35,769 bases of DNA from a candidate division WWE3 bacterium RIFCSPLOWO2_01_FULL_39_13 (GTDB lineage Bacteria > Patescibacteriota > WWE3 > 2-01-FULL-39-13). Both the position numbers and the translations under genes were made by a program. Positions 1 through 35,769 of this stretch are shown here, piece by piece. The notes under the pieces are model-generated. The model had not been told where the DNA came from, did not search any database, and was given only the letters and a program-made list of their open reading frames with translations. The DNA is taken from the NCBI GenBank assembly GCA_001772665.1, contig MEVH01000007.1:41107-76875 (forward strand), written 5' to 3'. Each line of letters opens with the position of its first letter. Positions within the stretch are counted from its first letter, which is position 1.

Positions 1-2814
1 AACGCGCTTAATTTATCAACGGGTGGAAGTGAACGATTGAGAATAGATAATGCGGGCAACGTCGGCATCGGGACGACGGGACCGAGTGACAAGCTTTCAA
101 TTGGATCAGCAGCTAACCCAGGGGATTTGTCAGTATATTCTGGGACAGCGGCTTCTGATAATCTCAGTTCTCATTATGGGTATCTTTTTAGAAATGCATC
201 AACCTTTGTCAACTTTGCCAGTTTGGACAGTAGTAATAATGTCCATTTGGGGACAAGCGCAAATGCAAATTTACAACTATATACAAATAATTTGAGACGA
301 GTCACGATAGATAATTCTGGCAACGTCGGCATCGGGACGACGAGTCCAAATTCAAAGTTAGAAGTCAACGGAGTAGGCTCATTTAGTTTGGGTGCAGTAG
401 GAGCTCCTGGCATTAGTTTTAATGGGGATTTGGATACAGGAATGTGGTCAAGTGGAGCTAACGCGCTTAATTTATCAACGGGGGGAAGTGAGCGGTTGAG
501 AATAGATAGTTCGGGCAACGTCGGCATCGGGACGACGAGTCCTGGAGCAAAATTACATAGCAATATTGGATCTGGTGCAGCCGATGCTATGGCAGGTTAT
601 TTTTATGGGTCAACATCGTTGGGTAATACTTTCACTGATATTGCTGGGCGAACAAGGACTATGGCAACCTTAGTTGCTGGAAATAACTGGGGTGATGCAA
701 ACGGCAATGTTCTTAATGTATATTCAGCCATAGGTGATGGGTTGTTATTTGTCAAGGCAAGCGGCAACGTCGGCATCGGGACGACGAGCCCAAATTCAAA
801 GTTAGAAGTCAACGGAGTCGGTTCTTTTAGTTTGGGAGCAGTTGGAGCTCCTGGCATTAGTTTTAATGGGGATTTGGATACAGGAATGTGGTCAAGTGGA
901 GCTAACGCGCTTAATTTATCAACGGGGGGAAGTGAACGAATGAGAATAGATAGTTCGGGCAACGTCGGCATCGGGACGACGAGTCCTGGAGCAAAATTAC
1001 ATAGCAATATTGGATCTGGTGCAGCCGATGCTATGGCAGGTTATTTTTATGGGTCAACATCGTTGGGTAATACTTTCACTGATATTGCTGGGCGAACAAG
1101 GACTATGGCAACCTTAGTTGCTGGAAATAACTGGGGTGATGCAAACGGCAATGTTCTTAATGTATATTCAGCCATAGGTGATGGGTTGTTATTTGTCAAG
1201 GCAAGCGGCAACGTCGGCATCGGGACGACGAGCCCAAATTCAAAGTTAGAAGTCAACGGAGTCGGTTCTTTTAGTTTGGGAGCAGTTGGAGCTCCTGGCA
1301 TTAGTTTTAATGGGGATTTGGATACAGGAATGTGGTCAAGTGGAGCTAACGCGCTTAATTTATCAACGGGGGGAAGTGAACGAATGAGAATAGATAGTTC
1401 GGGCAACGTCGGCATCGGGACGACGGGGCCTTCGGCAAAGTTAGAAGTTAACGGCCAGGTAAAAATAGACGATTTAACTGCAGCAGGAGGCGCCGACGCC
1501 GTCCTGTCATCAGGAGGCATTTTAACCACCGTTTCCTCCAGCCAGAGATATAAAACGAACATATCCGACTACAGCAACAAAGATATTCTCGGCATTGTGA
1601 ACAAACTTCGGCCAGTAAGCTTTGACTGGAAAGATAACACACTAACCCCAGGTATGCACGACTTCGGACTAATAGCCGAAGAAGTTTACCAGATCGCCCC
1701 AGAACTCGTGACATACGAAAAAGACGGCACAACAATAAGAGGAGTCAAATACGACAGACTCCCAATTCTTCTAACAAAAGCTGTTCAGGAATTATCAGCA
1801 GTAACAGATTCCCAGCAAATCGAAATAACAGCAATAGGAACACAAAACAAAACCGCAGAAGAAAAACTTCTCACACTCGAGCAAACGCTATCCTCAATCA
1901 AACTAGATGAAAACGGAAACATAATCACCACCGAAACCGACATTAACACCCAGCTCACAACAGTCCAGGACACAATCCTAAACCTTGAACAAAGAATAGC
2001 AATACTAGAAAATGCACAAACCACGCAAGACGCACAAGATACACAGCCAACCGATACCAGCCAAAACCAAAGCAACACTTTAGAACCAGCACTACCCAGC
2101 GGACCCCAACAACAACTAAACGAACTCACATCAGGCTACGAACTCCTAACCACAAAAATCAACCTACTCGAACAGATATACCAAAATTCAGCTACCGATA
2201 ACCCTGAAACGCCAGCACAACCAGAAAACCAGCTCTTCACACAAGAAAACGAGCTAAACATCCACCTAGACAAAAACCTTACCATCTTCAAAAACCTAAA
2301 CGTACTAGGATCAGTAACGCTAGTAGACCTTGCCACAACAGGAAACATCACAGCCGGACTAATAGAAATAAACAGCACCGAACAATCAATAAACGCAATA
2401 GGCACAAAACTACAACTACAAAATCAGCCAGGAGCAGACAACATCGAAATCTTCGCAGGCAAAATAGTACTAACAAAAGAAGGAAATATACAACTAAACG
2501 GACAAATCACAGCCAACAAACTCAACATCACAACCCAAAACCCATCAGACGAAAATACCGACACCAGCCAGCAAGCCGATTCAGAAGGGATTGTATCCGC
2601 AGCATCAGCAGGCAAAACCAAAATCTCAAAAGGACAAACAACAACAACAATAGAAACCATAGCCCTCACACCAAACTCACTAATCTTTGTAACCCCAGAA
2701 AAACCCATACCAATAGGAGCACAAAAAAACACACAAACCGAAAACTCATTCACCATAACCCTCTCTGAACCACAAGAAAAAGATCTAGAAGTCAACTGGT
2801 GGGTTATTAATTAA
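1..2814 (+). CDS. Repeat-bearing surface/tail-fibre-like protein with internal Peptidase_S74 domain (5' truncated)
   Basis: The frame is open from the first base, so the gene starts outside the window; the TTG at 37 is not a real start. Bases 1-1425 encode repeats built around SGNVGIGTTSP, a motif of trimeric phage tail fibres and secreted CPR proteins. At about 1531-1795 lies a Peptidase_S74 (intramolecular chaperone) domain with SSQRYKTNI, LRPVSFDWK, HDFGLIAEEV and GVKYDRL. In phage fibres this domain trimerises the stalk and cuts itself off just before its N-terminal Ser. Here about 340 residues follow it: a Gln/Thr-rich coiled coil (about 1800-2200), a beta-rich part (2250-2560), a Ser/Thr linker, and a C-terminal beta-domain (about 2610-2811) ending NWWVIN, as I recall from many CPR surface proteins. 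It is probably secreted, but the signal peptide is outside the window. Codon use changes near 1500: T/G-ending before, A/C-ending after. Function as an adhesin is inferred. Confidence 0.85.
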   Translation, partial: NALNLSTGGSERLRIDNAGNVGIGTTGPSDKLSIGSAANPGDLSVYSGTAASDNLSSHYGYLFRNASTFVNFASLDSSNNVHLGTSANANLQLYTNNLRRVTIDNSGNVGIGTTSPNSKLEVNGVGSFSLGAVGAPGISFNGDLDTGMWSSGANALNLSTGGSERLRIDSSGNVGIGTTSPGAKLHSNIGSGAADAMAGYFYGSTSLGNTFTDIAGRTRTMATLVAGNNWGDANGNVLNVYSAIGDGLLFVKASGNVGIGTTSPNSKLEVNGVGSFSLGAVGAPGISFNGDLDTGMWSSGANALNLSTGGSERMRIDSSGNVGIGTTSPGAKLHSNIGSGAADAMAGYFYGSTSLGNTFTDIAGRTRTMATLVAGNNWGDANGNVLNVYSAIGDGLLFVKASGNVGIGTTSPNSKLEVNGVGSFSLGAVGAPGISFNGDLDTGMWSSGANALNLSTGGSERMRIDSSGNVGIGTTGPSAKLEVNGQVKIDDLTAAGGADAVLSSGGILTTVSSSQRYKTNISDYSNKDILGIVNKLRPVSFDWKDNTLTPGMHDFGLIAEEVYQIAPELVTYEKDGTTIRGVKYDRLPILLTKAVQELSAVTDSQQIEITAIGTQNKTAEEKLLTLEQTLSSIKLDENGNIITTETDINTQLTTVQDTILNLEQRIAILENAQTTQDAQDTQPTDTSQNQSNTLEPALPSGPQQQLNELTSGYELLTTKINLLEQIYQNSATDNPETPAQPENQLFTQENELNIHLDKNLTIFKNLNVLGSVTLVDLATTGNITAGLIEINSTEQSINAIGTKLQLQNQPGADNIEIFAGKIVLTKEGNIQLNGQITANKLNITTQNPSDENTDTSQQADSEGIVSAASAGKTKISKGQTTTTIETIALTPNSLIFVTPEKPIPIGAQKNTQTENSFTITLSEPQEKDLEVNWWVIN
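319..1425 (+). repeat. 444-bp tandem coding repeat (2.5 copies seen)
   Basis: Units start at 319, 763 and 1207 (period 444 bp, 148 codons); the third is cut at about 1425 where the S74 part begins. Units 2 and 3 look identical over their shared length, while unit 1 differs at a handful of sites, mostly synonymous. Bases 1-54 are the end of an earlier unit. Each unit is two sub-blocks of 195 and 249 bp, and every sub-block opens with the same 24-nt core (starting GGCAACGTCGGC) at 55, 319, 514, 763, 958, 1207 and 1402. This suggests recent unequal crossing-over; copy number may be variable or mis-assembled. Confidence 0.95.
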
Positions 2815-3046
2815 AAACACCGAAAGGCTTTAATATCCTGCGTCCCGGCTTTTTATGGTACTCTATATTTTGACCAAAAGACGAGACTTTTCCTTCATAA
2901 AATCCGGGGTCAGACTTCACGTTTAGGTTGTTAACAAGCCAAAATCCTGCCTTTTGCATTGATTTAACCGTATCTATAGGCTTTTTGACAGAATTTGCGT
3001 GCTTTTGGCAAACAGCTTGTGCAGTCTTATATTCCCCGTCAAACAT
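2807..3046 (-). CDS. Hypothetical protein, 79 aa
   Basis: I do not recognise the family. The product is small, basic and probably cytosolic, with no membrane segment or clear motif; it contains two Cys-poor helical stretches and ends KPFGVFN. The start is supported by a promoter reading into it on the minus strand: TTGACA (complement of 3075-3080), a 16-bp spacer, TATTGG (3053-3058), then 6 nt to the ATG, the spacing seen at other leaderless genes in this window. It is tail-to-tail with the S74 gene and overlaps its last 8 bases, and it is divergent from abiEi. It may be a fragment; confidence is modest. Confidence 0.45.
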   Translation of the reverse strand: MFDGEYKTAQAVCQKHANSVKKPIDTVKSMQKAGFWLVNNLNVKSDPGFYEGKVSSFGQNIEYHKKPGRRILKPFGVFN

Positions 3047-3052
3047 TTGAGA

Positions 3053-3107
3053 CCAATAGAATCCATAGCTTTGTTGTCAAAAAGCGAAAAGCCGGTTGTG
3101 TTATACT
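3053..3107. promoter_or_regulatory. Divergent promoters sharing a -35 region
   Basis: Minus-strand promoter: TTGACA at 3080-3075 and TATTGG at 3058-3053, 6 nt before the ATG of the 79-aa gene. Plus-strand: an extended -10 TGTTATACT (TATACT at 3102-3107) lies 8 nt before the abiEi ATG at 3116. A TTGTCA at 3074-3079 overlaps the minus-strand -35 but is 22 bp away, so the plus promoter probably relies on its TGn element. Confidence 0.45.
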
Positions 3108-3115
3108 ACGCATAT

Positions 3116-3658
3116 ATGCAAAGTATAAACAGACTCGGCGTCTTGCTTAAACAGCCTCAAAAACTGTTTCATACCAAAGATCTTGAATTATTGTGGCATA
3201 TAAACAATAAAAGCACTTTGTATTCAACAATCAATCGTTATTTAAAGAAAGGCTACTTAATTCAGATATACCGTGGATTTTATTCCACTGTAGAGCCGAG
3301 TAGTATTAACCCGCTTGAGCTTGGAACCTCCGCCATCCACGAATACTGCTATCTGAGCACCGAATCAGTTCTGGCAAAAAGCGGTATTATATTTCAAAAT
3401 ATTCCGTATCTCACCTTTTGTTCATCCAAGAATAGGAAATTTTCAATTATCGGACATTCATTTATAAGCCGACAACTAAAACCAGCTCTTTTGTTTCAAA
3501 GCGCTGGCATTATAGAACAGCCCAATTATAAAGAAGCCAGTCTAGAAAGGGCAGTTGCTGATATGCTTTACTTTAATCCCAGCTATTATTTTGACGCCAA
3601 AGATCAAATCAATTGGGATAAAGTAAATTACATAAAAAAGGAGGTTTACAGACAATGA
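3116..3658 (+). CDS. AbiEi-type antitoxin / winged-helix transcriptional regulator
   Basis: The 180-aa product has an N-terminal winged-helix region (about residues 10-55, with FHTKDLELLW, STINRYLKKGYL and IYRGFYS) followed by the AbiEi-like domain with YLSTESVLAKSGII and ERAVADMLYF. AbiEi proteins are antitoxins of type IV AbiE toxin-antitoxin systems; they repress their own operon and counter the AbiEii nucleotidyltransferase. I chose the ATG at 3116 rather than the upstream in-frame codon at 2999, because the family begins with this helix and a TATACT box lies just before it. The stop overlaps the next ATG (ATGA at 3655), the usual antitoxin-toxin coupling, but the toxin gene that follows is broken. 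Confidence 0.75.
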   Translation: MQSINRLGVLLKQPQKLFHTKDLELLWHINNKSTLYSTINRYLKKGYLIQIYRGFYSTVEPSSINPLELGTSAIHEYCYLSTESVLAKSGIIFQNIPYLTFCSSKNRKFSIIGHSFISRQLKPALLFQSAGIIEQPNYKEASLERAVADMLYFNPSYYFDAKDQINWDKVNYIKKEVYRQ

Positions 3659-3829
3659 TACTGCCTAACCCAATTAATAAGCTTTATCGAAAAAAAAGTT
3701 ACCGAAACAATAATCAACGAAGACATTAACATGATATTGCCCTATACAAAGTTTTCAGCTATTAGGAAATCTTTAAAAGAGGAGGTTTTGAGCTTGTTAA
3801 GAGATGAAATTGGACGAAGTAATTCTTAG
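3655..3829 (+). pseudogene. Remnant of the gene coupled to abiEi (probably toxin AbiEii)
   Basis: The ATG at 3655 overlaps the abiEi stop and opens a frame reading MILPNPINKLYRKK that hits a stop after 24 codons. Removing one A from the A8 run near 3691 restores a frame running to the TAG at 3827-3829, giving a product of under 60 residues with ETIINEDINMILPY and SLKEEVLSLL. AbiEii toxins are about 250-300 residues, so there is both a frameshift and a large internal loss. Identity as AbiEii is inferred only from its place after AbiEi; the remaining sequence shows no nucleotidyltransferase motif. The 160 bases after it hold no gene I can support. Confidence 0.5.
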
Positions 3830-3989
3830 CAGTCTCAGACTAGAATACAAGCATAAAGAATCGAAGCCTTCATTAATTTTTAATCTCCGCTTAATATCTT
3901 TGAAGCCGTTTTTTAATAAACAGTAAATTATCTGTTAATCCCCAAGGTCTATGATTGATTAAATAGAGCCACCATCGCGCAACATAAAA

Positions 3990-4562
3990 ATGACATACAC
4001 CAAATATTATACAAAAAAATCATTCGACTCTAGCCCCGCCGTTGGGCAAAGCGAGACAAACCCATATAACAAAACAAACTCAAACCAAAAACCCAAAAGC
4101 ACCCTCGAATACGAAAAATTCCGCGTCCGCGGACATATAAAAAGCTTCAGAGATTTAGAAATATATAAACAAACCACCGACCTCGCATCACAGATATTCC
4201 TCCTCATCCTTCCACAAACCCTCCCGCAAAAAAACCTCATACAACCAGAACTCGAAATCCTAAAACAAATAGCAAAAATCATCCCGAAAACAATCGCCGA
4301 AGCATTCGGAGACAGATACACCGACAGAAAACTCGCATACATCAAACTCGAAACAGCAATGAGAACCACATCAATACTAATCGCCAAAATCGACTTTCTA
4401 ATAGCAATGATCACACACCAAGATACCAAACAAGAACTCGTAAAATTAATAAACAAATATCAGATACAAAAAAGAAAAACCCTAAACCTTAAAAGAGCAT
4501 GGGAAAAAACCGACGAAAAATTCGGCCCAAAATTTGGTTCTGCGAGCCCTAAAAATGAATGA
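3990..4562 (+). CDS. Four-helix-bundle protein (23S rRNA intervening-sequence protein family)
   Basis: The 190-aa product has SFRDLEIYKQTTDLASQIF at about residue 51, the hallmark opening of the S23/IVP four-helix-bundle family, followed by helices with ILKQIAKIIPKTIAEAFG, KLAYIKLETAMRTTSILIAK and IAMITHQ. Family members occur inside 23S rRNA intervening sequences, as Avd in diversity-generating retroelements, and as stand-alone CPR proteins; their exact role is unclear and they are thought to bind nucleic acid. About 45 N-terminal residues are an Asn/Ser/Lys-rich tail not seen in the core family. It overlaps the next gene by 8 bp, which indicates translational coupling. Codons end almost always in A or C, unlike the ATPase downstream. 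No reverse transcriptase is seen nearby. Confidence 0.75.
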   Translation: MTYTKYYTKKSFDSSPAVGQSETNPYNKTNSNQKPKSTLEYEKFRVRGHIKSFRDLEIYKQTTDLASQIFLLILPQTLPQKNLIQPELEILKQIAKIIPKTIAEAFGDRYTDRKLAYIKLETAMRTTSILIAKIDFLIAMITHQDTKQELVKLINKYQIQKRKTLNLKRAWEKTDEKFGPKFGSASPKNE

Positions 4563-5628
4563 AACCAACCCCCTCCAAACAAAAACTCCTGATGTCTGCC
4601 CATATTGCCAGGGCAAACAAATAACAAAAAAAGGAATAAGATCAAAAAAATACGAACAAATCCAAATATATTACTGCAAAAAATGCCAGAAAAAATTCAC
4701 CGCATCATATACCAAAGGCAAAACCTATCCCTTAAAAATCATACTCGACGCAGTCACCGCCTATAACAGACTAAACTCACTTGACCAATCAGCAAACACA
4801 ATAACACAAAAATACGGCATAAAAATAAGCCCGCAGAATGTTGCAAATTGGGCAAAATCCCTTCGCAAGCACCTTAGCTTTTTACGCATGAGAGAATTCG
4901 TAAATAAAAAGTATGACAAACATGACGTTTTTATAGAAACCCAGATGTTTCATGGACAAATATACAACTTCAAATACCACAGAGCTAAAACCGACTTAAT
5001 ACTAGACGAAGACTTCAAGCATTATAAACTAAGAGCAATTCAAGAATTTTTAGAACTTGTAGTTGCAGAATGCCCGCACCAGGCGTTTAAAGAAAGCACT
5101 AAAAGAGCCTCAGAGTACAAAAATGTCTTTAACCTTGATCAGGTAAAAATATCACCAAAAACAAACACTGCCAATGAAAACACGAGATTAATACTTCAGT
5201 CTGTCGCAAACAATAAACTAAGGCACGAAGTCTTGCAAGAATTCATGCTGGTAAACGATTCGGTTACAATAGCCTGCGAAATACCAGTAATACTTGACTA
5301 CGACGACATCTGGCATTACAAAAACACCTTGGGCTTTGATGTACCGATTAAAATAGCCGAAGACGAAAAAATAACAGGACACATAGACCTTTTACAAATC
5401 AGAAACGGTCAGATACATATTTTGGATTATAAGCCAAGCGCCAAAAAAGCCAAACCTGTCGACCAGCTAACCCTATACGGACTTGCACTCGCCAGACTCA
5501 CAGGCCTAAGATTAATTCACTTCAAATGCGCATGGTTTGACGAAAACGACTATTTTGAATTTTATCCACTGCATGTTGTGTACAAAAAGTTCCCATCTAA
5601 AAGAAAGAAAAAAAGCAGAAGCCATTGA
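4555..5628 (+). CDS. Zinc-ribbon / HTH / PD-(D/E)XK nuclease fusion protein
   Basis: Start: ATG at 4555 in ATGAATGA overlapping the previous stop; the in-frame TTG at 4534 is less likely. The 357-aa product has three parts. Residues 15-48 form a CPYC...CKKC zinc ribbon followed by KKFT, as in transposase/InsA-like N-termini. Residues about 60-108 look like a helix-turn-helix (TITQKYGIKISPQNVANWA). The C-terminal half has a RecB/Cas4-like nuclease core: GHIDLL (Asp), ILDYKPS (D-x-K) and QLTLYGLAL (motif IV Gln...Tyr). So it probably binds DNA and cleaves it; the partner is the four-helix-bundle protein encoded just upstream. It lacks the Cas4 Fe-S cysteine set, and no cas genes or CRISPR array are nearby. 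Codon bias is shared with the upstream gene in its first two thirds. The biological role is unknown. Confidence 0.7.
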   Translation: MNETNPLQTKTPDVCPYCQGKQITKKGIRSKKYEQIQIYYCKKCQKKFTASYTKGKTYPLKIILDAVTAYNRLNSLDQSANTITQKYGIKISPQNVANWAKSLRKHLSFLRMREFVNKKYDKHDVFIETQMFHGQIYNFKYHRAKTDLILDEDFKHYKLRAIQEFLELVVAECPHQAFKESTKRASEYKNVFNLDQVKISPKTNTANENTRLILQSVANNKLRHEVLQEFMLVNDSVTIACEIPVILDYDDIWHYKNTLGFDVPIKIAEDEKITGHIDLLQIRNGQIHILDYKPSAKKAKPVDQLTLYGLALARLTGLRLIHFKCAWFDENDYFEFYPLHVVYKKFPSKRKKKSRSH

Positions 5629-5653
5629 CAACTCTCCCAATTGACCCTAAATT
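5625..5653 (+). promoter_or_regulatory. Promoter of the DUF4143 ATPase gene
   Basis: TTGACA (5625-5630), 17-bp spacer, TAAATT (5648-5653). The GTG start at 5660 is 6 nt after the -10 box, so the transcript is probably leaderless. The -35 overlaps the stop of the upstream nuclease gene. Confidence 0.65.
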
Positions 5654-5659
5654 AAGAGA

Positions 5660-6835
5660 GTGGAGTCTCTGAATTTAGGCAAAATATACATTCCAAGAAC
5701 TATAGAGCCGTTAATTAAGGGTCAGCTATTCAAAGGCAAGGTGATTGTAATCTACGGAGCCAGGCAAGTTGGCAAAACCACCTTAGTAAAAAAATTAGTA
5801 AGTGAGCTTTCTAAAAAAACCAGCACTTATCTAAACTGTGATGAGGCGGATATACAAAGCAGACTAAACGAAGCAGATACATCAACAAAACTGCGCTCAA
5901 TAGCAGGGGACAGAGAAATTGTTGTCATAGATGAGGCGCAGAGAATAAAAAACATTGGATTAAAGTTAAAGTTATTAATTGATACCTACCCAAACCAGCA
6001 ATTTATTGCAACAGGCTCTTCGTCTTTTGAGTTGTCAGATGAAATCTCGGAACCCTTAACTGGGAGGTCTTTAGAATACTGGCTTCATCCCTTATCACTT
6101 GTAGAGCTCTACAATGCCTTCGGAGAGCTTGAGCTAACAAGAAATCTCGAAAATATCATGATTTACGGATCTTACCCCAATGTTGTTGACGTGGTTTCTG
6201 AGCAAGACAAGAGGGCTATTATTAACAATATAGCCACCAACTATCTTTACAAAGATGTGCTTAAATTTGGCGGTTTAAAAAGCGCCGAAATTATTCGAAG
6301 CCTTCTGCGTGCGCTAGCCCTTCAGGTGGGAAGCGAAGTCTCTTATTCTGAAATTGCGCAGCTTATTGGGGTGTCAAAAGAAACGGTATCAAATTATATT
6401 GAACTTTTGGAAAAAGTTTACATTATATTTAGGCTTAACCCTCTTAGCCGAAACCTTAGAAAAGAAATAGGAAAACTTAGAAAGATATATTTTTATGACG
6501 TAGGTATCAGAAATGCCCTTATTAATAATCAAAACCCATTAAACATGCGCAGCGATGTTGGGGCGCTTTGGGAAAATTTAATGATTGCAGAGAAAAAAAA
6601 GCAGGAAAATTTCATTGGGAATAAACTTTCACTCTATTTTTGGAGAACATACGACCAACAGGAAATTGACTTAGTAGAAGAGAAGGGCGGGGGATTATGG
6701 GCTTATGAATTTAAGTGGCGTAAAAATAAAGCTAAAAAGCCACCCAAGGCTTGGATTGACGGCTATCCAAACTCAGCATGGGATGTGATTACAAATGAAA
6801 ATTTTAATACCAGCTACGTCTTACCGCATACTTAA
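5660..6835 (+). CDS. ATP-binding protein, AAA_14 + DUF4143
   Basis: 391 aa, starting at a GTG placed right after a good promoter. Walker A GARQVGKTT (residues 33-41), Walker B VVIDEAQRI (about 87-95), a sensor-like ATGSSSFEL, then LTGRSLEYWLHPLS, all typical of the AAA_14 domain. A winged-helix part (YSEIAQLIGVSKETVSNYI) precedes the DUF4143 C-terminus, which has a PD-(D/E)XK-like core: EIDLVEE then YEFKW. The family is widespread in archaea, CPR and anaerobes; its physiological function is not established and is often listed as a probable nucleic-acid-linked ATPase. A paralogue lies at 20049-21185. The gene is convergent with rplL. Confidence 0.85.
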   Translation: MESLNLGKIYIPRTIEPLIKGQLFKGKVIVIYGARQVGKTTLVKKLVSELSKKTSTYLNCDEADIQSRLNEADTSTKLRSIAGDREIVVIDEAQRIKNIGLKLKLLIDTYPNQQFIATGSSSFELSDEISEPLTGRSLEYWLHPLSLVELYNAFGELELTRNLENIMIYGSYPNVVDVVSEQDKRAIINNIATNYLYKDVLKFGGLKSAEIIRSLLRALALQVGSEVSYSEIAQLIGVSKETVSNYIELLEKVYIIFRLNPLSRNLRKEIGKLRKIYFYDVGIRNALINNQNPLNMRSDVGALWENLMIAEKKKQENFIGNKLSLYFWRTYDQQEIDLVEEKGGGLWAYEFKWRKNKAKKPPKAWIDGYPNSAWDVITNENFNTSYVLPHT

Positions 6836-6947
6836 CACCACAATATATCCATGTCTTGTCCGTCACAGGTTAACAAACGAGATTATTAATCAACGACATA
6901 TGTTAGTGTATTACAGGAAGCAATCTGTGAAACAGTTTTATAAAAAT

Positions 6948-7421
6948 CTACTTTAATTCAACAGCAGCTCCTACCGCTTCAAGTTTCTTTCTTGCTTCTT
7001 CGGCGTCTATCTTTTTGGCTTTTGATAAAATAACAGCATCGCCTTTTTCTACAAGATTTTTTGCGTCAACTAATCCAAGTGTCTGATCCAGTTCTCTTAC
7101 TGCTTTTATAACTGCGAGCTTTTGATCTCCGCCAGATTTAAGAACAACATCATATTCTGATTTTTCTTCTTCGGGTGCTGCTTCTGCAGCTGCTCCGTTT
7201 TCTGTGGCCATCATTATTGGTGCTGCTGCTGAAACTCCAAATTTTTCTTCTAATGCTTTTACTAGATCAGAAAGCTCTAGAACTGTCATCTTTTCTACAA
7301 TTTCCATAACTTTTTTAGAATTATCCGAAAGGTTTACCGCATCTTTTCGCGGTGATTCTTCGGCTTTCTTTTCCGGCTCTTTCTGAGTGGCTTTTTTGGT
7401 TTCTTCTTTTTCTTCTGCCAT
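6948..7421 (-). CDS. rplL: Ribosomal protein bL12 (L7/L12) with N-terminal extension
   Basis: The 157-aa stalk protein recruits translation GTPases to the ribosome. The N-terminal dimerisation domain (KKVMEIVEKMTVLELSDLVKALEEKFGV), the Ala-rich hinge and the C-terminal domain with VIKAVRELDQTLGLVDAKNLV are all present. The first about 32 residues are a Glu/Lys-rich extension not found in standard bL12 (about 120-125 aa). A strong Shine-Dalgarno AGGAGGTGA (minus strand, about 7427-7435) marks the start, in contrast to the leaderless genes around. Last gene of the cluster; 46 bp after rplJ. rpoB does not follow. Confidence 0.95.
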   Translation of the reverse strand: MAEEKEETKKATQKEPEKKAEESPRKDAVNLSDNSKKVMEIVEKMTVLELSDLVKALEEKFGVSAAAPIMMATENGAAAEAAPEEEKSEYDVVLKSGGDQKLAVIKAVRELDQTLGLVDAKNLVEKGDAVILSKAKKIDAEEARKKLEAVGAAVELK

Positions 7422-7467
7422 AAATGAATCACCTCCTGGTTTTTATCCCTTTATATGGGGACGGATT

Positions 7468-8004
7468 CTATTGGGATTTTTGATCCCTAATTTTTGATAA
7501 CGCGCGGACAAATTTACTTTGTACTCCACTTAGTACCATTGCAAGGCCCCTGGCAGGGGAAGAAAACCCAGCTAAAACCTGTGCAATAAGCTGCTCCTTA
7601 GTGGGAAGTTTCGAAAGCTGTTCTACCCTTAGTGAAGAGATGACATCACCGTTTAATATACCTATATCTATTGCTCCTTTTTCTGACTTTTTAATGAACT
7701 TGTAAAGAATGTTAATAGGAGAAATCAGATCATTGCCTCCAGGGATCATAAGGGCATGCTGTCCCTTTATTTCATCCTCGGTATGGATATTAAATTTTTG
7801 TAATACTCTTTTAATTAATGTGTTTTTAACAATTACTAAACTTGAGCCGGTTTCTTTTAGCTGTTTTCGAAGATCCGAAAGCTCATTTACTGTAATCCTT
7901 GAATAATCAAAAACGAGAGCAGATGGTTTTGATTTGTCAGCCGAAGATTTAAGATCATCAGAAAGCTTGTCAACAAGCTTTTTCTTGGCTTCTAAATTTT
8001 TCAT
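7468..8004 (-). CDS. rplJ: Ribosomal protein uL10
   Basis: The 178-aa base of the ribosomal stalk, which binds 23S rRNA and anchors bL12 dimers through its C-terminal helix. Seen: KLVDKLSDDLKSS near the N-terminus, ALVFDYSRITVNELSDLRKQLK, SLVIVKNTLIKRVL, and a C-terminal helix with QVLAGFSSPARGLAMVLSGVQSKFVRAL. Normal length. It is preceded by an L10 leader RNA and followed by rplL, so it is probably under L10/L12 feedback control. No clear Shine-Dalgarno is visible before the ATG. Confidence 0.97.
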   Translation of the reverse strand: MKNLEAKKKLVDKLSDDLKSSADKSKPSALVFDYSRITVNELSDLRKQLKETGSSLVIVKNTLIKRVLQKFNIHTEDEIKGQHALMIPGGNDLISPINILYKFIKKSEKGAIDIGILNGDVISSLRVEQLSKLPTKEQLIAQVLAGFSSPARGLAMVLSGVQSKFVRALSKIRDQKSQ

Positions 8005-8029
8005 ATTTGTTTAGTATATTAAAGGAATC

Positions 8030-8108
8030 TTCTTCCTCGGCAGGGTATACATTTAACCGGGTGCCCTGCTGTCTTCGGACGTTGAGATTCTAACACATAG
8101 TCTGAAGT
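8030..8108 (-). ncRNA. L10 leader (ribosomal protein autoregulatory RNA)
   Basis: On the minus strand the rplA-rplJ spacer folds into a stem CTTCAGAC (8107-8100) with GTCCGAAG (8080-8073), one mismatch, and a hairpin GCAGGG (8069-8064) with CCCTGC (8045-8040). The hairpin is followed by CCTGCCGAGG, and a TTAAATGT lies in its loop. The tail CCTGCCGAGG and the TTAATGT-like loop match what I know of the Rfam L10 leader consensus. L10(L12)4 binds this RNA and represses rplJ-rplL expression. It ends about 25 nt before the rplJ start. Confidence 0.75.
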
Positions 8109-8139
8109 CAAACAACTCCGCTTTGCTCCGAGAGCTGAT

Positions 8140-9063
8140 TTAAATGTCCAGTCTGATGCTTGGGCTCATAGTCGTCGCAATGTACGCTTTTAAAATCAGC
8201 TTCTTTTTCATTTTTGCCGGCGAATTTTTTTGGATTTCTTCAAGCAGGTGATTAATGTTTGCTTCAAGATCCTCCTTATTAAAGTTTATTTTACCGATTA
8301 TCTGGTGAATTACCGCGTGGTTAGGCTGATTCTTTACTTCAATTTGCCCCTTAGATAAGTCCTTTAAAACCTTTTCAGGATTATCGGTTATAGTGCCGGT
8401 TTTTGGCGATGGCATCATACCCTTGGGTCCCAAGATTTTTGCAGCTTTGGCTATCCCTTTCATAGACGCAGGAGTTGCGACAATAATATTAAAGTCTGTC
8501 TCGGGCTTCAGCTTTCCGTTTAGAATTTCATCTACTGCTGAAATATCCCTGTACAAAACATTATCCTTTTTGCCTTCGTTATTATCAGAAAGTACAAGTA
8601 TCTGGATGATCTTTCCTGTACTAAAGGGCAGGGAGGTCGTAAATCTGACCCTCTGGTCAGAGTTTTTTGGGTCTATTCCCAGTGTAACGTGCAGTTCAAC
8701 TGTCTCAGTAAATTTAGCGAATGCTGATTTCTTCAAAATATCCAGCGCTTCTAGTACTTTATAGGATTTTGCTTTATCAATGGACTTTCTAGCCTTAAGG
8801 TACTTGACTCCTCTTTTCTTTTTCTGTTTGCCAGCTTTTTTCTTTGCAGGGGATTTCTCTGTTTCTTTTTTGCCCCTGTCCTTTTCGTCAGATTCTCCCT
8901 CTATCTTTGCCTTGCTGCCTGCTTCAGTTTTCTGGTCTGAAACTGGTTTGTCCCAGCTTTCCAGCTCTTTGGAGGCTCCTTTTTTGCTCTGCTTTTTCTG
9001 TTTCTTTTCCAGCTTGTCCAGGTCTTCTGGTTTAATTGTGTGGTCTGCTACTCTTTGAGCCAT
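8140..9063 (-). CDS. rplA: Ribosomal protein uL1 with long N-terminal extension
   Basis: The 307-aa protein of the L1 stalk, which helps release deacylated tRNA. The normal protein (about 230 aa) begins near residue 84 with RGVKYLKARKSIDKAKSY; GPKGMMPSPKTGTIT and the C-terminal IATTMSPSIRLD are canonical. Residues 1-83 are a low-complexity Lys/Glu/Ser extension with PAKKKAGKQKKKRG at its end. Many Parcubacteria are reported to lack L1, so its presence argues for a different CPR branch. No Shine-Dalgarno is obvious. It lies between the NYN gene and the L10 leader. Confidence 0.95.
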   Translation of the reverse strand: MAQRVADHTIKPEDLDKLEKKQKKQSKKGASKELESWDKPVSDQKTEAGSKAKIEGESDEKDRGKKETEKSPAKKKAGKQKKKRGVKYLKARKSIDKAKSYKVLEALDILKKSAFAKFTETVELHVTLGIDPKNSDQRVRFTTSLPFSTGKIIQILVLSDNNEGKKDNVLYRDISAVDEILNGKLKPETDFNIIVATPASMKGIAKAAKILGPKGMMPSPKTGTITDNPEKVLKDLSKGQIEVKNQPNHAVIHQIIGKINFNKEDLEANINHLLEEIQKNSPAKMKKKLILKAYIATTMSPSIRLDI

Positions 9064-9155
9064 AATGTTGGTAACTAGTAACTGGTTGCTAGACTTTTTA
9101 TTGACTTTCTCTCATTTTTTTGTTATAAGATATCTATCACGATGAGAGGGCACGC

Positions 9156-9698
9156 CTAAGGTTTTGTCCGAAGGTTATTCCCTCTTTTTTTATCCTCCTT
9201 ATTTTCAACCTTTTTACGGAAGCTATTGACGTAGATAATATACTTTCTAAACTTTCTTAACAAGTAAGAAAATCCATTTTTATTAGGAACAATTAATTTC
9301 ATCATCTTATCTTTTGAATCTAGATATTTAATTAAGCAGTGGAAATCTCCATCCCCAGAGACTATTACCGCCTTGTCATAATTAGGATATTCGATCATCG
9401 AATGCAATACTAATTCGGCGTCAACATTACCTTTAATTAATCGGTCTTTGGAATTTATCTCAAGTGTTGGTTTGAATATCAGAATATATCCCGATTCCTG
9501 GAGGTACTTGTATAGTCCTTCATTGCTTGGAACCATACCAATAAAAAGATATGATTTTTGCGCCTTATATTTGTCTTTAAGATATGTTCTAAATCTTGCG
9601 AAATCTAGCACCCAGCCTTGAGACCTGACTCCGAGGTTTAAATTCTGGCTATCTATAAAAGCGTAAATTCTTTCTTTCTTTCTGTTTTTATTCTGCAT
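9156..9698 (-). CDS. NYN-domain (LabA/DUF88-type) PIN-like ribonuclease
   Basis: 180 aa. The PIN-like fold is shown by AFIDSQNL (Asp16, Asn19), KGNVDAELVLHSM and IVSGDGDFHCLIKYL, the three acidic motifs of the NYN/DUF88 family, which are metal-dependent RNases or RNA-binding proteins. The C-terminus is Lys/Arg-rich (RKKVENKEDKKRGNNL), consistent with RNA binding. It sits between rplK and rplA, two genes normally adjacent, which suggests a link to ribosome or RNA metabolism; that link is inferred. The start has a weak TAAACT box 5 nt upstream on the minus strand. Confidence 0.85.
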   Translation of the reverse strand: MQNKNRKKERIYAFIDSQNLNLGVRSQGWVLDFARFRTYLKDKYKAQKSYLFIGMVPSNEGLYKYLQESGYILIFKPTLEINSKDRLIKGNVDAELVLHSMIEYPNYDKAVIVSGDGDFHCLIKYLDSKDKMMKLIVPNKNGFSYLLRKFRKYIIYVNSFRKKVENKEDKKRGNNLRTKP

Positions 9699-9751
9699 AT
9701 AATAGTTTAGCGGTCTGTGAATAGTATGAACCCTTGTTATTTATTCAAAAT

Positions 9752-10171
9752 CTAACTCTCTACTTCTGCGCCCATACTGCGGGCAGTCCCGGCAATTATT
9801 TTCATTGCCTGTTCTATGTTGTTTGCGTTAAGATCAGGCATTTTAACCTCGGCGATCTCCTTAATCTGCGCCTTGGTGAGTTTACCGATTTTCTCGCGGT
9901 TTGGAACTCCTGATCCTTTTTCGGCTTTTAGTGCCTTTAGTATAAGACTGGCAGCGGGAGGAGTTTTAAGAATGAACGTGAATGACGCGTTGTCAAAAAT
10001 GCTTATTTCTGCCGGGACAATTCCCTCCATGCCCTTTGTCTGCTCGTTAAATTGTGTGCAGAACTGCATTATTTGAACACCATGCTGTCCAAGGGCTGGG
10101 CCGATTGGGGGAGCCGGATTGGCCTTTCCTGCTGTGATATTCAGTTTTATGATAGTTTTTAGCTTTGGCAT
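9752..10171 (-). CDS. rplK: Ribosomal protein uL11
   Basis: 139 aa, standard length. The N-terminal domain has [31 protein letters not shown], and the rRNA-binding C-terminal domain has [18 protein letters not shown] and ARSMGAEVE. It forms the GTPase-associated centre with 23S rRNA helices 43/44. It starts 6 bp after nusG, so it is co-transcribed with it. Confidence 0.97.
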
Positions 10172-10177
10172 AAGTTT

Positions 10178-10795
10178 TTATGCAGGTTCAACCTGCGCAA
10201 AATCTACTTCTACTGGGGTTTCTCTGTCGAATATTGAAACAAGAACTTCAAGCCTTCCCTGATCGGGCATTACTTTATTAACTTTTCCTAAAAAGTCTTT
10301 AAACGCGCCGGCATTAATCTTAACCGCATCTCCTTCGCTGAATTTGGCCTCAAACTTTGGTGTATCAATTTTCATGAATTTAATTATCGAATCGACCTCT
10401 TTTTTTGAAAGGGGAGCTGGCTGGTTTCCTACGCCGACAAATCCTGTTACTCCTGGTGTTGATCTGATCGCGTACCAGACTTTATCAGATAACTCTGCTT
10501 TAACAAGAATGTACCCGGGAAACATTCTTTCATCAATTTCTTTTTTATGCCCTTGTGTAATTATGATTTTTTTCTGAGTCGGAATTAAAACTTCATTAAT
10601 TTTTTCTGTCAAGTCCATTACATTCGCGCGTTCTCCAAGAGTTATCGCAACCTTTCTCTCGTGTCCTGAATAGGTGTGGATAACATACCACTTAGCATTT
10701 TCGTTTATTTTGTCGGTAAACTTAACCGCTGCTGGAGCGCTTTTTCTGTCTTCAACTTCAACTTTTTGGTTTTCTCTCTTATTCTTCTTAGGCAT
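10178..10795 (-). CDS. nusG: Transcription termination/antitermination factor NusG
   Basis: 205 aa. The NGN domain has KWYVIHTYSGHERKVA, RMFPGYILVKAEL and STPGVTGFVGVG; the C-terminal KOW domain has FSEGDAVKINAGAFKDFLGKV. NusG binds RNA polymerase and couples it to the ribosome or Rho. A short Lys-rich N-terminal tail precedes the domain. It lies between secE and rplK, the conserved order. Confidence 0.97.
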   Translation of the reverse strand: MPKKNKRENQKVEVEDRKSAPAAVKFTDKINENAKWYVIHTYSGHERKVAITLGERANVMDLTEKINEVLIPTQKKIIITQGHKKEIDERMFPGYILVKAELSDKVWYAIRSTPGVTGFVGVGNQPAPLSKKEVDSIIKFMKIDTPKFEAKFSEGDAVKINAGAFKDFLGKVNKVMPDQGRLEVLVSIFDRETPVEVDFAQVEPA

Positions 10796-10820
10796 ATACT
10801 AAAAATTGATTAAAAAATCT

Positions 10821-11003
10821 TCACTTAACCAAAAGCCCGATGAGCCTTCCGAACATTATATCAAGTATTCCGAGATAAAAGCTGACAATAAGGCTAACAA
10901 TTATTACAACCTGAGTCAACTTTACTGCCCGCTGTCTTGTGGGCCAGGTAACTTTTTTCAACTCAATTTGTGTTTCTTTGATGAACTTGATTGGGTCAAA
11001 CAC
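10821..11003 (-). CDS. secE: Preprotein translocase subunit SecE
   Basis: 60 aa, the minimal single-helix form. FIKETQIELKKVTWPTRQ is the conserved amphipathic segment, followed by one membrane helix (VVIIVSLIVSFYLGILDIMF). It stabilises SecY in the translocon. The start is a GTG, chosen because TATAAT (minus strand, 11015-11010) lies exactly 6 nt upstream, as at other leaderless genes here; an ATG two bases further upstream is out of frame. First gene of the secE-nusG-rplK cluster. Confidence 0.93.
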   Translation of the reverse strand: MFDPIKFIKETQIELKKVTWPTRQRAVKLTQVVIIVSLIVSFYLGILDIMFGRLIGLLVK

Positions 11004-11009
11004 ATCGAG

Positions 11010-11018
11010 ATTATAGCA
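11010..11018 (-). promoter_or_regulatory. Extended -10 promoter of the secE-nusG-rplK operon
   Basis: TGCTATAAT on the minus strand: TGn at 11018-11016 and TATAAT at 11015-11010, 6 nt before the GTG start at 11003. No good -35 is seen. Confidence 0.65.
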
Positions 11019-11070
11019 TAAAACGGGGGATTCGTTGCCGGCTCATTAACAAACAACCCCCGAGGTTGTT

Positions 11071-11610
11071 TCAGGCACGGCGTTTTGCCTCTACTGTGTT
11101 CTCTAGTGTCTTGAGTAAATCCCTGCAAAGCGATGTATTGAAAAGCCTAGCTTCTTTAAGCTTTTCCAGTCTTCCTCTGAATCTTTCTTGCAGAATATCA
11201 ATTTTGGGGGGATACCTAGTGTACATTGTTCGGAGAACTCCCAATTGTATTGGCACATGCGGAGAAAGGTCTAGAAATCGTTTTCCTGTAAAAATTTCGT
11301 GATTTGTGTCAGGTAGAGGAGAATATACAGTATCACCGCCATCTTCTTGTACCTTGCTAAGTAATCTTCTACTTTGCGCCCTGTCCGCGGTAACTCCAGA
11401 CTTGTCTGAAATAATAACGATTACTTCGTAAGGTGGCCTTATTCGATCTAATTTTTCAGTGCGTCTGCCTATGTCCAGCAGAAAGACCGCGGTGTATCCC
11501 TCTTTTGCCAAACTATCGTTCATAATAGGAATTGCTGTCTCTACAAGACTAAAAAGGCCATCTTCTAAAGGGGTTTGCTCTAGGGTTTTTGGAACCGCGT
11601 GCATAGACAT
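11071..11610 (-). CDS. Hypothetical protein, 179 aa
   Basis: I do not recognise the family. The protein looks soluble, mixed alpha/beta, with an N-terminal helix (EDGLFSLVETAIPIMNDSL), a hydrophobic strand AVFLLDIG, a second strand EVIVIISDKSG and a basic C-terminus. The strand-D pattern could fit a Rossmann-like or ribosome-linked fold, but nothing is diagnostic. There are two in-frame ATGs (11610 and 11604); AT-rich TATATT lies 3 or 9 nt upstream. It is oriented with the secE operon but separated by the secE promoter, so probably a separate transcript. Confidence 0.6.
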   Translation of the reverse strand: MSMHAVPKTLEQTPLEDGLFSLVETAIPIMNDSLAKEGYTAVFLLDIGRRTEKLDRIRPPYEVIVIISDKSGVTADRAQSRRLLSKVQEDGGDTVYSPLPDTNHEIFTGKRFLDLSPHVPIQLGVLRTMYTRYPPKIDILQERFRGRLEKLKEARLFNTSLCRDLLKTLENTVEAKRRA

Positions 11611-11748
11611 ATTAATATAAGTAACGAAATTTCTGAGTGGGTATCACTTAGTCATAATTCTGGCCTGAAGTTAGTCGTTGCTATATGACTTATCTTTAAT
11701 ACTCCGAAGTATTTTCCCAAAAGAATAGCACACAATCCCATTATTTTG

Positions 11749-11754
11749 TACAAT
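11749..11754 (+). promoter_or_regulatory. -10 box of the kinase gene
   Basis: TACAAT, 7 nt before the ATG at 11762. It overlaps the upstream ATG at 11753, which argues against that codon as the start. Confidence 0.45.
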
Positions 11755-11761
11755 GGTTGAA

Positions 11762-12178
11762 ATGCCTGATTTTAAATCTATCGAGCCAGTCAAATACGAC
11801 CGCAAAAAGCACGATATATCTTTTCAAAATGCTTTTAACGGGATTTTACTCGCTTTTAAAACCCAGCCGAACTTTAGGTTTCATATGCTGTTTTTTATTT
11901 TGGCAACTCTCCTTGGAATCGTTTATCAGATTACGGTATATGAATACCTAGCCATCCTTGTTATTAGCACAATAGTAATGGCAATGGAGATGGTAAATAC
12001 AGCGGTAGAGGCAATAGGCGACGAAATTTCGGGAGGTAAATTTGACAAGCTTATAGGAGTGGCAAAAGATGTTTCTGCCGGAGGCGTTTTAATTGCTGCT
12101 ATCGGATCAATCTTAATTGGATTTTTTATCTTTTTCCCGAAAATATATGCGGTTATTGTGTCCGGCTTTGTGTGGTAG
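11762..12178 (+). CDS. dgkA: Diacylglycerol/undecaprenol kinase family membrane protein
   Basis: 138 aa from the chosen start (141 from the ATG at 11753). DgkA-type signature: FQNAFNGILLAFKTQPNFRFH, then membrane helices MLFFILATLLGIVY and EYLAILVISTIVMAMEMVNTAVEAIGDEI (the catalytic EMVNTAVE), then KLIGVAKDVSAGGVLIAAIGS. In Gram-positive-like bacteria these enzymes phosphorylate undecaprenol for cell-wall lipid recycling; in Proteobacteria, diacylglycerol. Substrate here is not decided by sequence. There are three membrane segments; the N-terminal 20 residues are cytosolic. Confidence 0.9.
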   Translation: MPDFKSIEPVKYDRKKHDISFQNAFNGILLAFKTQPNFRFHMLFFILATLLGIVYQITVYEYLAILVISTIVMAMEMVNTAVEAIGDEISGGKFDKLIGVAKDVSAGGVLIAAIGSILIGFFIFFPKIYAVIVSGFVW

Positions 12179-12237
12179 GGTTTCCACATTTATAAAGTTA
12201 ATTCCAATGCTTAGCAGCCTTGAGGGGCACTTGTCCA

Positions 12238-12246
12238 TGTTATACT
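12238..12246 (+). promoter_or_regulatory. Extended -10 promoter of the site-2 protease gene
   Basis: TGTTATACT (TATACT at 12241-12246), 9 nt before the ATG at 12256. Confidence 0.5.
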
Positions 12247-12255
12247 TTTTAAGCT

Positions 12256-12864
12256 ATGTTGTTTGATACTTTTTTGAGCAATCCTGTTGCTGGGGTTGTT
12301 GTCCTTGCTTCAATAATCGGAGCAATATCAGTACATGAAGCTTCGCACGCTTTTGCTGCGGTCAAACTTGGAGATTCTACTCCGAAATTGCAGGGGCGCT
12401 TGACGTTAAATCCTCTCAGGCATCTTGATCCTTTGGGGACTTTGCTTTTGATTTTTGCCGGCATAGGGTGGGGGAAGCCTGTTCAATTTAATCCTTACAA
12501 TCTAAAGCATCCGCGCAGGGATTCGGGTCTGATAGCATTTGCCGGACCCGCTTCGAATATTGTTATGGCTGTTGTTGTGGCTGTTGTTGCGAGAATACTG
12601 CCAATACAATCTATCCTTATTTTGACTGTAGTCCAGTATTTCGTCGCGATAAATCTGGTTTTGGCAGTGTTTAATCTTCTGCCGATAGAGCCATTGGATG
12701 GCTTTAAAATTGTCTCGGGAGTACTTCCATCCTATTTAGTCCATAAATGGGAGGAAACCCGCCGGTACGGCATTTTTATTCTTATAATCCTATTAATCAC
12801 CGGGGCATTCAGCAGGATAGTCAGACCTGTTGTTGACACCGCCTTAAGGCTTCTTCTGCCTTAG
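12256..12864 (+). CDS. Site-2 protease family protein (M50 metalloprotease)
   Basis: 202 aa. Zinc-binding HEASH (HExxH) at residues 27-31 inside the first membrane helix, then AFAGPASNIVMA and a second metal-site motif NLLPIEPLDG. This short form without a PDZ domain matches the YwhC/SpoIVFB-like group often present in CPR. It cleaves membrane-embedded substrates; the target is unknown. Four to five hydrophobic helices are visible. A second M50 protease (RseP) is at 26228-27364. Confidence 0.9.
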   Translation: MLFDTFLSNPVAGVVVLASIIGAISVHEASHAFAAVKLGDSTPKLQGRLTLNPLRHLDPLGTLLLIFAGIGWGKPVQFNPYNLKHPRRDSGLIAFAGPASNIVMAVVVAVVARILPIQSILILTVVQYFVAINLVLAVFNLLPIEPLDGFKIVSGVLPSYLVHKWEETRRYGIFILIILLITGAFSRIVRPVVDTALRLLLP

Positions 12865-12938
12865 TACTCTGCATGCTAAAATTATGAGGATTTTAATGAG
12901 CTGACTGTCTCCTTAATTCCAGGGGGAAAGTTGAATTG

Positions 12939-13015
12939 GCCTCCTTAGCTCAGATGGTTAGAGCGCGTCCATGGTAAGGACGAGGTCTTCGGTTCAATTC
13001 CGAAAGGAGGCTCCA
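12939..13015 (+). tRNA. tRNA-Thr (GGT)
   Basis: Acceptor stem GCCTCCT (12939-12945) pairs with AGGAGGC (13005-13011); D-arm GCTC...GAGC; anticodon stem CGTCC/GGACG with loop ATGGTAA (anticodon GGT); T-arm TTCGG-TTCAATT-CCGAA. CCA is encoded (13013-13015). Confidence 0.97.
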
Positions 13016-13021
13016 GATTCT

Positions 13022-13097
13022 GCTAGCGTAGCTCAGTTGGTAGAGCAGCTGTTTTGTAAACAGCAGGTCGTCGGTTCGAATCCGACCGCTAGCTCCA
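13022..13097 (+). tRNA. tRNA-Thr (TGT)
   Basis: Acceptor GCTAGCG (13022-13028) pairs with CGCTAGC (13087-13093); anticodon stem GCTGT/ACAGC with loop TTTGTAA (anticodon TGT); T-arm GTCGG-TTCGAAT-CCGAC; CCA is encoded. It lies 6 bp after the first tRNA-Thr, so both are probably co-transcribed. A T-run follows directly. Confidence 0.97.
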
Positions 13098-13131
13098 GAT
13101 TTTTTCTAGTCCCATAGGAACGGCCTTTTTA

Positions 13132-13159
13132 TTGACAAAATATGTCATGAATGTAAAAT
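13132..13159 (+). promoter_or_regulatory. Promoter of a candidate structured RNA
   Basis: TTGACA (13132-13137), 16-bp spacer, TAAAAT (13154-13159). Expected start of transcription is about 13166. No ORF begins behind it. Confidence 0.6.
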
Positions 13160-13165
13160 AAAAAT

Positions 13166-13377
13166 TGTGATGACAGTCACAAACCTGCAGTGCTCGTATA
13201 TCAATATAAGCGATCACTACAGATGCTTATTGCGGGTGTCTTGAGTTGCCGTGCGAACGTGTTTGCACAGCACAGAGACTTGCCCAGGTTGACGCAACGT
13301 GGTCGACTTCTGAGTGTACGGCACAGCGGGTGGTATTATGATTGCTTTGATAAAGTCCCTGTTATGGGGACTTTTTT
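13166..13377 (+). ncRNA. Candidate structured non-coding RNA, about 210 nt
   Basis: Between a strong promoter and a strong terminator there is no supported ORF, but several hairpins: TTGTGA-TCACAA near the 5' end (about 13165-13182), CTGCAGTG with CACTACAG (one mismatch, about 13185-13220), GTGCGAAC with GTTTGCAC (about 13250-13270), and CCA-GTTG with CAAC-TGG. GC content is higher than the surroundings. It does not show RNase P, tmRNA or SRP core sequences. The 386-bp tRNA-Thr/rpmG spacer holds this and the rpmG promoter (extended -10 TGCTAAAAT, box 13442-13447). Function is unknown; a 6S-like or regulatory RNA is possible. Confidence 0.5.
13352..13377 (+). terminator. Rho-independent terminator of the candidate RNA
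   Basis: Stem AAAGTCCC (13352-13359) with GGGACTTT (13367-13374), 7-nt loop, ending in TTTTTT. Confidence 0.85.
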
Positions 13378-13483
13378 CGGCTTATCGGGGATATCAAACT
13401 CCAGGTCTGTGTTTTGGACTGCGAATGATCCCTGCTTGTGCTAAAATACTCTATGTCTTTGGGTAATTATTGAAATTAGAATT

Positions 13484-13657
13484 ATGGCAAAAAAAGGGAA
13501 ACGCCAGCTTCTGCTTTTTGTCTGCCCCGAATGCAAGCATCAGAATTATATTTCTGAAAAAAGCAAAATTAACACCACCGATAAAGTGTCCCTTAAGAAA
13601 TACTGCAAGTGGTGTAGAAAGCGCACCGTGCATAAAGAATCTACGAGGTTGAAATAA
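13484..13657 (+). CDS. rpmG: Ribosomal protein bL33
   Basis: 57 aa, starting MAKKGKRQLLLF. It has two zinc-binding CxxC pairs, CPEC (14-17) and CKWC (41-44), so it is the zinc-containing form. KINTTDKVSLKKYCKWCRKRTVHKE is the standard C-terminal half. It lies between tRNA-Thr and tRNA-Trp, part of the classical tRNA-rpmG-secE-nusG neighbourhood, although here secE-nusG lie on the other strand. The leader carries a six-codon ORF (ATG at 13453). Confidence 0.95.
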   Translation: MAKKGKRQLLLFVCPECKHQNYISEKSKINTTDKVSLKKYCKWCRKRTVHKESTRLK

Positions 13658-13780
13658 TCTTTTCGAGCGCTGTCTGCTAAATGCTCCATATATATGCTCC
13701 GTCTAGGGTTATTATGAGGTTCTGGCTCAAGAATGAGCATATGGATATTGAGCTGAAGTTTAAGTACAATATTCCTGCAT

Positions 13781-13855
13781 AGGCCTGTGGTGAAATTGGT
13801 ATCACGGCGGTCTCCAAAACCGCTATTCTGGGTTCGAGTCCCAGCAGGCCTGCCA
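13781..13855 (+). tRNA. tRNA-Trp (CCA)
   Basis: Acceptor AGGCCTG (13781-13787) pairs with CAGGCCT (13845-13851); anticodon stem GCGGT/ACCGC with loop CTCCAAA (anticodon CCA); T-arm CTGGG-TTCGAGT-CCCAG; G73 and encoded CCA (13853-13855). The 3' end is part of a 51-bp tandem duplication. Confidence 0.97.
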
Positions 13856-13942
13856 GAAGAGAAGTCTCCAGTCGCCTTCGGCGACCGAGTCCCAGCAGGC
13901 CTGCCAGAAGAGAAGTCTCCAGTCGCCTTCGGCGACCGAGTC
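13835..13942 (+). repeat. 51-bp tandem duplication of the tRNA-Trp 3' end
   Basis: Units 13835-13885 and 13886-13936 are identical, followed by 6 bases (CGAGTC) of a third. Each holds the 3' half of the T-arm, the acceptor 3' strand, CCA, and a hairpin GTCGCC-TTC-GGCGAC. Only the first copy belongs to a whole tRNA. tRNA 3'-end duplications are typical of integration sites, but no element or integrase lies between the copies. Confidence 0.95.
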
Positions 13943-14186
13943 AAACGGGAGCTTTCAAATTCTTATCCCAATTTAATGAAATCGTTTTAACACCGTCATT
14001 AAATAGCGCTTAAACGACGGAAATATTCGACGCATCCTATATGAAGTAATAAAGTATTGACATCTTGCGCATATAGGCCATAGTTTTGATTAAGGTTGTG
14101 GATTGTCACTCCCTTGACCTGTCCTTTAATTGCGGTTTTTTAGATACAAGGTCTAAGGAACTGTTTTAAATAGGTGGTGATGGTTG

Positions 14187-14237
14187 ATGCCAGCAAAAAA
14201 GAAAGCAAAGAAAGCTAAGAAGAAAGGGAAGAAATAA
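14187..14237 (+). CDS. 16-residue Lys/Ala-rich peptide
   Basis: Reads MPAKKKAKKAKKKGKK. A good Shine-Dalgarno AGGTGGTGA (14172-14180) and an intrinsic terminator 30 nt after the stop support a genuine small transcription unit. The peptide is 10 of 16 Lys, so it may bind nucleic acid or ribosomes; this is inferred. It resembles the Lys-rich tails of uS2 and uL1 in this window. The flanking spacers (13943-14186 and 14238-14499) hold no other gene; 14238-14267 contains a perfect palindrome AAAGCTAGCTTT, and a TTGACA lies near 14055. Confidence 0.55.
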   Translation: MPAKKKAKKAKKKGKK

Positions 14238-14267
14238 CTTTATGAAAGCTAGCTTTGATGAAAAATG

Positions 14268-14299
14268 AAGCGGCTGGGACAATACCAGTCGCTTTTTTT
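14268..14299 (+). terminator. Rho-independent terminator
   Basis: Stem GCGGCTGG (14270-14277) with CCAGTCGC (14285-14292), one G-T pair, 7-nt loop, followed by seven T. It ends the unit of the 16-codon gene. Confidence 0.88.
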
Positions 14300-14487
14300 A
14301 TGACTGATAGTCGGTAGTCATGGGGAATCTATTGAATCTATTTTGCGAGGCCTTAGACCAAATTAACCTGCTTCATTAAACTGAATCTCTATATTAAAGG
14401 CCGATTTTCAAATAGTGTTAATTATTAGGATATTATCCTGTTTCGCTTTGTTCATTTTCTTGTCAGAGTTTTGTAATTTATTTAGTA

Positions 14488-14493
14488 TATAAT
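14488..14493 (+). promoter_or_regulatory. -10 box of the OmpR-type regulator gene
   Basis: TATAAT, exactly 6 nt before the ATG at 14500; suggests a leaderless transcript. No clear -35. Confidence 0.6.
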
Positions 14494-14499
14494 AAAAAC

Positions 14500-15171
14500 A
14501 TGAAGGCGTTGATCATAGATCATGATCCCAGAACCAGAAAGGCCTTGACCCGGATCCTTAAAGACGACTATATAGTTGATGCTGCCTCATCTGCTGCTGC
14601 TGCCGAGCAGCTTATAATTAACTCTTCTTACGATATTATCCTTTTAGATCTTATACTCCCAGATATGGATGGAGAGGATTTGTGCAGTCTTCTAAAAGCA
14701 AGGCTTAAGACTGTTCCCGTTGTAGTAATCACTGACAAGTCAGCTGTGTCAGACAAAGGAGATGCTTTCGAACACGGAGCAGATGACTATCTTGTAAAGC
14801 CTTTCAGTACGCTAGAGCTTAAGGCCCGCATGAGGGCGCTCCTGAGACGTTCTTACAACAGCAGCAATGGATATCTCGAGAATATTCAAATCAGAAATCT
14901 GCATCTTGACCGCAACAGACGCATTGCGGCTCATAAAGGTGTGAGGCTCACTCTGCGGAAAAAAGAGCTGCAGCTTCTTGAGTTCTTGCTATTAAATAGA
15001 GGGAGAGTTCTGACACGCGGTGAAATTCTAGAAAATGTTTGGGATACCGCAACAAGTCCATTTACCAATACAGTTGATGTCCATATTAAACGCTTAAGGG
15101 ATAAAATAGAAAAGCCCTTTAATGAAAGCTATATCGAGACAATTCACGGGATAGGATATCTGGTTGAGTAG
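14500..15171 (+). CDS. OmpR/PhoB-family response regulator (orphan)
   Basis: 223 aa. Receiver domain: Asp7 and Asp9 (IIDHD), phosphoacceptor Asp50 in ILLDLILPDMDG, VVVITDKS, and LVKPF with the conserved Lys. The C-terminal winged-helix DNA-binding domain (about 125-223) has LTLRKKELQLLEFLLLNRGRVLTRGEILENVWD and NTVDVHIKRLRDKIE...IETIHGIGYLVE. It would bind DNA as a dimer after phosphorylation. No histidine kinase gene is adjacent. rpmB ends 9 bp after it on the other strand. Confidence 0.95.
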   Translation: MKALIIDHDPRTRKALTRILKDDYIVDAASSAAAAEQLIINSSYDIILLDLILPDMDGEDLCSLLKARLKTVPVVVITDKSAVSDKGDAFEHGADDYLVKPFSTLELKARMRALLRRSYNSSNGYLENIQIRNLHLDRNRRIAAHKGVRLTLRKKELQLLEFLLLNRGRVLTRGEILENVWDTATSPFTNTVDVHIKRLRDKIEKPFNESYIETIHGIGYLVE

Positions 15172-15180
15172 GGCTAATAT

Positions 15181-15534
15181 TTATGTCTTTAAGAAGGAGC
15201 TTCTACGACTCTTGGCTTTGGAAGTAGCTTTTCCCTTAGTCTTTGAGTCAATCTCGGGCTTGGAGTTTGCAGCAACCTGTACACCTGCTTTTTTCTCCTC
15301 TCTGATTTCACCTGGATACAGGGGCATGCTAAGCCCTTTGATTTTGCCTCGTTTGATCGATTTCAGGCACTTGGCACATACTTTTGCCTTTGTGTTTTCA
15401 CCCTCAACATTTAAAACCGTCTTCCGCAGGTTCGGCTTTCGGCGCACAATAGAGCGGTATTTTAGTCCCCAGATTAAAGTAACCTTTTTTGCTCTAAGAG
15501 GACTTTTTTCGCAAATGTCGCAAGATATTCCCAT
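15181..15534 (-). CDS. rpmB: Ribosomal protein bL28 with C-terminal extension
   Basis: 117 aa. The bL28 core is residues 1-70: CDIC (5-8) and CAKC (53-56) zinc pairs, RRKPNLRKTVLNVEG in between. About 45 extra C-terminal residues are Lys/Ser/Ala-rich (KGKATSKAKSRRSSFLKT), not part of the usual 60-80-aa protein. It is convergent with the response regulator. Confidence 0.92.
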   Translation of the reverse strand: MGISCDICEKSPLRAKKVTLIWGLKYRSIVRRKPNLRKTVLNVEGENTKAKVCAKCLKSIKRGKIKGLSMPLYPGEIREEKKAGVQVAANSKPEIDSKTKGKATSKAKSRRSSFLKT

Positions 15535-15594
15535 AACTGTAGAATTAAACCACTTTTTTGCTATAAATACAATGACAAAGGCTTTTATAGCAGC

Positions 15595-15664
15595 GAAGTG
15601 AATACCGCCAACTAAAGTTGGTGGTTTCCTATGCCTTCACTTCGTGAGTTCGCCTTAGGCATAG
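15595..15664 (+). repeat. Palindromic repeat element, copy A (IS200/IS605-end-like)
   Basis: Begins GAAGTGAATA, then hairpin 1 CCGCCAAC-TAAA-GTTGGTGG (15605-15624) and stem 2 CTATGCCT (15629-15636) with AGGCATAG (15657-15664), which encloses TCAC-TTC-GTGA. The same order of motifs occurs in reverse orientation at 33463-33558. Such hairpins are typical of the ends of IS200/IS605 elements and of their short non-autonomous derivatives; no transposase is present. The rest of the 317-bp rpmB-dprA spacer holds only the dprA promoter. Confidence 0.6.
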
Positions 15665-15805
15665 TAAATAATAGCCGAGATCGGACACTTGTGAAACTGT
15701 CTGAATTACTGCTGCAACTGGAGATTCATTTTTTGTTGACTTCTGGTTAGTAAAAAGTTTTGTCTTTGTTAATATTTTGTTTCGATTAAGTTAATCCCCA
15801 GAAAA

Positions 15806-15811
15806 TATAAT
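15806..15811 (+). promoter_or_regulatory. Possible -10 box of dprA-topA
   Basis: TATAAT about 40 nt before the dprA start; this would give a leader of about 34 nt. The -35 is poor. Confidence 0.35.
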
Positions 15812-15851
15812 GTGTCAAGAAGGTTGTAAATCTTGATTTAACAGGTTTAAT

Positions 15852-16883
15852 ATGATGCTTAACAATAATGATATTAGAAGAATAAATATAAGATACCCGT
15901 TGCGGGGTGGTGAAGGTGACCATATAGATGGTGACGATGCGAAAAGATTTAAAATTTCATGCGTGCGGGGAAAATTGGGAAAAGAAGAGGAGGATATATT
16001 AAAAAAAATGTGTTTTGGAAGCGAGCCACGGCCTAAAATGCTTAATATTGCCGGTGGTTTTGCTTTAGAGGATTCGGTATGTGTTGCAGTTGTGGGTTCA
16101 AGAAAGATAACACAGTATGGAAGGGATGTGTGTGAATACATTGCTGGTGGATTGGCGGCCGCCGGCGTGACTATTGCCAGCGGGTTAATGTATGGTGTCG
16201 ACCTTTGTGCGCATAAGGCTGCAATCTCGGCCGGCGGCCGGACTATAGCCGTTCTCGGATATGGATTTGACCATCTAAAAACACTGCGGTATGCAAGACC
16301 GGTAGCAGACGAAATCATTTCAAAAAAATGCGGTGTCGTAATCTCAGAATACGAAGACTTTCAAACTCCCGAAGTATGGACATTCCCTCGAAGAAACCGT
16401 ATTGTGTCTGCATTTTCTAAGGCAGTCGTAATAATAGAAGCATCAGAAAACTCTGGGAGCATTATAACTGCGGGATTCGCGCTTGAGCAGGGAAAAGAAG
16501 TTTTTGTTGTCCCAGGTTCCATTTTTAGCGATGTCAGCAAAGGCAAGCACAAGCTTCTGAAGCAAGGGGCAATCCCGGTAGATTCTCCTTTGGATATTCT
16601 TAATTACCTTGGTATCACCAGCTCCACAAACTCCTCAAGCCAAGGAAACTCCACGGCCTTTCAGACTTCTTTACCTAATCTTTCTGAGAACGAACTAACA
16701 GTTTGGGAAATTTTGAAAAACGAGACCAATCCTCTTACACTTGATGACCTGCTATTTGAAACAAAAATGAGCCCAGCAAGCCTTAATGTTGCCGTTACCT
16801 CGTTAGAGCTTCTTGGTCTGGCAAAACATGACTCGTCTAATAGCATACAAAAAAATAGCTTGACAATCCCTGTACACTGGTAA
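15852..16883 (+). CDS. dprA: DNA-processing protein DprA (Smf)
   Basis: 343 aa. The Rossmann-like DprA core has VAVVGSRKITQYG, AAGVTIASGLMYGVDLCAHKAAI, TIAVLGYGFD, FPRRNRIVSAFSKAVVIIEAS and GSIITAGFALEQGKEVFVVPGSI. A C-terminal winged helix (LTLDDLLFETKMSPASLNVAVTSLELLGL) is the usual DprA_WH domain. DprA loads RecA on incoming single-stranded DNA during natural transformation. It precedes topA by 5 bp, a common pairing in bacteria. The N-terminal 60 residues are divergent. Confidence 0.95.
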   Translation: MMLNNNDIRRINIRYPLRGGEGDHIDGDDAKRFKISCVRGKLGKEEEDILKKMCFGSEPRPKMLNIAGGFALEDSVCVAVVGSRKITQYGRDVCEYIAGGLAAAGVTIASGLMYGVDLCAHKAAISAGGRTIAVLGYGFDHLKTLRYARPVADEIISKKCGVVISEYEDFQTPEVWTFPRRNRIVSAFSKAVVIIEASENSGSIITAGFALEQGKEVFVVPGSIFSDVSKGKHKLLKQGAIPVDSPLDILNYLGITSSTNSSSQGNSTAFQTSLPNLSENELTVWEILKNETNPLTLDDLLFETKMSPASLNVAVTSLELLGLAKHDSSNSIQKNSLTIPVHW

Positions 16884-16888
16884 ACTGT

Positions 16889-19255
16889 ATGAGTATGAAA
16901 AATCTGGTTGTGGTTGAATCTCCGTCAAAAACCAAGAAGCTGTCTGATTTTTTAGGAAAAGGTTACAAGGTAGTTTCGTCTGTCGGGCATATCCGCGACC
17001 TGCCGAAGTCGTCTCTTGGAGTAGATGTCGAGCACAATTTTATTCCGTTATACATAAATGCTCCTGACAAAAAGGATGTAATCAGGGATCTGAAAAAAGA
17101 GGCTAAAACTTCTGACTCAATTTATCTGGCAACTGATTTGGATCGTGAAGGCGAGGCGATTGCCTGGCATGTTGCGTATGTTATGAATAATGACAATGAC
17201 TTGAAGGATGAGTCTCCTTCGGCAGCTCAGTCTCCTTCGATAGTGCAGCTCGCAGACAGCCAGAACTTTCAAATTGCCGGTAAGCTCAAAAATTCTTTGG
17301 GCCATAATCCAAAGATTTATCGTGTGACGTTTGATTCAATTACAAAAGAGTCTGTTTTGGATGCATTTAAAACCCCCCGGCGTCTTGATATGTCTTTAGT
17401 CGATGCCCAGCAAGCCAGAAGGGTTTTAGATAGATTGGTTGGATATAAATTGTCCCCGCTTCTATGGGAGAAAATAAGATACGGTCTATCGGCGGGAAGA
17501 GTCCAGTCTGTTGCTGTCCGATTTATAGTAGAAAGGGAAAGGGAGATTAAGAAGTTTAAGAAGTCTTTGTACTTTGAGATTATAGGAGAATTCGGGTCGC
17601 CTACTGCGATGACTTCTGCGATTGCCATAGGTGCCACAGGCGCCATAGGCGCCCGACTGTCTAAAATCAACGGCAAATCAATTTATGAAAAGAAAAAGTA
17701 CGACCTTTTTGCCGGGCAGTATTCTGTATCGTGCACAGCCATTTCATCTCAGCAAGAAGCTGACAAGATTCTAAAAGACCTAAAATCCTGCGCATTTACC
17801 GTTTCAAAAGCAGAGAAAAAAGAAACCCGAAGTCATCCAAGTCCTCCATTTACTACAGCCAGCCTTCAGCAGTCAGCAGCGTCAAATCTGGGATATTCTC
17901 CGAAAAGAACAATGCAAATAGCTCAAAGGCTTTACGAAGGCGGACGCATAACATATATGAGAACAGACAGCGTGAATATCAACCCGGGGTTTGTTAAGCA
18001 GGTGAGAAATTACATAAATGGAGAGTTCGGCTCTAAGTATCTTTTTAACACCGAACGGTATTACAGGGCGAAAAAATCGGCTCGTGTTCAAGAGGCTCAC
18101 GAGGCAGTAAGACCGACTTCTGTACAGATATCAGCCGAAAAATTACCTGAATCGGTTACACCACAAGAAAGAAAGCTTTACGACTTAATCTACAGGAGAA
18201 CCGTTGCGACTCAGATGTCCCCAGCGGTTTACTCTAATTCAAGAGTCGAAATAGACGGGTCTAAAAATGAGGCGGTCGATAAAGCTAAAATGTCTCCGAA
18301 TAAAGTCTCTGCCTACACTTTCTCTGCTTCCGGCTCAATTCTTGTTTTTGACGGATTTCTAAAGGTCTACCATTCGAAAAACCGTGATGTTGAAATTCCT
18401 GATGTAAAAATCGGGGGTAGGCTGAATATGGCAAAAGCCGAAAGCGAGGCGAAAGAACTGACTCCTCCGCCCAGGTATAATGAGTCGTCTCTTGTTAAAG
18501 AGCTTGAGCGTTTTGGAATCGGCCGTCCGTCAACTTACGCTTCTATTATTGACACGATTCAGGCGAGGGGATATGTAAAAAAAGAGGATAAGGTTTTATA
18601 CCCGACTGACAATGGGATGGTGGTAAATGACCTTTTGGCAAAGCATTTTCCGCAGATTGTTGATATTGATTTTACTGCAGAAATGGAAGGGAATCTCGAT
18701 GAGGTCGCACTTGGAAAGCTTAACTGGAAGAAGCTTATCAAGGATTTTTATACTCCTTTTGAAAAGCTTTTAATAGCCAAGAAGAAGGAAATTAAAAAGG
18801 AGGATGTCGTTGTATTAGAGAAGACCAAAGAGAAGTGTCCTGAATGCAAAAAAGGGAAGCTGGTAGTAAAACTTGGCAAATACGGAAGGTTTCTAAGCTG
18901 TGAAAAGTTTCCCGACTGCCAGTATGCAAGGCCGATAGAAGATAACACGGGTGAAGGAAATCCAAATGCAGATCAGCAAAAGGAACTTGATAACTTAAAT
19001 GAAAAATGCCCTGAATGCCAGGGAAAGCTTCTTGTTAAAACCGGGCGCTTCGGGCAGTTTATTGCCTGCGAGAATTATCCTAAGTGCAAGTACACAAGAA
19101 AGATAGATAAAAAAGTTGGTATGAAATGCCCCGAATGCGGTGGAAAACAAGGCGGTGAAGTAGTTTATAAAAAAACCAAAAAAGGAAGAACATTTTACGG
19201 ATGCTCGCGCTACCCCGACTGCAAGTTCGCCAGCTGGACAAAACCGAAGAAATAA
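16889..19255 (+). CDS. topA: DNA topoisomerase I
   Basis: 788 aa. The Toprim domain starts LVVVESPSKTKKL and has SVGHIRDLP and TDLDREGEAIAWH. The catalytic Tyr356 is in GGRITYMRTDSVNI. Three C-terminal Topo_C zinc ribbons follow (CPECKKGKL...CEKFPDC, CPECQGKL...CENYPKC, CPECGGKQ...CSRYPDC). It relaxes negative supercoils by cutting one strand. Two low-complexity insertions, at about residues 105-130 (Ser/Asp/Gln-rich) and about 230-250 (Ala/Ile/Gly-rich), are not part of the usual fold. Co-transcribed with dprA. Confidence 0.97.
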   Translation: MSMKNLVVVESPSKTKKLSDFLGKGYKVVSSVGHIRDLPKSSLGVDVEHNFIPLYINAPDKKDVIRDLKKEAKTSDSIYLATDLDREGEAIAWHVAYVMNNDNDLKDESPSAAQSPSIVQLADSQNFQIAGKLKNSLGHNPKIYRVTFDSITKESVLDAFKTPRRLDMSLVDAQQARRVLDRLVGYKLSPLLWEKIRYGLSAGRVQSVAVRFIVEREREIKKFKKSLYFEIIGEFGSPTAMTSAIAIGATGAIGARLSKINGKSIYEKKKYDLFAGQYSVSCTAISSQQEADKILKDLKSCAFTVSKAEKKETRSHPSPPFTTASLQQSAASNLGYSPKRTMQIAQRLYEGGRITYMRTDSVNINPGFVKQVRNYINGEFGSKYLFNTERYYRAKKSARVQEAHEAVRPTSVQISAEKLPESVTPQERKLYDLIYRRTVATQMSPAVYSNSRVEIDGSKNEAVDKAKMSPNKVSAYTFSASGSILVFDGFLKVYHSKNRDVEIPDVKIGGRLNMAKAESEAKELTPPPRYNESSLVKELERFGIGRPSTYASIIDTIQARGYVKKEDKVLYPTDNGMVVNDLLAKHFPQIVDIDFTAEMEGNLDEVALGKLNWKKLIKDFYTPFEKLLIAKKKEIKKEDVVVLEKTKEKCPECKKGKLVVKLGKYGRFLSCEKFPDCQYARPIEDNTGEGNPNADQQKELDNLNEKCPECQGKLLVKTGRFGQFIACENYPKCKYTRKIDKKVGMKCPECGGKQGGEVVYKKTKKGRTFYGCSRYPDCKFASWTKPKK

Positions 19256-19379
19256 ATTCCTGTGGCTTTTTTAGTTTGTTCATATTTCTTCATTTTTTCG
19301 CCAATTATAAGATGACAGGGCAACTTATTAATCTCCAAGTCTTGTTAGTACAAATAGTGAGAAATAGCTTCCTATGGGG

Positions 19380-19385
19380 TATAAT
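19380..19385 (+). promoter_or_regulatory. -10 box of the stand-alone receiver gene
   Basis: TATAAT, 6 nt before the ATG at 19392. It fixes the start and makes the upstream in-frame codon at 19374 unlikely. Confidence 0.6.
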
Positions 19386-19391
19386 AATGGT

Positions 19392-19808
19392 ATGTCAAAA
19401 TGCATAATACTAGATGACGATGAGACTTTCCAACGATTACATCGGCGTCGTTTGATACGTCTGGGGCTCGAAGAATATATGGTGTTTTCATTTGATAGTA
19501 ACGAGGAAGCTCTTCGATTTCTAGAAGAAAATCCTGACGTTGACCGTGGAGTTTTCGATTGGAATCTGAATCCATATGGAAGATCTGGTGGACCTTATAC
19601 AGAAGGGGCTGTAAGAAGGATACTTGAGACACATGGAAGTGTCCTTCTTACAAGTGGAACGGACGATTCAACAGGCAGACTGAGTGAGTTGATGCGAGAA
19701 TCAGGTGATGAAGCAAGATTAAGATTTGTTGACAAACGCCTTCTGGAAACAGGTGATTATGAGTTCTTAGTAGCTGATACAAGGGAGTGGCAACCGCAAA
19801 TTTCTTAA
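19392..19808 (+). CDS. Stand-alone response-regulator receiver-like protein
   Basis: 138 aa. CIILDDDETFQRLHRRRL (acidic Asp8-Asp10), GVFDWNLNPYG with the probable phosphoacceptor Asp56, VLLTSGTDD (Ser/Thr switch) and FVDKRLL (Lys). There is no output domain, so it could act as a phosphate relay or by protein contact. It is divergent from the receiver of the OmpR-type regulator at 14500. No kinase is adjacent. The 240-bp spacer after it holds an 18-bp palindrome. Confidence 0.75.
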   Translation: MSKCIILDDDETFQRLHRRRLIRLGLEEYMVFSFDSNEEALRFLEENPDVDRGVFDWNLNPYGRSGGPYTEGAVRRILETHGSVLLTSGTDDSTGRLSELMRESGDEARLRFVDKRLLETGDYEFLVADTREWQPQIS

Positions 19809-19958
19809 TTCAGCTTCCTTATGAACACATGGTGTTGCTAATTATGGAACAAAAAACAGACAAATAATCCAAAGGCATACCTTCCTAAACTGTTTAGCTC
19901 TTATATTTTTTGCTCTCTGCCTCTGCAACTTTATCGGCTGGCAAAATAACTTCTGCCG

Positions 19959-19976
19959 GCAATTCGCGCGAATTGC
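19959..19976. promoter_or_regulatory. 18-bp perfect palindrome
   Basis: GCAATTCGCGCGAATTGC, about 70 bp before the second DUF4143 ATPase gene. A related half (CGCACGAATTCCGC) follows about 20 bp later. No T-run follows, so it is more likely a protein-binding site than a terminator. Confidence 0.5.
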
Positions 19977-20048
19977 GCACATATATGAGTGGAAATCGCA
20001 CGAATTCCGCTTGACGCCTATCTGGGTTCCTGGTAGTCTTTATGTAAG

Positions 20049-21185
20049 ATGTTAAATAGATCTTTAAAAAGCATTGTTATTGAGGCTTTAACAACTACTA
20101 ATAAGGGGGTTATTATATACGGTGCCAGGCAGGTTGGGAAAACCACACTCGCAAATGAAATAATTCGCTCTCTTGGGCTAAGAACCCTTATGGTTAATGC
20201 TGACCAAAGTAAGTATTTCGACATATTGTCAAGTCGTGATGTAAATAAGCTTAAAAACTTTACCGAGGGGTATGATTTATTATTTATTGATGAAGCGCAA
20301 CGCATACCTGAGATAGGTATTAATCTTAAAATAATCTTGGATAATTTTAAGAATTTAAAGGTTGTTGTTACAGGATCGTCTTCTTTGGATTTAGCAAGCA
20401 AAATCAGCGAGCCTTTGACTGGACGGATATTGACTTACAAGTTATACCCGATTTCTTTTCTTGAATTATCATCATTCCTTAATAAATTTGAACTCGATGC
20501 ACAGTTGGAAGAACGCATGATATATGGATCTTACCCTGAGATTTTCTCTATAGTCGGCGAAAATAATAAAAGAGAATATCTGCAAAATCTTAGTGATAGT
20601 TATTTATATAAGGATTTGTTAGAACTGGGAGACATAAGAAATTCATCAAAAATAAGGGACTTATTAAAATTGCTGGCATTTCAAATTGGCTCCGAAGTAT
20701 CAATGTCTGAACTTGGTTCAAGCTTAGGAATGGGTAAAGATACCATTTCACGATACATTGATTATCTAGAAAAGTCATACGTAATTTTTAGTCTAGGCGG
20801 TTTTAACCGCAATTTAAGAAAAGAAGTAACGAAAATGGACAAGATCTATTTTTATGATCTAGGTATTCGAAATATTCTTATTGATAATATGAAACCAATA
20901 AAAGACCGAGTCGACGCAGGGCAGTTATGGGAAAACTTTATAATAGTAGAAAGAATCAAGTACCTGGCATATATTCAGAAATATGCATCATCGTACTTCT
21001 GGAGATTATATACGGGTGCTGAACTTGACTATATAGAAGATTCTGAAGGATCTTTAAAGGGTTTTGAATTCAAATATGGCGGGAAAAAAGTTAAAAAGCC
21101 GAACGGATGGACTCTAGCATATCCCAAAGCATCTTTTGATTGTATAAACATGAGTAATTATTTGAATTTTATAGCAGGGCTATAA
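20049..21185 (+). CDS. ATP-binding protein, AAA_14 + DUF4143 (paralogue)
   Basis: 378 aa, same architecture as 5660-6835: Walker A GARQVGKTT, Walker B LLFIDEAQRI, VVVTGSSSLDL, LTGRILTYKLYP, winged helix with MSELGSSLGMGKDTISRYIDYL, and a DUF4143 nuclease-like core (ELDYIED then FEFKYG). The two proteins share most motifs but are clearly diverged, so this is an old duplication or separate acquisitions. A TTGACG (20011-20016) with TAGTCT 16 bp downstream could be its promoter. Not in an operon. Confidence 0.85.
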   Translation: MLNRSLKSIVIEALTTTNKGVIIYGARQVGKTTLANEIIRSLGLRTLMVNADQSKYFDILSSRDVNKLKNFTEGYDLLFIDEAQRIPEIGINLKIILDNFKNLKVVVTGSSSLDLASKISEPLTGRILTYKLYPISFLELSSFLNKFELDAQLEERMIYGSYPEIFSIVGENNKREYLQNLSDSYLYKDLLELGDIRNSSKIRDLLKLLAFQIGSEVSMSELGSSLGMGKDTISRYIDYLEKSYVIFSLGGFNRNLRKEVTKMDKIYFYDLGIRNILIDNMKPIKDRVDAGQLWENFIIVERIKYLAYIQKYASSYFWRLYTGAELDYIEDSEGSLKGFEFKYGGKKVKKPNGWTLAYPKASFDCINMSNYLNFIAGL

Positions 21186-21216
21186 GTGTCATCCAAAAGC
21201 GTTATAGTGCGAAAGG

Positions 21217-21244
21217 TTGACCTATAACATAAATAACGTATAAT
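21217..21244 (+). promoter_or_regulatory. Promoter of the 124-aa gene
   Basis: TTGACC (21217-21222), 16-bp spacer, TATAAT (21239-21244). Gives a leader of about 28 nt to the ATG at 21279. Confidence 0.6.
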
Positions 21245-21278
21245 ATCCATATTAATTAAGCTAATTCAAATAAAAATC

Positions 21279-21653
21279 ATGAATCAATTTCAACCTGAGT
21301 GTATAGGAGTGGCTGGGGTAGATCGCAGAGAAGAAGATACTTTTAATAAGACAGATGGCTTTACTGATGGTACGCCTGGAAAAAATGTTTGTTACTGGAA
21401 GCCTTTTGGCAAAAGATCCGGAGAGGACGATCAATCCGATGCTTTGAGTGGTGGTAAAGGTAGTGAAGAGGAGCAAATAAATAGAAAGAGCAGAGAGGCT
21501 GCCGAGTTAAGAGGGAAAGCTATGCAGGCAAGGGAAGATGACGATTCTGATCGGGCTATCAAACTTGAACAGGTGGCTAGAAAGCTCAACCGCGATGTCG
21601 AGGATTGGCAGGAAGAGAAGGAAAGAAAAAAGAAGTCTTGGTGGCAACAATAA
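21279..21653 (+). CDS. Hypothetical charged protein, 124 aa
   Basis: Family not recognised. The N-terminal part is Gly/Asp-rich with Cys8 and Cys38; the C-terminal half (about 65-120) is a highly charged helix, probably coiled coil (EEEQINRKSREAAELRGKA, KLEQVARKLNRDVEDW), ending in KKKSWWQQ. No membrane segment. A well-formed promoter upstream supports expression. It stands alone between the ATPase and rpsB. Confidence 0.6.
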   Translation: MNQFQPECIGVAGVDRREEDTFNKTDGFTDGTPGKNVCYWKPFGKRSGEDDQSDALSGGKGSEEEQINRKSREAAELRGKAMQAREDDDSDRAIKLEQVARKLNRDVEDWQEEKERKKKSWWQQ

Positions 21654-21726
21654 CGGATTAGCTGTCCTTAAATAGATGATTTTTCAGCTTCAAACATCCA
21701 AGCCGAGAGAAGTCAGCATCGTTAGT

Positions 21727-21756
21727 TTGACTCTATGCATCTATCTTTGCTATCAT
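21727..21756 (+). promoter_or_regulatory. Promoter of rpsB-tsf
   Basis: TTGACT (21727-21732), 18-bp spacer, TATCAT (21751-21756) with an extended TGC before it. The expected leader is about 95 nt. Confidence 0.55.
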
Positions 21757-21771
21757 TCCGCTATCACATCA

Positions 21772-21806
21772 TGACTAGACGTGCTCCTGATCTTACTGTC
21801 TAGTCA
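21772..21806 (+). promoter_or_regulatory. Hairpin in the rpsB leader
   Basis: TGACTAGAC (21772-21780) pairs perfectly with GTCTAGTCA (21798-21806), 17-nt loop. It lies near the expected 5' end of the rpsB mRNA and has no T-run, so it may be an S2-type autoregulatory site; that role is inferred from position only. Confidence 0.45.
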
Positions 21807-21857
21807 GAGGGTAAAGGGGCAGTTATTGTCAGACATTAAAAGTTAATAAACGCTAAT

Positions 21858-22796
21858 ATGAAAATACCTTCTGTTGAAGAGATGATAGAAGCTGGAGTCC
21901 ATTTCGGGCATCAAACGCGAAGGCGTAATCCTAAAATGGATAAGTTTGTTTATTCAACTGAAAATAAGACCAGCATTATTGACCTTTATCAAACAGCAGA
22001 CCTTCTTAAAACCGCCTGTGAATTTCTTTATGATCTTGCCAAAAACGGCAAGCAGATAATTATTGTCGGTACAAAAAGACAGGCGTCCGGAATGGTCAAA
22101 AAATATGCGCAGGAGTCGGGGGCTATGTTTGTGAATGTAAGGTGGCTTGGCGGAACTTTCACTAATTTCAGTTCAGTCAAAAAGAGCCGGGATGAGTTGA
22201 AGAATCTAAAAGAAGGCAGAGATAAAGGAACTTTTAACAAATACACCAAAAAAGAACGCCTTTTAATTAACCGCAAGGTAGAGAAGCTCGAAGAGCTTGT
22301 CGGTGGAATTGCTTCGCTTGATTCAAATCCATCTGCAATTGTTGTTATTGATCCAAAACGCGAGAAAACCGCAGTCCACGAAGCAAATATTGTAAACGTC
22401 CCTGTAGTCGGCCTTATCGATACCAACTGCAATCCTGATGATATTAATTATCCAGTCAGCGGTAACGACGACGCCCTTAAATCAATTGAGCTGTTTTTGT
22501 CAGCAGTATGCTCTGTGATAGGGCAGGGATACAAAGAGTTTGAATCGGCAAAAGCCAAATCTGCTGAAGTAAAAAAAGAAGATATTAAAGTTCCTGCAGT
22601 GCATGAATTAAAGCCGGTGCAGGAGGAGTCTCCCAAAACGGCAGAGAAGAAAAAAGAAACTGCAAAAGCAAAAGAAAATCCAGAAAAAAAGCCGGCAAAG
22701 GCTTTGAAAAAAGAAAAGAAGGAAGCTTCAAAAGCTGAAAAGAAAGCAGGAAAAACTCCTAAAAAGGCGAAATCTCGAAAGAAAAAGTCAAGTTAA
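21858..22796 (+). CDS. rpsB: Ribosomal protein uS2 with Lys-rich C-terminal tail
   Basis: 312 aa. Core (1-228) has EAGVHFGHQTRRRNPKMDKF, VGTKRQA, NVRWLGGTFTNF, VVIDPKREKTAVHEA and VPVVGLIDTNCNP. About 80 further residues are a low-complexity Lys/Ala/Glu tail ending KSRKKKSS, not part of normal uS2 (about 240 aa). It binds the 30S head-body junction. First gene of the rpsB-tsf unit. Confidence 0.96.
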   Translation: MKIPSVEEMIEAGVHFGHQTRRRNPKMDKFVYSTENKTSIIDLYQTADLLKTACEFLYDLAKNGKQIIIVGTKRQASGMVKKYAQESGAMFVNVRWLGGTFTNFSSVKKSRDELKNLKEGRDKGTFNKYTKKERLLINRKVEKLEELVGGIASLDSNPSAIVVIDPKREKTAVHEANIVNVPVVGLIDTNCNPDDINYPVSGNDDALKSIELFLSAVCSVIGQGYKEFESAKAKSAEVKKEDIKVPAVHELKPVQEESPKTAEKKKETAKAKENPEKKPAKALKKEKKEASKAEKKAGKTPKKAKSRKKKSS

Positions 22797-22811
22797 CCTT
22801 TGAGGTTGTTT

Positions 22812-23258
22812 ATGGATATAAAAATCATTAAAAAACTAAGAGAAGAAACAGGCGCGGGAGTAATGGATGCCAAAAGAGCGCTAGAAGAAACCAGAGGCGA
22901 TTTTAAAAAGGCTAAAGATTATTTGCGTGAGAAAGGAATAGAGAGAGCTGCAAAAAAATCTGACAGAGAAATAAAGGCTGGAAGAATTTTTGCTTATATT
23001 CACGCCAATGGAAAAGTGGGGGCTTTGGTAAAACTTGGGTGCGAAACAGATTTTGTTGCAAAAACTGACGAATTCGAAAAGCTTGGGACAGAAATTGCTA
23101 TGCAGACGGCAGCAATGGATCCAAAAGATGTAAAAGATCTTTTAGAGCAGGACTATATAAGAGATCCTTCTAAAAAAATAAAAGACCTTTTAACCGAAAC
23201 TATAGCCAAAATAGGAGAGAATATAACACTTTCCCAGGTTTCAAGAGTTGAGATATAG
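22812..23258 (+). CDS. tsf: Elongation factor Ts (short form)
   Basis: 148 aa from the ATG at 22812, which has GAGG 6 nt upstream; the in-frame TTG at 22800 lacks support. N-terminal UBA-like domain IKKLREETGAGVMDAKRALEE and the EF-Tu contact GALVKLGCETDFVAKTDEF are present. The second half of the core domain found in E. coli EF-Ts (283 aa) is missing, as in many reduced bacteria. It exchanges GDP on EF-Tu. It starts 15 bp after rpsB. Confidence 0.93.
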   Translation: MDIKIIKKLREETGAGVMDAKRALEETRGDFKKAKDYLREKGIERAAKKSDREIKAGRIFAYIHANGKVGALVKLGCETDFVAKTDEFEKLGTEIAMQTAAMDPKDVKDLLEQDYIRDPSKKIKDLLTETIAKIGENITLSQVSRVEI

Positions 23259-23281
23259 CATCTAAAACTGCCTTTTTGCAA

Positions 23282-24634
23282 ATGCATACAGACAAAGACG
23301 ATATACCAGGTGACTACAAGGATCATGTAGTAGATGATGTAGAATCCTTCCTTCGCAATTGCGGAACAAATGTTCCAGGAGAACACGGAGTTAAATCTGA
23401 CATCCCCTTAGAAAGACAGCAGGTCGACGATTATTTTACTTCGATATTCAATACATATGGCTATATTAAGGCTGGGGATCGTATAGCAAAATGGCTATCT
23501 GGCGAAATAAATACAGCGCTGGATGGTATTAGTATGCCCGTTCTTACAAGACAATTTCAAGAATATCTTTCAGGAAAAGAAAGATTTGAAGTAGTTGTCC
23601 AGATGATCCGAACGTATAGGCTGCTTCCGTACGCAACAGATGAAGATTTTTTTGGGGAATTGCTGTTAGGTTTATCAGATATTATTACGGACTATCATAA
23701 TTATCTTGAGAGAGACGAAGTTGACAATCTACTGGACGGCCTCTTAAGTGGTCACCAGAATGCATTAGAGGTGGACGAATCTTCAAGCAGAGATCACATT
23801 GCACACGATTTGTTTTTACTAATGGGGTTATATGTTTTAGATGCGCGTATAGGTTACGAGTCTGTTGTTCGTAGTTTGTCTGATCCTGAAATTGATTTAG
23901 CAGAAGAATCAAAAATCCGCTCAGATTTAATAGAACTGAATAATTATATAGAGATGATCAATTTGTATAGAGTTATGTTAGATCATGCTGCTGAAGATGG
24001 TCTGTCAGTTCCTTCATTATGGTTAGATTTTGAAAATAAGGATCTAGTGGGAAAAGTTGTGAAATCCAGAAAGATAGTTGAGGAAGTCCTTTGCGAAATG
24101 GGTGAAGTTTTAAAATTACAATCATGCAATGCTGTAGGAAGAGCGCGAGCCCTTCTTAAAGGAACAGATAGAACGATGAGGCTCTTGAATACAAGAAAAA
24201 CCGATCCATACGAAGCTGTAAAGTCTTTAAGAAAATCCGGATTCATGCTGCTCCGTAACGAGTGTAATGACCAGAAAACGAGAGTCGAAAGTGATGCTCT
24301 GGCAAGATACTTGATTGATTCGTTAGCAATTGTAAGCCTTAGAGCTATTAAATTTGCATACGTATTTAAAACGGATCTCGTTAACCAAGAACATGATTTA
24401 CGACGTGAGTTGGAGCTTACTAGGGTATGCCCTACTTATTTGCTTCAAGCCCTGAAATTACATCTGGCTGCAGCGTACTTAGAATGTGAGCGGCGTGAAA
24501 GAGATGCTAAGCTGATTTATTCACAACAGCCGTTTTCATATGTGCATCATGTCATAGATAGTTATGGGAGGGTCGGAAGAGTTTGGGAAATTTACGAATG
24601 TGCTTTAGAGTTAGAAAGAGAATACAGGTCATGA
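23282..24634 (+). CDS. Hypothetical helical protein, 450 aa
   Basis: Family not recognised. The sequence is almost all helical, acidic, without signal peptide or clear membrane segments. The N-terminal 45 residues are Asp/Gly-rich. The C-terminal part has YLLQALKLHLAAAYLE, which resembles NLLAAIKLQVLSTYCV near the end of the next gene, so the two may be distant paralogues. It starts 23 bp after tsf and sits where pyrH commonly lies; it shows no UMP kinase motif. The start is the ATG at 23282. Confidence 0.65.
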   Translation: MHTDKDDIPGDYKDHVVDDVESFLRNCGTNVPGEHGVKSDIPLERQQVDDYFTSIFNTYGYIKAGDRIAKWLSGEINTALDGISMPVLTRQFQEYLSGKERFEVVVQMIRTYRLLPYATDEDFFGELLLGLSDIITDYHNYLERDEVDNLLDGLLSGHQNALEVDESSSRDHIAHDLFLLMGLYVLDARIGYESVVRSLSDPEIDLAEESKIRSDLIELNNYIEMINLYRVMLDHAAEDGLSVPSLWLDFENKDLVGKVVKSRKIVEEVLCEMGEVLKLQSCNAVGRARALLKGTDRTMRLLNTRKTDPYEAVKSLRKSGFMLLRNECNDQKTRVESDALARYLIDSLAIVSLRAIKFAYVFKTDLVNQEHDLRRELELTRVCPTYLLQALKLHLAAAYLECERRERDAKLIYSQQPFSYVHHVIDSYGRVGRVWEIYECALELEREYRS

Positions 24635-24701
24635 TTATAATAGAGTGTTTTTTCCGATAAAGTAGCTGGGTTAATTTAGCTTTATTTCCTGCTTAAAATT
24701 T

Positions 24702-25442
24702 ATGCCAGATCCAGATGAAGTTTGTAAATCCGGAGGAGCTGATTCTCCTACATGGGTCGGTATTGACACCGCTGAATTTGTAAAAGGGGTGGTGGCCACA
24801 ATTGAATCATCATCTGGTGTGACTATCGACCAAGAACTTGGTTTTCTGGATAGAAGGTGGCCAGAAATTTTAGATGGAGATGTCCCAAGGTTAGTCGAAG
24901 AAGCAGTCGTGATAAGCAGAAATACGCTAGAAGAAGCCTTAGCACTTCTCGTACAGTACCATCTTGATCTTCGATCAATTGAAATAGTTACTACAATTTC
25001 TGGTTTTAAACCACCAAAAGAAAATTATTTCCCGACTTTTTTAAGGCTATTGCGTGATGAAGCAGAAGATACTAAAGTGCGCGAACAAGCTAGACTCCTC
25101 GCTACCGATTTCGCTAAAATGGCTCTAAATCTTAATCTCTTAAGACCATCCTTTGTTTACACTCATTTTTGGAAATTTGTTAGGTGTGATAAATGCGATG
25201 ATGATACTGAGTTGATAGATACTAGAAAGAATATAACACCAGCGAACTTGTTAGCTGCAATTAAGCTTCAAGTTCTTAGTACTTATTGCGTGAACCAAAG
25301 TCATGCAAGTAAATCGTGGAGATTTCCTGAAGAGGCAATAGCTAAAGATGAACTCAGATTAATTAATAAGAAATTTGCTAATTTATGCCGTCTCCATAAT
25401 TTAATCGCTGTTCTTGGTTATCAAGGCTTGATATCTACTTAA
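24702..25442 (+). CDS. Hypothetical helical protein, 246 aa
   Basis: Family not recognised. Helical and soluble, with an Asp-rich N-terminus and one CxxC (CDKC near residue 165) that is not part of an obvious zinc site. Its C-terminal segment NLLAAIKLQVLSTYCV resembles that of the preceding protein. It lies between that gene and frr. The ATG has AT-rich TAAAAT only 2 nt upstream, so the exact start is uncertain. Confidence 0.6.
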   Translation: MPDPDEVCKSGGADSPTWVGIDTAEFVKGVVATIESSSGVTIDQELGFLDRRWPEILDGDVPRLVEEAVVISRNTLEEALALLVQYHLDLRSIEIVTTISGFKPPKENYFPTFLRLLRDEAEDTKVREQARLLATDFAKMALNLNLLRPSFVYTHFWKFVRCDKCDDDTELIDTRKNITPANLLAAIKLQVLSTYCVNQSHASKSWRFPEEAIAKDELRLINKKFANLCRLHNLIAVLGYQGLIST

Positions 25443-25462
25443 TTGCCTTATTGGGTTCTCTA

Positions 25463-25471
25463 TGCTATTAA
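25463..25471 (+). promoter_or_regulatory. Extended -10 promoter of frr
   Basis: TGCTATTAA, 7 nt before the frr ATG at 25479; suggests that frr has its own leaderless transcript. Confidence 0.45.
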
Positions 25472-25478
25472 TTAAACC

Positions 25479-26033
25479 ATGAAAGCAGATGATTTGGATT
25501 CTCATTTAAGCGAGATTGAGTCTTTTCTAGCTTCTGAATTGAGCAAGATGAGGTCAGGGCGGGCGACCACTTCTCTGGTTGATGATATTATGGTTGTGGC
25601 TTATGACGGAGCCGATCCTCTTCCGGTTAAAGAGCTTGGAATGGTTTCTGCTGATGATCCTCTTTCTATTACTATTACCCCTTGGGATAAGTCCATCTTA
25701 GAAAAAATTGAAACTGCGATAAGAAAATCGGGCAGGGGATTTAATCCAGTCAATGACGGCCAGGCTATACGCGTGCCTGTCCCTCCTATGACAGAAGAAA
25801 CCCGCAGGCAGAGAGTCAAAGAAATTTCGGCGCTGGTTGAGCAGTCAAAAATAAAGGTGAGGACGATCCGCCAGGACGTAATAAAATCGGTAGAAGAAAT
25901 GGAAGATACCGGAACAATTTCAGAAGACGACATGTTTTCGCAGAAAAAGCAGATAGAAGAAGCGGTATCGCAGACAAACCAGAAGCTTGAAAAAATGGGA
26001 AAAGATAAAGAAGCGGAATTAATGAGGCTGTGA
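25479..26033 (+). CDS. frr: Ribosome recycling factor
   Basis: 184 aa, standard length. SFLASELSKMRSGRATTSLVDDIMV, PLPVKELGMVS, ITPWDKSILEKIETAIRKS, PVPPMTEETRRQRVKEISALVEQSKIKVRTIRQDV are canonical. With EF-G it splits the post-termination ribosome. In many bacteria it follows rpsB-tsf-pyrH; here two unknown genes stand between tsf and frr. Confidence 0.97.
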   Translation: MKADDLDSHLSEIESFLASELSKMRSGRATTSLVDDIMVVAYDGADPLPVKELGMVSADDPLSITITPWDKSILEKIETAIRKSGRGFNPVNDGQAIRVPVPPMTEETRRQRVKEISALVEQSKIKVRTIRQDVIKSVEEMEDTGTISEDDMFSQKKQIEEAVSQTNQKLEKMGKDKEAELMRL

Positions 26034-26047
26034 GTCTACTTCATACC

Positions 26048-26077
26048 GGGGTTACCCCGTTTACCCTTGTCCCTAAA
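26048..26077 (+). repeat. Short interspersed repeat, copy 1
   Basis: Begins with the palindrome GGGGTTACCCC and continues GTTTACCCTTGTCCCTAAA. A near-identical copy (two C/T differences) lies at 27364-27393, so the pair flanks rseP. The rest of the 194-bp frr-rseP spacer shows nothing I can name. Confidence 0.8.
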
Positions 26078-26227
26078 TAATATTGTTGTTGAGGTCTTTT
26101 TTGACGAGTTTATTTTTATGTTATCAAGTTGTTAGATTAGTTATGCAAATATGATCCTTTTGTATAAATCGCCGTTTTGTTCTAATATTAGAAAGACTCC
26201 CGCAGTAAGAAGATTATTTCACGAATC

Positions 26228-27364
26228 ATGATTCCTTCGATTTTGATTTTCATTTTAATACTTTCGCTTCTGGTTTTTGTTCATGAACTTGGGCATTTTA
26301 TAATGGCGCGGAAGTTTGGAATTAATGTCGAGGAATTCGGAATTGGGCTTCCTCCCCGGATATGGGGCAAAAAGATCAAAGGTACAATATATTCTATTAA
26401 CCTTCTTCCTCTTGGGGGATTTGTGAAAATAAAAGGAGAAGACTTTGAAGGCTACAATCCCAAAGACAAATCCAATTTTATTAACAAAAAACCTTGGCAG
26501 AAATCTCTTGTCCTTCTTGCTGGGATTATTATGAATCTTCTTCTGGCAGTAGTTATCTTCTATTTTATTCTTGGATTAAATGGTTTTAAATCGGCACCGA
26601 TACTGCTTTTACAGGATCATAACTTTCCTTTTGGCAAGGCAGAGCCGTCGCCGAATGTCATCACATTTATAGAAAGTGATTCTCCCGCGCAGAAAGCCGG
26701 TGTTCAGTTTGCTGATAAGATTATCAAGATGTCATACAAAGAGGATTTTGTCTATCCGCAGAATGTCGACGAAGTTAGGGCATTCGTTGAGAATAAAGCA
26801 GGGGAGAAAGTGATCCTTGATACAGTAAACATAAATTCAGGAGATAAAAATGACTATACCGTTGTGCCAGTTTACAACGGAGATTTGAAACAGCCGGCGC
26901 TTGGAATAGCCTTGTCTGACGCTGTTATCCTTGATTATAATACTGGAGTTGATCGCGTTTTTGCAGGATTTTTGCACGGATGGAATATTACAGGATATGC
27001 AATTTCGGTATTTGGAGGGATGATTTCTGCGAGCATACAATCCCGTGATGCCGGAATAGTTGCCGAAGGCGTGTCAGGCCCAGTAGGAATTTTCGGAGTG
27101 GTACGATCTGTTATTGAGTCTGGAGGCAAGAGAGTAGTTTCAACTATGTTTGATCTGACAGCGATTTTGTCTTTGTCTCTTGGTATTATGAACCTTCTGC
27201 CTATTCCAGCGCTTGACGGCGGAAGGCTCGTTTTTGTAGTTTCAGAATGGATAACCGGCAAACGCCCATCCCAGAAACTTGAAGCCCGCGCCCACCAAAT
27301 CGGATATTTCCTTCTTCTCGCACTTCTGCTTTTGATAACAGTAAAAGACATCCGTCGCTTATAG
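26228..27364 (+). CDS. rseP: RIP metalloprotease RseP (site-2 protease with PDZ domain)
   Basis: 378 aa. The zinc motif HELGH is at residues 19-23 in the first membrane helix. Then INLLPLGGFVKIKGED, a PDZ domain (about 130-225, with SPAQKAGVQFADKI), two further helices, and NLLPIPALDGGRL, the second metal-site motif. In model bacteria RseP cuts anti-sigma factors and signal peptide remnants in the membrane; the substrate here is unknown. The TAG stop overlaps the downstream repeat. Confidence 0.96.
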   Translation: MIPSILIFILILSLLVFVHELGHFIMARKFGINVEEFGIGLPPRIWGKKIKGTIYSINLLPLGGFVKIKGEDFEGYNPKDKSNFINKKPWQKSLVLLAGIIMNLLLAVVIFYFILGLNGFKSAPILLLQDHNFPFGKAEPSPNVITFIESDSPAQKAGVQFADKIIKMSYKEDFVYPQNVDEVRAFVENKAGEKVILDTVNINSGDKNDYTVVPVYNGDLKQPALGIALSDAVILDYNTGVDRVFAGFLHGWNITGYAISVFGGMISASIQSRDAGIVAEGVSGPVGIFGVVRSVIESGGKRVVSTMFDLTAILSLSLGIMNLLPIPALDGGRLVFVVSEWITGKRPSQKLEARAHQIGYFLLLALLLLITVKDIRRL

Positions 27365-27393
27365 GGGTCACCCCGTTTACCCTCGTCCCTAAA
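27364..27393 (+). repeat. Short interspersed repeat, copy 2
   Basis: GGGGTCACCCC followed by GTTTACCCTCGTCCCTAAA, the partner of the copy at 26048. Its first base is the last base of the rseP stop codon. It may act as a terminator-like palindrome or be a mobile repeat. Confidence 0.8.
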
Positions 27394-27481
27394 AAACGGC
27401 TCATCCAAGCCCCTTTTTGAAAAGTTTAGAATTAGTTTATCAAGATGTCAGTTTTATAACATACAGTTTTACTGCAATTGT

Positions 27482-27490
27482 TGGTACAAT
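27482..27490 (+). promoter_or_regulatory. Extended -10 promoter of proS
   Basis: TGGTACAAT, 7 nt before the ATG at 27498; probable leaderless transcript. Confidence 0.5.
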
Positions 27491-27497
27491 TCATTAA

Positions 27498-28922
27498 ATG
27501 AATTTAACTCCTAAATCCAAAAACGTCAGCAAGTGGTATAACGAAGTTATATTAAAGGCTGAACTTGCAGATTATTCTCCTGTAAAAGGATGTATGGTTA
27601 TAAGGCCGGATGGGTATTCAATATGGGAAAATGTCCAGCGAATTTTTGACGCCGAAATTAAAAAAGCAGGTGTACGAAACGCCTATTTTCCCATTTTTAT
27701 TCCTATGAGTTTCCTTGAAAAAGAAAAAGAGCATGCTAAAGGGTTTTCACCAGAGCTGGCAGTTGTAACAAAAGGAGGAGGAGAAGATCTTGCTGAACCG
27801 CTTGCTGTAAGACCGACTTCAGAGACAATAATGTATCATCAATTTTCGAAATGGATTCAAAGCTACCGTGACCTTCCTATGAAGATAAATCAGTGGAATA
27901 ACGTTGTCAGATGGGAAAAAAGAACATATCTTTTTATGCGGACCACCGAGTTTTTATGGCAGGAGGCTCATACTGCGCATGCAACTCACAAAGAGGCTGT
28001 TGAAGAAGCGGAAAGGGCGTTGAAATCTTATATTGATTTATATAAAAACCATTTTGCTATATACGGAATAGCCGGCATAAAAAGCAAGTCAGAAAAGTTT
28101 GCAGGAGCAGAGAAAACCTATACTTATGAAGTATTGCTTCCTGGTGGCAAGGCGCTTCAGGCTGGTACCACTCACGATCTCGGGCAGAATTTTTCGAAGC
28201 CTTTTGAGGTCAATTTTACGGATAAAAATGGCAAATTGGATTATGTTTGGCAGACTAGCTGGGGATTGTCCACGAGAAGCATAGGAGGGTTAATCTTAAC
28301 GCACGGAGATGATAATGGATTAGTTATTCCTCCTGATCTTGCGTACTTACAGATAGTAATTGTTCCAGTTTTGTCAAAATCTAAGGAAGATACTGAATTA
28401 ATAAGCAAGTCGTGGGAAATAAAAGCGAATTTGGAAAAGATTTACCGAGTGGGATTAGATGAAAGACAAGAACATACATATGGCTGGAAGCTTAATGAAT
28501 TGGAGCTTAAAGGTATCCCTGTAAGGATTGAACTTGGCAAAAAGGAAATCGAGGAGCAATCGGCAACAGTTTATCGAAGGGATCTAGGCACAAAAGAGAA
28601 GGTTAAGTTCAACAATTTGGAAAAGTATATAGAAATCTTACTTAAAGATATACAAGATGGTCTCTTCGAAAAATCCCGCGAGTTTACTAAAGCGAATACG
28701 CACAGGGTAGGTGCCTATGATCAGTTCAAGGAAATTATGAGAACAAGCAGGGGTTTTATTGAGGCTTTCTGGTGTGAGTCAGAAGATTGTGAAATGAAGA
28801 TAAAAGAAGAGACGAAAGCCACGACTAGATGCCTTCCGCTTGATGCCAAGACAGAAAAGGGCAAATGTATTTACTGTGGAAAAGAATCTTCCCGCAGGTG
28901 GGTCTTTGCGCAGGCCTATTAG
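27498..28922 (+). CDS. proS: Prolyl-tRNA synthetase (short, archaeal/eukaryotic-type)
   Basis: 474 aa, class II. KGCMVIRPDGYSIWENVQ, LAVRPTSETIMYHQFSKWI (motif 2 region), RTTEFLWQEAHTAHA and motif 3 in STRSIGGLILTHGDDNG are visible. The anticodon-binding domain (about 285-390) is followed by the C-terminal domain with CESEDC and CIYCGKESSRRWVFAQAY. It lacks the editing insertion of the long bacterial ProRS, as in the archaeal-type enzyme. Single gene after rseP. Confidence 0.97.
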   Translation: MNLTPKSKNVSKWYNEVILKAELADYSPVKGCMVIRPDGYSIWENVQRIFDAEIKKAGVRNAYFPIFIPMSFLEKEKEHAKGFSPELAVVTKGGGEDLAEPLAVRPTSETIMYHQFSKWIQSYRDLPMKINQWNNVVRWEKRTYLFMRTTEFLWQEAHTAHATHKEAVEEAERALKSYIDLYKNHFAIYGIAGIKSKSEKFAGAEKTYTYEVLLPGGKALQAGTTHDLGQNFSKPFEVNFTDKNGKLDYVWQTSWGLSTRSIGGLILTHGDDNGLVIPPDLAYLQIVIVPVLSKSKEDTELISKSWEIKANLEKIYRVGLDERQEHTYGWKLNELELKGIPVRIELGKKEIEEQSATVYRRDLGTKEKVKFNNLEKYIEILLKDIQDGLFEKSREFTKANTHRVGAYDQFKEIMRTSRGFIEAFWCESEDCEMKIKEETKATTRCLPLDAKTEKGKCIYCGKESSRRWVFAQAY

Positions 28923-28976
28923 ATTTCTTTAATTTTTAAATTATTCAGGTCTTTATGCTCTAAGTTCTAAATCCAG

Positions 28977-28985
28977 TGTTATAAT
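28977..28985 (+). promoter_or_regulatory. Extended -10 promoter of the HIT gene
   Basis: TGTTATAAT with TATAAT at 28980-28985, exactly 6 nt before the ATG at 28992. Confidence 0.65.
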
Positions 28986-28991
28986 ACCACC

Positions 28992-29330
28992 ATGGATTGT
29001 ATTTTTTGTGATATTGCCGAAAAAAAGGCTCGGGCTAAGATTGCTTACGAAGATGATGAGTTTATTGCGTTCGAAAATATTAATCCGCAGGCTCCTGTGC
29101 ATTTGCTTGTGATGCCAAAAAGTCACTTTTCAAAACGGGACATGATAACGGGTTCCTTCGAGAATTTTTGGGATAAAATGATGCTGGTTGTGCAAAAAAT
29201 CTTGAAAATGAAGGAGCTTGATAAAACAGGATATAGGCTGGTAATAAACGGAGCGGGATATAACATAATCGATCACGAGCATATCCATATCTTAGGCGGA
29301 AAAGGCTGGCGTCCCGCAGATGATCTGTAG
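28992..29330 (+). CDS. HIT (histidine triad) family protein
   Basis: 112 aa. It starts MDCIFCDIAEKKARAKIAYEDD with Cys3 and Cys6, then NPQAPVHLLVMPKSH, and the triad HEHIHILGG (His95, His97, His99). HIT proteins of the HINT group hydrolyse nucleoside phosphoramidates and related adenylates. The start is fixed by the TATAAT 6 nt upstream. Confidence 0.93.
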   Translation: MDCIFCDIAEKKARAKIAYEDDEFIAFENINPQAPVHLLVMPKSHFSKRDMITGSFENFWDKMMLVVQKILKMKELDKTGYRLVINGAGYNIIDHEHIHILGGKGWRPADDL

Positions 29331-29392
29331 AAGACAATTTGGGTATGTACCTGAAACAATATGCGTGTTATCGGATGTCAGATAGGGCTGGA

Positions 29393-29420
29393 TTTGCCAA
29401 AAAAGAGTAAAAATTATAAT
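29393..29420 (+). promoter_or_regulatory. Promoter of rpsU-yqeY
   Basis: TTTGCC (29393-29398), 16-bp spacer, TATAAT (29415-29420). Gives a leader of about 178 nt. Confidence 0.5.
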
Positions 29421-29426
29421 ATGAGC

Positions 29427-29604
29427 GGAGCGAGTATTACAGCATACCGCGTGCGTTAGCTCGCGGTAGTTGATTATACTTTTTGCCATAACCAATCACT
29501 CCATAAGGAGTGCTAGGCAAAAAGGAGGCTACGGGCAGGGCAAAGCTAAACCTGTAGGCTCACTTTGAATTTGCAATAGTAATTTATCCGGGAGGTGTTT
29601 TTAA
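29427..29604 (+). ncRNA. Structured 5' leader of rpsU
   Basis: Three consecutive helices: TACCGCG (29445-29451) with CGCGGTA (29462-29468); CTTTTTGCC (29479-29487) with GGCAAAAAG (29516-29524), which encloses CACTCC-ATAA-GGAGTG; and GAGGCTAC...CAGG with CCTGTAGGCTC (about 29525-29561) around the loop GCAAAGCTAAA. It ends with the Shine-Dalgarno GGGAGGTG. It may be a cis-regulator of rpsU-yqeY; I do not recognise a known riboswitch class. Confidence 0.5.
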
Positions 29605-29805
29605 ATGGCGGCAAAAGGTGCCGAAATAAACCTTAAAGAATCAAAAATGTCAGTTGAACAAGCTTTAAGGGAATTAAAAAATATGGTTGAAGAAGACATG
29701 CAGATACTGACCGACAACCGATATTACGTTAAACCCACAAAACAACGCAGAGAAAGGGAAAAGCGCAGAAAAGCAAGCATCCGCAAATATAACAAGTATA
29801 ATTAA
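29605..29805 (+). CDS. rpsU: Ribosomal protein bS21
   Basis: 66 aa. MSVEQALRELKNMVEED is the helical N-part; RYYVKPTKQRREREKRRKAS is the basic tail typical of bS21. It helps mRNA docking near the anti-Shine-Dalgarno. The start has a strong Shine-Dalgarno (GGGAGGTG, 29590-29597). About 13 residues precede the usual start of the family. yqeY follows after 2 bp. Confidence 0.88.
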   Translation: MAAKGAEINLKESKMSVEQALRELKNMVEEDMQILTDNRYYVKPTKQRREREKRRKASIRKYNKYN

Positions 29806-29807
29806 GC

Positions 29808-30275
29808 ATGATTTTAGAAAGGCTGAAAGAAGACCTCACAAAGGCAATGTTCGAAAGGGATTTGAAAAAGGCAAATGCTATAAGGCTTTTGCTGGCTGAG
29901 TTTCAAAATGCCGAAATAGCTTTGTATCCGCAGGGCAAAACGCTTGATGAAACTGCCAAGACAGCCATTCTCAGCCGTGAGCACAAAAAGCGCAAAGAAT
30001 CCGCTGAAATATATGAAAAAGCAGGACGTCTGGAACTTTTAGAGCAGGAAAAATACGAGATTTCGATTATAGGGCAGTATCTTCCGAGTCAGCTTTCGGA
30101 TGAAGAGATAGAGGGTGCGGTGAAGCAGATAATTTCTGAAATGACGTCCAGCAGGAAAACTCCACTTAATTTTGGTGCTGTAATGAGCGCGTCAATGGCC
30201 AAGTTAAAAGGAAAAGCTGAAGGGAAAAAGGTTTCTGAGATTGTAAAAAGACTGACCTCTGGTACATCCTCATAG
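29808..30275 (+). CDS. yqeY: GatB/YqeY domain protein
   Basis: 155 aa, the usual length. MILERLKEDLTKAMFERDLKKANAIRLLLAEFQNAEI and the C-terminal NFGAVMSASMAKLKGKAEGKKVSEIVKRLT are characteristic. The domain resembles the tRNA-binding tail of GatB, but the role of the free protein is not settled. rpsU-yqeY is a widely conserved pair, here separated by 2 bp, so one transcript. Confidence 0.93.
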   Translation: MILERLKEDLTKAMFERDLKKANAIRLLLAEFQNAEIALYPQGKTLDETAKTAILSREHKKRKESAEIYEKAGRLELLEQEKYEISIIGQYLPSQLSDEEIEGAVKQIISEMTSSRKTPLNFGAVMSASMAKLKGKAEGKKVSEIVKRLTSGTSS

Positions 30276-30304
30276 ATTATAAATCTAAATGAAACAGATA
30301 TGCC

Positions 30305-30460
30305 GGGAAGTGCTTGCGTAAGCAGTCCTCCAAAGGCGGATAGGCACGGAAGTTTGCCGAATCAACTTCCTCGCTCTCGGCCTGATACCGATGTAATTGA
30401 ATATATCAATTCGAATACTCCATCAGGCCTGCGAGAGTCTGCTTCCTCAAGCACATTCCC
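30305..30460. other. Strongly folded 156-nt element (candidate structured RNA)
   Basis: Closed by a 12-bp stem, GGGAAGTGCTTG (30305-30316) with CAAGCACATTCCC (30448-30460), one bulge. Inside are AAGCAG (30320-30325) with CTGCTT (30439-30444); a side hairpin GGAAGTT (30348-30354) with AACTTCC (30364-30370); CTCTCG (30374-30379) with CGAGAG (30432-30437), running into GGCCTGAT (30379-30386) with ATCAGGCC (30422-30429); and an apical AATTGA-TCAATT. The strand is not decided. It sits between the convergent yqeY and ybeY genes. A 6S-like rod with a side hairpin or a folded mobile repeat are both possible. Confidence 0.55.
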
Positions 30461-30494
30461 AGCTTATCCCAAGTAATTAATTCTGGAATCGAAG

Positions 30495-30788
30495 TTACTT
30501 CTTGTGATGTATTCCTAAAAGGTGAAGTATTCCGTGTTCAGCAAGCTCTGCAATTTCGTGGCGAATGTCCTTATTGCCGTAGTTCTTCATCTGTCTTTTT
30601 GCCTGATCAATATTTACAATTACGTCCCCGATATAATATTCTCCATCAGGAATCTTTTCATTTATACTAAATGACAAAACATCAGTTGGATAATCCTTTT
30701 TCAAATGCTTCTTATTCAATCTCTGAATCTCATCATCCCCGACAAAATGAACATTTATTTTTGAATTCTTTTTAACCTCAAATTGCAT
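30495..30788 (-). CDS. ybeY: Endoribonuclease YbeY (rRNA maturation factor), short form
   Basis: 97 aa; usual YbeY is about 150. Zinc-binding triad in HGILHLLGIHH (His85, His89 and His94 or His95) and PTDVLSFSI are clear. It takes part in 16S rRNA 3' maturation and ribosome quality control. The C-terminus ends right after the zinc motif (IHHKK), as in compact CPR forms. The minus-strand TATCAT (30800-30795) lies exactly 6 nt before the ATG. Confidence 0.9.
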   Translation of the reverse strand: MQFEVKKNSKINVHFVGDDEIQRLNKKHLKKDYPTDVLSFSINEKIPDGEYYIGDVIVNIDQAKRQMKNYGNKDIRHEIAELAEHGILHLLGIHHKK

Positions 30789-30794
30789 AGTGTA

Positions 30795-30803
30795 ATGATA
30801 GCA
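30795..30803 (-). promoter_or_regulatory. Extended -10 promoter of ybeY
   Basis: TGCTATCAT on the minus strand, 6 nt before the ATG at 30788. Confidence 0.55.
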
Positions 30804-30956
30804 GTTTCATGAAAAAAGTTACGAAGCATACGCAGACCTGTTGGATAAATCTAGATGCAACACCAGGAATTCGCTCTAGCTATTGTCCTAGAGTTCAAGT
30901 TTGAACTTCCCCACCTGAGTCGCCGACAATTGCTCCAATAGCTCTAGTATTCAATG

Positions 30957-30962
30957 TATAAT
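30957..30962 (+). promoter_or_regulatory. -10 box of pth
   Basis: TATAAT exactly 6 nt before the ATG at 30969. It overlaps the in-frame ATG at 30954, which therefore is not the start. Confidence 0.65.
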
Positions 30963-30968
30963 ACCCTT

Positions 30969-31619
30969 ATGGATATGGAACTGATCGTCGGACTTGGAAA
31001 TCCCGAGCCTGAACATTCGTGGGCGAGGCATAACATGGGGAAGGAAACTGTTAATGAACTGAAGAGGATTTGGTTTTCTGATGCAAAATGGGAGTTAGAT
31101 AAGAAGCTTGGGGCGGAGATATGTAAAAGTTCTGTGGAAAGCCTCCAAACAGTGTTTGGAGAAGCAGCCCGTGGGGCATCTCGACTTCCGTCAGACTCGG
31201 GAATTGACCTCCCAGCAGTGTCTGGTGTTGTTCTTGCCAAGCCTCTTTGTTTTATGAATGAGATTGGTGGTGTAGTAAAGAAGCTTGTTGAATATTACGA
31301 CGTCGGGTTGAAAAATGTAGTTATTGTCTATGATGAGCTGGATCTTTCTGTCGGCGAGTACAAACTGGTATTTGACAGAGGATCCCATATTCATAACGGC
31401 ATCCTGTCTGTTGAAAATCATTTAAAATCCAAATCTTTCTGGCATCTGCGTGTCGGGGTGAGAGATCCAAAAATACCTGACAGCGTGCAAAAAACTGGGA
31501 GAGATCCTTCTAAGTATGTTTTGCATAAATTATCTTCTGGCGACAAAAAAAAGATCTTAAAAATGATTAACGAATCTATCACCGCTGAATTAAATAGCTT
31601 CTTGAGTAAAAAAATATAA
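30969..31619 (+). CDS. pth: Peptidyl-tRNA hydrolase
   Basis: 216 aa. LIVGLGNPEPEHSWARHNMG holds the catalytic His21; KPLCFMNEIGG, VYDELDLSVGEYKL and GSHIHNGILSVENHL are the other family motifs. It releases peptides from dropped-off peptidyl-tRNA. It is divergent: a loop of about 30 residues (about 58-90, with FGEAARGASRLPSD) is inserted before the KPxxFMN strand. The start is set by the TATAAT box. Confidence 0.93.
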   Translation: MDMELIVGLGNPEPEHSWARHNMGKETVNELKRIWFSDAKWELDKKLGAEICKSSVESLQTVFGEAARGASRLPSDSGIDLPAVSGVVLAKPLCFMNEIGGVVKKLVEYYDVGLKNVVIVYDELDLSVGEYKLVFDRGSHIHNGILSVENHLKSKSFWHLRVGVRDPKIPDSVQKTGRDPSKYVLHKLSSGDKKKILKMINESITAELNSFLSKKI

Positions 31620-31725
31620 CTTACGCAAATCAATTTAAGGTGGTAAAAATTACATAACCATTGAGACAGGCGATAGTTGATTCCTAAACGGATAGTTTTT
31701 GAGTTATCGGATTAATTTCTGACAA

Positions 31726-33405
31726 ATGTTTTATACCAAATATCGTCCGCAGAAATTTTCAGAATTGATAGGATTAAATCATGTAGTATCTTCTATTACT
31801 GGTGCAATTGCGGGAGGGAACCCCCCTCATGCTTACTTTTTTTCAGGCTCACGCGGAATAGGAAAAACCACAACGGCCCGGCTTATAGCTAAAGCTCTAA
31901 ACTGTGAGAGTCCAGAAATAAATTCGTCTGATTTAATAGTAAAATTTGAGCCCTGCGGAAAATGTTCAAATTGTTTGGCAATTCAAAATGGCAGTCATAT
32001 AGATTTAATAGAAATAGACGCAGCATCTAACAGAGGCATCGACAACATCCGCGAGCTTAAAGATAATGTCATTTTATCGCCGTCGCTTGGAAAGAGTAAA
32101 ATCTACATAATAGACGAGGTGCACATGCTTACAACAGAAGCCTCTAATGCGCTTCTTAAAACTCTTGAAGAGCCTCCGGCGCATGCGTATTTCATCTTGT
32201 GCACCACGAATCCTGAAAAAGTCCTTTTGACAATAAAATCCCGCTGCCAGCAGTTTCATTTAACACGGCCGACAACCGAGAATATTGTGGCGAAGCTTGT
32301 GAAAATTGTTAAGGATTCAAAAAAAGATATGGCCGATGAGAGCCTTAAAAAGATTGCGATAGCAGCTAAAGGAGCATACCGCGAGGCGGAAACGCTTTTA
32401 GAGCAGATAGTAAGCGGAGACGCTTCTGAAGATAAAATTCTGGCATCTCATAATCTTAACTATTTCTCGTTTGCCAAGGCTGTGTTTGCTGGCTCGCGTG
32501 CTGAATCAATTGAGCTTATACATGAAATTTATTCGGGCGGAGAAAACATAGAGTACTTTACAGAAAAGTTTGTTGAGTATCTGAGGTCTTTGTTATTTTC
32601 TAACTTGAAGGTTACCGGGGTAGATGATGTAATGGATTTAACTTCAGAGGAAGTTGAGTTTGCTGGCGGAATATCCATTACAAAACTTAAAGAAGGAATA
32701 GAAAAATTCAGCATGGCGTTGAATGAATTTAGATTCGCAGCTGTTCCAACGCTTCCGCTTGAGCTTGCAGCTGTTGAATTGGCAGGGGATAGAAAAGAGG
32801 ATACTGTGCGAAAGAATCCTTCCAGGCCTTTTGGCCCTGATAAAAAGATAGACTCCCAAAAAGAAGGCAAAAATGATAAATCACAAAAGGAGAAAATCGG
32901 CTCTTCAAAAGCAAGTGAAGAAGATAAAACCTCAAGTAAGTCTGATTCAAAAGAGTCCTCTTCGAAAGATGAAAAAATAGAAGTGGAGGATTCAAAAGAG
33001 CCCGAAGATAAATATGCGGATCTCTCCAACAATGCAGGTCTCTTTGTAGAATTCCCATACAAAGAGCTCATAGAAAAGGTGAAGCCGAGCAACCATTCTA
33101 TCAATTTAATGATGCATTCGTGTGATTTTGTCGGATTTGATGGCAAGAATCTGCATTTAACGGCCTATTATTCTTTTCACCGCGAGAGGCTTATGAGTGT
33201 GAAAGTTCGGGGGATAATAGAAAATGCTGCGCAAGAACTGACAGGAAGTGTCGTGGTTTTAAAATGCGGACTGTCTGCAAAAAAGCCCGATGCAAAAAAG
33301 CTGACTGATATGAATGTGATGCCTATTGTGAAAAAAGAGAAAGAAGAAGATGTAGACGAAATCTTCGAAAAAGTCTTCGGCGGGCATGTAGAGAGAAAGG
33401 AATAA
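31726..33405 (+). CDS. dnaX: DNA polymerase III subunit gamma/tau
   Basis: 559 aa. YRPQKFSELIG, Walker A GSRGIGKTT (41-49), the zinc module with CGKCSNC, Walker B IIDEVHML, NALLKTLEEPP and sensor SRC (KSRCQQF). A Ser/Lys/Glu-rich linker (about 355-430) leads to a tau-like C-terminal domain. It drives the clamp loader. I see no programmed frameshift slip site, so a separate gamma is not obvious. recR follows, without ybaB, after a palindromic element. Confidence 0.97.
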   Translation: MFYTKYRPQKFSELIGLNHVVSSITGAIAGGNPPHAYFFSGSRGIGKTTTARLIAKALNCESPEINSSDLIVKFEPCGKCSNCLAIQNGSHIDLIEIDAASNRGIDNIRELKDNVILSPSLGKSKIYIIDEVHMLTTEASNALLKTLEEPPAHAYFILCTTNPEKVLLTIKSRCQQFHLTRPTTENIVAKLVKIVKDSKKDMADESLKKIAIAAKGAYREAETLLEQIVSGDASEDKILASHNLNYFSFAKAVFAGSRAESIELIHEIYSGGENIEYFTEKFVEYLRSLLFSNLKVTGVDDVMDLTSEEVEFAGGISITKLKEGIEKFSMALNEFRFAAVPTLPLELAAVELAGDRKEDTVRKNPSRPFGPDKKIDSQKEGKNDKSQKEKIGSSKASEEDKTSSKSDSKESSSKDEKIEVEDSKEPEDKYADLSNNAGLFVEFPYKELIEKVKPSNHSINLMMHSCDFVGFDGKNLHLTAYYSFHRERLMSVKVRGIIENAAQELTGSVVVLKCGLSAKKPDAKKLTDMNVMPIVKKEKEEDVDEIFEKVFGGHVERKE

Positions 33406-33462
33406 CCTAAAATAGGAAATCCTCATATTCCGCTCATCCTTCTTTTACTATGCCGCTTAAAG

Positions 33463-33558
33463 CCACCGACTTCTGTCGGTGGATGAATAGGCGTCCGCCT
33501 AAGGCGGGTCGCGAAGCGTAGGCATAGGAAGCCACCAACTCCTGTTGGCGGTATTCAC
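33463..33558 (-). repeat. Palindromic repeat element, copy B (IS200/IS605-end-like)
   Basis: Read on the minus strand: GTGAATACCGCCAAC, hairpin CCGCCAAC-AGGA-GTTGGTGG (33551-33532), CTTCCTATGCC, an inner GC-rich foldback (CCGCC-TTA-GGCGG, about 33505-33493), and a second hairpin CCACCGAC-AGAA-GTCGGTGG (33482-33463). It has the same beginning as copy A at 15595 but is longer, with hairpins at both ends. No transposase. Together with its flanks it fills the 172-bp dnaX-recR spacer. Confidence 0.65.
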
Positions 33559-33565
33559 TTTCTTG

Positions 33566-33571
33566 TATACT
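33566..33571 (+). promoter_or_regulatory. -10 box of recR
   Basis: TATACT exactly 6 nt before the ATG at 33578; directly after the palindromic element. Confidence 0.6.
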
Positions 33572-33577
33572 ATCCCT

Positions 33578-34195
33578 ATGAAACTCCCGAAATCTATTCA
33601 AGATGTTGTTGACGGGTTTGAATCGCTTCCCGGAATTGGGCCAAAAACAGCGCAACGGCTTGCATTTTATCTTCTTCGTATGCCTAAAGATGATGTAGAG
33701 CATTTCGGGCATGCGGTAAATGAAATAAAATCCAAAACCCAGATTTGCGAAAAATGTTTTAATGTTTCAGAAGAAAAAACCTGCGATGTTTGCGGGGATG
33801 ATTTGCGTGATCGGTCTGTTTTGTGTGTTGTTGAATCTCCTTTGGATGTTCTGGCTATGGAAAAAAGCGGATATAAAGGTTTATATCATGTTTTGCATGG
33901 GGTTTTAAATCCAATAGCCGGAATCGGTCCTGACGAGATTTTTCTTGACCAGCTTTTTACAAGGCTGGGATCTTCTGATTCCATAAAAATAAAGGAAATT
34001 ATTCTTGCAACTAATACTTCTCTTGAAGGAGAATCCACCGCTATGTATATTGCAAAAGGTTTAAAAGAGCGGTTTGATGGCAAAATCAAAGTCTCAAGAA
34101 TCGGCAAAGGACTTCCAATAGGAGCTGATATCGAATATGCCGACGAACAGACCTTAAATGACGCCCTAAGCGGAAGAATTCAGTATAATCCGTAG
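33578..34195 (+). CDS. recR: Recombination protein RecR
   Basis: 205 aa, standard length. N-terminal HhH in FESLPGIGPKTAQRLAFYLL, a four-Cys zinc finger (CEKC and CDVC), and a Toprim domain with LCVVESPLDVLAME and LATNTSLEGESTAMYI. With RecF/RecO it loads RecA at gaps. The ATG at 33578 is chosen over 33545 since the family starts here and a TATACT box lies 6 nt before it. Confidence 0.97.
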   Translation: MKLPKSIQDVVDGFESLPGIGPKTAQRLAFYLLRMPKDDVEHFGHAVNEIKSKTQICEKCFNVSEEKTCDVCGDDLRDRSVLCVVESPLDVLAMEKSGYKGLYHVLHGVLNPIAGIGPDEIFLDQLFTRLGSSDSIKIKEIILATNTSLEGESTAMYIAKGLKERFDGKIKVSRIGKGLPIGADIEYADEQTLNDALSGRIQYNP

Positions 34196-34217
34196 AAGAG
34201 GATGTGAACTGTCTAGT

Positions 34218-34415
34218 ATGAAAAAAGCTAAAGTGATTGTTTTGGTTGCTGGTATTGTAATATTTTTGTCTATTGTGGAGTGGTGGTATTTCGCATATAT
34301 TACGGATAAAATTGTAAACCAAGGGACTACTCCCCCGAGTTTGATTACACTCATCGGGTCTTCAGTTGCAATTTGGGTTGGTGTACTGTCTTATCTGCTT
34401 AAGAAAGATGATTAG
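34218..34415 (+). CDS. Small membrane protein, 65 aa
   Basis: Two hydrophobic helices (about VIVLVAGIVIFLSIVEWWYF and LITLIGSSVAIWVGVLSYLL) joined by a short loop, with a Lys-rich N-terminus and a KKDD end. Not a recognised family. It lies 22 bp after recR, possibly in the same transcript. Confidence 0.55.
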   Translation: MKKAKVIVLVAGIVIFLSIVEWWYFAYITDKIVNQGTTPPSLITLIGSSVAIWVGVLSYLLKKDD

Positions 34416-34477
34416 TACATAAGAGTGTGTGAGTTTATAGATTTGACAGAACAAAAATTTAAAGAACTTATACAATA

Positions 34478-34552
34478 ATGGGACGAGCACAAAAGCAAAT
34501 TCGGGATGCACCAAGAAACGCCCAGCTGAGGAGAAAAGAGAGTAAAATTTAA
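34478..34552 (+). CDS. Possible 24-aa basic peptide
   Basis: ATG at 34478; product MGRAQKQIRDAPRNAQLRRK then ESKI. It has seven basic residues and no recognised family. A TTGACA (34443) and a TACAAT (34471-34476) lie upstream but with poor spacing. It may be a chance ORF or a gene remnant before rhuM. Confidence 0.25.
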   Translation: MGRAQKQIRDAPRNAQLRRKESKI

Positions 34553-34582
34553 TCATATGAAATCGGAGTTTTTGGGAATAAA

Positions 34583-35635
34583 ATGACAAACATAAAGAAA
34601 TTCGATATTCAAAAACAATTCAAAAAACTTCCCGATAATGAGATTGTTTTTTATCGTTCCCAAGACGGAATGATACATATTGAGGTGCTTTTTGCAGAGA
34701 TAAACATCTGGCTGACGCAGAAGCGAATCGCGGAACTTTTTGGAACAACTCCTCAAAATATCACCCAACACATTGGGAATATCTATACCGATGGTGAAAT
34801 TGACCAACCGGCAACTTGTAAGAATTTCTTACAAGTTCAGGGCGAAGGCGGTAGGCAGATAAAGCGAAATATAAAAATGTATTCCCTTGAAGTCATTATC
34901 GCCGTGGGATATCGCGTCAACTCAGATCGGGGGCGGGAATTTAGAGCGTGGGTCACAGAGATCCTCAAAAGTTATATTCATAAAGGGTATGCACTGGACA
35001 ATGACCGGATGAAATACGGCTCCCGTTTCAGCACCCGCTACTTTGAAGAATTATACGAGGAAATAAAGGATATTCGTACCAGCGAGCGGATGATGTATCA
35101 GAAAATCACGGATACTTATGCCACTGCGCTTGATTATTCACCGAATGCACCAGAGACAAAGGAGTTTTTTGCTACCGTTCAAAATAAATTACATTTTGCC
35201 ATTACCGGCAGCACAGCGGCTGAAATTGTGGCTAAAAGAGCTAATAGCTCAAGGCCAGTCATGGGATTGACCTCTTGGCGCAAATTTCCAAAAGGCAAGA
35301 TTATGCCGAGTGATATAGTAATCGCTAAAAATTATTTAAACAAAGATGAATTAAAGCATTTGGATCGGATCGGGAATATGTATCTTGATTACGCCGAAAT
35401 GCAGGCAGCTCGAGATAGGGTGATGACTATGAAGGATTGGAAGGAGAAGCTGGATGCATTCTTAAAGTTCAGCGAGTATGAGATCTTGACCAATGCAGGA
35501 AAGATTTCCCACGAGGTGGCCACCAAGCTGGCTTTGAAAGAATATAAGAAATATAAACCGGTTCAGGACAAAAGCTACATTTCTGACTTTGACCGCGTGG
35601 TGAAAAGTCTTTCTAAGCCTGCTAAGAAAAAATAA
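34583..35635 (+). CDS. RhuM family protein
   Basis: 350 aa. EVLFAEINIWLTQKRIAELF, TTPQNITQHIGNIYTDGEI, GGRQIKRNIKMYSLEVIIAVGYRVNS and FRAWVTEILKSYIHKGYALD are the family core; MYLDYAEMQA and the Lys-rich end complete it. RhuM proteins are common in type I restriction loci and defence islands; their biochemical role is not known. A nine-codon ORF (ATG at 34558) ends in an ATGA overlap with its start, which may couple translation. Confidence 0.88.
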   Translation: MTNIKKFDIQKQFKKLPDNEIVFYRSQDGMIHIEVLFAEINIWLTQKRIAELFGTTPQNITQHIGNIYTDGEIDQPATCKNFLQVQGEGGRQIKRNIKMYSLEVIIAVGYRVNSDRGREFRAWVTEILKSYIHKGYALDNDRMKYGSRFSTRYFEELYEEIKDIRTSERMMYQKITDTYATALDYSPNAPETKEFFATVQNKLHFAITGSTAAEIVAKRANSSRPVMGLTSWRKFPKGKIMPSDIVIAKNYLNKDELKHLDRIGNMYLDYAEMQAARDRVMTMKDWKEKLDAFLKFSEYEILTNAGKISHEVATKLALKEYKKYKPVQDKSYISDFDRVVKSLSKPAKKK

Positions 35636-35637
35636 CT

Positions 35638-35685
35638 ATGCAATATTCAGTTGTAAATTTAGACAAAACAATAACAAGCTTCTAG
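35638..35685 (+). pseudogene. 15-codon fragment resembling the start of a type I restriction S subunit
   Basis: Reads MQYSVVNLDKTITSF then stop. MxYSVVxL is a frequent N-terminus of HsdS-type specificity subunits, and RhuM genes often sit in such loci. Only 15 residues remain, so the call is weak. Confidence 0.25.
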
Positions 35686-35765
35686 GGCAATTGCATCTAA
35701 CCCGAACTTCACCCAATAAATGAGATAAAATACATTCATAGTTTTTCTTGCTTGAAAGGAGCACT

Positions 35766-35769
35766 ATGG
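35766..35769 (+). CDS. Start of a gene running out of the window
   Basis: ATG at 35766 with a Shine-Dalgarno AAGGAG 4 nt upstream and TAAAAT at 35726-35731 as a possible -10. Only the start codon is in the window. Confidence 0.45.

What the first reader, a model, noticed from the sequence alone, without database searches (positions are those of the whole stretch)
3990..5628. Coupled pair: four-helix-bundle protein with a zinc-ribbon/HTH/PD-(D/E)XK nuclease
The two genes overlap by 8 bp and share an odd codon bias, so they were probably acquired together. The second fuses a transposase-like zinc ribbon and HTH to a RecB/Cas4-like nuclease core (GHIDLL, ILDYKPS, QLTLYGLAL). Four-helix-bundle partners are known from rRNA intervening sequences and from Avd of diversity-generating retroelements, but no reverse transcriptase is present. 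A DNA-binding nuclease with such a partner is a candidate for an undescribed mobile or defence module.
Basis: partly seen in the sequence, partly recalled or inferred. Interest (0 to 1): 0.68.

Follow-up and report, generated by a model that had tools for sequence, protein, structure and literature searches.

The report
Homing-type nuclease pair beside fibre genes
Two coupled genes encode a DNA-cutting enzyme and a small four-helix partner that travel together among tiny symbiotic bacteria and archaea, nearly always beside or inside (within self-splicing 'inteins') genes for giant surface fibres, so they are most likely a new family of selfish 'homing' elements.

Summary
FHB (3990-4562, four-helix bundle) and NUC (4555-5628, zinc ribbon + HTH + PD-(D/E)XK nuclease) overlap by 8 bp and share an A/C-ending codon bias. 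In the window's class NUC and FHB co-occur in 8 of 8 genomes and neither full-length protein occurs in the other 37. FHB adjoins NUC in 69 of 82 loci. The active-site residues are conserved in every relative with those columns.

The pair is usually next to a giant repeat-rich, often S74-containing surface-fibre gene in Patescibacteria (CPR) and DPANN archaea. In 18 loci the fibre gene is split by an intein, and NUC-FHB lies between the intein halves (both seen in 13), where inteins carry their homing endonuclease. In the window the pair stands outside any intein, but the fibre locus running into the window carries four contiguous inteins upstream on the same contig.

Best reading: a new homing-endonuclease family with a four-helix-bundle cofactor that spreads by cutting fibre genes. 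Anatomy, linkage and conservation are shown; cleavage, target site and FHB's role are inferred. Closest precedent: 'fractured genes' with split inteins (recalled; paper not held).

The parts
3990..4562 (+). FHB: basic four-helix-bundle protein (bundle about residues 54-177), divergent 23S_rRNA_IVP / Avd-like fold
   Evidence: AF2 model; Foldseek top three include DGR Avd 8ub7_B and S23-family 2rld; 19 of 59 family members hit PF05635, best 6.5e-9; family median pI 9.4
4555..5628 (+). NUC: zinc ribbon + HTH + central domain + PD-(D/E)XK nuclease; overlaps FHB by 8 bp
   Evidence: PDDEXK_1 2.3e-6; AF2 pLDDT 93; Foldseek AddAB/RecB/Cas4
4597..4686 (+). Zinc ribbon of NUC (CxxC..CxxC), IS1/IS1595-like
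   Evidence: NCBIfam NF050000 1.8e-4; C40 and C43 invariant, C14 and C17 in 68 of 69 rows
4732..4860 (+). HTH region of NUC (helices 59-70, 75-86, 92-101)
   Evidence: AF2 secondary structure; IS1 transposase model NF033558 matches residues 14-104 at 3.5e-5
5278..5478 (+). Nuclease active site: E241 (5278), GHID 274-277 (5377-5388), D290/K292 (5425-5433), QxxxY 303-307 (5464-5478)
   Evidence: conserved in every relative with letters at those columns
37..2814 (+). 3' end of the giant S74/GIGTTSP-repeat fibre locus to which the pair is linked; continues upstream beyond the window, where a fibre ORF with four inteins lies on the same contig (a scaffold gap separates the ORFs)
   Evidence: Peptidase_S74 9.6e-12; upstream part L137
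2999..3817 (+). AbiEi-like gene (2999-3658) and remains of an internally deleted AbiEii-like gene (about 3634-3817), between fibre and FHB; neighbours, not part of the pair
   Evidence: AbiEi_4 18.7 bits, below cut-off; AbiEii fragments 63% and 50% identical to L070

Best explanation
[quoted passage not shown] NUC's zinc ribbon and HTH recognise a site in or beside fibre genes that lack the element, and the PD-(D/E)XK domain cuts it. Repair from the occupied copy then transfers the module. When it sits inside the fibre coding sequence it is wrapped in a split intein, so the two fibre halves can be rejoined by trans-splicing. When it sits just behind the fibre gene, as in the window, no splicing is needed and it behaves as a free-standing homing-endonuclease gene linked to its target. 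FHB is a basic nucleic-acid-binding cofactor, perhaps for target search, DNA bending or strand annealing. Shown: gene anatomy, invariant active site, near-constant pairing, fibre linkage, position between intein halves in relatives, wide and patchy distribution across domains, decayed remnants. Inferred: DNA cleavage, the target site, homing, trans-splicing and the role of FHB.
For: (1) 13 loci have both intein halves flanking NUC-FHB and 5 more on cut contigs have one half. TIGR01445 9.3e-6, TIGR01443 1.5e-9 and PF14890 6e-11 confirm the halves. Block A (CVTGDT), block B (TxxHPY) and the terminal HN|T are kept. In L061 the four ORFs are tightly spaced like an operon. In L080 the intein N-half is fused in frame to NUC. 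(2) In 7 of 7 NUC genomes with any S74 domain, the only S74 hit lies 0.65-2.9 kb upstream of NUC on the same strand; 55 of 82 loci have a recognised fibre gene within 2.5 kb on the same strand. (3) The window's NUC is 66% identical to one in Gracilibacteria and about 59% to ones in Nano- and Pacearchaeota MAGs, but only 46-50% to most of its own class; the 13-row clade mixes CPR and DPANN (SH-aLRT 100). (4) L078/L104, L042/L043 and L102/L107 share DNA similarity over NUC or NUC-FHB only. (5) Decayed NUC fragments: L037, close behind a fibre gene, and L034. (6) Active-site conservation. (7) Other inteins at the same kind of fibre site, including those of the window's own genome, carry NYN-domain or unknown inserts, so fibre genes look like a mobile-intein hotspot.
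Against: In the window and its 13-row clade the pair is outside any intein and no intein remnant is detectable beside the window pair, so position alone does not prove homing there. No clean empty-site allele was found; the fibres are too divergent. Most loci are post-fibre, not intein-embedded. Cleavage specificity cannot be tested in silico. Full conservation of the active site with few decayed copies could also mean a function useful to the host. MAG binning could exaggerate the cross-domain transfer on short archaeal contigs. The failed flank similarity could partly reflect fast fibre evolution.
Confidence: 0.62

Rival explanations
1. Host-serving fibre diversification: NUC-FHB nicks or cuts the repeated GIGTTSP segments of the adjacent fibre gene to drive recombination between repeats (antigenic or host-range variation), and is kept because it benefits the cell; the inteins are secondary.
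For: Constant fibre linkage in cis; long near-identical repeats in the fibre; universal active-site conservation; Avd-like fold of FHB.
Against: Absent from 37 of 45 genomes of the class; sits exactly at the endonuclease position of split inteins in 18 loci; horizontally mixed tree; decayed copies.
Confidence: 0.15
2. Cargo/defence reading: the 3' flank of fibre genes is an integration hotspot and NUC-FHB is one of several defence or toxin-antitoxin-like cargo modules parked there.
For: AbiE-like genes, AAA_14/DUF4143 ATPases and NYN genes share the neighbourhood; weak PADLOC hit to an Argonaute-associated Cas4-like nuclease, 2.6e-5.
Against: None of these neighbours is as constant as the fibre gene; hotspot cargo does not explain placement between intein halves with tight ORF spacing; no full defence system matches.
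Confidence: 0.14
3. Transposon reading: NUC is a transposase-like enzyme (IS1/IS1595-type ribbon and HTH with a PD-(D/E)XK catalytic domain) that moves itself by cut or copy without homology.
For: Ribbon/HTH similarity to IS1 (3.5e-5); similarity confined to the gene pair in some pairs of loci.
Against: One full-length copy per genome; strong preference for fibre genes; no DDE domain; terminal inverted repeats were not specifically sought.
Confidence: 0.06
4. Diversity-generating-retroelement accessory: FHB is an Avd and NUC a helper of a fibre-diversifying DGR.
For: Avd is among the top structural matches of FHB; the neighbour is a surface-type protein.
Against: No reverse transcriptase in G000 or in 8 of the 10 other NUC genomes searched; where present it is on another contig.
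Confidence: 0.03

Closest known systems
'Fractured genes': split inteins with a free-standing endonuclease gene between the halves (Dassa et al. 2009 NAR; paper not held, citation seen in PMC10448857, contents recalled)
   Same: Split intein halves in a host gene with separate nuclease ORF(s) between them; the nuclease family also occurs alone without an intein
   Different: Recalled cases: Vsr-like nuclease, DNA-metabolism host genes, mainly phage. Here: RecB/Cas4-like PD-(D/E)XK with transposase-type ribbon and HTH, plus a near-constant four-helix partner, in cellular CPR/DPANN fibre genes
LAGLIDADG homing endonucleases in rRNA introns of CPR bacteria (PMC11270868, e.g. I-ShaI)
   Same: Homing endonucleases that have spread widely in CPR genomes
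   Different: Different nuclease fold, host gene (rRNA) and splicing element (introns)
23S_rRNA_IVP / TIGR02436 four-helix bundle proteins and DGR Avd
   Same: FHB has the same fold; 19 of 59 FHB relatives match PF05635 at E <= 0.01
   Different: The window FHB is far below the curated cut-off and is paired with a nuclease instead of an rRNA insert or a reverse transcriptase
RecB/AddAB/Cas4 PD-(D/E)XK nucleases
   Same: Catalytic core motifs E, GHID, DYK, QxxxY and fold
   Different: No helicase or CRISPR context; N-terminal ribbon-HTH
IS1/IS1595 transposases
   Same: N-terminal zinc ribbon and HTH
   Different: No DDE domain; one copy per genome

Membership tests
Homing endonuclease module (intein-borne or free-standing) | Nuclease domain with conserved active site | tested here: met
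   E241, D277, D290, K292, Q303, Y307 conserved in all relatives with those columns
Homing endonuclease module (intein-borne or free-standing) | Lies at the endonuclease position of a self-splicing element, or beside the target gene | tested here: met
   18 relatives lie between intein halves; window copy is fibre-linked only
Homing endonuclease module (intein-borne or free-standing) | Patchy, horizontally transferred, with decayed copies | tested here: met
   8 of 45 genomes; tree mixes CPR and DPANN; remnants
Homing endonuclease module (intein-borne or free-standing) | Empty, uninterrupted alleles of the insertion site exist | tested here: inconclusive
   Joined exteins found no clean empty site; fibres too divergent
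Homing endonuclease module (intein-borne or free-standing) | Site-specific double-strand cleavage followed by gene conversion | not testable with these tools
   Needs biochemistry
Fractured gene (split intein with free-standing nuclease between halves) | Intein N- and C-halves on separate ORFs with nuclease gene between them | tested here: met
   Met in 13 relatives with both halves
Fractured gene (split intein with free-standing nuclease between halves) | The same arrangement at the window copy itself | tested here: not met
   No intein trace flanks the window pair
Self-splicing intein (halves in relatives) | Cys1, block B TxxH, terminal His-Asn, +1 Thr/Ser/Cys | tested here: met
   CVTGDT, TxxHPY, AHN|T
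RecB/Cas4-like PD-(D/E)XK nuclease superfamily | E, GxxD, DxK and QxxxY motifs in the PD-(D/E)XK fold | tested here: met
   PDDEXK_1 28.1 bits, cut-off 22; Foldseek AddAB/RecB/Cas4
23S_rRNA_IVP / four-helix bundle (PF05635, TIGR02436) | Score above curated cut-off | tested here: not met
   Window FHB 13.5 vs 33.8 bits; 19 of 59 relatives match at E <= 0.01, best 6.5e-9
Diversity-generating retroelement | Reverse transcriptase | tested here: not met
   No RVT_1 in G000
Diversity-generating retroelement | TR/VR repeat pair with adenine-specific differences | not tested
   Not pursued once no reverse transcriptase was found
IS1/IS1595 transposase | DDE catalytic domain, and zinc ribbon above cut-off | tested here: not met
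   Only the N-terminal ribbon/HTH is similar, 22.0 vs cut-off 28; no DDE domain match
Known anti-phage defence systems (PADLOC) | Full set of system components | tested here: not met
   One partial hit, Aga_Cas4-like 2.6e-5; FHB none

The most novel reading that the evidence does not exclude
The most novel reading not excluded is a two-component homing system with an obligate four-helix nucleic-acid chaperone, whose mobility is domesticated to reshuffle the giant surface fibres of CPR and DPANN episymbionts. In such a system NUC-FHB and the trans-splicing inteins would together generate variation in the structure that contacts the host cell.
Probability: 0.12. Interest if true: 0.88.

Novelty: new variant of a known kind. 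Interest (0 to 1): 0.72.

Why it matters
If true, it adds a PD-(D/E)XK homing-endonuclease type with an apparently obligate protein partner, in cellular genomes rather than phages and across the bacteria/archaea boundary among episymbionts. It places split (trans-splicing) inteins in surface-fibre genes, outside the replication genes where inteins are usually found. It also gives a testable role for one branch of the orphan IVP/Avd-like four-helix family. The conserved split inteins and a possible two-part site-specific nuclease could be useful tools.

Tried and rejected
Phage and plasmid collections: no NUC match; IMG/VR: one weak partial match, so a viral origin is unlikely on present data. 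Sequence search of the PDB: nothing convincing for either protein. DGR idea: no reverse transcriptase in the window's genome. Intein remnants beside the window pair: none. Empty-site reconstruction by joining exteins: inconclusive because the fibre repeats diverge. Profile comparison of FHB with a single IVP protein: no confident match with a one-sequence template; family-level evidence comes. RNA families: only tRNAs in the window. Literature: no hit in the held library tying CPR or DPANN inteins, PD-(D/E)XK nucleases or a four-helix partner together. Absence there is weak evidence because the library is partial and the key 2009 paper is not held.

Full report
OBSERVATION. FHB is 3990-4562 and NUC, from its ATG at 4555, is 4555-5628, an 8-bp overlap. 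NUC has a four-cysteine zinc ribbon, an HTH region and a PD-(D/E)XK core (PDDEXK_1 28.1 bits, cut-off 22; ribbon similar to IS1/IS1595). The pair shares unusual A/C-ending codons; FHB is closest to NUC in codon use, and NUC is about equally close to FHB and to the fibre gene upstream.

Both were passed. Co-occurrence: profiles of each family over the 45 genomes of the window's class find full-length NUC in 8 and full-length FHB in the same 8, side by side, and in none of the other 37 (Fisher p 4.6e-9). Over 82 loci, FHB adjoins NUC in 69. Several of the 13 exceptions are cut by contig ends, and several others (L032, L072, L113-L115) are the deepest branches of the NUC tree, so FHB may have joined after NUC arose. 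Conservation: E241, Q303 and Y307 are in 69 of 69 relatives; G274, H275, D277, D290 and K292 are in 68 of 68 with letters there.

STRUCTURE. NUC is modelled with high confidence (pLDDT 93, pTM 0.89) and its nearest solved structures are the nuclease domains of AddAB and RecB, and Cas4, at modest E-values. FHB is a four-helix bundle. Among its top structural matches are the Avd subunit of a DGR reverse-transcriptase complex (8ub7_B) and an S23/IVP-family protein (2rld), though none reaches E 1e-3. At sequence level 19 of 59 FHB relatives match 23S_rRNA_IVP, best 6.5e-9. Both families are strongly basic, median pI about 9.4, fitting nucleic-acid binding.

SURROUNDINGS. A scan of one genome per species found 125 relatives and returned 80 loci, in Patescibacteria, DPANN archaea, Omnitrophota and one Anammoxibacter. 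None was found in phages or plasmids. The neighbourhood is remarkably constant: a giant fibre gene (Peptidase_S74 chaperone domain and/or GIGTTSP repeats), then NUC and FHB on the same strand. A recognised fibre gene lies within 2.5 kb on the same strand in 55 of 82 loci; many of the rest have little sequence on that side. Of 13 genomes searched for S74 domains, 7 have one, exactly one each, all 7 carry NUC, and in every case it lies 0.65-2.9 kb upstream of NUC on the same strand.

INTEINS. In 13 loci the upstream fibre ORF ends in an intein N-half (CVTGDT..., TxxHPY) and the ORF after FHB begins with the intein C-half (...DIEVEGTHNFVGNGILAHN|TY) before the fibre continues; 5 further loci on truncated contigs show one half. 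Curated intein models confirm this (TIGR01445, TIGR01443, PF14890), and the splicing residues are kept. The N-extein often ends GIGTTxPxxKLHVxG(Q/N/S) and the C-extein starts TY(I/L)xG, so the break falls in the fibre's repeat pattern. NUC-FHB therefore occupies the place where inteins carry their homing endonuclease. In L080 the intein N-half is fused in frame to NUC. In L059 NUC is fused to a fibre ORF without an intein. On the NUC tree the intein setting changes at least 8 times.

THE WINDOW'S OWN COPY. Here the order is FHB then NUC, as in most of a 13-row clade (SH-aLRT 100) that mixes CPR and DPANN. The fibre ends normally and no intein trace flanks the pair. Upstream on the same contig (L137 = G000:C7:25000-44500), the fibre locus continues, across stretches of N, and contains four contiguous inteins in one 2281-aa ORF, at the same kind of site. 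One has a NYN domain at the endonuclease position; the other three inserts have no confident family. That NYN is 45% identical to a free-standing NYN between the intein N-half and NUC in L086, so parts are exchanged between these elements.

MOBILITY SIGNS. The window's NUC is closer to proteins in Gracilibacteria (66%) and Nano-/Pacearchaeota MAGs (about 59%) than to most of those in its own class (46-50%). L078/L104, L042/L043 and L102/L107 share DNA similarity only over NUC or NUC-FHB, with unrelated flanks. Decayed NUC pieces lie close behind a fibre gene in L037 and, with a stop codon, in L034.

MECHANISM. The best-supported explanation is homing: NUC cuts fibre-gene DNA lacking the element, repair copies the module in, and either a split intein or a position behind the gene keeps the fibre functional. 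FHB is a nucleic-acid-binding cofactor. Cleavage, target site and the role of FHB are inferred. Host-serving fibre diversification (0.15), cargo or defence (0.14), transposition (0.06) and DGR (0.03) are rivals.

COMPARISON. It works like the fractured-gene arrangements with split inteins (Dassa et al. 2009, recalled; not held; cited in PMC10448857), which I recall as described mainly from phage-like loci with Vsr-like nucleases in DNA-metabolism genes. This system differs in nuclease type, near-constant partner, hosts and target gene. The relatives fit the fractured-gene description; the window copy alone does not and is better called a fibre-linked free-standing member of the same family. 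I rate it a new variant of a known kind.

Noticed in passing
L137:3493-10338 (G000:C7, upstream of the window on the same contig): A fibre ORF with four tandem contiguous inteins and an N-terminal phage-integrase SAM-like domain; intein 1 carries an NYN domain at the endonuclease position, inteins 2-4 carry inserts without a confident family. Related fibre inteins with NYN inserts occur in L138 and L139.
   Followed up: partly
window 9156-9698 (-): A NYN-type gene sits between rplK (L11) and rplA (L1); its nearest relatives in this data set lie in NUC loci L072 (65%), L089, L106 and L038. It is not seen between rplA and rplK in the related locus L025.
   Followed up: partly
window 2999-3817: AbiEi-like gene followed by an internally deleted AbiEii-like partner; AbiE-like genes also lie beside NUC in G011 and G012.
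   Followed up: partly
window 5660-6835 and 20049-21185: Two AAA_14/DUF4143 ATPase genes; similar-looking genes flank NUC loci in CPR and DPANN (L024, L042, L044, L108, L116).
   Followed up: no
L064:923-1237, L040:1886-2245 and 3422-3787, L049:1410-1775, L059, L068, L073, L075: Additional clear TIGR02436/IVP four-helix proteins (up to 1.3e-22) occur inside or beside NUC-FHB cassettes, besides FHB itself; a TIGR04258 'four helix suffix' protein lies in L066.
   Followed up: partly
L104:2870-6733 (-): A separate intein C-terminal match in an apparent gyrA-like gene, with Cys at +1, near a NUC-FHB locus.
   Followed up: no
window 13781-13990: The region from tRNA-Trp onward encodes a short tandem repeat (VPAGLPEEKSPVAFGDR) on one strand and a repeat on the other; origin unknown.
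   Followed up: no
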